Below, piece by piece: positions 1-64,000 of a stretch of DNA of 64,000 bases (the first letter of the stretch is position 1; every line of letters begins with the position of its first letter). Origin of the DNA: Sinorhizobium arboris LMG 14919 (lineage in GTDB: Bacteria > Pseudomonadota > Alphaproteobacteria > Rhizobiales > Rhizobiaceae); the NCBI RefSeq assembly GCF_000427465.1, contig NZ_ATYB01000014.1, forward strand, positions 2,317,570 to 2,381,569, given 5' to 3'. The translations under genes were made by a program, and so were the position numbers. The notes under the pieces are model-generated. The model made no database searches and had not been told where the DNA came from. It saw only the letters and a program-made list of their open reading frames with translations.

Positions 1-689
1 CGCTTCTCGAGATCCTTGACGTCCATTGCAAGGCACAGGATCGCCATGACTTCGGACGCCACGGTGATGTCGAAGCCGGTCTCCCGCGGATAACCGTTGG
101 CGACACCGCCGAGCGAGCCGACGATCTGGCGAAGCGCCCGGTCGTTCATGTCCATGACCCGCCGCCAGGCTATGCGGCGAATGTCGATCGCCTGCTCGTT
201 GCCCCAATAGATATGGTTGTCGATCAAGGCGGAGAGCAGATTATGCGCCGAAGTGATCGCGTGGAAATCGCCGGTGAAATGAAGGTTGATATCCTCCATG
301 GGCACCACCTGGGCGTAACCGCCGCCGGCCGCCCCGCCCTTGATGCCGAAGCAGGGTCCGAGCGATGCCTCGCGGATGCAGACGATCGTCTTCTTCCCGA
401 TGCGGTTCAGGCCGTCGCCGAGCCCGACCGTCGTCGTCGTCTTGCCCTCGCCCGCCGGCGTCGGGTTGATCGCCGTCACCAGAATGAGCCGGCCGTTCCT
501 TTTCTCCTTTTGCGCCACAATGAATTCGGCACTCACCTTGGCCTTGTCATGGCCGTAGGGAAGCAGATGTTCCGGCGGAATGCCGAGCTTGGCGCCGATC
601 TCCATGATCGGCTGTTTGCGCGCGGCGCGCGCAATTTCGATGTCCGACTTTACCTCTCCCACGGCTCCCCCCAAGCTTGCCTCACGCAT
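1..689 (-). CDS. fhs: Formate--tetrahydrofolate ligase (C-terminus cut by window edge)
   Basis: The product ligates formate to tetrahydrofolate using ATP, giving 10-formyl-THF for one-carbon metabolism in the cytoplasm. About 229 codons are present out of the roughly 560 usual for the family; the rest lies beyond position 1. The translated N-terminus has the family's start ([11 protein letters not shown]), a P-loop reading [11 protein letters not shown], and the FTHFS blocks [11 protein letters not shown] and [11 protein letters not shown]. An ATG at 689 has a strong GGAGGAGG Shine-Dalgarno four bases upstream. A GTG at 662, nine codons in, matches the usual N-terminus (MGEVKSD) but has a poorly spaced ribosome site. 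The gene follows the DUF cluster on the same strand after 109 bp with a hairpin between, so it is probably transcribed separately. Confidence 0.95.
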
Positions 690-766
690 CCCGCCTCCTC
701 CGCGGAAAATACGCAAGTTCCGTTTCCTGTGCCTGCTGCTGCAGCGACCTTAGCGCCTCCACTGGC

Positions 767-799
767 ACGCGCGGCGCTGTAGGCTCGCACGCCGCGCGT
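767..799 (-). terminator. GC-rich hairpin at the end of the DUF cluster
   Basis: A perfect 10-bp inverted repeat (ACGCGCGGCG at 767-776 and CGCCGCGCGT at 790-799) directly abuts the stop codon of the DUF2333 gene. There is no clear T-run, so it may be an mRNA 3' stabiliser or Rho-assisted stop and not a classical terminator. Confidence 0.45.
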
Positions 800-2019
800 C
801 AACGGGCAAGAATATCGCGCATCTCCACGAGGTTCGATCGAACCCGGAGGATGTAGAAGCCCATCGTCGCGAGATGCGTCGGCATGATCCAGCCGTCCTC
901 GCGGCCGTTCGAGATGATCAGCGGCTGAATTCTGAGCGCAGCGCGAAGCTGCTTCATCGTTTCGGTATAGATCGGCGCCAGACCGCGCTGGCTGACGACA
1001 TTCTCGAAATCGCCGCCGGCGGCCGAGAGGATGCCGTAATAGCCGTAGAGCTGTCCGAAGGCGAACCAGAAGCGGTCGTCCGCCCGGGTGTCGAACCAGC
1101 CGCCATTGTGGAACTCCGAGCGCTCGCGGATGATGGCCGAGGTATTGCCGAGATCGTTCGCGACCCGGTCGAGGAACTCGACCATGTTGTCGGAACGGCC
1201 GTCGAAGATCGCCTCGCACTTGCCGAGAGAAACGTTGAATTTCCTGAGATCGCGCATGGCCGAGCGATAGAAGCTCGGGGTCGGCGTCTTGGGGCCGAAG
1301 GGGTTGAGCCCGAAATACCAGGTCTCCTCGTCGAACTGGATATTGCCGCGCGCGCTCTGCAGGTCGGCATTGACGCCCGATGTGCCGCGCACGCGTCCGA
1401 GCGAATCGACGAGTTCCACCGCCGTGCGGCGCACCGCCTGGTTGATGCCGCGCTGGAAGGACGCCTTGTTGTCCAGCCACGGCGTATCGTCCCAGTCGAG
1501 CCCGAAAAACCCGAGCTTGTAGCCCAGCATGGACGATATCCAGGCATTCTGATTGACATTGAGGTCGATGAGATCGGCCGCCACGTCGACGATGGCCGAG
1601 GTCTGGCAGACCGTCCCGGCCGGAAGCTGCGCCACGGCAAGGGCCTCGGTCGTACTGTCGGCACCGGAGGGAGCGACCGCGGCCCGGCTTGCGTCGGCCG
1701 CGGCGCCGGACTGTCCCGTCGTCGTTCCGGGGCCGCTGACGGGCGAACCGGCCGGCAGCTTGCGCTCGGCGAGTTTGTAACGATCGACATAATCAGGGTC
1801 GAAATTCGTCCAGGCTTGCGTCTGCCAGACAAAGTAGCCGTAGAACAGGACCAGGCAGAACAGGATCAGGGCGATCGGGCCCTTGATGATCCAGCTTCGT
1901 TCCCGATACCAGTTGCCGAGCGCGACGAACGGCCAGAGAAGCCACGCCACCGCCAACCCGATGCCACGGCCGATCGCCGTAAAAACACGCTGAAAGAACG
2001 CAACGATCGGATCGAACAT
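799..2019 (-). CDS. DUF2333-family membrane-anchored protein
   Basis: This 406-aa protein resembles the DUF2333 family of uncharacterised alphaproteobacterial proteins; its biochemical role is unknown. An amphipathic or hydrophobic stretch at about residues 14-35 is followed by a clear membrane segment at about 48-66 (ALILFCLVLFYGYFVW). A Ser/Thr/Ala-rich linker (about 90-125) leads to a large, presumably periplasmic, soluble domain. It is the last gene of the cluster and starts 3 bp after the stop of the DUF6638 gene, so the two are almost certainly co-transcribed. As the only predicted transmembrane protein of the set, it could be the membrane anchor of a complex; that is inference from layout. 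Confidence 0.8.
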   Translation of the reverse strand: MFDPIVAFFQRVFTAIGRGIGLAVAWLLWPFVALGNWYRERSWIIKGPIALILFCLVLFYGYFVWQTQAWTNFDPDYVDRYKLAERKLPAGSPVSGPGTTTGQSGAAADASRAAVAPSGADSTTEALAVAQLPAGTVCQTSAIVDVAADLIDLNVNQNAWISSMLGYKLGFFGLDWDDTPWLDNKASFQRGINQAVRRTAVELVDSLGRVRGTSGVNADLQSARGNIQFDEETWYFGLNPFGPKTPTPSFYRSAMRDLRKFNVSLGKCEAIFDGRSDNMVEFLDRVANDLGNTSAIIRERSEFHNGGWFDTRADDRFWFAFGQLYGYYGILSAAGGDFENVVSQRGLAPIYTETMKQLRAALRIQPLIISNGREDGWIMPTHLATMGFYILRVRSNLVEMRDILAR

Positions 2020-2022
2020 GTT

Positions 2023-3312
2023 TTATTCCTCTTTGAGACCGTAGAGCTTGTGACGGAAGGCGGCCTTGTCCCTGAGATATGTGCCGGTCAGTGTCGCAAC
2101 AACATATTCGCGGAAGTTTTCGCTGTAGCCCTCATAGGCTTTGTAGAAGCCTTGCTTGTCGAACACGAACCGCGAGACAAAGTCGCGCGGAACGAGCTCG
2201 GAGACCAGCCGGTTGACGAGCCATTGATCCTGATGCTGCGGGGCGGCGCGGACAAGCAGGAAGCGATTCTCGGGCGCGACGTCCTGCATCCTGATCGTAC
2301 CCGTCGCGGCGATCGCCCGTGTCATTTCCTGAATGAAAGGATAAGTCCCGTCGCGCGCCACGAGCGCCGCATTGCGGTGGATCCAGGTCTGCAGCCATAT
2401 TCTGTCGACATGCATCAGGTCCGCATTCGGATCGGCGGCGTTGACGAGCCCGCGGATCACCATATCCGCCCGATGCTGGAATAGGCCGGACTCCTGCACC
2501 CAGGAAGCCTGCGGCAATTGCAGCCGGTTCGTCGTCGCCAGGAAATCGTAAATGCGGGCATGGTCGGTTATGGCGATGTAGCTCACCTGCCAGGGCCGCG
2601 ACCGGCGGAAGCCGGGCACCGAAGGATCACAGATGACGGTGGTCGTCTTCGCGTCGAGAAAGACGTAGACGCCGCCGAAGTGATTGGCCCAGAAGGCCTC
2701 ATGGCGGAAGACGAGCTCGTCCGGCACGAGCACGTTCTGCCTTATGTCGCCGGTCGTCCTGGCGAGCTCCACCATCCGGCCGAGCATCGCGTCGTCCGCC
2801 CACGCGTTCGGCACCTTCTTCAGCCGGTCCACAAGCTCGCGCAGTTCGGTCGCCTTGCCGAGCATGTCTTCCGCCGAAAGCACCCGGAAGCGGACTTCGT
2901 TGATGGAAAGCAGATCGTCTATGTCTTCGACGACCGAGACCGAGTCCTCGATCTCGCCATAAAGCGCATCCTTGAGCGTTATCGCATTGATCGCGCGGCC
3001 ATTGGCGTTGAAGAACTCGTGCATCAGCGCCGCCGTGTTGGAGAAGCTCGTGTGGACGACCGGCAGTTCCGCCTGCGCCGGCGTCAGGATAATGAAGCGC
3101 CGGTTGACCCGGTTCGGATCCAGATAGTCGCGATCGCCGATTTCCTCGGCTATCTCGGGCGAGAAGCCGGTCATGTCGATGCTGAACCGCTGAAGCTCTG
3201 TCGGTTTCAGCCCGAAGCCTTTGAGGGCCTTGTTATAGCGCGCAACGAGATGCGGCTCGGAAATGTCGAGCAGCCGTCCATAGATGAGCTCCGCTTCCAG
3301 AAGACGCTTCAT
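2023..3312 (-). CDS. DUF6638-like protein of unknown function
   Basis: The protein is 429 aa from the ATG at 3312, with no signal peptide or membrane segment visible. I place it in the DUF6638 type from overall sequence impression; no catalytic motif is recognisable. The reading frame extends 12 codons upstream to a TTG, but the ATG at 3312 has a GAGGAA ribosome site and gives a more natural N-terminus (MKRLLEAELIYGRLLDI). Acidic, Leu-rich segments around residues 100-170 suggest a helical region. The stop lies 3 bp before the DUF2333 start, so the two genes form a unit. Confidence 0.65.
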   Translation of the reverse strand: MKRLLEAELIYGRLLDISEPHLVARYNKALKGFGLKPTELQRFSIDMTGFSPEIAEEIGDRDYLDPNRVNRRFIILTPAQAELPVVHTSFSNTAALMHEFFNANGRAINAITLKDALYGEIEDSVSVVEDIDDLLSINEVRFRVLSAEDMLGKATELRELVDRLKKVPNAWADDAMLGRMVELARTTGDIRQNVLVPDELVFRHEAFWANHFGGVYVFLDAKTTTVICDPSVPGFRRSRPWQVSYIAITDHARIYDFLATTNRLQLPQASWVQESGLFQHRADMVIRGLVNAADPNADLMHVDRIWLQTWIHRNAALVARDGTYPFIQEMTRAIAATGTIRMQDVAPENRFLLVRAAPQHQDQWLVNRLVSELVPRDFVSRFVFDKQGFYKAYEGYSENFREYVVATLTGTYLRDKAAFRHKLYGLKEE

Positions 3313-3396
3313 GCGGCCATGTTCCTCATCGGCCCGCCCCCTGTTCAACCCGGATGAAGAGAGGGGCAGACCGAGACGCCAAGTTCAACACCCGAG

Positions 3397-3801
3397 TCAT
3401 CTCTTCTTCTCCCCCGGAACGAAGGTCAAATCCGCACTCCTCACTTCCCGCGCCAACCGCTTTTCGAGCACCGCCACGATCGTCTCCAGCACCGCCGTGC
3501 GGTCATTGAAGATGTCGGTATTCCAGAAGCGGAGCACACTCCAGCCGTTCCCGACCATGTACCTGTCGCGCCTCTCGTCGCCGCCGCCGATCTGATGCTG
3601 GCTGCCGTCGACCTCGATAACCAGCCTCACGTCACGGCAGGCGAAATCAGCAAAATAAGGACCGATGGGGACCTGCCGGACGAATTTGAAGCCGTTGAGA
3701 CGCCGGTCTCGCAGTTCCGACCAGAGGATCGATTCCGCGTCGTTGTCGGCCTGCCGCAGACTCCTCGCGCGTTCCGTCCGGCGTTCGTTCGCTCCTCTCA
3801 T
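3397..3801 (-). CDS. DUF559 (Vsr/REase-like) endonuclease domain protein
   Basis: This 134-aa protein is nearly all a DUF559 domain, a PD-(D/E)XK relative of very-short-patch repair endonucleases. Recognisable features are an early Glu in the AESILWSELR helix, the block VRQVPIGPYFADFAC with a candidate metal-binding Asp, and the core strand LVIEVDGSQH. Such proteins are usually small, solitary and of unknown biological role. Its position is odd: it sits between the DUF6638 gene and the AAA+ gene, with a RIME-like palindrome directly upstream, as if inserted into an otherwise compact operon. The ATG at 3801 is used; no strong ribosome site is visible. Confidence 0.85.
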   Translation of the reverse strand: MRGANERRTERARSLRQADNDAESILWSELRDRRLNGFKFVRQVPIGPYFADFACRDVRLVIEVDGSQHQIGGGDERRDRYMVGNGWSVLRFWNTDIFNDRTAVLETIVAVLEKRLAREVRSADLTFVPGEKKR

Positions 3802-3817
3802 GATTGCGCTCTGCCCT

Positions 3818-3959
3818 GGGGTCTGCCCCTCACCCTAACCCTCTCCCCGCTTGCGGGGAGAGGGGACACCGTTGCGTTCTGCCTCAGCCTCCACAGACAA
3901 GGTCGAACTCGTCCCCTCGCCCCGCCTGCGGGGAGAGGGTTAGGGTGAGGGGCAGACCC
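3818..3959. repeat. RIME-like intergenic palindromic element
   Basis: The 142-bp segment has long complementary ends: GGGTCTGCCCCTCACCC at 3818 pairs with its reverse complement ending at 3959, with nested CCCCGC/GCGGGG hairpins inside. The terminal arms are over 30 bp. This matches the style of Rhizobium-specific intergenic mosaic elements. It lies upstream of the DUF559 gene and downstream of the AAA+ gene and could act as an mRNA hairpin between them. Confidence 0.8.
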
Positions 3960-3985
3960 AAGCGCAAACCTCGCAAACACAACCT

Positions 3986-5902
3986 TCACCCCTGCCACCT
4001 GCCCTCGCGCTTCATCGTCTCGATCTCTCGGACCGCCCTCTCGCGCTGGCGCTCGCGGCGGATGATCTCGCCGACGGCCGCATCGTCGGACTTGTCGGTG
4101 TAGCGGAACTCGCTATCGGCATAGCGGTTGATTTCCTGCAGCACCATGTCGATGGTGATCGGGCCGCGCAGTTCCTCGATCATGGCTTTCTTCTCGTCGT
4201 AGGGCTTATGCATGAACGAGCCCGCGTCCTTGAACCAGTCGTCGGGCACTTCCACGTCCATGGCCCTCAGCTTGACGGCATCGGTGATGTTCCTGATTGC
4301 ACGTCCGGTAAAGCGGGGTTCCGCCTGCTTGATCATGTGCAGATAGGCGCCGACATCGGCAAGCGTGGCAATCTTGCCCTTCTCCTTCTGATATCGCTCC
4401 CAGACGGCGGCAAGCCCCTCCTCCTGCGGCCGCGCATGCGCAGCGTAGGATTGCGAGACTGCGCGCTTGATCTCCTGACCCGCAAAGAGCTCATGCTCCC
4501 CGAGCGGAATCTGATGGTTCTTGCCGACGAGCAGGGCGAAGATATCGATGTAGTCGTCCTCGGTCTGCGGTCCGTCGACCAGCCAGCGCGCGCCGGCGCG
4601 CTGGCGCAGCGCGTCGTCGACATTTTCCGGATGGTTCGAGAACATGCCGAAGGTACAATTGCCGCGCACCACCGTCGAGGCGCCGGCGAAGCTCTCCATC
4701 AGCACCGCCGTCACCTCGTGCTGTCCGGCCGAGGCGCGATCGTCCGAGCGCTTGGCCGCCACCTGATCGACATCGTCGATCGTGCCGAAGCCGATCGCCC
4801 GCGGGTTCATGACGTTGTTGACGAATTCCTTGCAGTTCTGGCCCGATTTGCCCTGATAGGAGGAAATCTGGTCGACTCCGAAATTCTCGTAATGAAACGG
4901 GTAGCCTGCAATGCCGCAATATTCATGCAGCATGCCGGCGAGCATCTGGATCAGGATCGTCTTGCCGGTACCCGGCATGCCGTCGCCGATGAAGGTGAAG
5001 AGAAAGCCGCCGAGTTCGACGAAGGGATTCATCTGCCGGTCGAAGTCATAGGCCATCAGCATCTTGGCGAGCTTCAGCGCCTGGTATTTGGCGATGTGGT
5101 TGCCGATGATCTCTTCGGGCTTTTTGAAGGTCATAATCAGCGGCTTGCGCTTCTGCCCCGGCGCGACGTCGAAACCGTCGAGCGTGAAATCGTCCTGGTC
5201 GAGCCGGATATGCACGCTCTCGAAATTCTGCAGCCCGGTGAAACGCGCCTTGCGCGCGATCAGACCCTCGATCGCGATGCGGGAAAAGGCGCGGGCCCGC
5301 GCGATCAGCGCAAGCTCGTCCGGCGCACCGGCGATGCTGCGATCGAGACCGGCGACCATGTATTTCACCGCGTCCTGGGGCGTATCGAAAAGGAAATCCG
5401 GCTCCGCGGCATCGTCCACCGGCTCTCCCTCTCCCTGCAGCGTCGCGCCGAGATAGGCGGCAAGTGTGAAGGCGGCGATATAAGCCGAAGCCGAGAGCAG
5501 CGCCTTGAAATGAGCCGCATCTTCGCCGGCGAGCGGCGCGGTGGCGTTACGCGCCTGCAACTGCTCAAGGCTCGTCTGACGAGCGAAGACATCGGCAACG
5601 GCCAGCGCCACCTGGATGCCGCGGCGGGTACGATAGAGCACCGAATGCTGCACCGGTGACAGGAGCGGATCGGCGCCGCGCACCGCCTGGATGGTACGCG
5701 CAAGTTCGACCTCGCGGCTGCGCCGCTGACCGCCGGTCGAGACCGTCGAGACGAAGCGTCGCCCCGTTCCTGCCAGAGGTGCGCCGGACGCACCCTCGTC
5801 CCGCTCGAGAATGGCGAGCTTGGTGACCAGGCTCTGAGCCACCGCCTGATGTCTGGCGATCTCGTCTTCATGCAGCGTCGTCAGCCCTGTGTTCAAAGCC
5901 AT
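3986..5902 (-). CDS. AAA+ ATPase of uncharacterised cluster
   Basis: This is a 638-aa cytoplasmic ATPase. The N-terminal ~290 residues are mostly helical with no recognised domain. The AAA+ module follows: Walker A GDGMPGTGKT at about 306-315, a degenerate Walker B-like strand IGFGTIDDVDQ at about 370-380, a sensor-1 Asn in FSNHPENVD near 423, and arginine-finger candidates in ALRQRAG near 433-435. The C-terminus ends in a charged helix rich in Arg and Glu. Co-transcription with the 382-aa protein is implied by a 3-bp gap. Such ATPases usually remodel a partner protein; the substrate here is unknown, and the neighbouring coiled-coil and DUF proteins are the natural candidates. Confidence 0.85.
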   Translation of the reverse strand: MALNTGLTTLHEDEIARHQAVAQSLVTKLAILERDEGASGAPLAGTGRRFVSTVSTGGQRRSREVELARTIQAVRGADPLLSPVQHSVLYRTRRGIQVALAVADVFARQTSLEQLQARNATAPLAGEDAAHFKALLSASAYIAAFTLAAYLGATLQGEGEPVDDAAEPDFLFDTPQDAVKYMVAGLDRSIAGAPDELALIARARAFSRIAIEGLIARKARFTGLQNFESVHIRLDQDDFTLDGFDVAPGQKRKPLIMTFKKPEEIIGNHIAKYQALKLAKMLMAYDFDRQMNPFVELGGFLFTFIGDGMPGTGKTILIQMLAGMLHEYCGIAGYPFHYENFGVDQISSYQGKSGQNCKEFVNNVMNPRAIGFGTIDDVDQVAAKRSDDRASAGQHEVTAVLMESFAGASTVVRGNCTFGMFSNHPENVDDALRQRAGARWLVDGPQTEDDYIDIFALLVGKNHQIPLGEHELFAGQEIKRAVSQSYAAHARPQEEGLAAVWERYQKEKGKIATLADVGAYLHMIKQAEPRFTGRAIRNITDAVKLRAMDVEVPDDWFKDAGSFMHKPYDEKKAMIEELRGPITIDMVLQEINRYADSEFRYTDKSDDAAVGEIIRRERQRERAVREIETMKREGRWQG

Positions 5903-5905
5903 GGC

Positions 5906-7054
5906 TTAAACCTCGCTCACCACCTGGTTGCCGGATATGACATGCACCTTGTAATCGCCGAAGACCTGGGTGGCCTCGCCGGACGCGTAGAGCGCCTGAT
6001 AGGCATCGTGCGGCACCAGAGCATGCTTCTCGTATGCGCTGACCCCCATCCGCGCCGCCTCGAGATTGGCGGTATCGATGTGAAACTCCTCCTGCGCCGG
6101 CGTGGAAGACCAGAAGCCACGCGTCGCCGGCCGCTCTGCCTTCGAGAAGACCTCTTGCACCGTCCAGGTGAGCAGCCACGCATTTTCCGTCTTGCGCACC
6201 CTGGAGAGAATGTCGTTGATCCTCGCATTGTTCTCGGTGATGCCGGCCGAATAGAAGGGGCCGAGCACGATCCGCCGAAGCTGCTTGGGATGCAGTTCCG
6301 AAAAATCCCTGTCGAGATTGGTGGCGATCGTCACCGGCGTCAGCGAATAGGCGCTGTTCTTGGAGGCGAAATCGTCGAAGCGGCTTGCGAGCTCCGGATT
6401 GAGCAGACCGCCGACCGGCAGAGGAATCTCGACTCCTGGATTGAGCTTGCCGTCCCCGGTAACCAGCATCTCGACGATGTTTTTCGAGGAATCCTCGATC
6501 GTCGCCATATAGATCATGGGCAGCGTCTGGCTGCCGTCGAACGCGCCCCAGGACACGACGTAGAAGGGTCGCATCGTCTTCGGATTGACCGCGACCCGGA
6601 TCGTCTCCGGCAAAACGAAGGGCGAGAAGATATCTCCCTTGCCGATCTGTTCCAGATAGAGCCTTTCGGCCATGCGAGCCTGAAGCGCCTCGGGAAACGC
6701 TTTTTGCCTCAGGATGAAATCGACCATTTCCTCGCGCAGCGCATCGGCGGACGGGATGCTCGCAAGCCGCTTCTCCGCATTCTGCCGGTCGTTTTCGAGT
6801 TCCAGCACGTTCTGGAAAACGGGGAAGCCGCTTTCGGCGCGGGAGATACGAAACTGCTCGACGAAACCGATCCGGTTTTCCCAGCAGGCGATCGAAGCTT
6901 TCAGCCGGGCAAGATAGGGAACGATGACCTCGCCGACGACCGTATTGCGGTAGAGCGGCGAGTTGCGGTCTCCGAGGAACAGCTCAAGGCCTGCGAGCGC
7001 TGCGCGGATGGAGCCGAAATATTGCCTGACGGCCGGAGAAATGGCGGTATTCAT
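5906..7054 (-). CDS. Uncharacterised 382-aa cluster protein
   Basis: I do not recognise this protein. It has no signal peptide, no membrane segment and no cofactor motif. The N-terminal ~120 residues look helical (LARLKASIACWENRIG and ELENDRQNAEKRLASI), followed by a probable mixed alpha/beta part (residues about 150-382). It lies between the coiled-coil gene (61 bp upstream) and the AAA+ gene (3 bp downstream), so it probably belongs to the same complex or pathway. The ATG at 7054 is supported by the frame and by spacing from the upstream gene. Confidence 0.75.
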   Translation of the reverse strand: MNTAISPAVRQYFGSIRAALAGLELFLGDRNSPLYRNTVVGEVIVPYLARLKASIACWENRIGFVEQFRISRAESGFPVFQNVLELENDRQNAEKRLASIPSADALREEMVDFILRQKAFPEALQARMAERLYLEQIGKGDIFSPFVLPETIRVAVNPKTMRPFYVVSWGAFDGSQTLPMIYMATIEDSSKNIVEMLVTGDGKLNPGVEIPLPVGGLLNPELASRFDDFASKNSAYSLTPVTIATNLDRDFSELHPKQLRRIVLGPFYSAGITENNARINDILSRVRKTENAWLLTWTVQEVFSKAERPATRGFWSSTPAQEEFHIDTANLEAARMGVSAYEKHALVPHDAYQALYASGEATQVFGDYKVHVISGNQVVSEV

Positions 7055-7115
7055 GGCAGCTCTCCCGGCAAATGCCGAAAGGCGGTCGGAGATCGGGTCA
7101 TTGCCGCCTTGCCGA

Positions 7116-8204
7116 TCACTGCTTCACATAATTTGCGGCATTGTGCTTGTCCATCACCGTCTGGAAGCGGCGCGCGAAGGCGTCGTCGGCGAGTTTCTTG
7201 CGCCGCTGGATATCCTGGGTCGCAAGCATGTTCTTTTCATGCATCTCGAGCAAGTCGCCGATGTGGCGCTGTGCGGCCGCGCCGATACCGGCCATGGTCT
7301 CCTCGGCGGCCGTGTCCACCTGGCTGCCGAGCGTGTTGATCTTGTGCGCCACGTCCTGCTGCGCAGCCGTCTTCAGCGAGTCCTCCAGCGCCTTGTAGAG
7401 AACGATGCGCTGCTCGGTGTCGATGGTCAGCTTGTTGATCAGCGTGTTCTGCGCGGCGATCTGGTTGTTGAGCGAGTCGACAAAGGTCTGGAACATCGCC
7501 GTATAGCGTTCGAGCGTCTGGCTCTCGGCCAGAAGCTCCTGCTCCTTCGCCTGCCTTTCGTTGTACTCGGTCGCAAGCTGCGAACGCTCTGCCTCGAGGT
7601 CGGTGCGGGTCTTCTGGTCGGTCGAGGCCGCGATCCTGTTCTCGATGTCGAGCAGCAGAGGGTTGAGTTCCTCGATCCGCTTCTGAGTCTGTTCCAACGC
7701 CGCCATCGTGCCCTTGCGGCGCTCGATCACCTGGATGAGGCTCTGCTCGGAGGTCTTGTAGCGCTGGTCGAGGATGGCCTTCTGGTCCTTGAGAATGCCG
7801 ACGATGGTATCCGATTTAGAAAGCAGTTCCTGCAAATTGCCGGCAAGCGACATGTTGCGCACGCGATCGGTGCGCAAACGCTGCATCTTTTGCCTGGAAA
7901 AGATGCCGATGAACTTCTCGTAGCCGGTGTAGCTCTTCATGCTCTCGAACTCGGCGCCGAAAACATTGGTCGCATCTTCGAGGCCAATGATCAGATCGGC
8001 GATATTGGCTTCCATCACCTTCTGCTGATTGACGACGTCCTGGATGCGGGCGTTCTCGATGTCGAAATCGACGTCGCCGAGCTTTGTGTCCGCCTTGGCG
8101 AATTGCTCGAGGACGACGCCGGACTGCTCGAGCTTGCTGCGCATGTCCTTGACCACGGTCCTGGTCTTCTCGATCTCGGCATCAAAATTCTGAAGCGTCG
8201 CCAT
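7116..8204 (-). CDS. Coiled-coil protein, possibly TelA-like
   Basis: This 362-aa soluble protein is almost wholly alpha-helical, with long heptad-like stretches (for example ELNPLLLDIENRIAAST and QLATEYNERQAKEQELL). The spacing of a Leu/Ile-rich helix followed by RIVLYKALEDSL recalls the TelA (toxic anion resistance) family, but I cannot establish that. It is the first gene of the minus-strand cluster, with a good ribosome site (GGGGAGAAGGCA before the ATG). A coiled-coil protein led by its own promoter and followed by an AAA+ ATPase and a membrane protein suggests a scaffold or an ATPase substrate; this is inference. Confidence 0.75.
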   Translation of the reverse strand: MATLQNFDAEIEKTRTVVKDMRSKLEQSGVVLEQFAKADTKLGDVDFDIENARIQDVVNQQKVMEANIADLIIGLEDATNVFGAEFESMKSYTGYEKFIGIFSRQKMQRLRTDRVRNMSLAGNLQELLSKSDTIVGILKDQKAILDQRYKTSEQSLIQVIERRKGTMAALEQTQKRIEELNPLLLDIENRIAASTDQKTRTDLEAERSQLATEYNERQAKEQELLAESQTLERYTAMFQTFVDSLNNQIAAQNTLINKLTIDTEQRIVLYKALEDSLKTAAQQDVAHKINTLGSQVDTAAEETMAGIGAAAQRHIGDLLEMHEKNMLATQDIQRRKKLADDAFARRFQTVMDKHNAANYVKQ

Positions 8205-8402
8205 TGCCTTCTCCCCTCAAGCCGCCCAGCAGTGCGCACCGGACTGTTTCAGCCCTTGATTGCACTTATATAAAGGATGTTTAGCACGGAACGACAAGGG
8301 CGCCGCCGCTTTTTCGAACGCACGGCAGCCTGCCGGCGGGGGCTTTATCGGGAGGCCGGTGTCCTTGGCGATCGCGCCGCCGGCGATCCGATCGCTCGCG
8401 CG

Positions 8403-8990
8403 TCAGCCTTCGCGCATCCGGTCTTCCCAATGGCGACGGCAATAGGATACGTATTTCTCATTGCCGCCGACATCAACCTGCGCCCCCTCGCGCATGACCT
8501 TGCCGCGACCGTCGAGCCGAACGACCATCGTTGCCTTGCGCCCGCAATGGCAGATGGTTCTGACTTCGCGCAGTTCGTCGGCAATCGCGAGCAAAGCCAT
8601 GGAACCGGGAAAAAGCTTGCCTTGGAAGTCCGTCCGCAGGCCATAGGCCATGACCGGAATGCCGAGGCGGTCCGCCACCCGCGCCAACTGCCAGACCTGT
8701 TCTTCACCGAGGAACTGCGCCTCGTCTACGAAGACGCAGGCGATCTCACCGGAGCCATCACCATTCAGACGCTCGATCAGCCCGTAGAGGTCGTCCTCTC
8801 CGCGGAAGGGGATGGCGTCCGATTCCAACCCGATGCGAGATGCGATGCGCCCCTCCCCTGCGCGGTCGTCGAACGCTGCTATCAGCATAACGACTCGCAT
8901 GCCGCGCTCCTGATAGTTGTAGGCGGCCTGCAGGAGCAGCGTGCTCTTGCCCGCGTTCATCGTCGCATAACTGAAATAAAGTTTGGACAT
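8403..8990 (-). CDS. tdk: Thymidine kinase
   Basis: Phosphorylates thymidine to dTMP in the salvage pathway. The 195-aa length fits the type II (TK1-like) family. Visible motifs are the P-loop MNAGKST (11-17), the catalytic Glu in FVDEAQF (Glu90), and a zinc site formed by Cys147-x-Cys149 and Cys184-x-x-His187. The lasso segment around YGLRTDFQGKLF contacts the base. The gene appears monocistronic; its upstream region is shared with divergent choX. Confidence 0.97.
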   Translation of the reverse strand: MSKLYFSYATMNAGKSTLLLQAAYNYQERGMRVVMLIAAFDDRAGEGRIASRIGLESDAIPFRGEDDLYGLIERLNGDGSGEIACVFVDEAQFLGEEQVWQLARVADRLGIPVMAYGLRTDFQGKLFPGSMALLAIADELREVRTICHCGRKATMVVRLDGRGKVMREGAQVDVGGNEKYVSYCRRHWEDRMREG

Positions 8991-9273
8991 GGCCTCCGGC
9001 TCCGGACATCGTGCCCGCTACATGACCGGGCAGGCGTCCGATGGCCAGAGCCTCTCGCGGCGACTCACAGATTTCGGCGAGGCGCGCGTCCGATGTCCCG
9101 CAGGTACCGATAGCCTCGGCGGCCGGCATTTCGCGGGCATTGCGACATTCGACGTCGCTTTATGCATCCCGTTAATGTACTGAGGCAATACACTTCTTTA
9201 AACGCCGGGGCGCTTGAATTCGCGCTTCATTGATGTTTGGCTAAAAAGAACACAAGGCAGGGGAACGACAACG

Positions 9274-10230
9274 ATGATCAGGACACTTTCTCTCAAATTC
9301 ATGTTGGCGGGAGCCGTTTGCATGGCAACCCTGACCGCCGGAAACGCTCTTGCGGCCGATCCGGAAAGCTGTAGCACGGTCCGCTTCTCCGACGTCGGCT
9401 GGACGGATATCACAGCGACGACGGCGACCGCGACGACCATCCTCAAGGCGCTCGGCTACGAGACGGATGTGAAGGTCCTGTCGGTGCCAGTTACCTACAC
9501 CTCCCTGAAGAACAAGGACATCGACGTCTTCCTCGGCAATTGGATGCCGACCATGGAAGCGGATATCGCCCCCTACCGCGAGGACAAGTCCGTCGAGACG
9601 GTGCGCGAAAACCTCGCCGGTGCGAAATACACCCTTGCCACCAATGCCAAAGGCGCGGAGCTCGGGATCAAGGATTTCAAGGATATCGCCGCCCATAAGG
9701 ACGAGCTCGGCGGCAAGATCTACGGCATCGAGCCAGGCAATGACGGCAACCGCCTGATCATCGACATGGTCGAAAAAGGCACCTTCGATCTCAAGGGTTT
9801 CGAAGTCGTCGAATCCTCCGAGCAGGGGATGCTGGCGCAGGTCGCCCGTGCCGAAAAGTCCGATAAGCCGATCGTGTTCCTCGGATGGGAACCGCATCCG
9901 ATGAACGCAAATTTCAATCTTACCTATCTTTCCGGCGGCGATGACATATTCGGTCCGAATTACGGCGGCGCCACGGTGCATACGAACGTGCGCGCCGGCT
10001 ACACGAGCGAATGCCCGAACGTCGGCAAGCTTCTCCAGAATCTCTCGTTCTCCCTCCAGATGGAGAACGAGATCATGGGCAAGATCCTGAACGACGGTGA
10101 GGATCCGGAGAAGGCTGCGGCCTCATGGCTGAAGGATAATCCGCAGGCCATCGAGCCCTGGCTTGCAGGGGTTACGACCAAGGATGGCGGCGACGGACTG
10201 GCCGCGGTCAAGGCCTCCCTCGGCCTCTGA
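9274..10230 (+). CDS. choX: Choline ABC transporter, periplasmic binding protein
   Basis: Binds choline in the periplasm for the ChoXWV importer, which feeds choline into glycine betaine synthesis and catabolism. The 318-aa precursor starts MIRTLSLKFM, with a signal peptide ending at about NALA-A (27/28). Aromatic-box Trp residues typical of OpuAC/ProX-like proteins are visible in FSDVGWTD, FLGNWMPT and FLGWEPHP. The frame extends 20 codons further upstream, but the ATG at 9274 gives the signal peptide directly and is preceded by AGGGGAA. It is separated from choW by a 158-bp spacer with a terminator-like hairpin, so binding protein should be made in excess. Confidence 0.96.
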   Translation: MIRTLSLKFMLAGAVCMATLTAGNALAADPESCSTVRFSDVGWTDITATTATATTILKALGYETDVKVLSVPVTYTSLKNKDIDVFLGNWMPTMEADIAPYREDKSVETVRENLAGAKYTLATNAKGAELGIKDFKDIAAHKDELGGKIYGIEPGNDGNRLIIDMVEKGTFDLKGFEVVESSEQGMLAQVARAEKSDKPIVFLGWEPHPMNANFNLTYLSGGDDIFGPNYGGATVHTNVRAGYTSECPNVGKLLQNLSFSLQMENEIMGKILNDGEDPEKAAASWLKDNPQAIEPWLAGVTTKDGGDGLAAVKASLGL

Positions 10231-10310
10231 TCGGCGACAGATCACGCGTGGCATTCTGAATTGCTGCATGTTCCATGCTCCAATCGCTCCGATACGGGAA
10301 GCATGCAGTG

Positions 10311-10337
10311 AGGCGGGGAAAATACCCCGCCTTTTTT
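10311..10337 (+). terminator. Intercistronic terminator between choX and choW
   Basis: AGGCGGGG at 10311 pairs with CCCCGCCT across an AAAATA loop and is followed by TTTTTT, a classical Rho-independent terminator. A second imperfect hairpin (CTGCATG-type arms, about 10264-10308) precedes it. Partial read-through would allow lower choWV expression. Confidence 0.8.
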
Positions 10338-10388
10338 CCACCGGTCTTCCGACCTGAGTGTTGACCCTGGCAAGAGGGACCCTGTTTC

Positions 10389-11234
10389 GTGGAATTCCTG
10401 ACTGAAAACCCAATCCCGATCGGCGCCTGGGCAAAGGCCTTTGTCGACTGGCTGACGACGAATTTCGATCTGTTCTTCGATCAGCTCGCCAATGTGCTTT
10501 CGGCGATCATCTCCGCCCTGCTCTATGTCCTCCAGACGCCGCATCCGCTCATCGTCATCGCGCTCGTGACGGCGCTCGCCTGGTGGTTCCGCCGCTCGAT
10601 CGGCATTGCCGTTTTCACCTGTCTCGGGCTGCTCCTGATCGTCAATCAGGGCTATTGGCAGGAGACCACGGAAACGCTGGCCCTCGTCCTTGCGGCAACC
10701 TTCGTCAGCATGGCCGTCGGCGTGCCTCTCGGCATAGCTGCTGCGCGACGCGCCTGGATCTACTCGATCATGCGGCCGATCCTTGACCTGATGCAGACGA
10801 TCCCCACCTTCGTCTACCTCATTCCGGCATTGATTCTTTTTGGTCTCGGCATGGTGCCCGGGCTGATCGCCACGGTCATTTTCGCCATTCCCGCACCGAT
10901 CCGCCTGACGCGGCTAGGTATCATCTCGACGCCGCCTGCGCTGGTCGAGGCTGCAGAATCCTTCGGCGCCACGCCTTGGCAGGTGCTGCGCAAGGTCGAA
11001 CTGCCCTTTGCCATGCCGCAGATCATGGCGGGTCTGACCCAGACCATCATGCTGTCGCTGTCGATGGTGGTCATCGCTGCCCTCGTCGGCGCCGACGGCC
11101 TCGGCGTGCCCGTCCTCAGGGCGCTGAACACCGTGAACATCGCCAGGGGATTCGAGTCCGGTCTCTGCATCGTCATTCTTGCGATCGTCCTCGACCGCCT
11201 TTTCCGCTCGTCCGATGAAGGAGAAGGCGCATGA
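10389..11234 (+). CDS. choW: Choline ABC transporter permease
   Basis: This 281-aa inner-membrane permease of the ProW/OpuAB type has about six to seven membrane segments. The ABC-interaction (EAA) loop reads EAAESFGATPWQVLRKVELP at about residues 180-199. It starts at a GTG (10389) preceded by AGAGGGA. Its stop overlaps the choV start by four bases (ATGA), so the two are translationally coupled. Confidence 0.95.
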   Translation: MEFLTENPIPIGAWAKAFVDWLTTNFDLFFDQLANVLSAIISALLYVLQTPHPLIVIALVTALAWWFRRSIGIAVFTCLGLLLIVNQGYWQETTETLALVLAATFVSMAVGVPLGIAAARRAWIYSIMRPILDLMQTIPTFVYLIPALILFGLGMVPGLIATVIFAIPAPIRLTRLGIISTPPALVEAAESFGATPWQVLRKVELPFAMPQIMAGLTQTIMLSLSMVVIAALVGADGLGVPVLRALNTVNIARGFESGLCIVILAIVLDRLFRSSDEGEGA

Positions 11235-12280
11235 CCGACGCCGTCGTTTTCAAGAATGTCGACATCATCTTCGGCAAGAACCCGCAGGTCGCCGTGCAGA
11301 TGGTCGATCAGGGCAAGACGCGCGACGAGATCGGTGCGGCCACGGGCCTGGTTCTGGGCGTCGCCGGAGCTTCGCTGACCATCAACGAGGGCGAAATCCT
11401 CGTTTTGATGGGTCTGTCCGGCTCCGGCAAATCGACGCTGCTCAGAGCCGTCAACGGCCTCGCACCGGTGGTGCGCGGCGAGGTCGAAGTCAAGACCGCG
11501 AACGGATCGCTGAACCCCTATCGCTGCAACGCGAAGTCCCTGCGCGACTTCCGCATGCATACGGTCTCGATGGTGTTCCAGCAGTTTGCGCTTCTGCCGT
11601 GGCGAACCGTGGCGGACAATGTCGGGTTTGGGCTCGAACTGGCCGGCGTTGCCGACTCCGAACGAAGGAAGCGCGTCGGCGAGCAGCTTGAACTCGTCAA
11701 TCTGACCAAGTGGTCGGACCGCAAGGTCAACGAGCTCTCGGGCGGCATGCAGCAACGCGTCGGCCTTGCGCGCGCCTTCGCCACCGGAGCCCCGATCCTC
11801 CTGATGGACGAGCCGTTCTCGGCGCTCGACCCGCTGATCCGCACGCGCCTCCAGGACGAACTCCTCGAATTCCAGCGGCGGCTGAAGAAGACGATCATCT
11901 TCGTGAGTCACGATCTCGACGAGGCCTTCCGCATCGGCAACCGCATCGCCATCATGGAAGGCGGCAGGATCATCCAGTGCGGGACGCCGCAGGAGATCGT
12001 AAAGAAGCCGGCAAATCAGTACGTGGCCGACTTCGTCCAACACATGAACCCGATCACCATGCTGACGGCGAAGGATGTGATGCAGACCGGCGTCGAGCGA
12101 GCCGCCGCCAATGCCGGCGTTACGGCGACCGCCAAGCCCACCACGCCGCTTGTCGACATTCTCGACGCCCTGTCGCGCCAGCCCGGCAGCATCGGTGTCG
12201 TCGACAACGGCTCCGTCGTCGGGACCATCGACGCGCAAAACATCGTCGAAGGATTGACGCGCCACCGCAACAAAAGTTGA
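11231..12280 (+). CDS. choV: Choline ABC transporter ATP-binding protein
   Basis: A 349-aa ProV-type ATPase that powers choline import. The N-terminus has the 30-residue insert typical of quaternary-amine transporters. Walker A GLSGSGKST is at 61-69, the signature is LSGGMQQRVG, and Walker B is ILLMDEPFSALD. A C-terminal extension (about 285-345) contains a partial CBS-like regulatory region (SIGVVDNGSVVGTID), which in relatives senses osmotic or nucleotide state. Confidence 0.96.
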   Translation: MTDAVVFKNVDIIFGKNPQVAVQMVDQGKTRDEIGAATGLVLGVAGASLTINEGEILVLMGLSGSGKSTLLRAVNGLAPVVRGEVEVKTANGSLNPYRCNAKSLRDFRMHTVSMVFQQFALLPWRTVADNVGFGLELAGVADSERRKRVGEQLELVNLTKWSDRKVNELSGGMQQRVGLARAFATGAPILLMDEPFSALDPLIRTRLQDELLEFQRRLKKTIIFVSHDLDEAFRIGNRIAIMEGGRIIQCGTPQEIVKKPANQYVADFVQHMNPITMLTAKDVMQTGVERAAANAGVTATAKPTTPLVDILDALSRQPGSIGVVDNGSVVGTIDAQNIVEGLTRHRNKS

Positions 12281-12304
12281 CGCGGCGCGCCTCCGCCAAT
12301 AAAG

Positions 12305-12328
12305 CCTGGAGCGAATGCTCCGGGCCCG
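12305..12328 (+). terminator. Probable terminator of the cho operon
   Basis: The hairpin CCTGGAGC-GAAT-GCTCCGGG lies 25 bp after the choV stop. It is followed by GGCCCGATTTT, so the T-run is short and offset; termination strength is uncertain. Confidence 0.45.
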
Positions 12329-12370
12329 ATTTTGAGCGGCTGGCCGCATCGACGCGGAAGGATGCGAATC

Positions 12371-13114
12371 ATGAGCGAGAAACCAAATGTGCTGCGCGAA
12401 ACGGACGAGGAAGCGCGCAAGCTCGCCCGGGTTCTTCTTCGTTCGGCGAGAAGCGGCGCGCTCGCCGCGATAGAGCCGGGGAGCGGCGGCTTTCCCTTCG
12501 TCAGCCGAGTGCTCGTCGGAATCGACATCGATGGAACGCCGGTCATTCTCGTGTCGCGGCTTTCGACCCATACCCAAGCGCTCGCTGCGGACCCGCGCGC
12601 TTCGTTGTTGACCGGCGAGCCGGGCAAAGGGGACCCGCTCGCCCATCCTCGACTGACCGTCCAGTGCGAGGCGGAGGCGGTCCCGCGCGACGGCGCGCTC
12701 CACCCGCGTCTTCGCGAACGATTCCTTCGCCGGCACCCGAAATCCAAGCTCTATGTCGATTTTCCCGATTTCGGTTTCTTCCGTCTCAATCCGCTGCGGG
12801 CGAGCCTCAATGGCGGCTTCGGCCGCGCCTATTTACTGACGGCAGAGGATCTCGCCATCGCCTCACCGGCCGCCACCGCCCTCGCGGAAATGGAAGGCGG
12901 CGCGATCGACCACATGAATGCCGATCACGCCGAAGCGGTGAGGTACTATGCAACCACGCATTGCCGCGCGCCCGAAGGCGACTGGAAGCTGGTCGGCATC
13001 GACGCGTCAGGGCTCGACCTGTCCGACGGCGACCGTCTGCGCCGTCTCGAATTCGAGACGCCCCTTGCAGACGCTGCCGAATTACGGGCAATTCTAAAAA
13101 AACTTTACCGTTAA
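12371..13114 (+). CDS. HugZ/pyridoxamine 5'-phosphate oxidase-like protein with DUF2470 domain
   Basis: This 247-aa protein has an N-terminal split-barrel PNPOx-like fold (about 15-150; ALAAIEPGSGGFPFVSRV and VILVSRLSTHTQAL) and a C-terminal DUF2470 region with the hallmark MNADHAEAVRYYA. That architecture is shared by HugZ-type haem oxygenases and by flavin-binding proteins of unknown substrate. It lacks obvious operon partners. The ATG at 12371 is preceded by GGAAGG; an upstream in-frame start has no ribosome site. Haem degradation is possible but not shown by residues I can check. Confidence 0.8.
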   Translation: MSEKPNVLRETDEEARKLARVLLRSARSGALAAIEPGSGGFPFVSRVLVGIDIDGTPVILVSRLSTHTQALAADPRASLLTGEPGKGDPLAHPRLTVQCEAEAVPRDGALHPRLRERFLRRHPKSKLYVDFPDFGFFRLNPLRASLNGGFGRAYLLTAEDLAIASPAATALAEMEGGAIDHMNADHAEAVRYYATTHCRAPEGDWKLVGIDASGLDLSDGDRLRRLEFETPLADAAELRAILKKLYR

Positions 13115-13161
13115 TCGCAATTTAGCTACCCCCATTTCTTGCAGGGGGTGGTTGCCCTTTT

Positions 13162-13177
13162 ATGCATCACGGCTAAT
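13162..13177 (-). promoter_or_regulatory. NolR operator (consensus match)
   Basis: On the minus strand this reads ATTAG-CCGTGATGC-AT, an exact match to the published NolR consensus (A/T)TTAG-N9-A(T/A). It lies 30-45 bp upstream of the nolR start, where autoregulation would act. Confidence 0.7.
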
Positions 13178-13208
13178 TATCGTGCTTCGTCAATTATAAC
13201 TACGTGTG

Positions 13209-13577
13209 ATGAATTTTCGCATGGAGCACACGATGCAGCCTCTTCCGCCTGAAAAACACGAGGAAGCCGAGATAGCAGCCGGTTTTCTCTCGGCCATGGC
13301 AAATCCGAAACGCCTGCTCATCCTCGACTCTCTCGTCAAGGAAGAAATGGCCGTCGGCGCCTTGGCTCACAAGGTCGGCTTGAGCCAGTCGGCTCTTTCT
13401 CAGCACCTTTCGAAGCTTCGTGCCCAGAATCTGGTCAGCACCCGTCGTGATGCACAAACGATCTATTATTCGAGCTCTTCCGACGCCGTCTTGAAGATTT
13501 TGGGCGCATTGGCCGACATCTACGGCGAAGATACCGATGCCGTGGAAGACAAACCTCTCGTTCGCAAATCGGCGTAG
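13209..13577 (+). CDS. nolR: NolR, ArsR-family repressor of nodulation genes
   Basis: A winged-helix ArsR-type regulator that in Sinorhizobium represses nod genes and affects growth and quorum-related traits. The protein (122 aa from ATG 13209) matches NolR as I know it from S. meliloti/S. fredii in nearly every residue: MANPKRLLILDSLVKEEMAV, then the recognition helix SQSALSQHLSKLRAQ and wing STRRDAQTIYYSSSS. ATG codons at 13206, 13209 and 13221 are all possible starts. The frame is intact from start to stop, unlike the frameshifted nolR known from some S. meliloti laboratory strains. It is the single best taxonomic marker in the window. Confidence 0.96.
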   Translation: MNFRMEHTMQPLPPEKHEEAEIAAGFLSAMANPKRLLILDSLVKEEMAVGALAHKVGLSQSALSQHLSKLRAQNLVSTRRDAQTIYYSSSSDAVLKILGALADIYGEDTDAVEDKPLVRKSA

Positions 13578-13619
13578 TCTCCCAGAACGCGTCCTTCGAC
13601 CGAACAGCACTGCCTCACC

Positions 13620-13651
13620 AAGCCCCGCCGATCTCATCGCGGGGCTTCGCT
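13620..13651 (+). terminator. Rho-independent terminator of nolR
   Basis: AAGCCCCGC pairs with GCGGGGCTT across a 10-base loop and is followed by CGCTTTTC, 43 bp after the nolR stop. Confidence 0.75.
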
Positions 13652-13732
13652 TTTCAGGATGCGAAGAAGCCTGTCCTCGACGTCCCGGCGTATTGCTGAC
13701 TGCCCCGCAACTCCGTGCTACATGATCGCGCT

Positions 13733-14266
13733 ATGAACCATGCGGGCGAAATTCTCATTCTAACCGGGCCGCCCGGCTCCGGAAAAACCACGACAGCGCA
13801 GGCGCTTGCCGCAGAGCCCGGATCATCGAAGGTCCATCTCCATTGCGACGACTTCTGGCATTTCATCAAGAACGGGGCGATACCGCCCTATCTGCCTGAG
13901 GCTCACGACCAAAACACCGTCGTCGTCGATGTGTTGACGAGGGTGGCCGCAGCCTACGCCAATGGCGGTTATTTCGTCATCGTAGACGGCATCGTCGGAC
14001 CGTGGTTCCTAGAGCCATTCACGAAAAGCGCGGCACCGCTCCACTACGTCGTTCTGCGTCCGCCGCTCGATATCGCCATCCGGCGCTGCCAGCAGCGCGG
14101 CGGGGACACGCTGACCGACCCCGGACCCATCGCGGCGCTTCATCAACAGCTCTCGTCGCTCGGCCCACTTGAGCGGCATGCTCTCTCGACCGAAGGGCAC
14201 ACTCGGGAAGACACGCTGAGCGCCGTGATCCAGGCTGTAGAAGGCGGTTCGTTTCGCCTCGCTTGA
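13733..14266 (+). CDS. Small P-loop kinase/ATPase
   Basis: This 177-aa P-loop NTPase of the shikimate/zeta-toxin-like kinase type has Walker A TGPPGSGKTT at 11-20 and a lid region rich in Arg (IRRCQQRGGD). A HCDDFWHF motif after strand 2 could be the catalytic acid for a small-molecule acceptor. The substrate is unknown. A GTG at 13715 is an alternative start, but the ATG at 13733 places the P-loop strand at the usual distance. It stands alone between the nolR terminator and the aminotransferase. Confidence 0.75.
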   Translation: MNHAGEILILTGPPGSGKTTTAQALAAEPGSSKVHLHCDDFWHFIKNGAIPPYLPEAHDQNTVVVDVLTRVAAAYANGGYFVIVDGIVGPWFLEPFTKSAAPLHYVVLRPPLDIAIRRCQQRGGDTLTDPGPIAALHQQLSSLGPLERHALSTEGHTREDTLSAVIQAVEGGSFRLA

Positions 14267-14357
14267 CGCCCATTGGCGGGCTGATAGTTTGACCAACGGG
14301 TAAAGAATCCGGCCCGAGGCAAGGCCGCATCGGCGAGACTCTTCGAGGAGAACAGAC

Positions 14358-15686
14358 ATGTCCAACCGCCTGAACACAACACCCAACGATCTCAGCGCCT
14401 TCTGGATGCCCTTCACTGCCAACCGGCAGTTCAAGAAGGAGCCGCGGCTCTTCGTCGGTGCCAAGGACATGTACTACACTACCCATGACGGGCGGACGGT
14501 TCTCGATGGCACGGCGGGACTCTGGTGCGTCAACGCAGGCCATTGTCGGCCGAAGATCACCGAAGCGATCCGCGAGCAGGCGGGCGAGCTCGACTATGCT
14601 CCGGCTTTCCAGCTCGGCCACCCCAAGGCCTTCGAGCTCGCGAACCGGCTCGTCGACATCGCGCCTGAAGGCATGAACCACGTCCTTTATACCAACTCGG
14701 GGTCGGAATCGGTCGATACCGCCTTGAAGGTGGCGCTCGCCTACCATCGCGCCAAAGGCAACGGCTCACGCTTCCGCCTCATCGGGCGCGAGCGCGGCTA
14801 TCACGGCGTCAATTTCGGCGGCATTTCGGTCGGCGGCATCGTCGCCAACCGCAAGATGTTCGGCACGCTGCTGACGGGCGTCGATCACCTTCCGCACACG
14901 CATTTGCCTGCCGAGAACGCCTTTACCCGCGGCGAGCCCGAGCACGGTGCCGATCTCGCCACCGAACTCGAGCGCATCGTCACCCTGCACGATGCCTCGA
15001 CGGTCGCCGCAGTCATCGTCGAGCCCGTGGCCGGCTCGACCGGTGTTCTCATCCCGCCGAAGGGCTATCTCCAGAAGCTGCGCGAAATCTGCACCAAACA
15101 CGGCATCCTGTTGATCTTCGACGAGGTAATCACCGGCTACGGCCGCCTCGGAACGCCTTTTGCCGCTCAATATTTCGACGTCAAGCCCGATATAATCACC
15201 ACGGCCAAGGGGCTGACCAACGGCGTCATTCCGATGGGCGCGGTCCTCGTGACATCGGAGATCCACGATGCCTTCATGACCGGACCGGAACACCTGATCG
15301 AGTTCTTCCACGGCTACACCTATTCGGGCAATCCGATCGCCTCGGCCGCAGCACTCGGAACGCTGGATACCTATAGGGAAGAGGGACTGCTGACTCGCGC
15401 CGCCGAGCTTGCCCCCTATTGGGAGGAGGCTCTGCACTCGCTGAAGGATTGCCCGCATGTCATCGACATCCGCAATATCGGGCTGATCGGCGCGGTCGAG
15501 CTCGAGCCGATCGCCGGAGAGCCGACGAAACGCGCCTTCTCGGCCTTCTTGAAAGCCTATGAGAAAGGCCTCCTGATCCGCACCACGGGCGACATCATTG
15601 CATTGTCGCCGCCACTGATCATCGAAAAGCAACAGATCGACGAGCTTTTCGACAAGCTGCGCGACGTGCTGAAAAACAATATCTGA
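14358..15686 (+). CDS. Omega-amino acid:pyruvate aminotransferase (class III)
   Basis: A 442-aa PLP enzyme expected to transfer the amino group of beta-alanine or related omega-amino acids to pyruvate. The Schiff-base lysine is Lys284 in TTAKGLTNG, the PLP-N1 Asp is Asp255 in FDEVITG, and TNSGSESVD (112-120) binds the phosphate. The GLWCVNAGH and FQLGHPKAF segments are typical of the beta-alanine:pyruvate group. It has a good ribosome site (GAGGAGAACAGAC). In context it could take the beta-alanine made by the pyrimidine pathway encoded near 51-62 kb. Taurine or putrescine transamination are alternatives. Confidence 0.88.
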   Translation: MSNRLNTTPNDLSAFWMPFTANRQFKKEPRLFVGAKDMYYTTHDGRTVLDGTAGLWCVNAGHCRPKITEAIREQAGELDYAPAFQLGHPKAFELANRLVDIAPEGMNHVLYTNSGSESVDTALKVALAYHRAKGNGSRFRLIGRERGYHGVNFGGISVGGIVANRKMFGTLLTGVDHLPHTHLPAENAFTRGEPEHGADLATELERIVTLHDASTVAAVIVEPVAGSTGVLIPPKGYLQKLREICTKHGILLIFDEVITGYGRLGTPFAAQYFDVKPDIITTAKGLTNGVIPMGAVLVTSEIHDAFMTGPEHLIEFFHGYTYSGNPIASAAALGTLDTYREEGLLTRAAELAPYWEEALHSLKDCPHVIDIRNIGLIGAVELEPIAGEPTKRAFSAFLKAYEKGLLIRTTGDIIALSPPLIIEKQQIDELFDKLRDVLKNNI

Positions 15687-15708
15687 CGCGTTCCTCACCA
15701 ACTGCGAA

Positions 15709-15736
15709 GCCCTTTCCCCCGGTCGGGGGAGAGGGT
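15709..15736. repeat. Short palindrome, partial RIME-like arm
   Basis: CCCTTTCCCCC-GGTC-GGGGGAGAGGG forms a near-perfect hairpin between the aminotransferase and ade. It resembles the inner arm of the element at 3818-3959 and may also attenuate transcription. Confidence 0.55.
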
Positions 15737-15773
15737 TATTGTTGTGAATCAATATCAAGGGCGAGGTGCACGC

Positions 15774-17471
15774 ATGTCCGAAGCGTTGGAGCGTTTCATC
15801 GATCAGGGCGTCGGCCGTGAGCCGGCGGACATCGTGCTCAAGGGCGGGCGATTCTTCGATCTCGTCACCGGCGAACTCGTCGCCTCCGACATCGCCATCT
15901 CGGGCGAGCGGATCGTCGGCACCTGCGGCGACTACCGGGGCCGCGAGGAGATCGACGTTACCGGCCGCGTCGTCGTTCCGGGCTTCATCGATACGCATCT
16001 CCACATCGAATCGTCGCTCGTTACCCCGCACGAATTCGACCGCTGCGTGCTGCCGCTCGGGATCACCACCGCAATCTGCGACCCGCATGAGATCGCAAAT
16101 GTGCTCGGCACCGAAGGGATCCAGTATTTCCTCGACTCGGCGATGGAGACGGTCATGGACATACGTGTCCAGCTCTCCTCCTGCGTGCCGGCGACCCACC
16201 TGGAAACGTCCGGAGCCGATCTGCCGATCGGCCGCCTTACGCCCTTCCGCCACCATCCGAAGGTGATCGGCCTTGCGGAGTTCATGAACTTCCCGGGTGT
16301 GGTCAACAAGGATCCGACTTGCCTTGCCAAGCTCGATGCCTTCCAGGACGGGCATATCGACGGGCATGCGCCCCTGCTCCGCGGCAAGGAACTGAACGGC
16401 TATCTCGCGGCGGGGATCCGCACCGATCACGAATGCACGAGCGCGGAGGAAGCGCTGGAAAAGATACGCAAAGGCATGCACATCCTCGTACGCGAAGGCT
16501 CCGTATCCAAGGACCTGCAGGCCCTCATGCCGATCCTCACCGAGCGGTTGTCGCCCTATCTGGCCCTCTGCACCGACGACCGCAATCCGCTCGATATCGC
16601 CGAGCAGGGCCATCTCGACCACATGATCCGCACGGCTATCGCCGCCGGCGTCGAGCCGCTCGCCATCTATCGCGCCGCTACGATTTCCGCCGCGCGCGCC
16701 TTCGGCCTGCGCGATCGCGGCCTCGTAGCGCCTGGCTGGCGCGCCGACCTCGTCGTCGTCGACAGCCTGGAAAACTGTAGGGCCGAATTCGTCCTCTCCG
16801 CCGGACGGCGCGTTACGGATGCTCTCTTCGCCGGGCGCAGGGCGGTCGCGCCGGTGGGACTCGATAGCGTCAAGGCACGCGAGGTCAAGGCCGCGGACTT
16901 CGGCCTTCCCTACGATGAAGGCGAGACTTCGGTGCTCGGCGTCCTGCCCGGCAAGATCATCACCGAACACCGCCGGTATCGCCTGCCCGCCGAAGGCAAC
17001 CGGACCGGCATCGATCTCGACCGCGACATCATCAAGGTAGCCGTGATCGAGCGCCACGGGGTCAATGGCAATCATGCCAATGGCTTCGTCCAGGGTTTCG
17101 GCCTGAAGAAGGGTGCGATCGCGTCCACCGTCGGGCATGACAGCCATAACATCTGCGTCGTCGGCGTAAACGACGACGACATGGCGCTTGCCGTCAATCG
17201 TCTCGGCGAGATCAAGGGCGGCTTCGTCGTCGTCCATGACGGCAAGGTCACCGGCGAGATCGCCCTGCCTGTCGCCGGCCTCATGAGCCTCGAGCCTTAC
17301 GAGCGCGTGCGCGACACCCTGCACCATCTGCGTCAGGCCGCCTTCGCCCTCGGCGCCACGCTGGAAGAACCCTTCCTGCAACTCGCGTTCCTGCCGCTAC
17401 CGGTGATCCCGCATTTGAAGATTTCCGACCGCGGGCTCGTCGACGTGGACAGGTTTATGCTGATCGGGTGA
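15774..17471 (+). CDS. ade: Adenine deaminase
   Basis: Converts adenine to hypoxanthine and ammonia in purine salvage. The 565-aa protein belongs to the amidohydrolase-type bacterial adenine deaminases. The metal site HLHIES (75-80) follows GFIDT, and further ligands lie in [18 protein letters not shown] and LCTDDRNP. The ATG at 15774 has GAGG eight bases upstream; a GTG at 15744 would add ten residues with no family support. The C-terminal domain ([17 protein letters not shown]) is typical of the family. Confidence 0.95.
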
Positions 17472-17504
17472 CGACCAGAGTGCGAGGCGCAGGCGCAGTT
17501 CCCA

Positions 17505-19148
17505 TCAACGCAACCTCCCGCAGAAAACGTCGAGGGCGGCGAGCTTGATCGCATTATCAGCGAAAGCCGGTGCAAAGCCGGGCATCGGAAGCGGCTCGGC
17601 GACGAGCGTCGTCGGGAGGTGAAACGTCTGCGGCTCCTGGGTCAGGTTGAAGACGAACAGCAGCCGCTCGCCTTCCTTTTCTCTGGTGAAGACCAGAAGG
17701 TCCTGGTTGGTGCCGAGGAAGACCATGTCTCCGTCGAGCAGCGCGGCTTGAGCCCGGCGGAATGCGAGGGTCTGGCGATAATGCTCGAGCACGGAGCCTG
17801 CCACGCCCTCCTGCGCGTCCACCGCCAGCATCCGGTGAGCGTCGCGCACCGGCAGCCAGGGGAGCCCGGCTGAAAAGCCGGCATTCATCAGCTCTCTTTC
17901 CCAGACCATCGGCGTCCGGCACCCGTCGCGTCCGGCAAAGGCGGGCCAGAAGCGGATGCCATACGGATCGCGCAGTTCTTCGAAGGCAAGCTCCGCCTCC
18001 GGCAGGCCGAGTTCCTCCCCCTGATAAAGGCAGATCGAACCGCGCAGGCTGGCGAGCAACGACATGGCAAGCTTCGCCACGCGCTCCCGGTCGGCCGCGC
18101 GCGGCGCGAAGCGACTGACATGGCGCATGACGTCGTGATTGGAGAATGCCCAGCAGACCCAGCCGTCCGTTACCGTAGACTGGAAATTCTCGATGCAGCG
18201 GCGGAAGTGACGCGCGGTGAATTCCGGCCCGAGCAGGTCGAAGGTGTAGCACATATGCAGCTTGTCGCCGCCGCTCGTATAGGCGGCAACCGTCTGCAGC
18301 GAGCGTGACCCGTCGCCAACCTCCCCCACTGTCGCGCGGCCGCCATATTCATCGAGCACCGCTCGAAAACGGCGCAGAAAACCGAGGTTCTCCGGCTGCG
18401 TCTTGTCATAGAGATGGTCCTGCATGCCGTAGGGATTGACCTCCGGCGCGTCACGGCTCGTCGCATCCGGATCCGGCACGAGCGGGGGATTGTCCCGCAA
18501 AAGCCGGTCATGGAAATAGAAATTCGCCGTATCGAGCCTGAACCCGTCGACGCCGCGGTCGAGCCAGAAGCGGACTGTCGCGAGCACCGCCTCCTGAACC
18601 TCCGGATTGTGGAAATTGAGGTCCGGCTGCGACGACAGGAAATTGTGCAGGTAATATTGCCGGCGCACCCCATCCCATTCCCAGCCCGGACCGCCGAAGA
18701 TCGAAAGCCAATTGTTCGGCGCCGTGCCGTCCGGCTTCGGGTCGGCCCACACATACCAGTCCGCCTTGGCATTGGTTCTGCTCGAACGGCTCTCGACGAA
18801 CCAGGGGTGCCGGTCCGATGTATGCGAGATCACCTGGTCGATGATCACCTTGAGTCCCAGCCGATGAGCCTCAGCCAGCATCTCGTCGAAATCGGCGAGC
18901 GTGCCGAACATCGGGTCGACGTCGCAATAATCCGAAACGTCGTAACCCATGTCCGCTTGGGGCGATGTGAAGAAGGGCGAAAGCCAGATGGCATCGGCCC
19001 CGAGCGAGGCGATGTGAGCAAGCCGCCGGGTGACGCCGCGAAGGTCGCCCATGCCGTCGCCATCCGTGTCCTGGAAGGATCGCGGATAGATCTGATAGAT
19101 CACCGCCCCGCGCCACCAGTTTTCGTTCAATCCCGATGCGGCCGGCAT
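17505..19148 (-). CDS. Alpha-glucosidase, GH13 family
   Basis: This 547-aa cytoplasmic glycoside hydrolase cleaves terminal alpha-1,4 or alpha-1,6 glucose linkages, as AglA or oligo-1,6-glucosidases do. Catalytic residues are Asp206 (GFRLDTANF), Glu276 (VGEVGDG) and Asp339 (FSNHDVMRH). The N-terminal YQIYPRSFQDTDGDGMGDL is the classic family opening. There is no signal peptide. No agl-type transporter is adjacent; its neighbour across 134 bp is a divergent sugar kinase. Confidence 0.92.
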   Translation of the reverse strand: MPAASGLNENWWRGAVIYQIYPRSFQDTDGDGMGDLRGVTRRLAHIASLGADAIWLSPFFTSPQADMGYDVSDYCDVDPMFGTLADFDEMLAEAHRLGLKVIIDQVISHTSDRHPWFVESRSSRTNAKADWYVWADPKPDGTAPNNWLSIFGGPGWEWDGVRRQYYLHNFLSSQPDLNFHNPEVQEAVLATVRFWLDRGVDGFRLDTANFYFHDRLLRDNPPLVPDPDATSRDAPEVNPYGMQDHLYDKTQPENLGFLRRFRAVLDEYGGRATVGEVGDGSRSLQTVAAYTSGGDKLHMCYTFDLLGPEFTARHFRRCIENFQSTVTDGWVCWAFSNHDVMRHVSRFAPRAADRERVAKLAMSLLASLRGSICLYQGEELGLPEAELAFEELRDPYGIRFWPAFAGRDGCRTPMVWERELMNAGFSAGLPWLPVRDAHRMLAVDAQEGVAGSVLEHYRQTLAFRRAQAALLDGDMVFLGTNQDLLVFTREKEGERLLFVFNLTQEPQTFHLPTTLVAEPLPMPGFAPAFADNAIKLAALDVFCGRLR

Positions 19149-19282
19149 GCGCAGTTCTCCACGATTGGTTTAGCAATGCCAGATTTATCTTCACCTCCTC
19201 TTCGAGTAAACGCCGCCGTCAACATTCGCTTGCTCGTGCGGCGACATGCGCTTAATTCGGATCAGCGGAAAGGGAGGACTGA

Positions 19283-20200
19283 ATGGCGGGGAAACTGCTT
19301 TCGATCGGCGAATGCATGGTTGAGCTCATGCAGGCGGAGGGTGACATGCTGCGCAAGGGCTATGCCGGAGACACCTTCAACACCGCCTACTACGCCCGGC
19401 TCTTCCTACCCGCGGACTGGACGGTCGATTATTTCACGGCCGTTGGAACCGACACCGTTTCGGGCGAATTGCTGGCCTTCATCGAGAGCACCGGCGTCGG
19501 CACGGCGCACATCCGCAAGATCGAAGGCCGGACGCCGGGCCTCTATATGATCCACCTCAAGAACGGCGAGCGCAGCTTCTCCTACTGGCGCTCAGCTTCC
19601 GCGGCGAAGCTGCTCGCCGACGATCCCGATCGGCTCCGGGCGGCGATCGAGGCCGCGAATATCGTGTTCTTCTCGGGGATCACCCTGGCGATCCTGTCGC
19701 CGGACGCGGCAGAGACGTTGCTTGCGGAGCTTCGGAGGGCGAAAGCGGGCGGGCAGCAGGTCGTCTTCGACCCGAACATCCGGCCGCGGCTTTGGGACGA
19801 CGCCGCACGGATGCGCGCGACGATCGAAGCCGGTGCGCGGGCGGCAACCATGGTGATGCCGAGCTTCGATGACGAGGCGACGCATTTCGGTGATGCATCC
19901 GTGGAAGCGACGATCGAGCGCTATCGGGCACTGGGCGCCCAAAGCGTTGCGGTCAAGGACGGCGCGAACGGCGTGACGCTCTGCATTGCCGGCAAGGAGC
20001 GTGTTCACGTTCCCGCCTCGCGGGTTGACAGGGTCGTCGACACGACCAGCGCCGGTGACAGCTTCAATGGCTCCTTCCTCGCCCGGCTTGCCAGCGGCGA
20101 CAGCCCCACCGATGCCGCGGCCTTCGCCGCCCGTATCGCGGCCGCCGTGATCGGGCACCATGGGGCGCTGATCGGACGGGACAAGCTGCCCCGGGGTTGA
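19283..20200 (+). CDS. kdgK: 2-dehydro-3-deoxygluconokinase (PfkB family)
   Basis: A 305-aa ribokinase-fold kinase expected to phosphorylate KDG at the entry of the Entner-Doudoroff pathway. The C-terminal PfkB signature DTTSAGDSFNG contains the catalytic base Asp259. The start GECMVELMQ and the substrate segment YAGDTFNTAYYA are typical of KdgK. A strong GGGAGGACTGA ribosome site precedes the ATG. Other sugar specificity cannot be excluded from sequence alone. Confidence 0.85.
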   Translation: MAGKLLSIGECMVELMQAEGDMLRKGYAGDTFNTAYYARLFLPADWTVDYFTAVGTDTVSGELLAFIESTGVGTAHIRKIEGRTPGLYMIHLKNGERSFSYWRSASAAKLLADDPDRLRAAIEAANIVFFSGITLAILSPDAAETLLAELRRAKAGGQQVVFDPNIRPRLWDDAARMRATIEAGARAATMVMPSFDDEATHFGDASVEATIERYRALGAQSVAVKDGANGVTLCIAGKERVHVPASRVDRVVDTTSAGDSFNGSFLARLASGDSPTDAAAFAARIAAAVIGHHGALIGRDKLPRG

Positions 20201-20217
20201 GGCGCGAAGCGGGTTCC

Positions 20218-20985
20218 CTATGCGCTTTGTGGCACTGCTTCCCGCCGGAATCCCTTGCTCGCGACCATCAGGTTGCGCGTATAATCCTCCGCGATGCGGC
20301 CGGCCACCAGGTCGGCCGAGCTCAGCCGCTCCACCACGCGGCCGTTCTGCATGACCGCGAGCCGATCACACATATGGGTGACGACGCCAAGGTCGTGGCT
20401 CACCATGATGAAGGTCAGCTTGCGGTCGCGCCGCACCTCTTCGAGGAGGTTCAGCACTTCCGCCTGCACCGACGCGTCGAGTGCCGAGGTCGGCTCGTCG
20501 AGCAACAGGATCGAGGGCTCCAGGATAAGGGCGCGTGCGATGGCGATGCGCTGGCGCTGACCACCGGAGAGCTGATGCGGGTAGCGGAAGCGGAAACCGG
20601 AACCGAGGCCCACTTCGTCCAGCGCCTTCAGGATACGGCGTTCGCCGTCGCCGATGCCGTGGACCGCCAGAGGCTCCATCAGCTGCCGGTCGACCGTCTG
20701 GCGCGGATGGAGCGAACCGTAGGGGTCCTGGAACACCATTTGCACCGCACGGTAAAAAGCCTTGTCGCGACGCGTGCCTCGAACCTCTCGGCCCGCTATC
20801 CGGATCGTTCCGCCGCTTGCCTGAGCGAGGCCGGCTATTGCGCGCAGCAGCGTCGACTTTCCCGAGCCGGATTCGCCGACGAGACCGAAGGACTCGCCCG
20901 CCGCGACACCCACGCTCACGGCATCGAGCGCCTTGAACTCGTCGAAGGCGACACTCAGATTTTCAACGGATACGGCCTCGGTCAT
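20218..20985 (-). CDS. Peptide ABC transporter ATP-binding protein (DppF/OppF type)
   Basis: A 255-aa ATPase with Walker A GESGSGKST, signature [10 protein letters not shown] and Walker B ILLLDEPTSALD. It is the last gene of the peptide import operon. The ATG at 20985 overlaps the stop of the preceding ATPase gene (ATGA); a GTG three codons upstream is less likely. It pairs with the DppD-type subunit as the heterodimeric motor. It lacks the C-terminal Cys-cluster extension of some OppF proteins. Confidence 0.92.
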   Translation of the reverse strand: MTEAVSVENLSVAFDEFKALDAVSVGVAAGESFGLVGESGSGKSTLLRAIAGLAQASGGTIRIAGREVRGTRRDKAFYRAVQMVFQDPYGSLHPRQTVDRQLMEPLAVHGIGDGERRILKALDEVGLGSGFRFRYPHQLSGGQRQRIAIARALILEPSILLLDEPTSALDASVQAEVLNLLEEVRRDRKLTFIMVSHDLGVVTHMCDRLAVMQNGRVVERLSSADLVAGRIAEDYTRNLMVASKGFRREAVPQSA

Positions 20986-21815
20986 AGCGCCCACTCCGGT
21001 TTGCGGTCGAGCACCGGCAAGGGATGGCGATCCGCCCCGATCACCGGCATGCAGTTCAGGAGACCTTGGGTATAAGGATGCTTTGCATTGCCGAGTTCCG
21101 ACGCGGCGATCTCCTCGACGATCCTGCCCGCATACATCACGAGAACGCGGTCGCAGAAGGACGAAACGAGGCGCAGGTCGTGCGAGACGAAGATCAGCCC
21201 CATGCCGCGCTCAGCCACCAGCTTGTCGAGGATCGAGAGGACTTCGAGCTGAACCGTTACGTCAAGCGCCGAGGTCGGTTCGTCGGCGATCAGGAGCTCC
21301 GGCCCGGCAACCAGCATCATCGCGATCATCGCCCGCTGCCCCATGCCGCCCGAGACCTCGTGCGGATAAAGATCGAAGACGCGCGAAGCATCGCGGATCT
21401 GCACTGCCGCGAGCATGTCGAGCGCCCTCTCCCGCGCTTCCGCGCGGCCGACCTTCTCGTGTCGCCTCAACGTCTCGACGATCTGCCGCCCGATGCTCAT
21501 CACCGGGTTCAGGGAATATTTCGGATCCTGCAGGATCATGGCGATGCGCTTTCCGCGCAGGTCCCGCCGAAGCTTCGGAGGCGCCGAAAGAAGGTCGATT
21601 CCGTCGAAGGCAAGCGTCTTCGCCGTCACTTCCGCGTGCGCCGGCGTCAGCCCCATGATGGCGCGGCCCGTCTGCGACTTTCCGGAGCCGCTCTCACCGA
21701 CGATGCCGAGACGTTCACGCCCGAGAGTGAACGAAACGCCGCGGACGGCCTCGACAACCCCGGTGCGTGTCGGAAACCGGACCCGGAGGTCGTCCACGGT
21801 CAGAAGCGCGCTCAT
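20982..21815 (-). CDS. Peptide ABC transporter ATP-binding protein (DppD/OppD type)
   Basis: A 277-aa ATPase with Walker A GESGSGKSQT, signature SGGMGQRAMI and Walker B LLIADEPTSALD. The C-terminal oligopeptide region HPYTQGLLNCMP is diagnostic for DppD/OppD proteins. The open frame continues far upstream through the permease genes, but the ATG at 21815 overlaps the permease stop (ATGA) and starts MSALLTVDDL as the family does. Confidence 0.93.
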   Translation of the reverse strand: MSALLTVDDLRVRFPTRTGVVEAVRGVSFTLGRERLGIVGESGSGKSQTGRAIMGLTPAHAEVTAKTLAFDGIDLLSAPPKLRRDLRGKRIAMILQDPKYSLNPVMSIGRQIVETLRRHEKVGRAEARERALDMLAAVQIRDASRVFDLYPHEVSGGMGQRAMIAMMLVAGPELLIADEPTSALDVTVQLEVLSILDKLVAERGMGLIFVSHDLRLVSSFCDRVLVMYAGRIVEEIAASELGNAKHPYTQGLLNCMPVIGADRHPLPVLDRKPEWAL

Positions 21816-22744
21816 TGGCCGCTCTCCCGCGGATCGAGCGCATCGCGCAGGCCGTCGCCGAGCAGGTTGAAACCGAGACTGACGATCAGGATGGCAATGC
21901 CGGGCATGGTCGCCACCCACCACTGATCGAGGATGAAGCGGCGGCCGGAGGCGATCATGGCGCCCCATTCCGGCAGCGGCGGCTGCGCGCCGAGCCCGAG
22001 GAAGCCGAGACCTGCCGCCGTCAGGATGATGCCGGCCATGTCGAGCGTCACGCGCACGATCAGGGATGACATGCACATGGGCATGACATGGCGGAAGACG
22101 ATGCGCAAGGGCGAGGCGCCCATCAGCCTGACCGCGGCTATATAATCGGAATTGCGCACCGTCAGCGTCTCGGCGCGGGCGATGCGGGCATAGGGAGGCC
22201 AGGAGGTGATAGCGATCGCGATGACGGCATTTTCGATCCCCGGCCCGAGCGCCGCGACGAAGGCGAGCGCGAGCACGAGCTTCGGAAAGGCGAGGAAGAT
22301 ATCGGTGATGCGCATGAGGACCGCGTCGATCCAGCCGCCGGCATAACCCGCGACAGCGCCGACGATCAGCCCCACCGGGGCCGCTATGATCGCGACGAGG
22401 AGAACGACGAGGAGCGTCAGCCGCGAACCGTGAATCAGCCGGGAGAGAATATCTCGGCCCTGATCGTCCGTGCCGAGCAGATAGCCTTCGCTGCCGGGCG
22501 GCAGAAGCCGCGCGCCGGCAAGGTTTCCGATGACCGGAGAGTGAGGCGCCAGCGCATCGGCGAAGATCGCAACGAATACGAGCATCAGCAGGATGCAAAG
22601 GCCGAGCACCGCAAGCCGGTTGGCGGAGAAACGCCGCCAGGTCATATAGGCGCGGCCGAGCCGGGCCTGGGTCCGCGACTGCGGGCGATCGGAAAGCAGC
22701 CATTCGCGGCGCGTTATCGGGCGTGTTTCGGTGGCAAGGCTCAT
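21812..22744 (-). CDS. Peptide ABC transporter permease (DppC type)
   Basis: A 310-aa inner-membrane protein with the N-terminal OppC extension (WRRFSANRLAVLGLCI) and about six membrane segments. The cytoplasmic coupling loop around AAVRLMGASPLRIVFRHVMP contacts the ATPases. It overlaps both neighbouring genes by four bases. Confidence 0.93.
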   Translation of the reverse strand: MSLATETRPITRREWLLSDRPQSRTQARLGRAYMTWRRFSANRLAVLGLCILLMLVFVAIFADALAPHSPVIGNLAGARLLPPGSEGYLLGTDDQGRDILSRLIHGSRLTLLVVLLVAIIAAPVGLIVGAVAGYAGGWIDAVLMRITDIFLAFPKLVLALAFVAALGPGIENAVIAIAITSWPPYARIARAETLTVRNSDYIAAVRLMGASPLRIVFRHVMPMCMSSLIVRVTLDMAGIILTAAGLGFLGLGAQPPLPEWGAMIASGRRFILDQWWVATMPGIAILIVSLGFNLLGDGLRDALDPRESGQ

Positions 22745-23802
22745 CGGGCGCGCGTCCTCGGGTCAAGCGTCCGGTAGAGAAGGTCGGACAGGAGATTGAT
22801 GCCGATGAAGACCGATCCGATGATGATCGTGCCGCCGAGAACAGCATTCATGTCGGCATTCTGCAGCGAATTGGTGATGTAGAGGCCGAGTCCCGGCCAG
22901 GCGAATACGGTCTCCGTCAGGACCGAGCCTTCGAGCAGGCCGGCATAGGAAAGCGCGATCACCGTCACCAGCGGCACCGCCGCATTGCGCAGCGCGTGCG
23001 TCCATATGATCCGCGCCTCCGAAAGTCCCTTGGCTCGCGCCGCAACGATATATTCCTGCTGCAGCTCGTTCAGCATGAAGCTGCGGGTCATGCGGCTGAT
23101 ATAGGCGAGCGAGAAATAGCCGAGCAGCGAAGCCGGCAGGATGATGTGCCGGAAGACGTCGCGGAAAACGTCCCACTGGCCCTGCCAGGCCGAATCGAGA
23201 AGGTAGAAACCGGTGACCGGCGTGAAGCTGTATTCATAGACGATGTCGATGCGTCCCGGATAGGCGACCCATTGGAGCCTTGCATAGAAGACGAGCAGCG
23301 CAAGCAGTGCCAGCCAGAAGATCGGCACCGAATAACCGACGAGACCGATGACGCGGACGATCTGGTCGGCGATGCTGCCGCGCTTGACCGCGGCGAGGAC
23401 GCCGAGCGGCACGCCGATGAATGCACCGATCAGCGTTCCGAGGGTCGCGAGTTCCATGGTCGCAGGAAAAACGCGGCGGATATCCGCCATGACCGGATTG
23501 GTCGTCAGCACCGAAGTACCGAAATCGCCGGTGAATGCTTGCCGGCAGTAGATGAAGAACTGCTGGTAGAGCGGCAGGTTTAGCCCCATCGCCTCGCGCG
23601 TGCGTTCCACGACATGATTCGGGGCCCGGTCGCCGAGGACGGCGAGCACCGGATCGATCGGGATGACGCGGCCGATGAAGAAGGTAACGGCGAGAAGGCC
23701 GAGATAGGTGGTTGCCACGACGAAGAGAAACTGCAGTACCGCGACAAACGCCTTCCGGGAACGGGCGCGCCGGCGCCCGCTCATGGGTTCAATTCCGCTC
23801 AT
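22741..23802 (-). CDS. Peptide ABC transporter permease (DppB type)
   Basis: A 353-aa inner-membrane permease. It has a long first periplasmic loop (residues about 50-105) and the coupling loop ARAKGLSEARIIWTHALRNA, both typical of DppB. The ATG at 23802 is used. A TTG two codons upstream and an ATG at 23784 are alternatives; none has a strong ribosome site. It lies 23 bp downstream of the binding-protein gene. Confidence 0.92.
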   Translation of the reverse strand: MSGIEPMSGRRRARSRKAFVAVLQFLFVVATTYLGLLAVTFFIGRVIPIDPVLAVLGDRAPNHVVERTREAMGLNLPLYQQFFIYCRQAFTGDFGTSVLTTNPVMADIRRVFPATMELATLGTLIGAFIGVPLGVLAAVKRGSIADQIVRVIGLVGYSVPIFWLALLALLVFYARLQWVAYPGRIDIVYEYSFTPVTGFYLLDSAWQGQWDVFRDVFRHIILPASLLGYFSLAYISRMTRSFMLNELQQEYIVAARAKGLSEARIIWTHALRNAAVPLVTVIALSYAGLLEGSVLTETVFAWPGLGLYITNSLQNADMNAVLGGTIIIGSVFIGINLLSDLLYRTLDPRTRAR

Positions 23803-23825
23803 GCTCAAGGGAATGGTCCTTTCGA

Positions 23826-25466
23826 CTATTCCTTGGAAACGTTCCAGACGTAGTTGGTATCGAAGCTCGGTCCGAGCTTGAAGCCCTGGAGGTTGCCGCG
23901 AAGCCCGGCGACCTCCGTCTGCTGGAAGATGACGACGAACGGACTATTCTCGAGAACCGTTGTCTGCAGTTCCTTGTAAATTTCCGCGCGCTTGGCGCTG
24001 TCGCGTTCGAGGAGCGCGTCCTTGGTCTTCTTGCTGAGTTCCGGAACATCCCAGGCGTTGCGCCAGGCAAGCGTCTTGTTCGTGCCTTCGTCCGAGTTGT
24101 CCGGATTGTTGGTGAAAGTATCGGCATTCGAGTGCGGATCGAAATAATCCATGCCCCACTGACCGATATACATATCGTGGTTGCGGGCGCGGTACTTGGT
24201 CAGCGTCTGCTTGCCGTCACCCGGGATGATTTCGAGCTTCACGCCCGCCTGCCCCAGCGTCTGCTGAAAGGATTCGGCAATGCCTGTGACCGGCTGCGTG
24301 TTGCGCACATCCATCGTGACCGTAAAGCCGTCCGGATAGCCGGCCTTCGCCAGCAGTTCCTTCGCCTTGGCAACGTCGAACGTATAGGGGTTCTCGTTGA
24401 GGGCGCCGAGGACGCCCTTCGGCAGGAAGCTCTGATGAATCTCGCCGATGCCCTTGATCAGCGTCGAACCGATCGCGTCATAGTCGACGAGATACTTGAA
24501 GGCCTGCTGAACCTCTGGCTTTGCGAGCTTCTCGTTCTTCTGATTGAGGCTGATGTAGTAGACCGTTCCTTTCGGAGCGCTCGCTGTCGCCAGATCGGCA
24601 TTCTTGCCAACTGCCTCATAGTCGCCCGGCTCCAGGTTCCGCGCCACATCGATATCGCCGGCTTCGAGCGCGAGCCGCTGGCCGGAGCTCTCCTTCATGT
24701 GGCGGTAGATGACGCGGGCGAGTTTTGCCGGTTCGCCGTAGTAGTTTTCGTTGCGCTCCAGGACCACGACTTCATTCGCGCGCCATTCGCGCAGCTTGAA
24801 GGGACCCGAGCCGGCGTAACCGGTCTTCAGCCACTCGTTGCCGAAGTCGTTGTCATATTTGTACTCTTCGCTCGGCGTCACGGATTTCACGTGTTCGAGA
24901 ACGAGCTTCTTGTCTACGACCGAAGCAACCGTCGCCGTCAGGCAGTTCAGGACGAAGCTCGGCGAATAGGGCTGATCGACGGTGAAGACGAAGGTCTCGG
25001 CATCGGCGGCCTTCGCCCTTTCCGTGACATTGTCGCCGGTAAGGCCGAACTGCGTGAGGATGAAGGCCGGGCTCTTGTCGAGCTTGACGGCGCGTTCGAA
25101 CGAATAGGAGACGTCCTCGGCAGTGATCGGGTTGCCGGAGGCGAATTTCATGCCGGACTTGAGCTTGAACGTATAGGTGAGGCCATCATCGGAGACCGTC
25201 CAGCTTTCGGCGAGATCGCCGACGACTTTGGACGTGTCGTTGAGATCGAGCCGGACGAGCAGGCTGTAGGTATTGCTGGTCATCTCGGCGGTCGAAAGCT
25301 CAAAGGCTTCGCCCGGGTCCATGGTGATGATGTCGTCGAACGCGAAGCCCTCGACCAGCGTATCCTTCGGAGTTTCCGCGAAGGCCGGCTGGGCCGCGCC
25401 CATCGCCAAGGCGAGGGCCGCCGAGGCGGCAAGAACTCGAAAACGTCCGTTGAGCTTGTGCATCAT
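23826..25466 (-). CDS. Peptide ABC transporter, periplasmic binding protein (SBP_bac_5)
   Basis: A 546-aa cluster-5 binding protein. The signal peptide ends near QPAFA-ETPK at about residue 30. The mature protein has the family's opening (ITMDPGEAFE) and the GFTVTMDVRNTQP region. The open frame runs 35 codons further upstream, but two adjacent ATG codons (25466, 25463) follow GGGAAG and start the signal peptide. Dipeptide import is suggested by the dipeptidase gene 50 bp upstream in the same operon. Confidence 0.92.
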   Translation of the reverse strand: MMHKLNGRFRVLAASAALALAMGAAQPAFAETPKDTLVEGFAFDDIITMDPGEAFELSTAEMTSNTYSLLVRLDLNDTSKVVGDLAESWTVSDDGLTYTFKLKSGMKFASGNPITAEDVSYSFERAVKLDKSPAFILTQFGLTGDNVTERAKAADAETFVFTVDQPYSPSFVLNCLTATVASVVDKKLVLEHVKSVTPSEEYKYDNDFGNEWLKTGYAGSGPFKLREWRANEVVVLERNENYYGEPAKLARVIYRHMKESSGQRLALEAGDIDVARNLEPGDYEAVGKNADLATASAPKGTVYYISLNQKNEKLAKPEVQQAFKYLVDYDAIGSTLIKGIGEIHQSFLPKGVLGALNENPYTFDVAKAKELLAKAGYPDGFTVTMDVRNTQPVTGIAESFQQTLGQAGVKLEIIPGDGKQTLTKYRARNHDMYIGQWGMDYFDPHSNADTFTNNPDNSDEGTNKTLAWRNAWDVPELSKKTKDALLERDSAKRAEIYKELQTTVLENSPFVVIFQQTEVAGLRGNLQGFKLGPSFDTNYVWNVSKE

Positions 25467-25516
25467 ATTGCGCTTCCCTCTTTTTTTAACCCTTCTCGGG
25501 CTCTTCTTCATGATTG

Positions 25517-26572
25517 TCAGGCAGGCTCGTGCCATGCCTGCCCCAGAACTCTCAGCCAGTTCTCCCGGCATATTTTCGCCAGTTCGGCGTCACCATATCC
25601 GGCGTCCTCCAGCGCGGCAACGAGGTTCTGATTTCCCGCTGCATCGGCGATTTCCTCGGGGATGGTCGCTCCGTCGAAATCCGATCCGAGCGCCACGCAG
25701 TCGATACCCATGCGCTCGACCAGATAGTCGACGTGGCGCACCATGTCGGAAAGCGGCGTCGCTGCGTTCTCCTGCCCGTCGGGGCGCAGCATCGTCGTCG
25801 CATAGTTGAGGCCAACGAGGCCACCGCTCTCGCCTATGGCATCGAGTTGTTTGTCGGTCAGATTGCGCGCGACCGGCGTCAGCGCATGAACATTGGAGTG
25901 GCTGGCGACAAGGGGCTGGTCGGTCGTCCTCGCCACGTCCCAGAAGCCCTTTTCCGTGATGTGCGCGAGATCGATCAGAATGCCGAGCCGATTGCAGGCG
26001 CGCACGAGTTCGAAGCCGGCTTCGGTAAGACCCGGTCCCGTATCGGGCGATGCCGGATAGGCGAAGGGCACGCCATGCCCGAACACGTTGTGACGGCTCC
26101 ACACGGGGCCAAGCGAGCGAAGTCCAGCGGCGTGAAATGTCTCGAGCGCCGTGAGGTCAGGCCCGATGGCTTCGCAGCCCTCCATATGCAGGACGGCAGC
26201 AAAGACGCCGTTCGCCATCGCCGCACGTATCTCGCCAACCGAGCGGCAAAGCCGCCAGGTGCCGGCGCGGTCGAGCTTGATCGCAATGTCGGCGAGCTCC
26301 ATGGCGGTCGCGAGCGAGGGCAAGTGGTCAAGCGGCGCGGCCATGGGCGTCCTATAATGGCCGTTCTCGTCCGGTGTCTTGAGCACCAGATCGCCGGACG
26401 GCACGTAAATCGCACACAGGCCGCCCGCGAGACCGCCTGCCCTGGCGCGCGCCGCATCGATGTGGCCCTTGTCGGTTCCCTCCGAAAACTCAGCCACAGG
26501 GTCTGCACCGCCGCGTGCATGTTGCCAAAGGCGCAAAAGCACATCGTTATGGCCGTCGAAAACCGCCTGCAT
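25517..26572 (-). CDS. Renal-type membrane dipeptidase homologue (M19)
   Basis: This 351-aa zinc dipeptidase hydrolyses dipeptides, in some relatives D-amino-acid-containing ones. Metal ligands are visible in FDGHNDVLL (His8, Asp10), LHMEGCE, IDLAHITE and VASHSNVH. It is the first gene of the operon that encodes the peptide importer, so imported dipeptides can be cleaved at once. ATG 26572 is used. A TTG at 26578 has better spacing from an AAGGA motif and could be the true start. No signal peptide is visible, so it acts in the cytoplasm. Confidence 0.93.
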   Translation of the reverse strand: MQAVFDGHNDVLLRLWQHARGGADPVAEFSEGTDKGHIDAARARAGGLAGGLCAIYVPSGDLVLKTPDENGHYRTPMAAPLDHLPSLATAMELADIAIKLDRAGTWRLCRSVGEIRAAMANGVFAAVLHMEGCEAIGPDLTALETFHAAGLRSLGPVWSRHNVFGHGVPFAYPASPDTGPGLTEAGFELVRACNRLGILIDLAHITEKGFWDVARTTDQPLVASHSNVHALTPVARNLTDKQLDAIGESGGLVGLNYATTMLRPDGQENAATPLSDMVRHVDYLVERMGIDCVALGSDFDGATIPEEIADAAGNQNLVAALEDAGYGDAELAKICRENWLRVLGQAWHEPA

Positions 26573-26652
26573 GCCCAAATATTCCTTCGTTATCAGGGGG
26601 ATCGGATTGGGACACCGCCATGTCGCGTCCGGACAGAGGCGAGCGCGATGCT

Positions 26653-26677
26653 ATTGAAATGGATCGCGCATTTCAAT
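26653..26677. promoter_or_regulatory. Palindrome upstream of the dipeptide operon, candidate operator
   Basis: ATTGAAATG and CATTTCAAT form a perfect 9-bp inverted repeat around GATCGCG, about 80 bp before the dipeptidase start. A third similar half-site (AATTTCAG) follows at 26689. Its position fits an operator; the regulator is unknown. Confidence 0.5.
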
Positions 26678-26748
26678 GAATATCCGGGAATTTCAGTGGA
26701 TAGACTGTAGCGAAAACTTGCTGGGGAGCCGCCAACGTCTTGGCGCCA

Positions 26749-27090
26749 TCAATGGAACGTAGACTTCGAGAACAGATTGAGCACCAGCACGCCGGCGATG
26801 ATGAGGGCCAGCCCTAGAATGGCCGGCAGATCGAGCTTCTGACCGAAGACCACGTAGCCGGCAATCGAGATCAGTACGATGCCGAGGCCGCTCCAGAGCG
26901 CATAGGCAATGCCGACCGGGATATATCGGAGCGCATAGGAGAGAAAGAAGAAGGCGACCGCGTAACACAGAACCATAAGCACGGTGGGTGTGAGCCGCGT
27001 GAAATGCTGCGCTGCCTGCATGGCGGACGTGCCGAGCACTTCGAAGACGATGGCGATCACCAGGACGGCGTAAAGCGTGGCGGGGTTCAC
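26749..27090 (-). CDS. Small multidrug resistance (SMR/EmrE-type) efflux protein
   Basis: A 113-aa inner-membrane protein with four membrane helices that exports cationic drugs in exchange for protons. The essential Glu (Glu17 in AIVFEVLGTSAM) and the helix-3 motif AYALWSGLG (Trp66) are in the EmrE positions. The start is a GTG at 27090 preceded by GGAGACG; the longer frame upstream is not plausible. The TetR gene lies 46 bp upstream on the same strand, probably the same operon. Confidence 0.92.
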   Translation of the reverse strand: MNPATLYAVLVIAIVFEVLGTSAMQAAQHFTRLTPTVLMVLCYAVAFFFLSYALRYIPVGIAYALWSGLGIVLISIAGYVVFGQKLDLPAILGLALIIAGVLVLNLFSKSTFH

Positions 27091-27136
27091 GGAACGTCTC
27101 CGATCGGAGTTTTGGAACGAGGCACGGGTTGGTCCT

Positions 27137-27703
27137 CTATTCCAGCGAAAGCGCGTTGAGCTTCTGAAGCAGGAGCGTCCGCGCCGCGGCATCGATGTCG
27201 TGGCTGCGCATCAGATCCGACAGCCAGACTCCATCGGCGGCAAAGCGGGCGAGCAGGCAACTTGGCGAACTATCCGTGGCGGCGAATTCCGCGGTGCGGC
27301 GCGCTACCCATTCGCGCCAACGCTCCTTGAGATGAGGCTCGGCAAGAAGCGCAATGGTCAGCGCCTGCCAACCTTGCACTTCCGCCTCCGCATCGGCCTC
27401 GAGTGCGAAACAGACGCCAATATAGGCCCGCGTAAATCGTCCCTTCTCGACGTGGTCTCCCGCCATCGCTTCGTCGAGAGCCCTGTCGAACCGCGCGACG
27501 AGGTCATCGAAGAGGGCGTCGAGCAGAGCCGGCTTGTTCGGGAAATGGTGCAGCAGCCCGCCTTTGCTGACACCCGCCGCCTGCGATACGGCATCGAGGG
27601 TCACCGCGGCGATTCCCTGCTCCAGCGACAGGCGTGCCGCAACCTCCAGCAATTGCCGGCGGACGCGCTGGGGTTGCTTCTTCCTCGAAGGGGCGTTTGT
27701 CAT
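27137..27703 (-). CDS. TetR-family transcriptional regulator
   Basis: A 188-aa repressor. The N-terminal helix-turn-helix is at about 25-60 (VTLDAVSQAAGVSKGGLLHH), and the C-terminal half is the ligand domain. It probably represses itself and the SMR pump downstream. A near-perfect 22-bp palindrome lies just before its start codon. Confidence 0.92.
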   Translation of the reverse strand: MTNAPSRKKQPQRVRRQLLEVAARLSLEQGIAAVTLDAVSQAAGVSKGGLLHHFPNKPALLDALFDDLVARFDRALDEAMAGDHVEKGRFTRAYIGVCFALEADAEAEVQGWQALTIALLAEPHLKERWREWVARRTAEFAATDSSPSCLLARFAADGVWLSDLMRSHDIDAAARTLLLQKLNALSLE

Positions 27704-27712
27704 GACTTATAA

Positions 27713-27734
27713 ACATACCGTCTAGACGGTTTGT
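27713..27734. promoter_or_regulatory. TetR operator palindrome
   Basis: The core ACCGTCTAGACGGT is a perfect 14-bp palindrome; the flanks extend it to 22 bp with one mismatched pair. It begins 10 bp upstream of the tetR start codon and also faces the haemoglobin gene. This layout is typical of autoregulated TetR operators. Confidence 0.8.
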
Positions 27735-27844
27735 CAAGCAGTTTTGAGGAGGCATCGGGCGCGCCGAAAAGCCGCAAGCGAAGGAATGGCAAGCCATTGC
27801 CCGCCCGCATCGAGCGCTGTACCAAGTGTGGCGAGGAATGGACC

Positions 27845-28237
27845 ATGACCGAACCGCAAACCACGACGCTTTACGAGACGATCGGCGGCGATGCTGCCGT
27901 GCGCGCCCTGACGCGACGCTTCTACGAACTGATGGACAGCCTGCCCGAGGCGGCACGATGCCGCGCCATCCACCCGGAGGATCTGACCGGCAGCGAGGAA
28001 AAGTTCTACGAATATCTGACCGGCTGGCTGGGCGGTCCGCCGATCTATGTGCAGAAACGCGGCCATCCCATGCTGCGCCGCCGGCACTTCATTGCCGGGA
28101 TCGGGCCTGTCGAGCGCGACGAATGGCTTCTCTGCTTCACCCGTGCGCTGGAGGAAACGGTGCCCCATCCGAAGCTCCGCGAAATTATCCTCGGGCCGAT
28201 CACCCGGCTCGCCCATCACATGCAGAACAAGGAATAG
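27845..28237 (+). CDS. Truncated haemoglobin, group 2
   Basis: A 130-aa 2-on-2 globin that binds O2 or NO. The opening LYETIGGDAAVRALTRRFYE, the proximal His81 in MLRRRHFIAG and the G8 Trp94 in DEWLLCF mark a group II (trHbO) protein. The frame extends 38 codons upstream, but ATG 27845 is preceded by GAGGA and matches the family length. It is likely co-transcribed with the small membrane protein 5 bp downstream. Confidence 0.93.
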   Translation: MTEPQTTTLYETIGGDAAVRALTRRFYELMDSLPEAARCRAIHPEDLTGSEEKFYEYLTGWLGGPPIYVQKRGHPMLRRRHFIAGIGPVERDEWLLCFTRALEETVPHPKLREIILGPITRLAHHMQNKE

Positions 28238-28242
28238 CCGGG

Positions 28243-28620
28243 ATGCCGAACAGCGGACTGCGCTCGACCATGCTTTTCGTCGCCGGTCTCATGGGCCTCT
28301 TCGGCGTCGCGAGCGCCGCCGCCGCTTCGCATGGCGCGGATCCGCGTCTTCTCGGCGGAGCCTCGGCCATGTGCCTCGCCCATGCGCCGGCGCTCGTCGC
28401 GCTTCATGTCGGATGGGCGCATTTTCGCACGGCCGCTCTCGCCGCTCTGCTCATCTCGGCGGGCACGGCACTCTTTGCCGCGGACCTCACCATGCGCCAT
28501 TTTTCGGGTCACGGCCTCTTTCCCATGTCGGCGCCGCTCGGCGGGGTGACAATGATGCTGGGCTGGCTCGCCGTCGCGCTCGGCGCATTCCTGGCCCGAG
28601 AGCCCGATGAGCGCGCCTGA
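28243..28620 (+). CDS. Small four-helix membrane protein, DUF423-like
   Basis: A 125-aa protein with about four membrane segments. The start (AGLMGLFGVASAAAASHG) and the GLFPMSAPLGGVTMMLGW segment resemble DUF423. The ribosome site AAGGA overlaps the end of the globin gene, so translation is coupled. Function unknown. Confidence 0.75.
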   Translation: MPNSGLRSTMLFVAGLMGLFGVASAAAASHGADPRLLGGASAMCLAHAPALVALHVGWAHFRTAALAALLISAGTALFAADLTMRHFSGHGLFPMSAPLGGVTMMLGWLAVALGAFLAREPDERA

Positions 28621-28721
28621 GAGCAGCGCAGTTGCGGACAAAGCGCTTGCATGGCTGCGCAGTTTTGTAAGCAGAGCGCCCTGAAGGACGGCTGGATTTG
28701 CTACCGAACAAGGCATAGGTA

Positions 28722-28739
28722 TAGCCAAGTTAGCCAAGT
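28722..28739 (+). repeat. Tandem direct repeat in the antitoxin promoter
   Basis: Two adjacent copies of TAGCCAAGT lie 10 bp before the Phd antitoxin start. They could be an autoregulatory operator. Confidence 0.5.
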
Positions 28740-28748
28740 GAGGCTGCC

Positions 28749-28982
28749 ATGCAGGTCAATATCCATAACGCCAAGACGAATCTGTCAAAACTCATCGAGG
28801 CGGCGAAGGCTGGCGAAGATGTCATCATCGCCAAGGGGAAGACCCCTGTCGCACGGATCGTCGCCATTCCACAGAACAAATTCACCATCGGACTGCTGAA
28901 AGACAAGGTCGCGGGAAATGGCCCGGATTTCTTCGAACCTATGAGCGAAGATGAGTTGGCAGTGTGGGAAGGGGAAGCGTGA
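28749..28982 (+). CDS. Phd/YefM-type antitoxin
   Basis: A 77-aa antitoxin with the N-terminal DNA-binding fold (MQVNIHNAKTNLSKLIEAA, then GEDVIIAKGKTPVARIV) and an acidic C-terminal toxin-binding tail (EPMSEDELAVWEGE). The ribosome site GAGG is present. Its stop overlaps the GTG start of the PIN-domain toxin. The antitoxin frame is intact, although the toxin frame is not. Confidence 0.92.
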   Translation: MQVNIHNAKTNLSKLIEAAKAGEDVIIAKGKTPVARIVAIPQNKFTIGLLKDKVAGNGPDFFEPMSEDELAVWEGEA

Positions 28983-29368
28983 CGGCTGTTCTTCTCGACA
29001 CCCATGCCTGGGCATGGTCGCTGACCGGCGATGCGCGCTTGCCTAATAAGGCAACCGCCCTCCTTGCGCAGGCAGACAGCGTTCTCGTTAGCCCGATCAG
29101 CCTTTTCGAGATCGGCCAGAAGGTTCGTATCGGGAAGTGGCCGGAATGGAACCATTCGTCAACGATTTGCCGGGCCTGTTGGTGGAGCAGGGTGATAGAA
29201 TAGCAGCGCTTGCGCCGGAGACCTGCCTGAAAGGAGCGACGCTCCGCATGGGAACATCGCGATCCGTTCGACCGTCTCATCGCAGTAAGCGCGCTGGATT
29301 TAGGCGTACCGGTGATTTCAGCGGACGAGATTTTCGACACGCTTTCGACCATCAACCGATTGTGGTGA
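28979..29368 (+). pseudogene. PIN-domain toxin (VapC-like), disrupted by two compensating frameshifts
   Basis: The GTG at 28979 overlaps the antitoxin stop. Frame 2 reads VLLDTHAWAWSLTGD through IGQKVRIGKWP. A one-base loss near 29144 moves the family sequence (MEPFVNDLPGLLVEQGDRI) into frame 1. A one-base gain near 29248 returns it to frame 2 for WEHRDPFDRLIAVSALDLG through INRLW and a stop at 29366-29368. Without both shifts the toxin would be about 129 aa with PIN acidic residues (Asp near 7, Glu in SLFEIG, Asp in RDPFDR). As written, translation stops at 29203 after 74 residues. Confidence 0.85.
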
Positions 29369-29413
29369 CACTTCACGCCGGACCTTGCCTGGGCAACGGC
29401 GACATGCTGCCGA

Positions 29414-29728
29414 TCAGGCACCTTCCACCACGGTGTAGCCCTCGAACTTCGGCGGGCCGACATACATCGCCTTGTTGCTGCCGGCGCTCCGGTGCGCTGC
29501 CCGGAAATTCTCCGAATTGGTCCAGGCGACGAAGGCTTCCCTGGTCTCCCAGGACGATTTCGAGATGAAAGGCGTGTAGCCTTCGTCGGGCACGCTTTCT
29601 CCGCGCAGCAGATGGAAGCCGATGAATCCCGGCATTTCGGAGAGGGAGGAATCGCGCGCCTTCCACACGGCCTCGAAGGCTTCTTCCTGGCCGATCGCGA
29701 CACGAAAACGGTTCATGGCGAAAAACAT
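29414..29728 (-). CDS. IsdG/ABM-family haem-degrading monooxygenase
   Basis: This 104-aa ferredoxin-fold protein probably opens the haem ring to release iron in the cytoplasm. The N-terminus MFFAMNRFRV parallels that of staphylococcal IsdI. The catalytic triad is present: Asn6, Trp69 and His79, with the ten-residue Trp-His spacing of IsdG/IsdI. It is the last gene of a three-gene operon (DUF2325, 91-aa protein, this gene) with an iron box upstream, next to the haem uptake genes. General ABM monooxygenase function is the alternative. Confidence 0.85.
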   Translation of the reverse strand: MFFAMNRFRVAIGQEEAFEAVWKARDSSLSEMPGFIGFHLLRGESVPDEGYTPFISKSSWETREAFVAWTNSENFRAAHRSAGSNKAMYVGPPKFEGYTVVEGA

Positions 29729-29732
29729 GCCC

Positions 29733-30008
29733 TCAGCTCTCCCTTATTTTCTTTTCCTGAACCGGCGGCTCGCCCCTCGCAGGAAACGGCAGCACGGTTC
29801 CCTCGCTCGCCGGCGCGAGGCCGAGAGGGTCTCTTGCAGGCGGACGCGCCTGCCAGGCGGGAAACTCGGTCACATTCGGACTTTCCTCCAGCATTCGCGC
29901 CCGACGCGTCAAGAGCTCGTAGAGTTCGGGAACGAGGCCGTCGCCGAATTGCGAGGCAAGCTTGTGGAGGCCGATCATCGTCATCTGATCGGGACGCTCA
30001 TCATGCAT
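29733..30008 (-). CDS. Uncharacterised 91-aa protein in the haem monooxygenase operon
   Basis: I do not recognise this protein. It is soluble, helical in its first half (GLHKLASQFGDGLVPELYEL) and Pro-rich in its second (PAWQARPPARDPLGLAP). It ends 4 bp before the IsdG-like gene, so the two are coupled. A role in haem handling follows only from context. Confidence 0.7.
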   Translation of the reverse strand: MHDERPDQMTMIGLHKLASQFGDGLVPELYELLTRRARMLEESPNVTEFPAWQARPPARDPLGLAPASEGTVLPFPARGEPPVQEKKIRES

Positions 30009-30065
30009 TGAGATACTCCATGCAGCGGCCCGGCACAGGCCGTTCTCCGCTTTCGTCCAACAGGT

Positions 30066-30482
30066 TCAATTCTCGCTGCCGTTGCCGGCGGTCAAATCCT
30101 GCAGCGCCCGCTCAAGGCTCGATTTCGAGCCGTTCCGCAGCGGCACGAAGGCCTTGCCCCACTTCTTGCATCCGGTCTTCACGCGAAGACATGCGTCATG
30201 GCTGATGCAGTCGATCGGGCAGAAGACGCAATCGACCGAGGGCAGGACACGGTCGATGCGCGATACCGCCTCCCGTAAACCGCCGTCATGATGAATGAGT
30301 TCCGCACCGTAGGAACTGGCGATCTCGCGCAGATGCGCCACCTGGCAGTCCCGGCCGCCGACATAAAGGAAGCTGCGCCCCTCGAGCGTCACCTTGCCGT
30401 CACTCGGCTGAGGCGCGCTCGCCGCGTCCTTCGCCCTGCCCTTGCCGCCCTTGCCTGCATTCTGGTGACGCTTGCCGCGCAT
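30066..30482 (-). CDS. DUF2325 Cys-rich protein
   Basis: A 138-aa protein with a basic N-terminus (residues 1-25) and a Rossmann-like DUF2325 fold beginning SFLYVGGRDCQ. A Cys cluster (Cys85, Cys88, Cys92, Cys98, Cys105 in DCVFCPIDCISHDACLRV and the following turn) could bind metal, an Fe-S cluster or haem. The ATG at 30482 has GGAG upstream; the 22 codons further upstream are not plausible. It is the first gene of the iron-box operon that ends with the haem monooxygenase. Confidence 0.82.
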   Translation of the reverse strand: MRGKRHQNAGKGGKGRAKDAASAPQPSDGKVTLEGRSFLYVGGRDCQVAHLREIASSYGAELIHHDGGLREAVSRIDRVLPSVDCVFCPIDCISHDACLRVKTGCKKWGKAFVPLRNGSKSSLERALQDLTAGNGSEN

Positions 30483-30612
30483 CCATGATCTCCATCTTGT
30501 TCCGCGATGCCGGCCATGCCGGAGATCGCGACGGAATAGGTCTGGCACACACCGATTGGTTGCGTGACGGAGGCAACCTATAAAACTTGATTGAAAGAGT
30601 AAAGTATAAACA

Positions 30613-30627
30613 TGAGTGTTTTCATCA
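30613..30627. promoter_or_regulatory. Iron-responsive operator (TGA-N9-TCA, RirA type)
   Basis: TGA-GTGTTTTCA-TCA matches the rhizobial IRO consensus exactly. It lies 131 bp upstream of the DUF2325 gene, in the 237-bp gap before the tonB stop. A weaker TGA-N9-TAA lies at 30588-30602. Iron-replete repression by RirA of the DUF2325 operon is the natural reading. Confidence 0.6.
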
Positions 30628-30719
30628 TATTTTCTCAGCCGGCTTCAGCGGCAGATCACAGGCCTGTACGCGGCGCCGGGGGGCGGCTGCAAGCCGCCTG
30701 CGCCGCCGCAGAACCGGAC

Positions 30720-31610
30720 TCAGCGCGTAAAGGCCACCGGTATGTTGAAATCCCATCTGTCGCGGCCGGAACCCGCGGGAATGGCAGGGAAAGGCGCCGC
30801 CCGCCGGACAGTATCCAGTGCAGCCTGGTCCAGGATGGGCGAACCGGCACTCTTCGTTATGCCGACCCTTGCAACCCCGCCACCTGATGTCACCGTGAAA
30901 CTGACATGGGCAACGCCCCGCAGCCCCTGGCGCTTTGCCTCCGACGGATAGCGGATGGCACGGGTAAGCTTTCTCCTTACCTTGCCGGGATAGTTCGACA
31001 CGGCGGCGTTGCCGATCTCCTGCGAAGCGCCGCGACTTTCGCCGCTGGCAGCATTCGCCCTGGCACTCTCCACACCGTCGGCCTTGCCCTTGTTCTGCGA
31101 TTTCGCGTTGGTGCCGCCTTCTCCCGCCTTTTTGCGGACGACCTTCTCCTTTTTCTTCGGGGGCTCTTTCTTCGGTTCCGGCCTCGGTTCCGGAATGACG
31201 GTCTCGACGGGAGCGAGGCTTGCGATGACCTCGGCCTCAGCGGCCTGGCTCACCGGCATCTCTTCGGACGGGACGATGACGTCGGCTTCCGTCGGCGTCG
31301 TTTCGGTCGATTCAGCCGAGACCGGCTCGCTCGGCACCGCTTCGACCGTTTCGACCACCTCTTCCGCCGGCTCGACCTCGGTCGGCTGCAATTCTTCGGG
31401 CGTCTCTTCCGTCGGCTCCATCACCTCGGAAGGGGTCCCCGCCTGAACGGTATCTTCGAAGGCGTTGCCCAGCAGCGAAACTTCCACGGTGCTACCGCCA
31501 GCGACGAGGGCCACCTCCTTTTCCTGCTCGGGCGCCAGCAGCATCGCCCCGCCGGCATGAGCCAGCAGGGAGAGACCGATCGCCGCCGCCCATTTCACCA
31601 TGTGCTTCAT
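30720..31610 (-). CDS. tonB: TonB energy-transducing protein
   Basis: This 296-aa periplasm-spanning protein transmits proton-motive force to outer-membrane receptors such as haem receptors. It has an N-terminal membrane helix (about 4-24), a long Pro/Glu/Val-rich spacer with a Lys/Pro stretch (PEPKKEPPKKKEK), and the C-terminal TonB domain with YPSEAKRQGLRGVAHVSF. The ATG at 31610 has GGAAGG upstream; the longer frame is not plausible. It sits 38 bp after a secreted-protein gene and is expected to be iron-regulated with it. Confidence 0.93.
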   Translation of the reverse strand: MKHMVKWAAAIGLSLLAHAGGAMLLAPEQEKEVALVAGGSTVEVSLLGNAFEDTVQAGTPSEVMEPTEETPEELQPTEVEPAEEVVETVEAVPSEPVSAESTETTPTEADVIVPSEEMPVSQAAEAEVIASLAPVETVIPEPRPEPKKEPPKKKEKVVRKKAGEGGTNAKSQNKGKADGVESARANAASGESRGASQEIGNAAVSNYPGKVRRKLTRAIRYPSEAKRQGLRGVAHVSFTVTSGGGVARVGITKSAGSPILDQAALDTVRRAAPFPAIPAGSGRDRWDFNIPVAFTR

Positions 31611-31648
31611 CTTATTTGCCTTCCGCCGGCAATTTGAGGATGCGGGCC

Positions 31649-32083
31649 TCAGCCCTTGAGCTCCACAGCCGATCTCGAACCGGTCTTCAGCCCCGTCATG
31701 CATGCACCCTTGTCGATGCCTTCGCCAATGCAGGCCGGCGCATCGTTGATCAGCAGGCTCTTCACCGCCTCGCATTTCGTGCCCGGCAGGTCGAACTGCC
31801 GGACCTTCGTCTTGCCCGCGGGAAGATCCCTGAAGTCGAGCACCGCCATCCGCTCGACCAGCCCCTTATCGTCGAAGAGGACGAATTCGAACGAAACCTT
31901 CGAAAACGACTGAGCGAGCGCATTGCCGGCGACGAAGGTCAGCTTGCAGCCCTTTTCCGATGGCGCGATCTCGTTGAGCTCGATCGAAAGGCCTGCGGGC
32001 TCGGCCGCATCCTGCGCTCCGGCCGCCCCTGCAGTGACGAGAACGGCGGAGGCCGCAACGGCAAAACGGGACAAATAGATCAT
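31649..32083 (-). CDS. Secreted protein upstream of tonB
   Basis: A 144-aa exported protein with a signal peptide ending near GAAGAQ. The mature part has Cys residues in KGCKLTF, GTKCEAV, APACIGE and KGACMTG that could form two disulphides. No enzyme motif is visible. It is divergent from hmuP across a shared IRO box and likely co-transcribed with tonB, which suggests a periplasmic role in iron or haem uptake. Confidence 0.75.
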   Translation of the reverse strand: MIYLSRFAVAASAVLVTAGAAGAQDAAEPAGLSIELNEIAPSEKGCKLTFVAGNALAQSFSKVSFEFVLFDDKGLVERMAVLDFRDLPAGKTKVRQFDLPGTKCEAVKSLLINDAPACIGEGIDKGACMTGLKTGSRSAVELKG

Positions 32084-32178
32084 CGTAGCACCACTCGCTG
32101 TCCGGCGCGCCGGTAGGTTCCTGCACGCGCTCCTTTAACTTGACCGCAACATTCCGGTATTGCGTCCTTAAAGAAATA

Positions 32179-32193
32179 TGAGTAATGAAGTCA
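32179..32193. promoter_or_regulatory. Iron-responsive operator between tonB operon and hmuP
   Basis: TGA-GTAATGAAG-TCA matches the IRO consensus exactly. The motif is symmetric and lies in the 147-bp divergent region, so one box could control both directions. Confidence 0.7.
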
Positions 32194-32230
32194 AGATACT
32201 AAATGGAATATAGGCGAGGCAAAGCCCGAG

Positions 32231-32452
32231 GTGATTGCCTCGTCTCCGACTCGCGAATTGGCCAAAACCGTGACACCGAACGACACCGAGAGCCAACGAT
32301 CCCCGCAGACGGCGGCGCCTGTCATCCGGACGCAGCGGATCGTCGAGAGCCACGAACTTTTCCGTGGTCACAACGAGATTCTCATTTCCCACGACGGAGC
32401 GATCTACCGGATGAAGATCACCCGCCAGGGCAAGCTGATTCTGAACAAATAG
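32231..32452 (+). CDS. hmuP: Hemin uptake protein HmuP/HemP
   Basis: A 73-aa small protein whose C-terminal half is the HemP domain (ILISHDGAIYRMKITRQGKL, then ILNK). In rhizobia HmuP is needed for haem-receptor expression. The start appears to be a GTG at 32231; no ATG is available before the domain. It ends 4 bp before hmuS. Confidence 0.9.
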   Translation: MIASSPTRELAKTVTPNDTESQRSPQTAAPVIRTQRIVESHELFRGHNEILISHDGAIYRMKITRQGKLILNK

Positions 32453-32456
32453 TGAG

Positions 32457-33524
32457 ATGACGATGACTGAGAGCATGCGCCCCACCCCGGCCGAAATTCG
32501 CGCCTACCGAGCCGAGAATCCGAAGCTGCGCGAACGCGACATCGCCGCCAAGCTCGGCATCCCGGAGGCAGCACTCGTCGCTGCCGAATGCGGCCTCACC
32601 GCCGTCCGGATCGAAAGCAGCGCCAGCCGCTTCCTCGAGCGCGTCGAGGAATTGGGCGAAGTCCTTGCGCTTACGCGCAACGAGAGCGCCGTCCATGAAA
32701 AGGTCGGCGTCTACGAGAACATCAAGCAAGGGCACGCCGCGGCTCTGGTGCTCGGTTCCGAAATCGACCTGCGCATCTTTCCCGGCGACTGGGCACATGG
32801 TTTCGCCGTGACCAAGACGGATGCGAAAGGAGAGGTTCGCCGCAGCCTGCAGTTCTTCGACAAGTGGGGCAATGCCGTCCACAAGGTTCATCTGCGTCCC
32901 CAGTCGAACCTCGCCGCCTATGGGAAGATCGTCGAAGACCTTCGCCTGGACGACCAGTCGCAGGACTTCATCGCCGATGCCGGCGCGCCCGCAGCCGACG
33001 ATGCGGTCGATGCCGCCGTCGACACGGCGGAACTGCGCGACCGCTGGTCGAAACTCACCGACACGCATCAGTTCCCCGGCATGTTGCGCAAGCTCAATAT
33101 CGGACGGCGCCGGGCGCTGCACGCGATCGGCGACGACTTCGCCTGGCGGCTCGATACGGCCTGCATCGAGATGATGATGCGCAGTGCCGCAGAGACGGCG
33201 CTGCCGATCATGTGCTTCGTCGGCAATCGCGGCGTCATCCAGATTCACTCCGGTCCGGTCGTCAAGATCGGCACGATGGGGCCGTGGCTGAACGTGATGG
33301 ACGAGACCTTCCATCTGCATCTGCGCACCGACCACATCGCCGAGCTCTGGGCCGTGCGCAAGCCGACCGCGGACGGACACGTGACCTCTCTCGAAGGGCT
33401 CGACGCCAAGGGCGAGATGATCATCCAGTTTTGCGGAAAGCGTAAGGAAGGTTCCTCGGAGAGAGCCGAATGGCGCAGCCTGGTCGAGGGGCTGCCCCGT
33501 CTGAACGCCGTCGTCGCGGCCTGA
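32457..33524 (+). CDS. hmuS: Hemin-degrading/transfer factor HmuS
   Basis: A 355-aa cytoplasmic haem-binding protein that receives haem from HmuTUV and passes it on or degrades it. It consists of two HemS repeats (about 30-180 and 195-350). The axial His lies in LTDTHQFPGML, and the C-terminal GNRGVIQIHSGPV segment is conserved. ATG 32457 or 32463 may be used. Confidence 0.94.
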   Translation: MTMTESMRPTPAEIRAYRAENPKLRERDIAAKLGIPEAALVAAECGLTAVRIESSASRFLERVEELGEVLALTRNESAVHEKVGVYENIKQGHAAALVLGSEIDLRIFPGDWAHGFAVTKTDAKGEVRRSLQFFDKWGNAVHKVHLRPQSNLAAYGKIVEDLRLDDQSQDFIADAGAPAADDAVDAAVDTAELRDRWSKLTDTHQFPGMLRKLNIGRRRALHAIGDDFAWRLDTACIEMMMRSAAETALPIMCFVGNRGVIQIHSGPVVKIGTMGPWLNVMDETFHLHLRTDHIAELWAVRKPTADGHVTSLEGLDAKGEMIIQFCGKRKEGSSERAEWRSLVEGLPRLNAVVAA

Positions 33525-33582
33525 TGGTGCCGCCCAACCGGGCGGCGGTTTCGGGGCGACACGCATAGATTCAAAGGAAGTG

Positions 33583-34533
33583 ATGATGAACGGCTTCGCT
33601 ATCCGCCGTCTTCGGCGTTGGGAAATGGCCCTCGCGGCCTTCGCGCTGTCGGCGCCCTTCGTGCTGCCCTGGCTTGCGCCGGGAGCCCCGCCTTTCCTGC
33701 GCCCGGCGATGGCCGAGGTGCTCGAGCAGCCGGATGTCTCCCGCGTCGTCTCGGTCGGCGGCGCGATCACCGAAATCATCTATGCGCTCGGCGAGGAGAA
33801 CCGCCTCGTCGGCCGCGATTCCACCAGCACTTATCCGGAAGCGGCAACCAGGCTGCCGGATGTCGGCTACATGCGGCAATTGGCGCCCGAAGGCATCATC
33901 GCCGTCAACCCGACGGCGATCGTGGCCGTAGAGGGCAGTGGCCCGCCGGAAGCGCTCGCTGTGCTCAAGGAGGCCAACATTCCCTTCACCAGCGTCCCCG
34001 AGACCTATGACAAGGAGGGCATCGTGGACAAGATCCGCGCGGTCGGAGCTTTCCTCGGCGTGAAGGAAAAGGCGGAAACGCTCGCGCAATCCGTGGAGAA
34101 GGACCTCGCCGCCGCGGTCGGCGACAGTGCCGCCCGCCCGGAAGGCGAGCGCAAGCGCGTCCTCTTCATTCTGAGCACCCAGGGAGGCAAGATTCTCGCT
34201 TCCGGCACCGGTACCGCCGCCGCCGGCATCATCGAGCTTGCCGGAGCGGTCAACGCCGTCGGCACCTTCCCCGGCTACAAGGCATTGACGGAGGAAGCGA
34301 TCATCGAGGCCAAGCCAGACGTGGTCCTGATGATGAACCGTGGCGGAAGCCACGGTGCAGGCCCCGACGAGCTCTTTGCGCTTCCGGCGCTCAGCCTGAC
34401 CCCGGCGGCCAAGAACAAGGCACTGATCCGCATGGACGGACTGCATCTGCTCGGCTTCGGTCCCCGCACGGCAGGCGCCGTTCGCGAACTGAACGCCGCA
34501 ATCTACGGAAAGAAGACCAATGCCTCGCAGTGA
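33583..34533 (+). CDS. hmuT: Hemin ABC transporter, periplasmic binding protein
   Basis: A 316-aa class III binding protein. The signal anchor is at about residues 15-40 and the mature part begins near AEVLEQPD. Features typical of HmuT are SVGGAITEIIYALGEENRLVG, here split by short loops, and the Tyr in DSTSTYPEA, a probable haem ligand. ATG codons at 33583 and 33586 follow AAGGA. Confidence 0.94.
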   Translation: MMNGFAIRRLRRWEMALAAFALSAPFVLPWLAPGAPPFLRPAMAEVLEQPDVSRVVSVGGAITEIIYALGEENRLVGRDSTSTYPEAATRLPDVGYMRQLAPEGIIAVNPTAIVAVEGSGPPEALAVLKEANIPFTSVPETYDKEGIVDKIRAVGAFLGVKEKAETLAQSVEKDLAAAVGDSAARPEGERKRVLFILSTQGGKILASGTGTAAAGIIELAGAVNAVGTFPGYKALTEEAIIEAKPDVVLMMNRGGSHGAGPDELFALPALSLTPAAKNKALIRMDGLHLLGFGPRTAGAVRELNAAIYGKKTNASQ

Positions 34534-35638
34534 GGTCATGGAAGGCGGGGTGCACAGGCCCGCATTTGCCGCACGGATCGTCCGGGACTGGCGCAGCGGA
34601 GACCGGGCGGGAGTGGCGCGTTGCCTTATCGCCGTGCTGGCAGTGCTTGCGGCGGCGACGTTCATGGCCTCGATCACGACCGGCGCCGCGGATGCCTCGC
34701 TTGCCAATATTTTTCGCTGGCTCTCGGGCGATGCCGATCAGGCGATGAGCGCGCGCGACCGCATCATCATCCTCGATATCCGCCTGCCGCGTGCCGTGCT
34801 CGGGATGCTGGTCGGCGCATCGCTCGCCGTTTCCGGCGTGGTGATGCAGGGCCTCTTCCGCAACCCGCTGGCTGATCCGGGCCTTGTCGGCGTTTCGTCC
34901 GGCGCAAGCCTCGGCGCGGTGCTGCTGATCGTGCTCGGTGACGTCGCTTTTGGTCCGCTGTTCGCTGTCCTGGGATTCTATGCCCTCCCCTTCGGCGCCT
35001 TCCTCGGAGGCCTTGCCACCACGCTGCTGCTCTATCGGATCGCGACCCGTGGCGGCCAGACCTCGGTCGCGACGATGCTGCTTGCGGGCATTGCGCTGGG
35101 CGCGCTCGCCGGTGCGGTGACGGGGGTTCTCGTCTTCATCGCTGACGACAAGCAGCTGCGCGATCTCACCTTCTGGGGTCTCGGATCGCTCGCCGGCGCC
35201 AACTGGACGAAGATCGTGGCCGCCGGACCCCTGATCCTGGCTTCGCTTGCGGTCGTGCCCTTCCTGGCGCGCGGGCTCAATGCCATCACGCTCGGCGAAG
35301 CCGCCGCCTACCACATGGGCATTCCGGTGCAGCGCCTGAAAAACATCGCCATCCTGGGCGTCGCCGGAGCCACCGGCGCGTCGGTGGCCGTCAGCGGCGG
35401 CATCGGCTTCGTCGGCATCGTTGTTCCGCACCTCCTGAGGCTGGTCATCGGCCCGGATCATCGCTACCTGCTGCCGGCCTCCGCCCTGCTCGGCGGCACG
35501 CTGCTGATCTTCGCCGACATGCTCGCCCGCACGATCGTTTCGCCGGCCGAACTGCCGATCGGCATCATCACCGCCTTCGTGGGTGCGCCCTTCTTTCTCT
35601 GGGTGCTGCTCAGGGGCCGGTCGAACATGGGGCTTTGA
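34520..35638 (+). CDS. hmuU: Hemin ABC transporter permease
   Basis: A 372-aa BtuC/FecCD-type permease with about ten membrane segments. RLPRAVLGMLVGASLAVSG and GIGFVGIVVPHLLRLVIG are the family's hallmark segments. It overlaps hmuT by 14 bp. Confidence 0.94.
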   Translation: MPRSEVMEGGVHRPAFAARIVRDWRSGDRAGVARCLIAVLAVLAAATFMASITTGAADASLANIFRWLSGDADQAMSARDRIIILDIRLPRAVLGMLVGASLAVSGVVMQGLFRNPLADPGLVGVSSGASLGAVLLIVLGDVAFGPLFAVLGFYALPFGAFLGGLATTLLLYRIATRGGQTSVATMLLAGIALGALAGAVTGVLVFIADDKQLRDLTFWGLGSLAGANWTKIVAAGPLILASLAVVPFLARGLNAITLGEAAAYHMGIPVQRLKNIAILGVAGATGASVAVSGGIGFVGIVVPHLLRLVIGPDHRYLLPASALLGGTLLIFADMLARTIVSPAELPIGIITAFVGAPFFLWVLLRGRSNMGL

Positions 35639-35646
35639 GCACGGCG

Positions 35647-36435
35647 ATGATCAGAGCATCCGACATTTCCGTCCGCCTTGCCGGAAGGCAGGTCCTGCAC
35701 AACATTTCCCTCGATGCGGCCCCCGGAGCCATGACGGCAATCGTCGGCCCGAACGGATCGGGAAAGACCACGACCTTGAAGGCGATCTCGGGCGAGCTCA
35801 CGCCTTCGGCCGGCAAGATCACCATCAACGGTCTCGACATCGCCAGCCTGAAACCATGGGAGCTTGCGCTGAAACGCGGCGTGCTGCCGCAGTCGACCGT
35901 CATTTCCTTCCCGTTCACCGTCAGGGAAATCGTGCGCCTCGGCCTCATGGCCAACGGCGGCAAAGCTTCCGCCCACGACCGGATTGCCGACCAGGCGCTC
36001 GAGGCGGTCGATCTTGCCGGGTTTTCCGGACGCTTCTACCAGGAACTCTCGGGGGGCGAGCAGCAGCGCGTCCAGCTCGCACGCGTCCTCTGCCAGATCT
36101 CGGCCCCGGTCGCGGACGGCGAGCCGCGCTATCTGCTGCTCGATGAGCCTGTATCAAGCCTCGACATCCGCCACCAGCTTACGATCATGCGGCTTGCGCG
36201 CCAATTCTGCGCCGGCGGCGGCGGCGTCGTCGCAGTCATGCACGATCTCAACCTGACATCGATGTTTGCCGATCAGATCGTGATGATGAAAGCCGGCCGC
36301 ATCCGGGCGCGCGGAGCACCGAAAGACGTGCTGACCGACGAGACCATGGAAGCGGTCTTCGGCTGCCGGATGCGGGTGAGCGTAGCTCCGGCACACGATA
36401 TCCCGTTCGTATTGCCGCAGTCCGCCACGATGTGA
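35647..36435 (+). CDS. hmuV: Hemin ABC transporter ATP-binding protein
   Basis: A 262-aa ATPase with Walker A GPNGSGKTT, signature LSGGEQQRVQ and Walker B LLLDEPVSSLD. ATG 35647 starts MIRASDISVRL; a TTG at 35635 overlapping the hmuU stop is an alternative. It is the last gene of hmuPSTUV. Confidence 0.94.
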   Translation: MIRASDISVRLAGRQVLHNISLDAAPGAMTAIVGPNGSGKTTTLKAISGELTPSAGKITINGLDIASLKPWELALKRGVLPQSTVISFPFTVREIVRLGLMANGGKASAHDRIADQALEAVDLAGFSGRFYQELSGGEQQRVQLARVLCQISAPVADGEPRYLLLDEPVSSLDIRHQLTIMRLARQFCAGGGGVVAVMHDLNLTSMFADQIVMMKAGRIRARGAPKDVLTDETMEAVFGCRMRVSVAPAHDIPFVLPQSATM

Positions 36436-36650
36436 AGCTGGGCTCACCGCGGCAACGTCAGGATTTACCGAAACAAATTCCTCCCTCATGCGTTGATCTA
36501 CAATGCCGGCGTGTACATCGCGCCGCTTGGAATGCCGCGCGTCCTATCGGGCGCACAAAAGAGCCGGGGAGTGTGCCTTCGCCGGCCGATTCGCATGAAC
36601 CGATCACATGCCGGCCGTTTCGCGCCGGCACAGCAGCGAGGGAGAAGACA

Positions 36651-37013
36651 ATGGCGACAGGCATGTTCTCAGGCTCGGGCAGCCGCAAGCGCAACGGCAG
36701 CGCAATCGATCCGTCGGTAGAGGATCAGCTGAACGAAATACGCGAAGACATCGCGCAGCTCATGGCGCTGATTGCCGACCGAGGCGCTGCGGCTACGCGT
36801 GACGCAAAGGCCAAGGCGCGCGGCGCCCGTGACCAGGCGGAAACCGACCTGCACGCACTGATGGAGAGCGGCGAGCAGATGCTTTCCGACTTGCGCGGCC
36901 GCTATGCGGATACCGAAAGGGAGGTCCGTCGGACGATACGCGAGCATCCTCTTGCGACTCTCGGCACCGCAGCCGTCATCGGCCTCATCGCAGCCGCTTT
37001 GCTGCGCCGATGA
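36651..37013 (+). CDS. DUF883/ElaB-like membrane-tail protein
   Basis: A 120-aa protein with a helical, charged N-terminal region (EDQLNEIREDIAQLMALI), coiled-coil middle, and a C-terminal membrane helix (LATLGTAAVIGLIAAALLRR). The YqjD/ElaB-like family is often stationary-phase or stress induced and associates with the inner membrane. The ATG at 36651 is preceded by GGAG. The neighbour 47 bp downstream is another membrane protein, so they probably act together. Confidence 0.82.
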   Translation: MATGMFSGSGSRKRNGSAIDPSVEDQLNEIREDIAQLMALIADRGAAATRDAKAKARGARDQAETDLHALMESGEQMLSDLRGRYADTEREVRRTIREHPLATLGTAAVIGLIAAALLRR

Positions 37014-37060
37014 GGACCTATCAGGCATCGCGTTGACCGAGTATGAAGGGGAGCTACCTT

Positions 37061-37492
37061 ATGGGGACACTCGGGACTGTCCTGTCGGCCCTGCTTGCGT
37101 TCGACGCCGCCGCTGCGGCGTCGCGCTATAAGCGCAATGCGGTCCTCTGGGCCATCATCGCCGTGCTTCTCGGCACTGCCTACGTCTTCGCCCTGATCGC
37201 AATCGCCCTGCTGCTCTCAGCGCGCTATTCGCCGGTCACCGCCGCGCTGACGGTCACCGCCGCCCTGGTGGTGACCGCCCTGGTCGTCATCGGCATCATG
37301 GCCGGGCTGAACGCCCGCGACCGCCGGCTTGCCGACGAACGCCGGCGCCGCTCAGCGATGCGGACGAATCTCGCGCTCGTTGCGGTGACGAGCATCCTGC
37401 GCAAACAGCCGCTTCTGGGCGTCGCGACGGCTATCGCGGTCGGCGCCCTGCTCGGCCTCGGCCGAGGCCGCAGACGCGGCGACGATCGCTAG
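37061..37492 (+). CDS. Small integral membrane protein (phage-holin/YqjE-like)
   Basis: A 143-aa protein with two close membrane helices (about 25-50 and 60-85) and a weaker one near the basic C-terminus. It resembles YqjE-like phage-holin-superfamily proteins that follow YqjD homologues in many bacteria. ATG 37061 is preceded by AGGGGAG; an ATG at 37043 lacks a ribosome site. Confidence 0.75.
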   Translation: MGTLGTVLSALLAFDAAAAASRYKRNAVLWAIIAVLLGTAYVFALIAIALLLSARYSPVTAALTVTAALVVTALVVIGIMAGLNARDRRLADERRRRSAMRTNLALVAVTSILRKQPLLGVATAIAVGALLGLGRGRRRGDDR

Positions 37493-37519
37493 GCTTGGAA
37501 CTGGCAGCATAGCCCTTCG

Positions 37520-37533
37520 CCCCGCTTGCGGGG
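37520..37533. terminator. Hairpin between convergent genes
   Basis: CCCCGC-TT-GCGGGG lies in the 85-bp gap between the YqjE-like gene and the kinase. It resembles the core of the RIME-like element and could stop transcription from both sides. Confidence 0.45.
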
Positions 37534-37577
37534 TGGAGGTGTCGGCAGGCGGTTGAGGCGGTTCACACAGACTCTAA

Positions 37578-39083
37578 TCAAAGCGGCAGCCGGATCAGCG
37601 CCGTGACGCCGGCCGGCAGATATTCGACTTTCACCGAACTGCCAATGATCTTGTCGAGGCTGCGTTCGATCAGGATCGAGCCGAAACCGCGGCGGCGCGG
37701 CTCGCGAATGGGAGGTCCGCCCACTTCGGTCCAGGTCAGATGCAGCACGGATTCGCCGTCCTCGACCACGCGGCGCGCGGTCAGAACGATCTTCCCCGAC
37801 GGCACCGAGAGCGCGCCGTATTTTACGGCATTGGTCGCCAGTTCGTGCAGCACCAGTCCAAGCCCGACCGCCTGGTCGGGACCCAGCAGGATCTCGTCCT
37901 TGTGCAGCTCGACCTGCTGCGAATAGTCGCTGACATAGGGCAGCAGCTGTTTCGAAATCAGTTCCGAAAGGTGGATCGTGCCCCATTCGTAATCGGAAAG
38001 GAGGCCATGCGCCTCGGAGATCGCCTGGAGCCGGCCGGCAAATGCAGTCATGAATTCGGCGGGGTCGCTCGTCTGGCGAAGCGTTTGGCGGGCGAGCGAC
38101 TGGAGCATTGCAAGCGTGTTCTTGACCCGGTGGTTCAGCTCCTTCAGCAACAACCTCATGCGGTTCGCCGACGCCTGCTGCTCGGAGACGTCGATCGTCA
38201 TGCCGAGGAAGCTCAAGGGAGCGCCCTTGCTGTCGCGGTCGTGCACGCGGCCGCGGCCGAGCAGCCACCGCCCGTTCGTGCCTATCCGGAACATGCCGTC
38301 ATATTCCTCATTGGCAGCCATCGCCTGACGGAGCTTCGAGAACGTCGGGATGCGATCCTCAGGATGAATAGCGGAGAAGATCGCCTTGGCACCCACCGTG
38401 CGTTCCGGCGGTAGGCCGAACATGCGCATCATTGCGCCGTTGCCGGAAACCGTGCCGGCGCGAATGTCCCAGAGCCAGCTGCCGACATTAGCCGCGTCGA
38501 GCGCCATGGCCAGCCGTTGCTCCTCGCGGGAAAGCGCCGCCTCCTTGAGCGCACGCCGGCGCGCCTCGTCCTTCAGCCTGAACAGCGAGGCGGCGACACC
38601 CGCGATACGCTGGAGCTCGCCCTGCTGCTTGACCGAGACCTCGGAACGGGGCACGACATCGAGAACCGCGACAGTTCCGATCGCCTGGCCGTCCAGAACA
38701 ATCGGCGCGCCCGCATAAAATCGTACGGATGGCGGTCCGGCGACCGCCCGCCGGTGGCGGAATGCCGGATGACGAGAGGCATCGAGCACGAGAAAGGCGC
38801 CGCCATCGCCTCCTGCGATCGTATGAACGCAGAAGGACTCCCGAACGTGCGACCGCGTTTCCGCCGTTCCGATTGATGCCTTGAACCATTGCCATTCGCG
38901 GTCGACCAGGCTGACGAGAGCGACAGGCGCGTCGAAAAGGCTCGCGGCAAGCCGCGCCAGCCCGTCGAAATCCTCGTCGGGAATCGACATGTCCGGCACG
39001 GCAGCCTGAAGGACGCCGAGCCGCTCCGGCGCGTCGAGCACCTGCGCTACCGCTGGAAGCATCGCCTCTGTCTTCTCACGCAT
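37578..39083 (-). CDS. rsiC: HWE-family sensor histidine kinase/phosphatase of the general stress response
   Basis: A 501-aa soluble kinase with an N-terminal GAF domain (about 35-175), a PAS domain (about 185-305) and an HWE kinase core. His318 in LLKELNHRVKNTL is the phosphoacceptor. The N-box is HELATNAVKYGAL (413-425) and the HWE-defining Trp-x-Glu is Trp451/Glu453. It lacks membrane segments, so it senses a cytoplasmic signal. Its place beside rpoE2 matches RsiC of S. meliloti, which sets the phosphorylation of PhyR. ATG 39083 is chosen; an ATG at 39173 would add 30 unrelated residues. Confidence 0.92.
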   Translation of the reverse strand: MREKTEAMLPAVAQVLDAPERLGVLQAAVPDMSIPDEDFDGLARLAASLFDAPVALVSLVDREWQWFKASIGTAETRSHVRESFCVHTIAGGDGGAFLVLDASRHPAFRHRRAVAGPPSVRFYAGAPIVLDGQAIGTVAVLDVVPRSEVSVKQQGELQRIAGVAASLFRLKDEARRRALKEAALSREEQRLAMALDAANVGSWLWDIRAGTVSGNGAMMRMFGLPPERTVGAKAIFSAIHPEDRIPTFSKLRQAMAANEEYDGMFRIGTNGRWLLGRGRVHDRDSKGAPLSFLGMTIDVSEQQASANRMRLLLKELNHRVKNTLAMLQSLARQTLRQTSDPAEFMTAFAGRLQAISEAHGLLSDYEWGTIHLSELISKQLLPYVSDYSQQVELHKDEILLGPDQAVGLGLVLHELATNAVKYGALSVPSGKIVLTARRVVEDGESVLHLTWTEVGGPPIREPRRRGFGSILIERSLDKIIGSSVKVEYLPAGVTALIRLPL

Positions 39084-39289
39084 CCGGCCTGAACTCCAAA
39101 CTGGCGCAGGCACCCGAAAACCCGGTTCCACTGAATGTTCCCCAACCGGAGCCGGTCTAAGGATGAAAAACATACAGCAAATTTAAGCAATATGGCGACC
39201 ACGCTCCGCCGATTGGCCGCGGCGTCGGCGCAATGACCGATTCCACTCCCGCAATCGCCCGCCGCGAGAACGTTAATCCGGCAACGATC

Positions 39290-39368
39290 TACTGCATGTG
39301 TCCTCGAATCGGAACCGATTCAAGGACAAAAACATGCAGCAAAGCAAGGCTACAGCGATCGTTGCGCC
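39290..39368. repeat. Dispersed palindromic repeat, copy 1
   Basis: Nested inverted repeats (CTGCATGT with ACATGCAG; CGAATCGG with CCGATTC) are followed by a tail AAGGCTACAGCGATCGTTGC. A second copy with the same plan is at 60453-60537. It fills much of the 311-bp gap (39084-39394) between rpoE2 and the kinase; apart from a GGAAC-containing stretch at 39119-39143, nothing else is recognised there. Confidence 0.75.
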
Positions 39369-39394
39369 TCCGGTAGGCCGCGGGCACCAAAGCA

Positions 39395-39949
39395 TCAGGA
39401 AACAAACGCACGCGACGTAATGGGTGCGGAGGTTTCGTCCGGCCCGTAGTCGTTTTCTCCCCTTACCTGGAGAATTTCCTGCAGCCGCTGACGCGCCCTG
39501 TTGACGCGGCTCTTGATCGTGCCGAGCGCGCAGCCGCAGATCGTGGCCGCTTCCTCGTAAGAAAAACCCGAGGCCCCCACAAGAATGATCGCTTCGCGTT
39601 GGTCGGGCGGCAATTGGTCGAGCGCCCGGCGGAAATCCTGCAGATCCAGCGAGCCGTATTGCTCCGGATGGTGGGCAAGCGTCTCCGTGAAATGGCCGTC
39701 GCTGTCCTGTACTTCGCGCCCACGCTTGCGCATCTGGCTGTAAAGCTCGTTGCGCAAGATCGTGAAAAGCCACGCCTTCATATTGGTGCCGATTTCGAAA
39801 TGGTCCTGCTTGGCCCAGGCCTTCATGATCGTGTCCTGGACGAGATCGTCCGCGCGGTCGTGCCGCCCGATCAGCGACATCGCGAAGGCGCGCAAGCTCG
39901 GCAGCGCGGCAAGCATCTCACGCTTGAACTCTTGGTTTTCGGATGACAT
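39395..39949 (-). CDS. rpoE2: ECF sigma factor RpoE2 (EcfG)
   Basis: A 184-aa ECF15-type sigma factor for the general stress response. Region 2 spans about 15-85 (RADDLVQDTIMKAW, AWLFTILRNELYSQMRKRGR) and region 4 about 120-175 (ALDQLPPDQREAIILVG, then EEAATICGCALGTIKSRVNR). The ATG at 39949 lies 7 bp after the nepR stop; the upstream extension is the nepR region in another frame. Activity is held in check by NepR until phosphorylated PhyR binds NepR. Confidence 0.96.
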   Translation of the reverse strand: MSSENQEFKREMLAALPSLRAFAMSLIGRHDRADDLVQDTIMKAWAKQDHFEIGTNMKAWLFTILRNELYSQMRKRGREVQDSDGHFTETLAHHPEQYGSLDLQDFRRALDQLPPDQREAIILVGASGFSYEEAATICGCALGTIKSRVNRARQRLQEILQVRGENDYGPDETSAPITSRAFVS

Positions 39950-39956
39950 CCGGCGC

Positions 39957-40124
39957 TTACTCCTTGCCCTGCATAGCCGATTGCTGTTCCGCAGCTTCCA
40001 GCTTTTCAAGCAGATCGAGAAAGCGTGCCGGTATCGCTTCCTCTTGCACCGACTGATAGAGGGCCTTCAGCTTAACCGCAATCTGCGCATTCGGATCGTC
40101 GGAGGACGGTTTTTTGCCGATCAT
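39957..40124 (-). CDS. nepR: NepR anti-sigma factor
   Basis: A 55-aa anti-sigma factor, equivalent to RsiA1 of S. meliloti. The central motif AIPARFLDLLEKLE is the NepR signature that binds both the sigma factor and PhyR. ATG 40124 follows a purine-rich stretch; an ATG at 40151 would add nine residues. It is co-transcribed with rpoE2. Confidence 0.93.
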   Translation of the reverse strand: MIGKKPSSDDPNAQIAVKLKALYQSVQEEAIPARFLDLLEKLEAAEQQSAMQGKE

Positions 40125-40188
40125 CCGCCCTGCCCCTGTAGTATATCTCATTGTTGCAATGTCGCCCTTGAAAGTTCGCCTGCACCAT

Positions 40189-40214
40189 AACGCCGCGAAA
40201 AAATGAAATGTTCC
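40189..40214 (-). promoter_or_regulatory. RpoE2-dependent promoter of nepR-rpoE2
   Basis: On the minus strand, GGAAC (40214-40210) is followed after 18 bases by GTT (40191-40189). This fits the RpoE2 pattern GGAAC-N18/19-TT and implies autoregulation. Confidence 0.8.
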
Positions 40215-40219
40215 GGGGC

Positions 40220-40244
40220 GGAACCTTTTTTTCGACGAGACGTT
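40220..40244 (+). promoter_or_regulatory. RpoE2-dependent promoter of phyR
   Basis: GGAAC (40220-40224) is followed after 17 bases by GTT (40242-40244). Its -35 element is only five bases from the -35 element of the nepR promoter. Confidence 0.8.
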
Positions 40245-40288
40245 TTTGCAACGGTATTTTTTTCGCTATGGATTGAGGGAGTTCCTGC

Positions 40289-41083
40289 ATGACATTGTCC
40301 ACCCGTATCGCTCCATTTCTTCCCTATCTACGCCGCTACTCCCGCGCTCTGACCGGGTCCCAGACCTCTGGAGACGCCTATGTCGCGGCCGTGCTTGAGG
40401 CACTTATCGCGGATACGTCGATCTTTCCGGAAGCAAGCAGCGACAGGGTAGCGTTGTTCCGTCTCTTCACATCCATGTTCGGCTCCTCCTCCGTCCTCGT
40501 ACCGGAGCCGGTATCGCCCTTTGCCTGGGAACAGCGCGCTTCCGTCAATCTTGCGGCTGTCTCGCCGCTCGCCCGCCAGGCGTTCCTGCTCGTATCGGTC
40601 GAAGCGTTCAGCCCACAGGAAGCCGCTGAAGTACTCGATGTGGATGCCGCAAGGCTGACCGCGCTTCTCGACCGCGCATCCCAGGAAATTTCCCGCCAGG
40701 TTGCTACCGATATCATGATCATCGAGGACGAGCCGCTGATCGCGATCGACATCGAGCAAATGGTCGAAAGCCTCGGCCATCGTGTGACCGGGATCGCACG
40801 CACCAAAGACGAAGCCGTCGCCCTCTACGAGATGACAAAGCCGAACATGGTGCTCGCGGATATTCAGCTCGCCGACGGAAGCTCGGGGATCGACGCGGTC
40901 AACGAAATCCTGCAGACGGCTGCCGTTCCGGTGATTTTCATCACTGCCTTCCCCGAGCGTCTCCTGACGGGTGAGCGTCCCGAGCCCACCTTCCTCGTCA
41001 CCAAGCCTTTCAACCCGGAAATGGTGAAGGCTCTGATCAGCCAGGCGCTGTTCTTCAACGAAACGACGAAAGCCGCGGCCTGA
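40289..41083 (+). CDS. phyR: PhyR response regulator / anti-anti-sigma factor
   Basis: A 264-aa protein, equivalent to RsiB1 of S. meliloti. The N-terminal sigma-like domain (1-135; RQAFLLVSVEAFSPQEAAEV) mimics the sigma factor and captures NepR. The receiver (about 140-255) has acidic Glu146/Asp147, phosphoacceptor Asp191, Thr219 and Lys239. Phosphorylation opens the protein so that the sigma-like part binds NepR and frees RpoE2. Confidence 0.96.
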   Translation: MTLSTRIAPFLPYLRRYSRALTGSQTSGDAYVAAVLEALIADTSIFPEASSDRVALFRLFTSMFGSSSVLVPEPVSPFAWEQRASVNLAAVSPLARQAFLLVSVEAFSPQEAAEVLDVDAARLTALLDRASQEISRQVATDIMIIEDEPLIAIDIEQMVESLGHRVTGIARTKDEAVALYEMTKPNMVLADIQLADGSSGIDAVNEILQTAAVPVIFITAFPERLLTGERPEPTFLVTKPFNPEMVKALISQALFFNETTKAAA

Positions 41084-41411
41084 GTCGAGATCAGGCCCCC
41101 TCGCCCCAAGGGGACCCATCAGCGCCGCGCCTGCGGCGCGGAAGAGTCTTTCAGCCCAAGGATTTGGGCCGACGGATTCCGGTGACATGCTCCCGAAGCA
41201 AAACAGCCAGTGCCGAGGGAAGGGCACTGGCTGAGCTTTCGCAACTCACTGAGGGGGGATGTGAGTTGGCAACCGGCGGTATGCCTCCGACGTCACATTG
41301 GGGGCGATGTGCGTCACCGTCCGGTTATCGCCAATAATGCGCGAGTCGAAAAAAGGTTCCGCCGAAAATTCATGCCAAGCCGGACGGCTTCGCCTCTTCG
41401 GGCGCCTCACC
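41084..41411. other. Gene-free region after phyR with two stable hairpins
   Basis: This 328-bp stretch has no convincing gene. It holds a perfect 11-bp hairpin (CAGCCAGTGCC / GGCACTGGCTG, 41204-41233) and, eight bases on, a second one (CAACTCAC / GTGAGTTG, 41242-41268) whose loop contains GGGGGG. The pair could be the 3' end of a small RNA or bidirectional transcription stops between convergent phyR and the polyol operon. No T-run follows either hairpin. Confidence 0.5.
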
Positions 41412-42995
41412 TCACTCCATCGACTCCAGCTCTTCGCGATGCCGATAGAGCGCGAGAAACCGCCGGTAGTCCCGGTCGTAGACATGACGCAGCGCCGGAT
41501 CGGGGAGTCGTTCCGTTCCAATCGACGACATCGCAGGTCCGGCGCTGGCGAGGTCCGGGTAGAGCCTGCCGGCGACGGCCGCCGTCATTGCCGTGCCGAG
41601 GAGGACGGCATCGGGCGCCTGGGGTGCTATCACCCGGCACCCGCTGACGTCGCAATAGAGCTCCATCAGCAGGGGGTTGCGAACATGCCCGCCGGTCACG
41701 TGCAGCGTGTCCAGTTCGTAGCCCGCTTCCTTCATCATCTCCAGGATATGACGAATTCCGAGCGCGATCGCGACGCAAGTGCGCCAATACAGCCGGCACA
41801 GCGCATCGAAGGAGGAGTCGAGCGCCAGTCCGCTGATGACGCCGAGCGCATGCGGATCGGCAAGCGGCGAACGATTGCCGTGGAAATCCGGCAGCACGTG
41901 AAGACGGTGGGCAAAGTCAGCCCCATGAAGCGCACGCATCTCCTGTATGCGAGCGATTATCGTCGCGTGGGTTTCGGTCGTCGGCGGCAATCCGCCTCCA
42001 TGCAGCCGCACGATGTGGTCGAGCAGCGCCCCGGTCGCAGACTGGCCTCCCTCGATGAGCCAAAGCCCGGGCAGCACGGCCTCGAAATAGGGCCCCCACA
42101 TGCCAAAACCCGGCTTCATGTCTTTCGAGAAAGCGACGATGCAGCTCGAGGTTCCGCCGATAAGTGCCAGCTGGCGCTCCAGCTTCGCCGGGTCGTCCGC
42201 AAAGCCGCCGAGCACGCCGAGCGCCCCGGCATAGGCATCGATCAGCCCCGGCGCGACCTGGCACTCGGTGTCGAGTCCGAGCTCCTCCGCCGCGCGAGCG
42301 GTCAGATGCCCGACGCCGCGCTCCACCGGTTGCGTCTTCTCGGGCAGGCCGCCACGCTCCAGGAGGTCCTCGAGGCCGATCTGCTCCAGGTAATCCTGCT
42401 GCCAGCCGCATTCCTCGTGAGCGAGATAGTTCCATTTTGCCGTTAGCGTACAGCGCGAGCGGGCCGTACTTCCGGTCGCCCGCCACGACATGTAGTCCGC
42501 GAGATCGAAGAAATACCCGGCCCGCTCCCATTGCTGCGGAAGGTTGCGCTTCAACCACATCAGCTTCGGCATTTCCATCTCGGGCGACATCACGCGCCCC
42601 GAATGGTCGAGAACGGGATGCTTGGTCGCCGTACAGAAGTCGGCTTCCGCCAACCCCCTGTGGTCGAGCCAGACGATGGTGTCCCAGCGCGCCTCTCCCT
42701 GGCGGTTGACCGAGAGCGGCGCGCCGTCGCGATCGCGCACGACGAGCGAGCAGGTGGCATCGAAACCGATCGCCGCGATGCTCGCCGCCGGCACTGCCGC
42801 GTTTTCGCGCGCCGCCCTGACCGCGCCGCAGACGGCAGCCCAGATGTCTTCGGAATCGTGTTCCGCGTGATTTTCCTCCGGACGGTTCATCGCAATCGCC
42901 CGATCGGCCCGCGCCAGCAGCCCACCCCGCCGGTCGAAAATGCCGGCGCGGGCGCTGCCGGTTCCGATATCGACCGCCACGACATATTCGCGCAT
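41412..42995 (-). CDS. FGGY-family pentulose kinase (D-ribulokinase-like)
   Basis: A 527-aa kinase starting MREYVVAVDIGTGSARAGIFD, the form typical of the FGGY pentulose kinases. The sugar-binding/catalytic region is around VAPGLIDAYAG and the ATP segment around HVTGGHVRNPLL. It is the last gene of the polyol operon and likely phosphorylates a ketopentose such as ribulose or xylulose made by the polyol dehydrogenases. ATG 42995 is used; an upstream frame extension is weak. Confidence 0.9.
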   Translation of the reverse strand: MREYVVAVDIGTGSARAGIFDRRGGLLARADRAIAMNRPEENHAEHDSEDIWAAVCGAVRAARENAAVPAASIAAIGFDATCSLVVRDRDGAPLSVNRQGEARWDTIVWLDHRGLAEADFCTATKHPVLDHSGRVMSPEMEMPKLMWLKRNLPQQWERAGYFFDLADYMSWRATGSTARSRCTLTAKWNYLAHEECGWQQDYLEQIGLEDLLERGGLPEKTQPVERGVGHLTARAAEELGLDTECQVAPGLIDAYAGALGVLGGFADDPAKLERQLALIGGTSSCIVAFSKDMKPGFGMWGPYFEAVLPGLWLIEGGQSATGALLDHIVRLHGGGLPPTTETHATIIARIQEMRALHGADFAHRLHVLPDFHGNRSPLADPHALGVISGLALDSSFDALCRLYWRTCVAIALGIRHILEMMKEAGYELDTLHVTGGHVRNPLLMELYCDVSGCRVIAPQAPDAVLLGTAMTAAVAGRLYPDLASAGPAMSSIGTERLPDPALRHVYDRDYRRFLALYRHREELESME

Positions 42996-43079
42996 CAATG
43001 GATGCCCCCGTCCCGAGAACAATGATGGATTTTCGCCGCGAAGACGGCGCGGCCGAAAAACCGCCCCATCCTGCCGTCC

Positions 43080-43748
43080 CTATTGCCGGACAAACTGTAT
43101 CAATTCGGCCATATCGTCAAACAGCACGTCGGGATCGAGCCTGGCGAGCGCCTGCCGGTGACGGTCGTTTCGTGCGTGGCTGCCCCCCGCGAAGGCGAAG
43201 ACGCGCATGCCCGCGGCCTTTGCCGCTTCGATGCCGGCCGGGCTGTCCTCTATGACGATGCAATCGGACGGGTCGAAACCCATCTGTGCGCTTGCATGCA
43301 GAAACAGGTCGGGCGCCGGCTTGCCGCGCGCAACCATGCTGGCGCTGAAGATATTCGGCTCGAACAGATCGATGAGTCCCGTCACCGTCAGCGAAAGGCG
43401 GATGCGTTCAGGCTGGCTCGAGGAAGCCACGCAATGGGTGGTTCCCAGCCGTTCCACCGCCTCGCGTATGCCGGCGACCGGCCTCAGCTCCTCGCGGAAA
43501 CGCGCATAGAGCCGGGTCCGCATGCCCTCGAGAAAGACCTCGTCGGTCGCGAGCCCGTGTTCTTCATGCAGGATCGCCGACATGGTCTTCAAGCTTCGGC
43601 CGAGAAAGCGCTCGCTCGCTTCCTCGGCCGTCATCGAAACGCCTGCAGCCGCGAGCGCGTCGACGAGGACCCCGAGCGAAATCGGCTCGCTGTCCACCAA
43701 TACGCCGTCGCAATCGAAAATCACCAGCCTGGAGGCGTGCCCCGCCAT
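43080..43748 (-). CDS. HAD-superfamily phosphatase of the polyol operon
   Basis: A 222-aa HAD subfamily IA hydrolase. Motif I FDCDGVLVDS (nucleophile Asp12, Asp14), motif II in CVASSSQPER, motif III Lys in GKPAPDLFL and motif IV IEDSPAGIEAA are all present. The ATG at 43748 has GAGGA six bases upstream; an ATG at 43754 overlaps the mtlK stop. It probably acts on a sugar or polyol phosphate; substrate unknown. Confidence 0.88.
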   Translation of the reverse strand: MAGHASRLVIFDCDGVLVDSEPISLGVLVDALAAAGVSMTAEEASERFLGRSLKTMSAILHEEHGLATDEVFLEGMRTRLYARFREELRPVAGIREAVERLGTTHCVASSSQPERIRLSLTVTGLIDLFEPNIFSASMVARGKPAPDLFLHASAQMGFDPSDCIVIEDSPAGIEAAKAAGMRVFAFAGGSHARNDRHRQALARLDPDVLFDDMAELIQFVRQ

Positions 43749-43750
43749 CG

Positions 43751-45235
43751 TCATTCCTCGAGGTTTCCGTCCAGATAAAGCTGGAGCGTGGCGCGCGTAC
43801 CTTTTTCCCAAAGCGTGTGCAAGGCATGGGCGAAACGGCGCCGGAAAAGATCGGATTGCGCGACGTCGCCGAAAATGTCGGAAAGCGCGAGGAAAGCCGC
43901 CGGATCGTCCTTTGCCGCAAGCGCGGCGGCATGCAGCCGGTCGGCGTTCGCGTCGTTGAAGACGATCTCCTTGCCGCTGTCGGACTTGCCGGCGAAATAG
44001 CGGCACCACAGCGCCGAGACCAGCGACAGCCCGACGACGTCCTCGCCGCGGCGCAGGCGGTCGGCCGCCGACGGCAGGATGAATTTTGGCTGCCGGTTGG
44101 AGCCGTCCTGCGCCAGCCGCGCGACCGTGTCGCCGATCTTCGGATTGGAGAAACGCGTCTCGATGAGCCTGTAATAGTCCTTCAGGTCGGTATTCGGAAC
44201 GGGTGGGATCACCGGGATGATCTCGTCATGCTCCAGCTTCGCGAGGAAGGCGCGGATCAGCGGCTCTTCCATCGCCTCATGAACGAAATGGATGTCGAGC
44301 AGCGCCGCCGGATAGGCGATCGCCGCATGGCCGCCGTTGAGAATGCGGATTTTCATGTGCTCGTACGGCGCCACATCGGGCACGAATTGCACGCCCACCT
44401 CTTCGAGTGCCGGGCGGCCTTGCGGAAAATGGTCCTCCAGCACCCACTGCTTGAACTCCTCGCAGAAAACCGGCCAGGCATCGTCGATGCCGTATTCCGA
44501 GGCGACGATCCCGATCTCCCGGGTGCCGGTCGCCGGCGTGATGCGGTCGACCATGCCGTTGGGAAAAGCGACATTAGCATCGATCCAATCCGCAAAGCCT
44601 GGATCGGAAAGGCGCGCCAGGCCGGATACAGCAGCGTGGGTGACCTCGCCATTTCCAGGAATATTGTCGCAGGACATGATCGTGAACGGCGGAATACCCT
44701 TGGCGCGGCGTTCGGCGAGCCCTGCGAGGATCAGACCGAAGACGGTTTTCGGCTCCGTCGGGCTCTGCGCATCCTCCACGATCGCCGGATGCGCCGGGTT
44801 GAAGACGCCGGACGCCGGATCGATGAAATAACCGCCTTCCGTGATCGTCAGCGACACGATGCGAATGAGCGGACTTGCGAGCTGCGCCACGATCGCCGGC
44901 GTGTCGCCCGGCTCGAGATAGGCGATCATGGCGCCCGTGACATGCGCGCCCGTGCGGTTGTTGTCCTGCTCGACCACCGTGGTCAGGAAGTCCTGCGCCT
45001 CGAGCTTGTCGCGCATGACCTTGTCCGATGGCAGGACACCCGCGCCGATGATCGCCCAATCGCGGTCGCGTCCCAGATTGAAAAGATCGTCGAGATAGAC
45101 CGCCTGATGCGCGCGGTGGAAATTGCCGACGCCGAAGTGGACAATGCCGGCCCGAAGATCATGGCGACCGTAGTTCGGAACGCCGGCCCGGGCTTTGACT
45201 GCATCGAGCGTGGCCAGGGAGAGTTTGGTCGCCAT
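43751..45235 (-). CDS. mtlK: Mannitol 2-dehydrogenase
   Basis: A 494-aa NAD-dependent long-chain polyol dehydrogenase that oxidises mannitol to fructose and D-arabinitol to xylulose. GVGNFHRAHQA (N-terminal nucleotide region) and the catalytic Lys region around KIRILNGGHAAIAYPA are characteristic. The ATG at 45235 has AAGGA upstream. It lies 26 bp after smoS. Confidence 0.94.
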   Translation of the reverse strand: MATKLSLATLDAVKARAGVPNYGRHDLRAGIVHFGVGNFHRAHQAVYLDDLFNLGRDRDWAIIGAGVLPSDKVMRDKLEAQDFLTTVVEQDNNRTGAHVTGAMIAYLEPGDTPAIVAQLASPLIRIVSLTITEGGYFIDPASGVFNPAHPAIVEDAQSPTEPKTVFGLILAGLAERRAKGIPPFTIMSCDNIPGNGEVTHAAVSGLARLSDPGFADWIDANVAFPNGMVDRITPATGTREIGIVASEYGIDDAWPVFCEEFKQWVLEDHFPQGRPALEEVGVQFVPDVAPYEHMKIRILNGGHAAIAYPAALLDIHFVHEAMEEPLIRAFLAKLEHDEIIPVIPPVPNTDLKDYYRLIETRFSNPKIGDTVARLAQDGSNRQPKFILPSAADRLRRGEDVVGLSLVSALWCRYFAGKSDSGKEIVFNDANADRLHAAALAAKDDPAAFLALSDIFGDVAQSDLFRRRFAHALHTLWEKGTRATLQLYLDGNLEE

Positions 45236-45261
45236 GCTTTCAATCCTTTCGCGCACGAGCC

Positions 45262-46031
45262 TCAGCTCATCCAGTTGCCGCCGTCGACGTTATAGGTCTG
45301 CGCGACGATGTAGTCGCTTTCCGCCGAGGCGAGAAAAATCGCCATGCCGGTCAGGTCCTCTGCGGTGCCCATGCGCCCATAGGGAACGGCCTCCCCGACC
45401 AACCGCTTCTTCTCGCCGCGCGGACGGTTTTCGTATTTGGCGAAAAGCGCGTCGACACCGTCCCAGTGCTCGCCGTCAACGACACCGGGAGCAATGGCGT
45501 TGACGTTGATGCGGTGCTTGATGAGATCGAGGCCGGCGGACTGGGTGAGGCTGATGACTGCGGCCTTGGTGGCGCAATAGATCGCCACCAGAGCCTCTCC
45601 CCGCCGGCCGGCCTGGCTCGCCATGTTGATGATCTTGCCGCCCCTGCCCTGCGCGATCATCTGTCTTGCCGCCGCCTGCAGCGTGAAGAGCGTGCCGGAG
45701 ACATTGATCGAGAACAGTCTTTCATAGCTCTCGCGGGTGATCTCTACGATCGGCGCGAGGTCGAAGAGCGCCGCATTGTTGACGAGGATGTCGAGCCCGC
45801 CCGCATGTTCGACGGTCGCGGCGATCGCGGCGTCGATGGAGTCCTGCCGGGTCACGTCCATTTCGACCGCGTAGGCGGCCGACCCGATCTCGGCCGCCGC
45901 CTGCCTCGCACGTTCTATGTTGATGTCCGCGATCGCGACTGTGGCGCCCTCGCGCACGTAGGCCTCCGCGAAAGCGCGGCCGATACCCCGCGCCGATCCG
46001 GTGATCAGCGCGCTCTTTCCTTCGAGACGTT

Positions 46032-46035
<4 letters not shown>
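45262..46035 (-). CDS. smoS: Sorbitol dehydrogenase (SDR)
   Basis: A 257-aa short-chain dehydrogenase oxidising sorbitol to fructose and galactitol to tagatose. [10 protein letters not shown] (13-22) binds NAD; the catalytic residues are Ser140, Tyr153 and Lys157 (YCATK). Its start overlaps the smoK stop (ATGA). Confidence 0.94.
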
Positions 46036-47033
<998 letters not shown>

Positions 47034-47063
47034 GGTCTTACCCTTATTTGAACCGCGTCGCCC

Positions 47064-47894
47064 TTATTTGACTGCGCCGAAAGTGAGGCCGCGTACGAGC
47101 TGTTTTTGCGAGAACCAGCCGAGAATGAGGATGGGCGCGATCGCCATCGTCGAGGCCGCCGACAGCTTTGCGTAGAAGAGGCCCTCCGGGCTCGAATAGG
47201 AGGCGATGAACGCGGTGAGAGGCGCGGCTTTCGCAGCGCTCAGGTTCAAGGTCCAGAACGCTTCGTTCCAGGCAAGAATGATGTTGAGCAGCAGTGTCGA
47301 GGCTATGCCGGGGATCGCCATTGGCGTCAGCACATAGACGATTTCCTTGGAAAGCGATGCGCCGTCCATGCGCGCCGCTTCGAGGATTTCGCCCGGGATC
47401 TCCTTGAAGTAGGTGTAGAGCATCCAGATGATGATCGGCAGGTTGATCAGCGTCAGCACGATCACCAGCCCCGTTCGCGTGTCGAGCAGGCCCCAGTTGC
47501 GGAATATCAGATACATCGGCACCAGCACGCCGACCGGCGGCATCATCTTGGTGGAAAGCATCCACATCAGCACATCCTTGGTGCGCTTCGTCGGCGAGAA
47601 CGCCATCGCCCAGGCCGACGGGATCGCAATCAGCAGGCCGAGCAGGGTCGAGCCGAAGGAAACGACCACCGAATTCATGAAGTGTTTCAGATAATTCGAC
47701 CGGCTCTGCACCTCGGAATAGTTCTCGGTCGTCCAGTCGAAGAAGAGGAAGACCGGCGGCGAGGCGATCGCTTGGGCTTCCGTCTTGAAGCTCGTCAGGA
47801 AGGTCCAGAGGATCGGAAAGAAGATCAGGATTCCGATCGTCCAGGCCACGACAGTCGTGATGAGCTTGCGCCCGGTAGAGACACTGCGTGCCAT
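47064..47894 (-). CDS. smoG: Polyol ABC transporter permease
   Basis: A 276-aa MalG-type permease with six membrane segments and the coupling loop EAARMDGASLSKEIVYVLTP. Its last codons and stop lie in an 11-bp direct repeat (CCCTTATTTGA at 47041 and 47062), a possible small local duplication. Confidence 0.94.
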   Translation of the reverse strand: MARSVSTGRKLITTVVAWTIGILIFFPILWTFLTSFKTEAQAIASPPVFLFFDWTTENYSEVQSRSNYLKHFMNSVVVSFGSTLLGLLIAIPSAWAMAFSPTKRTKDVLMWMLSTKMMPPVGVLVPMYLIFRNWGLLDTRTGLVIVLTLINLPIIIWMLYTYFKEIPGEILEAARMDGASLSKEIVYVLTPMAIPGIASTLLLNIILAWNEAFWTLNLSAAKAAPLTAFIASYSSPEGLFYAKLSAASTMAIAPILILGWFSQKQLVRGLTFGAVK

Positions 47895-47898
47895 GGTT

Positions 47899-48771
47899 TC
47901 AAGCCTCCAGCGTCTTGCCGATCATGCGCATCAGGAAGAATGCGACGATATTGGCGAGGATGACCGCGATGATTCCGCCCGCCGAGGCGCCGCCGACGTC
48001 GAACTGCAGAAGAGCCTGGGCGTAGACGAGGAACGTCAGGTTCGTGCTCTGCGTGCCCGGACCGCCATTGGTGGTGACGAGTATCTCGGCGAAGACCGAA
48101 AGCAGGAAGATCGTCTGGATCAGGATGACCACCGTGATCGCACGGGAGAGGTGCGGCACGACGAGGTAGATGAATCGGCTCACGGCGCCTGCGCCGTCCA
48201 TTTGTGCTGCTTCCTTCTGCTCCTCGTCGAGCGACTGCAGCGCCGTCAGCAGGATGAGCGTGGCGAAAGGCAGCCATTGCCAGGCGACGATCAGGATGAT
48301 CGAAAGGAGCGGCGCGTTGGCGAGAAAATCGAAGGGTTGCAATCCGAGAAGTTTGGCCAACCAGGCGAACAGCCCGTTCACGGGATTCATGAACATGTTC
48401 TTCCAGACCAGCGCCGCCACCGTCGGCATGATGAGGAAGGGCGCGATCACCAGGATGCGCACGATCCCCTGCCCGAACATCGGCTGGTCGAGAAGAAGCG
48501 CCAGCCCGATACCGCCGACCACGGTGACGAAGAGCACGCCGAGAACGATGGCGAGCGTGTTGAAGATCGCCTGGAAGAAGGCCGGATCGGTGAGGAAATA
48601 GGTGTAGTTCGTAAGCCCTGCGAACTCCTCCATTCCCGGCATCAGCAGATTGTAGCGCAGCAGCGAGAAATAGATCGTCATTGCCAGCGGCACGATCATC
48701 CAGGCCAGCAGCAGGAGCACCGAGGGCGCGATCATCAGTCGCGCAGCGGAGCGGGTGTGCAAGGTCGCCAT
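47899..48771 (-). CDS. smoF: Polyol ABC transporter permease
   Basis: A 290-aa MalF-type permease with six membrane segments and the coupling loop EAAQMDGAGAVSRFIYLVVP. It lies 4 bp before smoG. Confidence 0.94.
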   Translation of the reverse strand: MATLHTRSAARLMIAPSVLLLLAWMIVPLAMTIYFSLLRYNLLMPGMEEFAGLTNYTYFLTDPAFFQAIFNTLAIVLGVLFVTVVGGIGLALLLDQPMFGQGIVRILVIAPFLIMPTVAALVWKNMFMNPVNGLFAWLAKLLGLQPFDFLANAPLLSIILIVAWQWLPFATLILLTALQSLDEEQKEAAQMDGAGAVSRFIYLVVPHLSRAITVVILIQTIFLLSVFAEILVTTNGGPGTQSTNLTFLVYAQALLQFDVGGASAGGIIAVILANIVAFFLMRMIGKTLEA

Positions 48772-48916
48772 GGCGTCCCCCGTGTGAAGTCGACGCGGTT
48801 CTTAAAAACGGCAAGCGCATCGCCATCCGAACGCGCGCGCCCATGAATCGGAAAAGTCAGTGCGGAACGCGGATCGAAGGCGGGTTTGCCCCTTTCCCCG
48901 GCCCGCACTGGAGGTC

Positions 48917-48952
48917 GCCGGAGCGCTCACCGTTTCCAGTAGACGCTCCGGC
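48917..48952 (-). terminator. Intercistronic hairpin between smoE and smoF
   Basis: GCCGGAGCG (48917-48925) and CGCTCCGGC (48944-48952) are perfect complements, 12 bp after the smoE stop. There is no T-run, so it may protect smoE mRNA and reduce read-through, as often seen after binding-protein genes. Confidence 0.6.
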
Positions 48953-48963
48953 TCCTTGGGAGC

Positions 48964-50274
48964 TCACTTGATGTAGCCGGCCTTGGTCATTTCACGGGTC
49001 GACAGCTGCTGCGCACTGGCAAGCGCCTGATCCACGCTCATCTGACCGGCCAGCGCCGCCGAGAACACCTGCCCGACCGCCGTGCCGAGACCCTGGAATT
49101 CCGGGATTGCCACGAACTGGACGCCGACATAGGGCACCGGCTTCACCGCCGGGTTCTTCGGGTCGGCGGCATTGATCGAGTCCAAGGTCATTTTCGCGAA
49201 GGGCGCCGCCTTCTGGTACTCCGGATTCTCATAGAGGGAGGTGCGGGTACCGGGAGGAACATTCGCCCAGCCTTCCTTCTCGGCAACGAGCTTCAGATAA
49301 TCCTTGCCCGTCGCCCAGGCGATGAACTTCTGCGCCGACTCGGCCTTCTGCGATCCTGCCGGAATTGCGAGGTTCCAGGCCCAGAGCCAGTTGCCGCGCT
49401 TGCCGAGGCCGGTGTCGGGAGCGAGCGCGAAACCGACCTTGTCGGCAACGGTCGACTCCTTCGGATTGGTCACGAACGAGGCAGCGACGGTCGCGTCGAT
49501 CCACATGCCGCACTTGCCGGTCTGGAACAGCGACAGATTCTCGTTGAAGCCGTTGGACGATGCGCCGGGCGGGCCTGCGTCATTCATCAGCTTGACGTAG
49601 AAGTCGAGTGCGTTCTTCCATTCCGGCTGATCGAACTGCGGCTTCCAGTTCTCGTCGAACCAGCGCGCGCCGAAGGCGTTTGCCGTGGCCGTCAGGAAGG
49701 CCATGTTCTCGCCCCAGCCGGCCTTGCCGCGCAGGCAGATACCGTAGATCTCGTTGCCCTTGTCGGTGATCTTGCGAGCCGCATCGGCGATGAAATCCCA
49801 GGTCGGCGCGTCGGGCATGCTGAGCCCGGCCTTCTCGAACAGGTCCTTACGGTACATGACCATCGAGCTCTCGCCGTAGAACGGCGCTGCATAGAGCTTG
49901 CCGTCGATGGTCAGGCCGCTGCGGATCGCCGGCAGAAGATCGTCGACGTCGTATTCGGGACCGAGATTGTCGAGCGGCAGGAGCCAGCCCTGCTTCGCCC
50001 AGATCGGCACTTCATAGGTGCCGATCGTCATGATGTCGTACTGACCGCCCTTGGTTGCGATGTCGGTCGTGACGCGCTGGCGCAGCACGTTTTCCTCGAG
50101 AGTGACCCACTCAAGCTGGATGTCCGGATTCTTCGACGTGAAATCGTCCGTCAGCTTCTGCATCCGGATCATGTCGCCGTTGTTCACGGTGGCAATGGTC
50201 AGGGTCTCCGCTTGGGCCAGACCCGCCAGAGCGACTGCCGAGCACGTGCCCAGCAGGAAAGTTCTCAAATTCAT
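48964..50274 (-). CDS. smoE: Polyol ABC transporter, periplasmic binding protein
   Basis: A 436-aa cluster-1 binding protein with a signal peptide ending at AGLAQA-ET (22/23). The TYEVPIWAKQGWLLPLD and GMWIDATVAASFV segments are typical of sorbitol/mannitol binding proteins. A strong GGGAGGAAG ribosome site precedes the ATG. The 193 bp between smoC and smoE carry its promoter region. Confidence 0.95.
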   Translation of the reverse strand: MNLRTFLLGTCSAVALAGLAQAETLTIATVNNGDMIRMQKLTDDFTSKNPDIQLEWVTLEENVLRQRVTTDIATKGGQYDIMTIGTYEVPIWAKQGWLLPLDNLGPEYDVDDLLPAIRSGLTIDGKLYAAPFYGESSMVMYRKDLFEKAGLSMPDAPTWDFIADAARKITDKGNEIYGICLRGKAGWGENMAFLTATANAFGARWFDENWKPQFDQPEWKNALDFYVKLMNDAGPPGASSNGFNENLSLFQTGKCGMWIDATVAASFVTNPKESTVADKVGFALAPDTGLGKRGNWLWAWNLAIPAGSQKAESAQKFIAWATGKDYLKLVAEKEGWANVPPGTRTSLYENPEYQKAAPFAKMTLDSINAADPKNPAVKPVPYVGVQFVAIPEFQGLGTAVGQVFSAALAGQMSVDQALASAQQLSTREMTKAGYIK

Positions 50275-50307
50275 CGACTTCCTCCCAGAAGAAATTGAGC
50301 ATTTGCC

Positions 50308-50321
50308 TTGCTCGTGAGCAA
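50308..50321. promoter_or_regulatory. Palindrome upstream of smoE, candidate SmoC operator
   Basis: TTGCTC-GT-GAGCAA lies 34-47 bp before the smoE start, followed by a partly symmetric TTACTCAC. Position and form fit a regulator site; SmoC binding is inferred. Confidence 0.5.
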
Positions 50322-50467
50322 TTACTCACCGATTGAACTGAAATGTCAATCCGCATTTGTCGCTGCGATGCGGCAGAGCGGCTAAGAAGATGTTTTAGCT
50401 ACGCATTTTTTACGGGGATTTCGGGGGAAGAGCGCCGATGACGCGGTCCCGCGGCCGGCCGCGCGAT

Positions 50468-51421
50468 CTAAGCCCGGAGCAGATAGTCGGCCGTAGCCTC
50501 ATCGGTGACGAGACCGTTGATGATCCCGCCCTTGAGTGCGGCGCGCAGTGCCTCGTATTTGCGCCTGCCCTTGGCGATGCCGATGACCGACGCGCGGTCG
50601 CGCGGCGGCAGCGGAACCGAGGCGACGCGTTCGTTGATGCTGCCGGGCAGGAGCTCGCCTTCGTGGTCGAACATCCAGCCGCAGATCTCGCCGGCAGCGC
50701 CCGCTGCCATCAACCGTGCCATTTCATCGCGCGCCAGGAACCCGTCTTCACACAGCGGCGCGTCGGGCCCGAGTTCGCCCACGCCCACGAAGGCAGCGTC
50801 GGCCTCGGCGCCGAGTTCCAGGGCGATTTGCACCAGGCTTTGCTTGTGCAGGACTTCCCGCTCTTCCGGGGAGGAGACGAGAACTGGCAAGGGCATGGGA
50901 AAATGCCGCGCCTTGATCGTGTCCGCCATGCTGAAGATGACGTTGTAATAGGCTGCCGACCCGTCGAGGCGGATATTGCCGGTGAGCGAAACGATACGGT
51001 GCTGCGGGCATTCCATCGATGGCAGCTGGTCGATGGTCGCTTTCAGCGTCCGGCCCGTGCCGATCGCCAGCACCACGGGCTCGGCCGATTTCAGCCAGCG
51101 CTCGATTTCCGCCGCCCCGGCCTCGGCGATGCCGACAGTTGTGGATTGGGAACCGGGGTCGCTCGGAACCACGTCGACATGCCTGAGATCGTATTTCTCC
51201 TTGAGACGCACCGCCATTTCGAGGCAGGCGGCGATCGGATGGTCCAGGCGCACCTTGATCAGCCGCTCGGCCATGGCGAGCGACACGAGGCGTTGCGCCG
51301 ATTGCCGGGAAATTCCCATCACCGACGCAATTTCGTCCTGCGTCCGGCCGGCGACATAATAAAGCCAGCCTGCGCGGGCTGCATCGTCCAGCCTGTTGCT
51401 GCTTTCCGCCTTGCGTGCCAT
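50468..51421 (-). CDS. smoC: SorC/DeoR-family regulator of the polyol operon
   Basis: A 317-aa regulator with an N-terminal helix-turn-helix (about 25-55; TQDEIASVMGISRQSAQRLV) and a C-terminal sugar-phosphate isomerase-like effector domain (VLAIGTGRTLKATID). It lies directly upstream of smoE on the same strand and probably controls the operon in response to polyols or their products. GGGAGG precedes the ATG. Confidence 0.92.
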   Translation of the reverse strand: MARKAESSNRLDDAARAGWLYYVAGRTQDEIASVMGISRQSAQRLVSLAMAERLIKVRLDHPIAACLEMAVRLKEKYDLRHVDVVPSDPGSQSTTVGIAEAGAAEIERWLKSAEPVVLAIGTGRTLKATIDQLPSMECPQHRIVSLTGNIRLDGSAAYYNVIFSMADTIKARHFPMPLPVLVSSPEEREVLHKQSLVQIALELGAEADAAFVGVGELGPDAPLCEDGFLARDEMARLMAAGAAGEICGWMFDHEGELLPGSINERVASVPLPPRDRASVIGIAKGRRKYEALRAALKGGIINGLVTDEATADYLLRA

Positions 51422-51563
51422 CGATTGCCTCCCTTCCCAGGCTAAGGGTCTAGATTTGCTGCCACTATTTTCCCTGCGCTGTCAAACGGGAGACGATGCG
51501 CGGCCCCTGTGGCGGCCGGCAAGGTCCGGTTTTCCAGGCATTTGCGGCGATCGGGAAGGAAAT

Positions 51564-51579
51564 TTTACCGTTTGATAAA
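51564..51579. promoter_or_regulatory. RutR-box-like sequence upstream of preT
   Basis: TTTACCGTTTGATAAA matches TTGACCANNTGGTCAA at 10 of 14 defined positions, 54-69 bp before the preT start. An ACCGTT half-site recurs at 51595. The match is weak. Confidence 0.35.
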
Positions 51580-51632
51580 AAAATAAAGCATGTTACCGTT
51601 CCCTCATCCTGAGAAAACATTGGGAGCCAAAA

Positions 51633-52994
51633 ATGGGAACGACGCAATCTGGGATTCTCGGCGGGCGCTTGCCGCTTGCCGAGTACGAAGCCAATTTCTC
51701 CGACCTTCATCCGCCGCTCGACAGGCACGAGGCGCTGGTCGCCGCGGACCGCTGTTATTTCTGTCATGACGCGCCCTGCATGACCGCCTGTCCCACCTCC
51801 ATCGACATCCCGCTCTTCATTCGCCAGATCGCGACGGGCAATCCGATCGGCTCGGCGAAGACGATCTTCGACCAGAACATACTGGGCGGCATGTGCGCCC
51901 GCGTCTGTCCCACCGAAACGCTCTGCGAAGAGGCCTGCGTACGCAACACGGCCGAGGAGCGGCCGGTCGAGATCGGCCGTCTGCAGCGCTATGCGACCGA
52001 CATCGCGATGAAGGAAAACAGGCAATTCTACACGCGTGCCGCCCATTCGGGCCGGAGGGTAGCGGTCGTCGGGGCCGGACCCGCGGGGCTTGCCTGTGCG
52101 CACCGGCTGGCCGTGAAGGGCCATGACGTGGTGATCTACGACGCGCGCGAAAAATCCGGCGGCCTCAACGAATACGGCATCGCCGCCTATAAGGCGGTCG
52201 ACGACTTCGCCCAGAGAGAGGTCGAATACGTGCTTTCGGTCGGCGGCATCGAGGTCAGTCATGGCAAAGCGCTCGGCCGCAACTTCTCTCTTGCCGATCT
52301 GGCGGAAGAGTTCGACGCCGTGTTTCTCGGCCTCGGTCTTGCCGGCGTCAATGCACTGCGGATCGAAGGCGAGAATGCCGAAGGCGTCGAGGATGCCGTC
52401 GATTTCATTGCCGCACTTCGTCAGTCGAAGACGAAAGCCGACATTCCGGTCGGCCGGCGCGTCGTGGTGCTCGGCGGCGGCATGACCGCCATTGACGCGG
52501 CCGTCCAGGCGAAGCTGCTCGGCGCTGAAGAAGTCACGATCTGCTATCGGCGCGGCAAGGAGCATATGAATGCCTCGGAATTCGAGCAGGATCTCGCGGC
52601 TTCCAAAGGCGTCACCATCCGCCACTGGCTGCAGCCGAAACGCATCGCCGTCAAGGACGGCAGGGTCGCCGGCATCGAACTCGACTACACCACGCTGGAG
52701 AACGGCAAGCTGACGGCGACCGGCGAGACGGGTATCATTGCCGCCGACCAGATCTTCAAGGCCATCGGCCAGACCTTCGAGGCTTCCGGACTCGGCGCCC
52801 TTCGAATGGAAAGCGGACGCATCGTGGTCGATGCGGAGGGGCGAACCTCGCTGGAAAAGGTCTGGGCCGGCGGTGACTGCGTGCTCGGGGGCGAGGACCT
52901 CACCGTCTCCGCCGTCGCGATGGGACGCGACGCCGCCGAATCGATCGACCGGGCTTTCGCCGTGGCTCAGCCGCTGGCGAGCGCCGTTGCTTGA
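51633..52994 (+). CDS. preT: Dihydropyrimidine dehydrogenase (NAD+) subunit PreT
   Basis: A 453-aa electron-transfer subunit that passes electrons between NAD(H) and PreA. The N-terminus carries two 4Fe-4S motifs (Cys41/44/49/53 and Cys88/92/98/102). The FAD site is VVGAGPAGLACA (146-157), and a second dinucleotide site is VLGGGMTAIDAA. GGGAG precedes the ATG. It forms an operon with preA 30 bp downstream. Confidence 0.95.
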   Translation: MGTTQSGILGGRLPLAEYEANFSDLHPPLDRHEALVAADRCYFCHDAPCMTACPTSIDIPLFIRQIATGNPIGSAKTIFDQNILGGMCARVCPTETLCEEACVRNTAEERPVEIGRLQRYATDIAMKENRQFYTRAAHSGRRVAVVGAGPAGLACAHRLAVKGHDVVIYDAREKSGGLNEYGIAAYKAVDDFAQREVEYVLSVGGIEVSHGKALGRNFSLADLAEEFDAVFLGLGLAGVNALRIEGENAEGVEDAVDFIAALRQSKTKADIPVGRRVVVLGGGMTAIDAAVQAKLLGAEEVTICYRRGKEHMNASEFEQDLAASKGVTIRHWLQPKRIAVKDGRVAGIELDYTTLENGKLTATGETGIIAADQIFKAIGQTFEASGLGALRMESGRIVVDAEGRTSLEKVWAGGDCVLGGEDLTVSAVAMGRDAAESIDRAFAVAQPLASAVA

Positions 52995-53024
52995 CAAGCA
53001 GAACAGATCGAGAGGACGAGAACA

Positions 53025-54338
53025 ATGGCTGATCTTCGCAACAATTTTGTCGGCATCAAATCCCCGAACCCGTTCTGGCTCGCCTCGGCGCCGCCGACGG
53101 ACAAGGCCTACAACGTCGAGCGCGCCTTCAAGGCGGGCTGGGGCGGCGTCGTCTGGAAGACGCTCGGCGAAGAAGGACCCCCGGTGGTCAATGTCAATGG
53201 CCCGCGCTACGGCGCGATCTGGGGCGCCGACCGACGGCTGCTTGGCCTGAACAATATCGAGCTCATTACCGACCGCGATCTCTATGTGAACCTGCGCGAG
53301 ATGAAGCAGGTGAAGATGAACTGGCCGGATCGGGCGCTGATCGCGTCCATCATGGTGCCATGCGAGGAGAACGCCTGGAAGGCGATCCTGCCGCTGGTCG
53401 AGGAGACCGGCGCCGATGGCATCGAGCTCAATTTCGGCTGTCCGCATGGCATGTCCGAGCGCGGCATGGGCTCGGCGGTCGGCCAGGTGCCGGAATATAT
53501 CGAGATGGTGGTGCGCTGGTGCAAGCAATATACGCGCATGCCGGTCATCACCAAGCTGACGCCGAACATTACCGACATCCGCAAGCCCGCCCGCGCTGCC
53601 AAGGCCGGCGGTACCGATGCGGTGTCGCTGATCAACACGATCAACTCGATTACCGGGGTCAACCTCGATACCTTCTCGCCGGAGCCCTCGATCGACGGAC
53701 GCGGCAGCCATGGCGGCTATTGCGGCCCGGCCGTGAAGCCGATCGCGCTCAATATGGTGGCCGAGATCGCGCGTGATCCGGAGACCTACGGCCTGCCGAT
53801 TTCCGGCATCGGCGGCGTGACCACCTGGAGGGATGCGGCCGAATTCATGGCGCTCGGCGCCGGCAACGTGCAGGTCTGCACTGCGGCAATGACCTATGGC
53901 TTCAAGATCGTCCAGGAGATGATCACCGGCCTCTCCGATTGGATGGACGCCAAGGGCCACCGGACGCTCGACGACATCAGCGGACGCGCCGTCCCGAACG
54001 TCACCGATTGGCAGTACCTCAACCTCAACTACGTCACCAAGGCGAAGATCGATCAGGACGCCTGCATCAAATGCGGCCGCTGCCACATCGCCTGTGAAGA
54101 CACGTCGCATCAGGCGATCACGCAATTCGTCAACGGCGTCCGCCATTTCGAGGTGATCGAGGAGGAATGCGTGGGCTGCAACCTGTGCGTCAACGTCTGT
54201 CCGGTGGAGAACTGCATCACCATGGAGCCGCTCACTGCCGGCACACTCGACCGGCGCACCGGGAAACCGGTCGACCCGAACTACGCCAACTGGACGACCC
54301 ATCCGAACAACCCGATGGCCCGCCAGGCCGCCGAGTGA
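53025..54338 (+). CDS. preA: Dihydropyrimidine dehydrogenase (NAD+) subunit PreA
   Basis: A 437-aa FMN enzyme that reduces uracil and thymine to the dihydro forms. The catalytic loop ELNFGCPHGMSERGMG holds Cys139, equivalent to the active-site Cys of mammalian DPD. The C-terminus has two 4Fe-4S ferredoxin motifs (CIKCGRCHIAC and CVGCNLCVNVCP). With PreT it catalyses the first step of reductive pyrimidine breakdown. Confidence 0.95.
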   Translation: MADLRNNFVGIKSPNPFWLASAPPTDKAYNVERAFKAGWGGVVWKTLGEEGPPVVNVNGPRYGAIWGADRRLLGLNNIELITDRDLYVNLREMKQVKMNWPDRALIASIMVPCEENAWKAILPLVEETGADGIELNFGCPHGMSERGMGSAVGQVPEYIEMVVRWCKQYTRMPVITKLTPNITDIRKPARAAKAGGTDAVSLINTINSITGVNLDTFSPEPSIDGRGSHGGYCGPAVKPIALNMVAEIARDPETYGLPISGIGGVTTWRDAAEFMALGAGNVQVCTAAMTYGFKIVQEMITGLSDWMDAKGHRTLDDISGRAVPNVTDWQYLNLNYVTKAKIDQDACIKCGRCHIACEDTSHQAITQFVNGVRHFEVIEEECVGCNLCVNVCPVENCITMEPLTAGTLDRRTGKPVDPNYANWTTHPNNPMARQAAE

Positions 54339-54358
54339 AGGACGTACAAGTCAGACCG

Positions 54359-54390
54359 AAAGGCCGCCGGCATCGCCGGCGGCCTTTCGC
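54359..54390. terminator. Terminator between convergent preA and alcohol dehydrogenase genes
   Basis: GGCCGCCGGC-ATC-GCCGGCGGCC is a perfect 10-bp stem flanked by GAAA and TTTC, so it can work in both directions. Confidence 0.75.
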
Positions 54391-54402
54391 GTTCCTATCG
54401 CG

Positions 54403-55425
54403 TCAAAACTCTATCACCACCTTGCCGAAGGGGCCGCGGTCAAGATGTGCGAGGGCCTCCGGGACCTCGGTGAACTTGTAACGCCTGTCGATGACGGGCT
54501 TCAGTCCAAGGCGATCGACGGCCCCGACCAGATCTTCGAGTGCTCTGCGGTGACCAACGCTGATACCCTGCACGACGGGAGACTTCAGGAGAAGCGGCCC
54601 AACCGGGCCTGACACCTCGAAGCCCTCGAGCACGCCGATCACCGAGATGCGCCCGTCCGGCGCGACCGCCTTCAGGGACTGGCTCAGCCCGGCGCCGCCG
54701 GCGATCTCCAGAATGTGATCGGCGCCGCGGTCCCCGGTCAGCGCATAGACGCGCTCCACCCAGTCCTCCTCCAGGCGATTGATACCGTGATCGGCACCGA
54801 GCGCGAAAGCCCGATCGAGCTTTTCGCGGCTGCTCGAGGTTACGATGACCTCGGCTCCGGACGCCTTGGCGATCTGCAATCCGAACAGCGCAACGCCGCC
54901 TGTACCCTGCACGACGACACGGTCGCCCGCCCGCAAATGACCCTTCTCGACAAGAGCGAACCAGGCGGTCAGCCCCGCACAGGGCAAGGTGCTCGCCTCC
55001 GCCGCGTCGAGGCTCTTCGGCGCTCTGGCGAACCAGCCTTCAGGCAAGGCCAGATACTCCGAGAGGACGCCCGGATGCGCGCCTCCGAGCGTCTCATAGG
55101 CAGGCGTTCTGCCGGTGCCGGGCCTTAAGCCGTCAAGCCAACCGGGGGCGAAGGTGGAGATAACGCGGTCGCCCGGCTGGAAACGCGTCACGCTTTTGCC
55201 GACGGCTTCGACCACTCCGCTCATATCCGAGGCCGGCACGAAGGGGAAAGCGATATCGAGCCCCATGCCGGTTTCGAGTACCAGCTTGTCGCGATAGTTG
55301 AGCGACACAGCAAGCGTGCGTACGAGTATATCGCGCTCGCCGACCTCCGGCACAGGCCGTTCGGCAAGCTTGAGGTTGTGGGGGCCTACCGTCTCCGTGC
55401 TCCATTCCTGCATCCATTTCGACAT
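54403..55425 (-). CDS. Zinc-type alcohol dehydrogenase / quinone oxidoreductase family (MDR)
   Basis: A 340-aa medium-chain dehydrogenase. The GroES-like part has DRVISTF and SLNYRDKLV. The cofactor motif is VVQGTGGVALFGLQIA (an AxGGVG variant). The catalytic-zinc Cys and the structural-zinc Cys cluster of classical ADHs are absent, pointing to a zinc-free reductase. ATG 55425 has AAGGA upstream. It is divergent from a LysR gene, which is probably its regulator. Confidence 0.88.
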   Translation of the reverse strand: MSKWMQEWSTETVGPHNLKLAERPVPEVGERDILVRTLAVSLNYRDKLVLETGMGLDIAFPFVPASDMSGVVEAVGKSVTRFQPGDRVISTFAPGWLDGLRPGTGRTPAYETLGGAHPGVLSEYLALPEGWFARAPKSLDAAEASTLPCAGLTAWFALVEKGHLRAGDRVVVQGTGGVALFGLQIAKASGAEVIVTSSSREKLDRAFALGADHGINRLEEDWVERVYALTGDRGADHILEIAGGAGLSQSLKAVAPDGRISVIGVLEGFEVSGPVGPLLLKSPVVQGISVGHRRALEDLVGAVDRLGLKPVIDRRYKFTEVPEALAHLDRGPFGKVVIEF

Positions 55426-55530
55426 GCTCGTTCCTTTCATTGCTGCGGTAGAGCGAGCATACTGTTGAACATTCTTCTTCAGTTGCGATAAGATTTCCCA
55501 TCATTGGTTCCTTGGAGGACGCAATTGATG

Positions 55531-56427
55531 GAGCGCTTCAACGGCATTTCGGTTTTCGTGGAAGTTGCCGATGCCGGCGGCTTTTCCGCCGCCGCCGCCC
55601 GGCTTAACCTCTCGCGCTCCGCCGTGGGCAAGACGGTCTCCCGGCTCGAACGACGGCTCGGCGTGCGCCTCTTCCACCGCACCACACGGATGCAGAGCCT
55701 TACCGAAGAGGGGCAGCTCTTCTATGAGAGCTGCCAGAGGGCGCTTGGCGAAATCAAAACAGCCGAAGGACTCCTCGAATCCGGGAGGCGGGAAATTCGC
55801 GGCCGCCTCCGCATCTCGATGCCGGTCCTCTTCGGCCGCCAATGCGTGGCGCCGCTGCTTCGCGACCTGTTACGGGCGCATCCCCGTCTGGAACTCGATC
55901 TTTCCTTCAATGACCGGATCGTCGACCTTCTCGACGAAGGCTTCGACCTGGCCATCCGCAACAGCCCGCTCGGCAACGGCTCCGGCCTGATGATGCGCAC
56001 GGTGGCGGAACAGCGGATGACCGTCTGCGCCTCTCCTTCCTATCTCGAAGCGCACGGCATGCCGAGAACGGTGGCCGAGCTCGCCGCACATGAAGGTGTC
56101 GTCTATGCCCGTGCAGGCGAGCCGCTATCCTGGTCCTTTCCGTCCGACGGCAAGGCGGCGGAAATCGTGCTGCCGCAAACGCGGCTGAGGCTCGATGATC
56201 TCGCCGCAATCGCCGATGCGGCTGCCGCCGGCCACGGCCTTGCCTGGCTGCCTTGCTGGCTGGTGCGCGAGCGCGTGCAGAAAGGCGAGCTTGTCCGCGT
56301 CCTCACCGACCGGCCCGGGCTGATCTTCAAGGCCCATGCAGTCTGGCCGCGAACGCAACACATGCTGCCGAAACTGCGGGTGGTAATCGACAAACTCGCA
56401 GCAGGATTGCCGCGCATCATGGAGTAG
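55531..56427 (+). CDS. LysR-family transcriptional regulator
   Basis: A 298-aa LTTR with the N-terminal helix-turn-helix (GGFSAAAARLNLSRSAVGKT) and a C-terminal effector domain. The ATG at 55531 has GGAGG upstream. Divergent orientation and a 105-bp gap suggest control of the adjacent dehydrogenase gene. Confidence 0.92.
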   Translation, partial: ERFNGISVFVEVADAGGFSAAAARLNLSRSAVGKTVSRLERRLGVRLFHRTTRMQSLTEEGQLFYESCQRALGEIKTAEGLLESGRREIRGRLRISMPVLFGRQCVAPLLRDLLRAHPRLELDLSFNDRIVDLLDEGFDLAIRNSPLGNGSGLMMRTVAEQRMTVCASPSYLEAHGMPRTVAELAAHEGVVYARAGEPLSWSFPSDGKAAEIVLPQTRLRLDDLAAIADAAAAGHGLAWLPCWLVRERVQKGELVRVLTDRPGLIFKAHAVWPRTQHMLPKLRVVIDKLAAGLPRIME

Positions 56428-56573
56428 GACGTCCGGGTACGCGCACTCCGCGCCGGACCCGAAAAGCGAAACAGTTCGTTTATAAAACATAAGTTGCCGG
56501 CATCGGTGATCTGGTTAATAACGAGGACATTGACTCGAGCCTCTTTCGAGGCCGCCAGGCCAGGCAAGCTTGT

Positions 56574-58247
56574 TTGACGATCCTATCCGCCAGCACGCGC
56601 AAGAAGATGCACCTGATTTCAGGCGCTGTGCTCGGCGTTTTTGTGCTTCTCCATTTCTCGAACCATGCGCTCGGCCTCGTGTCGATCGGCGCCATGGAAA
56701 CGGGCCGGCGGATCTTCACCTCGGTTTGGCAGAGCATTCCCGGAACGGTCCTTCTCTACGGCTCGCTTCTTCTGCATTTCCTGATGGCGCTCGACAGTCT
56801 CTACCGGCGGCAAACCTTCAGGATGCCTGTCGGCGAAGCCCTGAAGATCATCTTCGGCCTGAGTCTGCCGTTTCTGCTCGTGCCTCACGTGGTCGCCGCC
56901 CGGGTAGAGCCGCTCATTTCAGGTGTTTATCCCGATTACCCCGCAATCCTGCGCACCCTCTGGTCAAGCTCGTTCAACACCTCTCGTCAGTCGATTGCGC
57001 TCATCGTCGTGTGGGCTCACGCCTGTCTTGGCGCATGGTTCTGGATGCGCGGGCGCGCGTGGTTTCCAAGGTACGAGACGCTGCTCTATACCGTCGCCCT
57101 GCTGGTGCCGATCTTCGCCCTGCTCGGTTTCGTCAACGGCGCCCGTTCGCTTGGGCGAGACTATGCGGAGCATGGAGGCTATGGCGACAGCGCCTATGCC
57201 AGCCCGGCACCTCGCGTCGACCCCGCTCTTCTCGACAGTATCAGGCTGGCATTCTATGGCGGCTTTGCAAGCCTGATCGGCGGAACCCTCGTTCTGCGCG
57301 CCCTGCCGGCACGGGGCCGTATTCGCATTCGTTATCCGGACGGCCGCGTCGCCGCCGTCAGCTTGGGCTTCAGCGTACTGGAAGCGAGCCGCGCGGCGGG
57401 AATCCCGCATGTTTCCGTCTGCGGCGGACGCGGCCGCTGCTCCACCTGTCGCGTGCGGATCACGCAGGGGCTCGAAGGTCAGCCCATGCCGGAAGCCGCA
57501 GAACTCGCGACGCTGGCCCGCATCGGCGCTCCGGAAAACGTGCGCCTCGCCTGTCAGTTCCGACCAGTGCACAATGTCAGCGTCGTGCCCATCCTCAACA
57601 CCGATAGCCTCGGAATCAAGGCGCAGCTTGCCCGGCAGAATGCCGGCGGGCGCGAGCGCCGAGTCGCCGTGCTCTTCTGCGACCTGCGCGATTTCACCCG
57701 CATCGCCGAGCACAAGCTGCCCTACGACACGGTCTTTCTGCTCAACCGCTACTTCGAAGTCGTCGGCGAAGCCGTCGAAAGTTCGGGCGGTGTGGTCGAC
57801 AAGTTCATCGGCGACGGGGCGCTTGCGATCTTCGGGCTGAAGACCCCTCTGCCGGAGGCCTGCCGCCAGGCGCTGTCGGCCGCCGCCCGGCTGTCGCAAG
57901 GGATCCGGACCCTCAACCAGACCTTCGAAGGAGAGCTCGACCAGCCACTGAGGCTCGCCATCGGACTGCATGCGGGCCCGGCGATCATCGGCGAAATGGG
58001 CTACGGCCAGGCAACCTCGCTCACGGTCGTCGGCGACACGATCAACACCGCAAGCCGGCTGGAAGGCCTCGCCAAGGAGCACGACGTCGAGCTTGCCGTT
58101 TCCGCCGAACTGGTCGAGCGCGCCGGCCTCAGCTTCGAAGGCCACAGGCGGCTCGAAATCAGCCTGCGGGGCCGCAAGGCGACGCTGGAAACCTGGATCA
58201 TCGGTGACGCGGCGCAGCTCTCCCGTTCCCTGCCGGGAGCCGGATAG
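56574..58247 (+). CDS. cyaC: CyaC-type adenylate cyclase with membrane haem anchor and ferredoxin domain
   Basis: A 557-aa three-part protein. Residues 1-240 form a six-helix membrane anchor like the haem-binding subunits of succinate dehydrogenase, with His27, His31, His68, His105 and His149 as possible haem ligands. Residues 248-340 form a 2Fe-2S ferredoxin domain with Cys283, Cys289, Cys292 and Cys327. Residues 360-540 are a class III cyclase with metal Asp370 and Asp414, Lys410 and Asp488 for adenine, and Asn491/Arg495. The plan matches CyaC of S. meliloti, a redox- and quinone-responsive cyclase. The start is probably the TTG at 56574, since ATG 56607 would cut into the first helix. Confidence 0.93.
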   Translation: MTILSASTRKKMHLISGAVLGVFVLLHFSNHALGLVSIGAMETGRRIFTSVWQSIPGTVLLYGSLLLHFLMALDSLYRRQTFRMPVGEALKIIFGLSLPFLLVPHVVAARVEPLISGVYPDYPAILRTLWSSSFNTSRQSIALIVVWAHACLGAWFWMRGRAWFPRYETLLYTVALLVPIFALLGFVNGARSLGRDYAEHGGYGDSAYASPAPRVDPALLDSIRLAFYGGFASLIGGTLVLRALPARGRIRIRYPDGRVAAVSLGFSVLEASRAAGIPHVSVCGGRGRCSTCRVRITQGLEGQPMPEAAELATLARIGAPENVRLACQFRPVHNVSVVPILNTDSLGIKAQLARQNAGGRERRVAVLFCDLRDFTRIAEHKLPYDTVFLLNRYFEVVGEAVESSGGVVDKFIGDGALAIFGLKTPLPEACRQALSAAARLSQGIRTLNQTFEGELDQPLRLAIGLHAGPAIIGEMGYGQATSLTVVGDTINTASRLEGLAKEHDVELAVSAELVERAGLSFEGHRRLEISLRGRKATLETWIIGDAAQLSRSLPGAG

Positions 58248-58248
58248 C

Positions 58249-58890
58249 CTACTCCCGCACCTGCAGCCCGTCGACGAACAGCCGTTCCAGAAAGCGTGCG
58301 GCGTCCTCGAAGCGCCCCTCGCCGGCATTCTCCTGGCCGAGCACGGCGCGCACCTGAACGTCGAAATCGGCATAATGCTGCGTCGTCGACCAGATGGCGA
58401 AGATCAGGTGATAAGGGTCGCATTTTGCGATCTTGCCCGCCTTGGCCCAGCTGCGGATGACCTCGGCCTTTTCGTCCACCAGTTGCTTCAGCGGACCCTT
58501 GAGCTCGTCCACGATATGCGGAGCGCCCTGCAGGACCTCATTGGCGAACAGGCGGCTTTCGCGCGGGAAATCGCGCGCCATTTCCAGCTTGCGCCGGATA
58601 TAGCTGCGTATCTCGGCGACCGGGTTGCCTTCGGCATCGAACGCGCGCAAGGGGTCGAGCCACGTGTCGAGAACGCGGTCTATCAGCGCCCGGTGCATCG
58701 CCTCCTTGGTGCGGAAATAATAGAGCAGGTTCGGCTTCGACATGCCCGCCACGTCAGCGATCTGGTCGATGGTCGAACCGCGAAAGCCGTTGGCGGAAAA
58801 CACCTCCAGCGCCGCCTCGAGGATCTGCTCCTCCTTCTCCTCCTGGATGCGCGTGCGCCTCTGGGTCCTGGCCGCTCTCGGAAGTACCAT
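58249..58890 (-). CDS. rutR: RutR-type TetR regulator of pyrimidine catabolism
   Basis: A 213-aa TetR-family protein. The helix-turn-helix is at about 40-65 (STIDQIADVAGMSKPNLLYY), and the C-terminal domain YHLIFAIWSTTQHYADF is typical of RutR, which binds uracil or thymine. It stops 1 bp from the cyaC stop (convergent) and is divergent from the pyrimidine amidase gene. ATG 58890 is used. Confidence 0.9.
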   Translation of the reverse strand: MVLPRAARTQRRTRIQEEKEEQILEAALEVFSANGFRGSTIDQIADVAGMSKPNLLYYFRTKEAMHRALIDRVLDTWLDPLRAFDAEGNPVAEIRSYIRRKLEMARDFPRESRLFANEVLQGAPHIVDELKGPLKQLVDEKAEVIRSWAKAGKIAKCDPYHLIFAIWSTTQHYADFDVQVRAVLGQENAGEGRFEDAARFLERLFVDGLQVRE

Positions 58891-59024
58891 TTCGCCCCCT
58901 GTCCATACCCCCAAGCATACGACGTCCGGCGCGATCTGCCCAAAATTCGGACGCGCCGTCTTTTTGAGCAACAGCTCCTGTTTTTTCTTTTTTCGGCTTG
59001 AGTGCCGCCACGGAAGTTGTAATG

Positions 59025-59040
59025 TTTACCAACCGGTCAA
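59025..59040. promoter_or_regulatory. RutR-like operator between rutR and the amidase gene
   Basis: TTTACCAACCGGTCAA matches the E. coli RutR consensus TTGACCANNTGGTCAA at 12 of 14 defined positions, inside the 277-bp divergent region. Confidence 0.65.
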
Positions 59041-59167
59041 ATTATCAGTCAGATTGCCGATAAAGGCAACGCCTGATCGAAGGGCATCAAAACAAGGCCC
59101 CGATTTGGCCGACGGGAACATGAGGTCTATCCCGGGGAGGGACTGGCCGACAATAGAGGAGAACGCC

Positions 59168-60418
59168 ATGGCAGCACCTGGCGAGAATAGGCGTGTCAAT
59201 TCCGACCGTCTATGGGATTCGTTGATGGAAATGGCGAAGATCGGCCCCGGCGTAGCCGGCGGCAACAACCGTCAGACCCTGACGGATGCGGACGGCGAAG
59301 GCCGCCGGCTTTTCCAGTCCTGGTGCGAAGAGGCGGGGCTCTCCATGGGCGTCGACAAGATGGGCACCATGTTCCTCACCCGACCCGGTACCGATCCCGA
59401 TGCGCTTCCGGTCCATATCGGCTCGCATCTCGACACGCAGCCGACCGGCGGCAAGTTCGACGGGGTTCTCGGCGTCCTGAGCGGTCTTGAGGCCGTACGC
59501 ACGATGAACGACCTCGGGATCAAAACGAAGCATCCGATCGTCGTGACCAACTGGACCAACGAGGAAGGCGCGCGCTTCGCTCCCGCGATGCTCGCCTCCG
59601 GCGTCTTCGCCGGCGTCCATACGCTCGACTATGCCTATGCCCGCAAGGACCCCGAAGGAAAGAGCTTCGGCGACGAATTGAAGCGTATCGGCTGGCTCGG
59701 CGATGAAGAGGTCGGCGCGCGAAAGATGCACGCCTATTTCGAGTACCATATCGAACAGGGCCCGATCCTCGAGGCCGAGAACAAGCAGATCGGCGTCGTC
59801 ACGCACTGTCAGGGCCTCTGGTGGCTGGAGTTCACGCTGACCGGCAGGGAAGCGCATACCGGCTCGACGCCGATGGACATGCGCGTCAATGCGGGCCTCG
59901 CCATGGCGCGCATCCTGGAAATGGTCCAGACCGTCGCGATGGAAAACCAGCCGGGCGCCGTCGGAGGCGTCGGCCAGATGTTCTTTTCGCCCAATTCGCG
60001 CAACGTCCTGCCGGGCAAGGTGGTGTTCACCGTCGACATCCGCTCGCCCGACCAGGCCAAGCTTGACGGCATGCGCGCCCGGATCGAAGCCGAAGTACCG
60101 AAGATCTGCGAGCGACTCGGCGTCGGCTGTTCCATCGAGGCGGTCGGGCACTTCGATCCCGTCACCTTCGATCCCAAATTGGTCGCGACGGTACGCGGGG
60201 CGGCCGAGATGCTCGGCTACAGCCACATGGATCTCGTTTCCGGCGCCGGACACGATGCCTGCTGGGCCGCAAAGGTCGCGCCGACCACGATGATCATGTG
60301 CCCATGCGTCGGCGGGCTCAGCCATAACGAGGCGGAGGATATCTCCAAGGAATGGGCCGCCGCCGGTGCGGACGTCCTGTTCCACGCCGTACTCGAGACG
60401 GCAGAAATCGTGGAATGA
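59168..60418 (+). CDS. N-carbamoyl-beta-alanine amidase (beta-ureidopropionase)
   Basis: A 416-aa zinc-dependent M20-type amidohydrolase that cleaves N-carbamoyl-beta-alanine to beta-alanine, CO2 and ammonia. Metal residues are His87 (GSHLDT), Asp98 (GGKFDGVLG), Glu132/Glu133 (TNEEGARF) and His194 (EYHIEQGP). GREAHTGSTPMD and SGAGHDACWAA are family hallmarks. The true start is the ATG at 59168 with GAGGAGAACGCC upstream; a long upstream frame extension is spurious. hydA follows after 179 bp. Confidence 0.92.
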   Translation: MAAPGENRRVNSDRLWDSLMEMAKIGPGVAGGNNRQTLTDADGEGRRLFQSWCEEAGLSMGVDKMGTMFLTRPGTDPDALPVHIGSHLDTQPTGGKFDGVLGVLSGLEAVRTMNDLGIKTKHPIVVTNWTNEEGARFAPAMLASGVFAGVHTLDYAYARKDPEGKSFGDELKRIGWLGDEEVGARKMHAYFEYHIEQGPILEAENKQIGVVTHCQGLWWLEFTLTGREAHTGSTPMDMRVNAGLAMARILEMVQTVAMENQPGAVGGVGQMFFSPNSRNVLPGKVVFTVDIRSPDQAKLDGMRARIEAEVPKICERLGVGCSIEAVGHFDPVTFDPKLVATVRGAAEMLGYSHMDLVSGAGHDACWAAKVAPTTMIMCPCVGGLSHNEAEDISKEWAAAGADVLFHAVLETAEIVE

Positions 60419-60452
60419 GTTTTGCGGGCGGGACGGTGGTTCCGCCCTCTTT

Positions 60453-60537
60453 CTACTGCATGTCTCCTTTGATCGCAGCCGACCAATGGACGAAACATGC
60501 AGCGAATCGAAGGCTACAGCGTCCTTTGCGCGTCCGA
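60453..60537. repeat. Dispersed palindromic repeat, copy 2
   Basis: It has the same plan as the copy at 39290: CTACTGCATGTCTCCTTTG, a diverged inner palindrome, ACATGCAGCGA, and the tail AAGGCTACAGCGTCCTTTGC. It lies between the amidase gene and hydA. Confidence 0.75.
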
Positions 60538-60597
60538 GACGTGCGGCGCTGAGAGGCGGCGCGAGCCGCCGAAAGCACCATCCAGGGGAACGAACCA

Positions 60598-62052
60598 ATG
60601 AGCACTGTCATCAAGGGTGGAACCATCGTCACGGCCGACCTGACCTACAAGGCCGATGTAAAGGTCGAAGGCGGCAAGATCGTCGAGATCGGGCCGAACC
60701 TCTCCGGCACCGAGACGCTCGATGCCACCGGCTGCTACGTCATGCCGGGTGGCATCGACCCGCATACGCATCTCGAAATGCCCTTCATGGGCACTTACTC
60801 GTCGGACGATTTCGAAAGCGGCACCCGCGCGGCGCTTGCCGGCGGCACCACCATGGTCGTCGATTTCGCGCTCCCCTCACCCGGCCAGTCGCTGCTCGAA
60901 GCGCTCACCATGTGGGACAACAAGTCCACCCGCGCCAATTGCGACTATTCGTTCCACATGGCGATCACTTGGTGGGGCGAGCAGGTCTTCAACGAGATGG
61001 AGACCGTCGTCAAGGACAAGGGCATCAACACATTCAAGCACTTCATGGCCTACAAGGGCGCGCTGATGGTGGACGACGACGAGATGTTTTCCTCGTTCCA
61101 GCGCTGTGCGGCGCTCGGCGCACTGCCGCTGGTCCATGCCGAGAACGGCGACGTCGTCGCCCAGCTCCAGGCGAAGCTTCTGGCGGAAGGCAACAACGGC
61201 CCGGAGGCCCATGCCTATTCACGGCCGGCAGAGGTCGAAGGCGAGGCCGCCAACCGCGCGATCATGATCGCCGACATGGCCGGCTGTCCCGTCTACATCG
61301 TCCATACTTCGTGCGAACAGGCCCATGAAGCGATCCGCCGCGCCCGAGCCAAGGGCATACGCGTTTTCGGCGAGCCTCTGATCCAGCACCTGACGCTCGA
61401 TGAGAGCGAGTATTTCGACAAGGACTGGGACCACGCCGCCCGCCGGGTGATGTCGCCGCCCTTCCGCAACAAGCTTCACCAGGACAGCCTCTGGGCGGGG
61501 CTTGCCTCCGGTTCGCTCCAGGTGGTTGCGACCGACCATTGCGCCTTCACGACCGAACAGAAGCGATTCGGCGTCGGCGACTTCACCAAGATCCCGAACG
61601 GCACCGGCGGCCTCGAAGACCGGATGCCGATGCTCTGGACCCATGGCGTGGCGACCGGCCGCATCACCATGAACGAATTCGTGGCGGTGACCTCCACCAA
61701 CATCGCCAAGATCCTGAACATCTATCCGAAGAAGGGGGCGATCCTCGTCGGCGCCGATGCGGACCTCGTCGTATGGGATCCGAAGCGGTCGAAGACGATC
61801 TCGGCGAAGACGCAGCAGTCGGCGATCGATTACAACGTCTTTGAAGGCAAGACGGTCACCGGCCTTCCGCGCTTCACGCTGACGCGCGGCGTGGTTTCGA
61901 TCGAGGAAGGAACCGTGAAGACCCGGGAAGGTCACGGCGAATTCGTCCGGCGCGATCCCTTCCCGGCGGTCAGCACCGCGCTTTCGACCTGGAAGGAAGT
62001 GACGGCGCCGCGAGCGGTCCAGCGCAGCGGCATCCCCGCAAGCGGCGTCTGA
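60598..62052 (+). CDS. hydA: Dihydropyrimidinase
   Basis: A 484-aa amidohydrolase that opens dihydrouracil and dihydrothymine to N-carbamoyl-beta-amino acids. The metal site is His56-x-His58 (DPHTHLE), carbamylated Lys153 (MAYKGALMV), His180 (LVHAENGD), a His in IVHTSCE and an Asp in ATDHCAFT. AGGGGAA precedes the ATG. It is the second step of the PreTA pathway. Confidence 0.95.
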   Translation: MSTVIKGGTIVTADLTYKADVKVEGGKIVEIGPNLSGTETLDATGCYVMPGGIDPHTHLEMPFMGTYSSDDFESGTRAALAGGTTMVVDFALPSPGQSLLEALTMWDNKSTRANCDYSFHMAITWWGEQVFNEMETVVKDKGINTFKHFMAYKGALMVDDDEMFSSFQRCAALGALPLVHAENGDVVAQLQAKLLAEGNNGPEAHAYSRPAEVEGEAANRAIMIADMAGCPVYIVHTSCEQAHEAIRRARAKGIRVFGEPLIQHLTLDESEYFDKDWDHAARRVMSPPFRNKLHQDSLWAGLASGSLQVVATDHCAFTTEQKRFGVGDFTKIPNGTGGLEDRMPMLWTHGVATGRITMNEFVAVTSTNIAKILNIYPKKGAILVGADADLVVWDPKRSKTISAKTQQSAIDYNVFEGKTVTGLPRFTLTRGVVSIEEGTVKTREGHGEFVRRDPFPAVSTALSTWKEVTAPRAVQRSGIPASGV

Positions 62053-62103
62053 TCCGAGATGCCGTACCCTTATGTCATTCGGGAAAAAACCGCCGCCGAG
62101 CAG

Positions 62104-62517
62104 TCAAGCGGGCACGAGGCCGTCGAGTTCGGGCAGCAGAACGACGCTCTCGTTTCCGTTCGGATCCGTCCGGGCGATCACCGCCGTGCAAGGGGCGTCC
62201 GAGAGGTTCGCCGGCAGGTGCGGCACGCCCGCGGGAATGTAGAGCATGTCTCCGGCCCTAGTGATCACGTGTTCCTCGAGCAGATCGCCGAACCAGGTGT
62301 GCGCTTCGCCGCAGAGCACGTAGATCGCCGTTTCATGGTCCTCATGAAGGTGAGCCTTGGCGCGCGCACCGGGCGGCATGGTCACGAGATGCATGCAGAT
62401 GCCGGTGGAGCCGACCGTTTCCGCGGCAATACCCTCGAAATAGTGGAGCCCCTGCTTGCCGGCAAAGGCATCGCCCGGGCGAACCACGCGGCAGCCAGGA
62501 TTGGGTGATCGAGACAT
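62104..62517 (-). CDS. Cupin-domain protein
   Basis: A 137-aa single-domain cupin. Motif 1 HLHEDHETAIYVLCGE and motif 2 GDMLYIPAGVPHLPAN provide a His/Glu metal site. Function is unknown; such proteins may bind or turn over small molecules of the neighbouring pathway. ATG 62517 has GGAGG upstream. It is divergent from the ABC ATPase gene. Confidence 0.88.
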   Translation of the reverse strand: MSRSPNPGCRVVRPGDAFAGKQGLHYFEGIAAETVGSTGICMHLVTMPPGARAKAHLHEDHETAIYVLCGEAHTWFGDLLEEHVITRAGDMLYIPAGVPHLPANLSDAPCTAVIARTDPNGNESVVLLPELDGLVPA

Positions 62518-62638
62518 GACCGTCCTCCAGAATACGCTGAAAAACCAGCAGCAGGCGACCTCGCCGGCAAATCCGCCATTGCATGTTGCCGGTCCGGATA
62601 GCAGTCTGACACAGGCAGTCGATAATGAGAATCCGTCC

Positions 62639-63430
62639 ATGACATCCAATCCCGCCTCCGTGGTCTCGGCCCGGAACCTCGGCCTGACGTTCGAGACCAG
62701 CGACGGTCCCGTCAATGCGTTGACCGATGTCAACCTCGACGTGACCAAGGGCGACTTCGTCTCCTTCATCGGCCCGTCCGGCTGCGGCAAGACGACGTTT
62801 CTGCGCGTCATCGCAGACCTCGAAAAGCCGACCGCCGGCATCATAACCGTCAACGGCATGACGCCGGAGGAAGCCCGCCGGCGGCGCGCCTACGGCTATG
62901 TCTTCCAGGCGGCCGCCCTCTATCCCTGGCGCACGATCGAGAAGAACATCGCGCTGCCGCTGGAGATCATGGGTTACTCCAGCGAGGACCGGAAGGCGCG
63001 GATCGAGCGAACGCTCGACCTCGTCAACCTGTCGGGTTTCGGCAAGAAATATCCCTGGCAGCTTTCCGGCGGCATGCAGCAGCGCGCGTCGATCGCCCGG
63101 GCGCTCGCCTTCGATGCCGATCTCCTGCTGATGGACGAGCCCTTCGGGGCGCTCGACGAAATCGTCCGCGACCATTTGAACGAGCAGCTCCTCAAGCTCT
63201 GGGCGCGCACCGACAAGACCATCTGTTTCGTCACGCACTCGATTCCGGAGGCGGTCTACCTTTCGACCAAGATCATCGTCATGAGCCCCCGCCCCGGCCG
63301 CGTGACGGACGTCATCGAATCGACGCTTCCGAGGGAACGCCCGCTCGGCATTCGCGAGACGCCGGAATTCCTCGAGATCGCGCATCGGGTGCGCGAGGGC
63401 TTGAGAGCGGGGCACAGCTATGACGAGTAG
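62639..63430 (+). CDS. ABC transporter ATP-binding protein (SsuB/TauB type)
   Basis: A 263-aa ATPase with Walker A GPSGCGKTT, signature LSGGMQQRAS and Walker B LLLMDEPFGALD. This type serves importers of sulphonates, nitrate and pyrimidine precursors. Next to pyrimidine-breakdown genes, import of a pyrimidine or related compound is plausible. ATG 62639 is chosen; an ATG at 62516 would fill the divergent promoter region. Confidence 0.9.
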   Translation: MTSNPASVVSARNLGLTFETSDGPVNALTDVNLDVTKGDFVSFIGPSGCGKTTFLRVIADLEKPTAGIITVNGMTPEEARRRRAYGYVFQAAALYPWRTIEKNIALPLEIMGYSSEDRKARIERTLDLVNLSGFGKKYPWQLSGGMQQRASIARALAFDADLLLMDEPFGALDEIVRDHLNEQLLKLWARTDKTICFVTHSIPEAVYLSTKIIVMSPRPGRVTDVIESTLPRERPLGIRETPEFLEIAHRVREGLRAGHSYDE

Positions 63431-63905
63431 CCGCGCCGCTCAAGTGTGCTGCCGCGATGCGACCTTGGCGGACATGCCGGCATGCGCCGGTATTCTCAAT
63501 CGCTGGATAGAAACCACACCGTGGATGCCGCGCGTTCATCCGGAGGAGGATGTGCAGCGGCATTACCGGGAAAGCGTCTTTGCAAACGGACCCGTTATTG
63601 TGGCCGACTGTCGGGGCGAAATCGCCGGCTTCCTGGCTCTGTCCTCGGATGGCCTCGTCACCGCGCTCTATCTGGATGAACGGCACAGAGGCGTCGGAAT
63701 CGGAACCACTCTCATCCGCGAAGCCAAGAAACGCGCGAGATCCGAGCTCAAGCTTTGGACATTTGAACACAACAGTGGCGCGCAGCGCTTCTATGAACGT
63801 GAGGGCTTCGTGCCGGTGCGCAGAACGGGCGGCGACAACGAGGAGGGTCTGCCGGACATTCTGTACCACTGGCGCGCCGAACCCTGGCGCGAGAGGGAGG
63901 CGTGA
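63420..63905 (+). CDS. GNAT-family N-acetyltransferase
   Basis: A 161-aa acetyltransferase with the acetyl-CoA motif DERHRGVGIGTTLI (R/Q-x-x-G-x-G type) and the C-terminal motif NSGAQRFYEREGF. It overlaps the ATPase gene by 11 bp and lies directly before the permease gene, an unusual insertion in an ABC operon. Substrate unknown. Confidence 0.9.
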   Translation: MTSSRAAQVCCRDATLADMPACAGILNRWIETTPWMPRVHPEEDVQRHYRESVFANGPVIVADCRGEIAGFLALSSDGLVTALYLDERHRGVGIGTTLIREAKKRARSELKLWTFEHNSGAQRFYEREGFVPVRRTGGDNEEGLPDILYHWRAEPWREREA

Positions 63906-63907
63906 TC

Positions 63908-64000
63908 ATGCGCGAGGAAAGCTTCCTGAAAGACAAACTGCTTCCCATCTCCGCCGTCGTTTGCCTGTTGATCGCCGGCTGGTACGTCGCAGCGGTTTTC
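63908..64000 (+). CDS. ABC transporter permease, N-terminal fragment (cut by window edge)
   Basis: Thirty-one codons are visible. The ATG at 63908 follows GGAGG by seven bases, and the frame opens MREESFLKDK followed by a hydrophobic helix LLPISAVVCLLIAGWYVAAV. Its position after the SsuB/TauB-type ATPase gene supports the permease call. Confidence 0.8.
   Translation, partial: MREESFLKDKLLPISAVVCLLIAGWYVAAVF

What the first reader, a model, noticed from the sequence alone, without database searches (positions are those of the whole stretch)
799..8204. Compact cluster of an AAA+ ATPase, a coiled-coil protein, DUF6638, DUF2333 and an unknown protein
Seen: five genes on one strand with 3-61 bp gaps (apart from one insertion), encoding a coiled-coil protein, an unrecognised 382-aa protein, an AAA+ ATPase with intact Walker A, a DUF6638-like protein and one membrane-anchored protein. 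Inference: they form one machine, with the ATPase remodelling a coiled-coil partner at a membrane anchor. The layout recalls TelA/Ter-type or PspA-like envelope or defence systems, but no member has an assigned role that I know of. It is the best candidate here for an undescribed system.
Basis: partly seen in the sequence, partly recalled or inferred. Interest (0 to 1): 0.75.

Follow-up and report, generated by a model that had tools for sequence, protein, structure and literature searches.

The report
Undescribed four-protein AAA ATPase machine
Four neighbouring genes of unknown function, one encoding an ATP-driven protein-pulling motor and one a rod-like coiled-coil protein, stay together and in the same order in distantly related bacteria and are nearly always present or absent together, so they very probably form one molecular machine that seems not to have been described yet.

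Summary
The cluster is real and the coordinates hold, with one correction: the DUF6638 gene probably starts at 3312, not 3348. The functional unit is smaller than proposed: four soluble proteins in fixed order, coiled coil (CC) – P382 – AAA ATPase – DUF6638. In 199 genomes of the order all four occur in 29 of the 34 that have any. The same order recurs in Vibrio at 25-39% identity. The membrane protein is not a constant part: DUF2333 follows in one clade, unrelated DUF1523 in another, neither in Vibrio, and DUF2333 remains in 27 of 63 family genomes without the ATPase. The ATPase has an aligned pore-loop tyrosine, Walker A, sensors and Arg-finger candidates, with Walker-B Glu replaced by Asp. 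Models of P382 and DUF6638 are confident but match no solved fold significantly. TelA or PspA membership of CC is not supported. The AAA–DUF6638 junction often holds toxin–antitoxin or DUF559 genes. No paper naming DUF6638 was found. Most likely: a cytosolic AAA remodelling complex acting on the coiled coil; that mechanism is inferred.

The parts
7116..8204 (-). CC: 362-aa coiled-coil protein, first gene of the core
   Evidence: family alignment A2 with 60% mean column identity; no Pfam family above cut-off
5906..7054 (-). P382: 382-aa protein, core, no known family
   Evidence: model pLDDT 88.7, pTM 0.87
3986..5902 (-). AAA ATPase, 638 aa, core; Walker A G306-T315, pore loop Y349-Q-G-K-S353, Walker B D376-D377, sensor 1 N423, Arg-finger candidates R433/R435, sensor 2 R534
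   Evidence: numbering of the window protein; motif names recalled
2023..3312 (-). DUF6638 protein, core (probable start 3312, 429 aa; listed ORF 2023-3348)
   Evidence: Pfam PF20343 6.8e-75; start; model pLDDT 88.8
799..2019 (-). DUF2333 protein with N-terminal hydrophobic segments; neighbour, not part of the obligate core
   Evidence: Pfam PF10095 4.4e-16; hydrophobic segments 16-34 and 47-65; found without AAA in 27 family genomes
3397..3801 (-). DUF559 endonuclease-like gene, accessory insertion at the AAA-DUF6638 junction
   Evidence: PF04480 1.2e-34; a DUF559 match at the same junction in 17 of 78 named loci
3812..3966 (.). 56-nt inverted repeat pair (91% complementary) beside the DUF559 gene
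   Evidence: its 22-nt core motif occurs only here in the 64-kb window

Best explanation
CC, P382, AAA and DUF6638 are subunits or obligate partners of one cytosolic machine. The AAA protein is most likely a ring-forming, peptide-threading ATPase: its conserved pore-loop tyrosine would grip a substrate, and the Asp in place of the Walker-B Glu would make hydrolysis slow or regulated. The rod-like CC is most likely the substrate or the assembly that is taken apart or remodelled; P382 and DUF6638 are adaptors that load or couple it. DUF2333 (or DUF1523) is a neighbouring envelope protein that may dock the machine in some lineages but is not required. Shown: gene content, order, co-occurrence, motifs, loss in place. 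Inferred: the complex, threading, CC as substrate, slow ATPase. I put about 0.9 on 'one functional unit' and about 0.4 on 'the AAA remodels CC'; the score below is for the whole.
For: Co-occurrence in the same 199 order genomes: AAA 30, DUF6638 32, P382 29, CC 32; all four in 29, any in 34. Of the five exceptions, G281, G321 and G349 have members at contig ends, so others may be cut off; G212 and G374 keep only a diverged CC. In 151 family genomes all 88 with AAA have CC; P382 and DUF6638 were not searched in that sample. Order CC-P382-AAA-DUF6638 holds in 72 of 80 named loci (one with P382 and one with DUF2333 split over two reading frames); the other 8 are cut by contig ends (these loci were found through AAA). 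The same four-gene order recurs in V. parahaemolyticus and V. vulnificus. Pairwise distances of the four proteins correlate, Spearman 0.78-0.90, 59 loci (expected also from shared ancestry). The pore-loop, Walker-B and sensor-1 regions align with Afg2, an i-AAA protease and PAN. The Asp-Asp Walker B is invariant in 16 aligned sequences and present in Vibrio.
Against: No physical interaction, substrate or phenotype is shown. Fold searches of P382 and DUF6638 gave no significant match, so their adaptor role is a guess. CC was not modelled; its polymer or substrate nature rests on sequence. Part of the co-occurrence and distance correlation reflects common descent. A diverged CC persists beside DUF2333 without the other three genes in 5 of 20 examined sites, so CC may also act alone or with DUF2333.
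Confidence: 0.45

Rival explanations
1. Envelope-stress machine of TelA/Ter or Psp type, anchored by DUF2333: the AAA protein would remodel a membrane-bound coiled coil.
For: A protein with predicted hydrophobic segments accompanies the core in 58 of 60 loci of one set (DUF2333 42, DUF1523 16; the other two are L057, cut by a contig end, and Vibrio). A ChvI-bound fragment inside S. meliloti SMc02733 is reported (PMC3687685, one passage seen), but that SMc02733 lies in this operon is recalled gene numbering, not tested.
Against: CC is not recognisably TelA or PspA by profile comparison. DUF2333 stays at the corresponding site in 20 of 20 examined stretches of ATPase-less genomes. Vibrio and R. 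leguminosarum pRlX5 show neither membrane protein beside the core. No hydrophobic segment passes the threshold in the four core proteins of the window.
Confidence: 0.15
2. General protein quality control: the AAA protein is an unfoldase or disaggregase, and CC, P382 and DUF6638 are its adaptors rather than substrates.
For: The solved proteins with the best sequence scores are Afg2, an i-AAA protease, PAN and Rpt ATPases.
Against: Found in only 88 of 151 family genomes and 30 of 199 order genomes: dispensable and patchy for a general chaperone. CC is the most conserved of the four between the window and L034 (83%, against 69, 64 and 61% for AAA, P382 and DUF6638), unusual for a generic adaptor.
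Confidence: 0.2
3. Anti-phage or anti-plasmid conflict system that travels as a cassette.
For: Cassette transfer: one genome of another class (G423) nests among f24 genomes, and two genomes of one genus (G203, G250) carry AAA genes of different clades (some of these are fragmented assemblies). Toxin-antitoxin and DUF559 genes accumulate at one junction. Four Vibrio copies are on ~0.9-Mb replicons.
Against: tdk upstream and fhs downstream in 43 of 72 named loci with both operon ends in hand; one copy per genome, the few double matches looking like pieces of one gene; no PADLOC family beyond weak generic AAA hits; no match to the AAA protein in 50,697 phage records.
Confidence: 0.15

Closest known systems
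Classic AAA ATPases (Afg2, i-AAA protease, PAN; PF00004)
   Same: Walker A, pore-loop region with aligned tyrosine, sensor-1 region and the region before the Arg-finger candidates align with solved AAA proteins
   Different: Walker B reads Asp-Asp, not Asp-Glu, in all 16 aligned sequences; about 300 residues precede the Walker A motif and matched no Pfam family; near-obligate company of three unknown proteins
TelA / Ter tellurite-resistance systems
   Same: A coiled-coil protein of similar length
   Different: No PF05816 match, profile comparison 0.8% with 4 TelA sequences and 0.1% with a larger set; the window genome has no TelA match while having this operon, and TelA lies at other places in the 4 of 10 operon-bearing genomes searched that have it
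PspA/Vipp1 with regulators
   Same: Coiled coil plus ATPase in one operon is reminiscent
   Different: hhalign 4.5% to E. coli PspA, reversed control 0.2%; PspF is an enhancer-binding ATPase of another type (recalled)
DUF6638 (PF20343), DUF2333 (PF10095), DUF1523 (PF07509)
   Same: Members by Pfam
   Different: Families of unknown function; this work places DUF6638 in a four-gene unit and shows DUF2333 and DUF1523 as exchangeable neighbours

Membership tests
AAA (PF00004) | Profile match above curated cut-off | tested here: met
   42.5 bits against 21.2
AAA (PF00004) | Walker A, sensor 1 Asn, Arg-finger candidates, sensor 2 | tested here: met
   invariant in 16 sequences; alignments to solved AAA proteins reach residue 461 at most, so sensor 2 rests on motif recall
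AAA (PF00004) | Canonical Walker-B Asp-Glu (usual, not required by the Pfam profile) | tested here: not met
   Asp-Asp in 16 of 16 and in Vibrio
TelA (PF05816) | Profile match of the coiled-coil protein | tested here: not met
   no match at E <= 1; hhalign 0.8%, then 0.1% with more sequences, no better than reversed CC at 0.1%
Ter systems | TerD, TerC or XpaC genes beside the operon | not tested
   only recurrent neighbour clusters were looked at, not these families by profile
PspA/IM30 | Profile match of the coiled-coil protein | tested here: not met
   no Pfam match at E <= 1; hhalign 4.5% to the single E. coli PspA sequence, reversed control 0.2%
DUF6638 (PF20343) | Profile match above cut-off | tested here: met
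   253 bits against 27
DUF2333 (PF10095) | Profile match above cut-off | tested here: met
   59.2 bits against 22
T-fold enzymes (urate oxidase, DHNA, GTP cyclohydrolase) for P382 | Same fold as solved T-fold proteins | tested here: inconclusive
   [not shown]
Known defence systems (PADLOC) | System-specific profile match | tested here: not met
   five proteins scanned (DUF559 not among them); only TRIP13 1.4e-4 and IetA 0.006 or weaker to the AAA domain, nothing for the other four

The most novel reading that the evidence does not exclude
A bacterial filament-dismantling machine: a slow AAA threadase (Asp in Walker B) with two dedicated adaptors takes apart a cytosolic coiled-coil polymer, a functional parallel to Vps4 with ESCRT-III that is unrelated to PspA, and whose operon is repeatedly colonised at one junction by toxin-antitoxin modules that may penalise its loss.
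Probability: 0.13. Interest if true: 0.85.

Novelty: new variant of a known kind. Interest (0 to 1): 0.58.

Why it matters
It defines a four-protein unit found in Alpha- and Gammaproteobacteria (the ATPase in 88 of 151 genomes sampled from the window's family) with three members of unknown function, two of which gave confident models without a significant match among solved structures. It turns four separate 'hypothetical' or DUF annotations into one testable system with a motor, and it separates the likely core from the DUF2333/DUF1523 neighbours that annotation would lump with it. Natural knock-outs exist: family members that lost the core in place but kept DUF2333.

Tried and rejected

Results against my reading: a diverged CC followed by DUF2333 without the other three genes (L074, L075, L192, L193, L205) shows that CC can outlive the ATPase. 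The class-wide sample found the ATPase in only 3 of 190 genomes, the window's own included, the phylum-wide sample DUF6638 in 26 of 398: patchy, not universal. The 27 ATPase-less genomes with DUF2333 include incomplete ones (G839, 68% complete with a strong CC match; G872, 83%), and one of the 114 DUF2333 matches is below the curated cut-off.
Full report
OBSERVATION. Gaps are 3, 3 and 61 bp; between AAA and DUF6638 lies a DUF559 gene (3397-3801) with an inverted repeat. tdk (8403-8990) and fhs flank the cluster; the fhs name comes from the S. meliloti annotation of the same arrangement. Pfam names DUF2333, DUF6638, AAA and DUF559. P382 matched nothing in Pfam, NCBIfam, PADLOC or PHROGs; CC nothing above cut-off in the first two, nothing in PADLOC and only E 0.63 in PHROGs.

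THE UNIT IS FOUR GENES. In one set of 199 genomes of the window's order I searched four members separately: AAA 30, DUF6638 32, P382 profile 29, CC profile 32. All four occur in 29 of the 34 genomes with any; pairwise Fisher p is 2e-30 to 5e-34, without correction for kinship. Of the five exceptions, G281, G321 and G349 have their members at contig ends and G212 and G374 have only a diverged CC. In 151 genomes of the family AAA is in 88 and CC in 92; every AAA genome has CC; P382 and DUF6638 were not searched there. Order and strand CC-P382-AAA-DUF6638 hold in 72 of 80 named loci, two of them with one gene split over two frames; the other 8 are cut by contig ends. These loci were found through AAA, so the reverse direction rests.

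REACH. AAA was found in 3 of 190 genomes sampled across the class, the window's own included, and DUF6638 in 26 of 398 across the phylum, 0 of 14 control genomes. A protein search of the plasmid collection found 10 records, among them four Vibrio replicons of about 0.9 Mb at 41% identity. In the two that I fetched CC, P382, AAA and DUF6638 follow each other in the same order, with mfd next; profiles recognise them at 3e-95, 2e-82, 5e-202 and 2e-83; window-to-Vibrio identity is 37, 28, 39 and 25%. Among the 120 listed of 3481 relatives of the Vibrio ATPase are names such as Neptuniibacter, Spartinivicinus, Psychromonas, Roseovarius, Sulfitobacter and Cohaesibacter. No phage record matches the AAA protein.

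THE MEMBRANE PROTEIN IS A NEIGHBOUR. In a 60-locus AAA tree DUF2333 accompanies 42 loci, DUF1523 (PF07509) 16, and two have neither: Vibrio, and L057, which is cut by the contig end. The DUF2333 loci lie on one side of a branch (support 80/47, weak) and the DUF1523 loci form a starred 17-row group together with L057. A count of 71 in the same call holds some DUF1523 loci twice and is not used. DUF1523 and DUF2333 show no homology. R. leguminosarum plasmid pRlX5 carries the four genes without a DUF2333 or DUF1523 match in the stretch. In the family sample DUF2333 is in 114 of 151 genomes, with AAA in 87 and without it in 27. I fetched 20 of these 27 sites: in 20 of 20 a match to the window's choline-type ABC ATPase lies within the 13-19 kb stretch with DUF2333, and tdk or fhs in several; P382, AAA and DUF6638 have no match there, and a diverged CC is left in 5 of 20. 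In two stretches (L195, L201) DUF2333 points the other way relative to tdk. So the core was most likely lost in place while DUF2333 stayed. This is against DUF2333 being an obligate anchor.

TRANSFER. One genome of another class (G423) carries the complete operon with DUF1523 and nests among f24 genomes; G203 and G250 of one genus carry AAA genes of the two different clades. Several of these are fragmented assemblies, so mis-binning is not excluded. Among named loci inheritance looks mostly vertical: tdk upstream and fhs downstream in 43 of 72 with both operon ends in hand.

THE ATPASE. The window protein aligns with Afg2, an i-AAA protease and PAN (Rpt subunits are in the tables). In the 16-row alignment G306-T315 except position 309, Y349-Q-G-K-S353, D376-D377, N423, R433, R435, R439 and G533-R534 are invariant. 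Y349 aligns with a tyrosine of the same loop in Afg2, the i-AAA protease and PAN (the names pore loop, sensor and Arg finger are recalled). Walker B is Asp-Asp where the solved relatives shown mostly read Asp-Glu. Slow or regulated hydrolysis is an inference from general knowledge of AAA mutants.

INSERTION HOT SPOT. Among named loci, 48 of 78 have 150 bp or more between AAA and DUF6638; 17 of these hold a DUF559 match, 12 a ParE/RelE-like toxin match, 7 a PIN-domain toxin match and 12 none. The other junctions reach 150 bp in 18 of 75, 14 of 76 and 7 of 77, with one DUF559 match and no match to the toxin queries. Only gaps of 180 bp or more were scanned, with five query proteins; eight of the small proteins were checked against Pfam. 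S. meliloti Ak57 has an ISRm16 copy there too. Related loci share insertions, so the number of independent events is smaller than these counts; at least four kinds of element arrived at one place.

INTERPRETATION. Best supported: a cytosolic AAA remodelling machine with CC as its likely substrate or scaffold and P382 and DUF6638 as dedicated partners. The unit is well supported; the mechanism is inference. Rivals are an envelope-stress machine, general quality control, and a conflict system; none is excluded. No paper found names DUF6638 (library of 5.39 million open papers, so subscription-only work is not covered).

Noticed in passing
AAA-DUF6638 junction, window 3313-3985 and 48 of 78 named loci: One intergenic position of a conserved operon repeatedly holds different small elements: DUF559 genes, two kinds of ParE/RelE toxin-antitoxin pairs, Phd/PIN pairs, and in one S. 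meliloti record an IS element.
   Followed up: partly
L074, L075, L192, L193, L205: Strongly diverged coiled-coil gene directly beside DUF2333 at the site where the other three core genes are missing.
   Followed up: partly
L174, L175 (Vibrio replicons of 938,616 and 925,374 bases): The four-gene core sits on ~0.9-Mb Vibrio replicons typed non-mobilizable, next to mfd and near an RNase H-family gene and LysM and SIMPL proteins; contigs of 949 and 795 kb appear for Neptuniibacter and V. owensii.
   Followed up: no
L037 and L057 (G250, G203): Two genomes of one genus carry AAA genes of the two different clades (DUF2333 type and DUF1523 type), suggesting replacement of the whole cassette or mis-binning.
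   Followed up: partly
L176 (CP090106.1): A record called pSymB of S. meliloti Ak57 is 3.7 Mb and carries tdk and fhs, so it looks like a chromosome labelled as a plasmid.
   Followed up: no
window 799-8204 (possible S. meliloti SMc02733): A ChvI-bound fragment is reported inside SMc02733 (PMC3687685, one passage); by recalled numbering this tag may lie in this operon, which would link it to the envelope regulator ExoS/ChvI.
   Followed up: partly
[not shown]
   Followed up: partly
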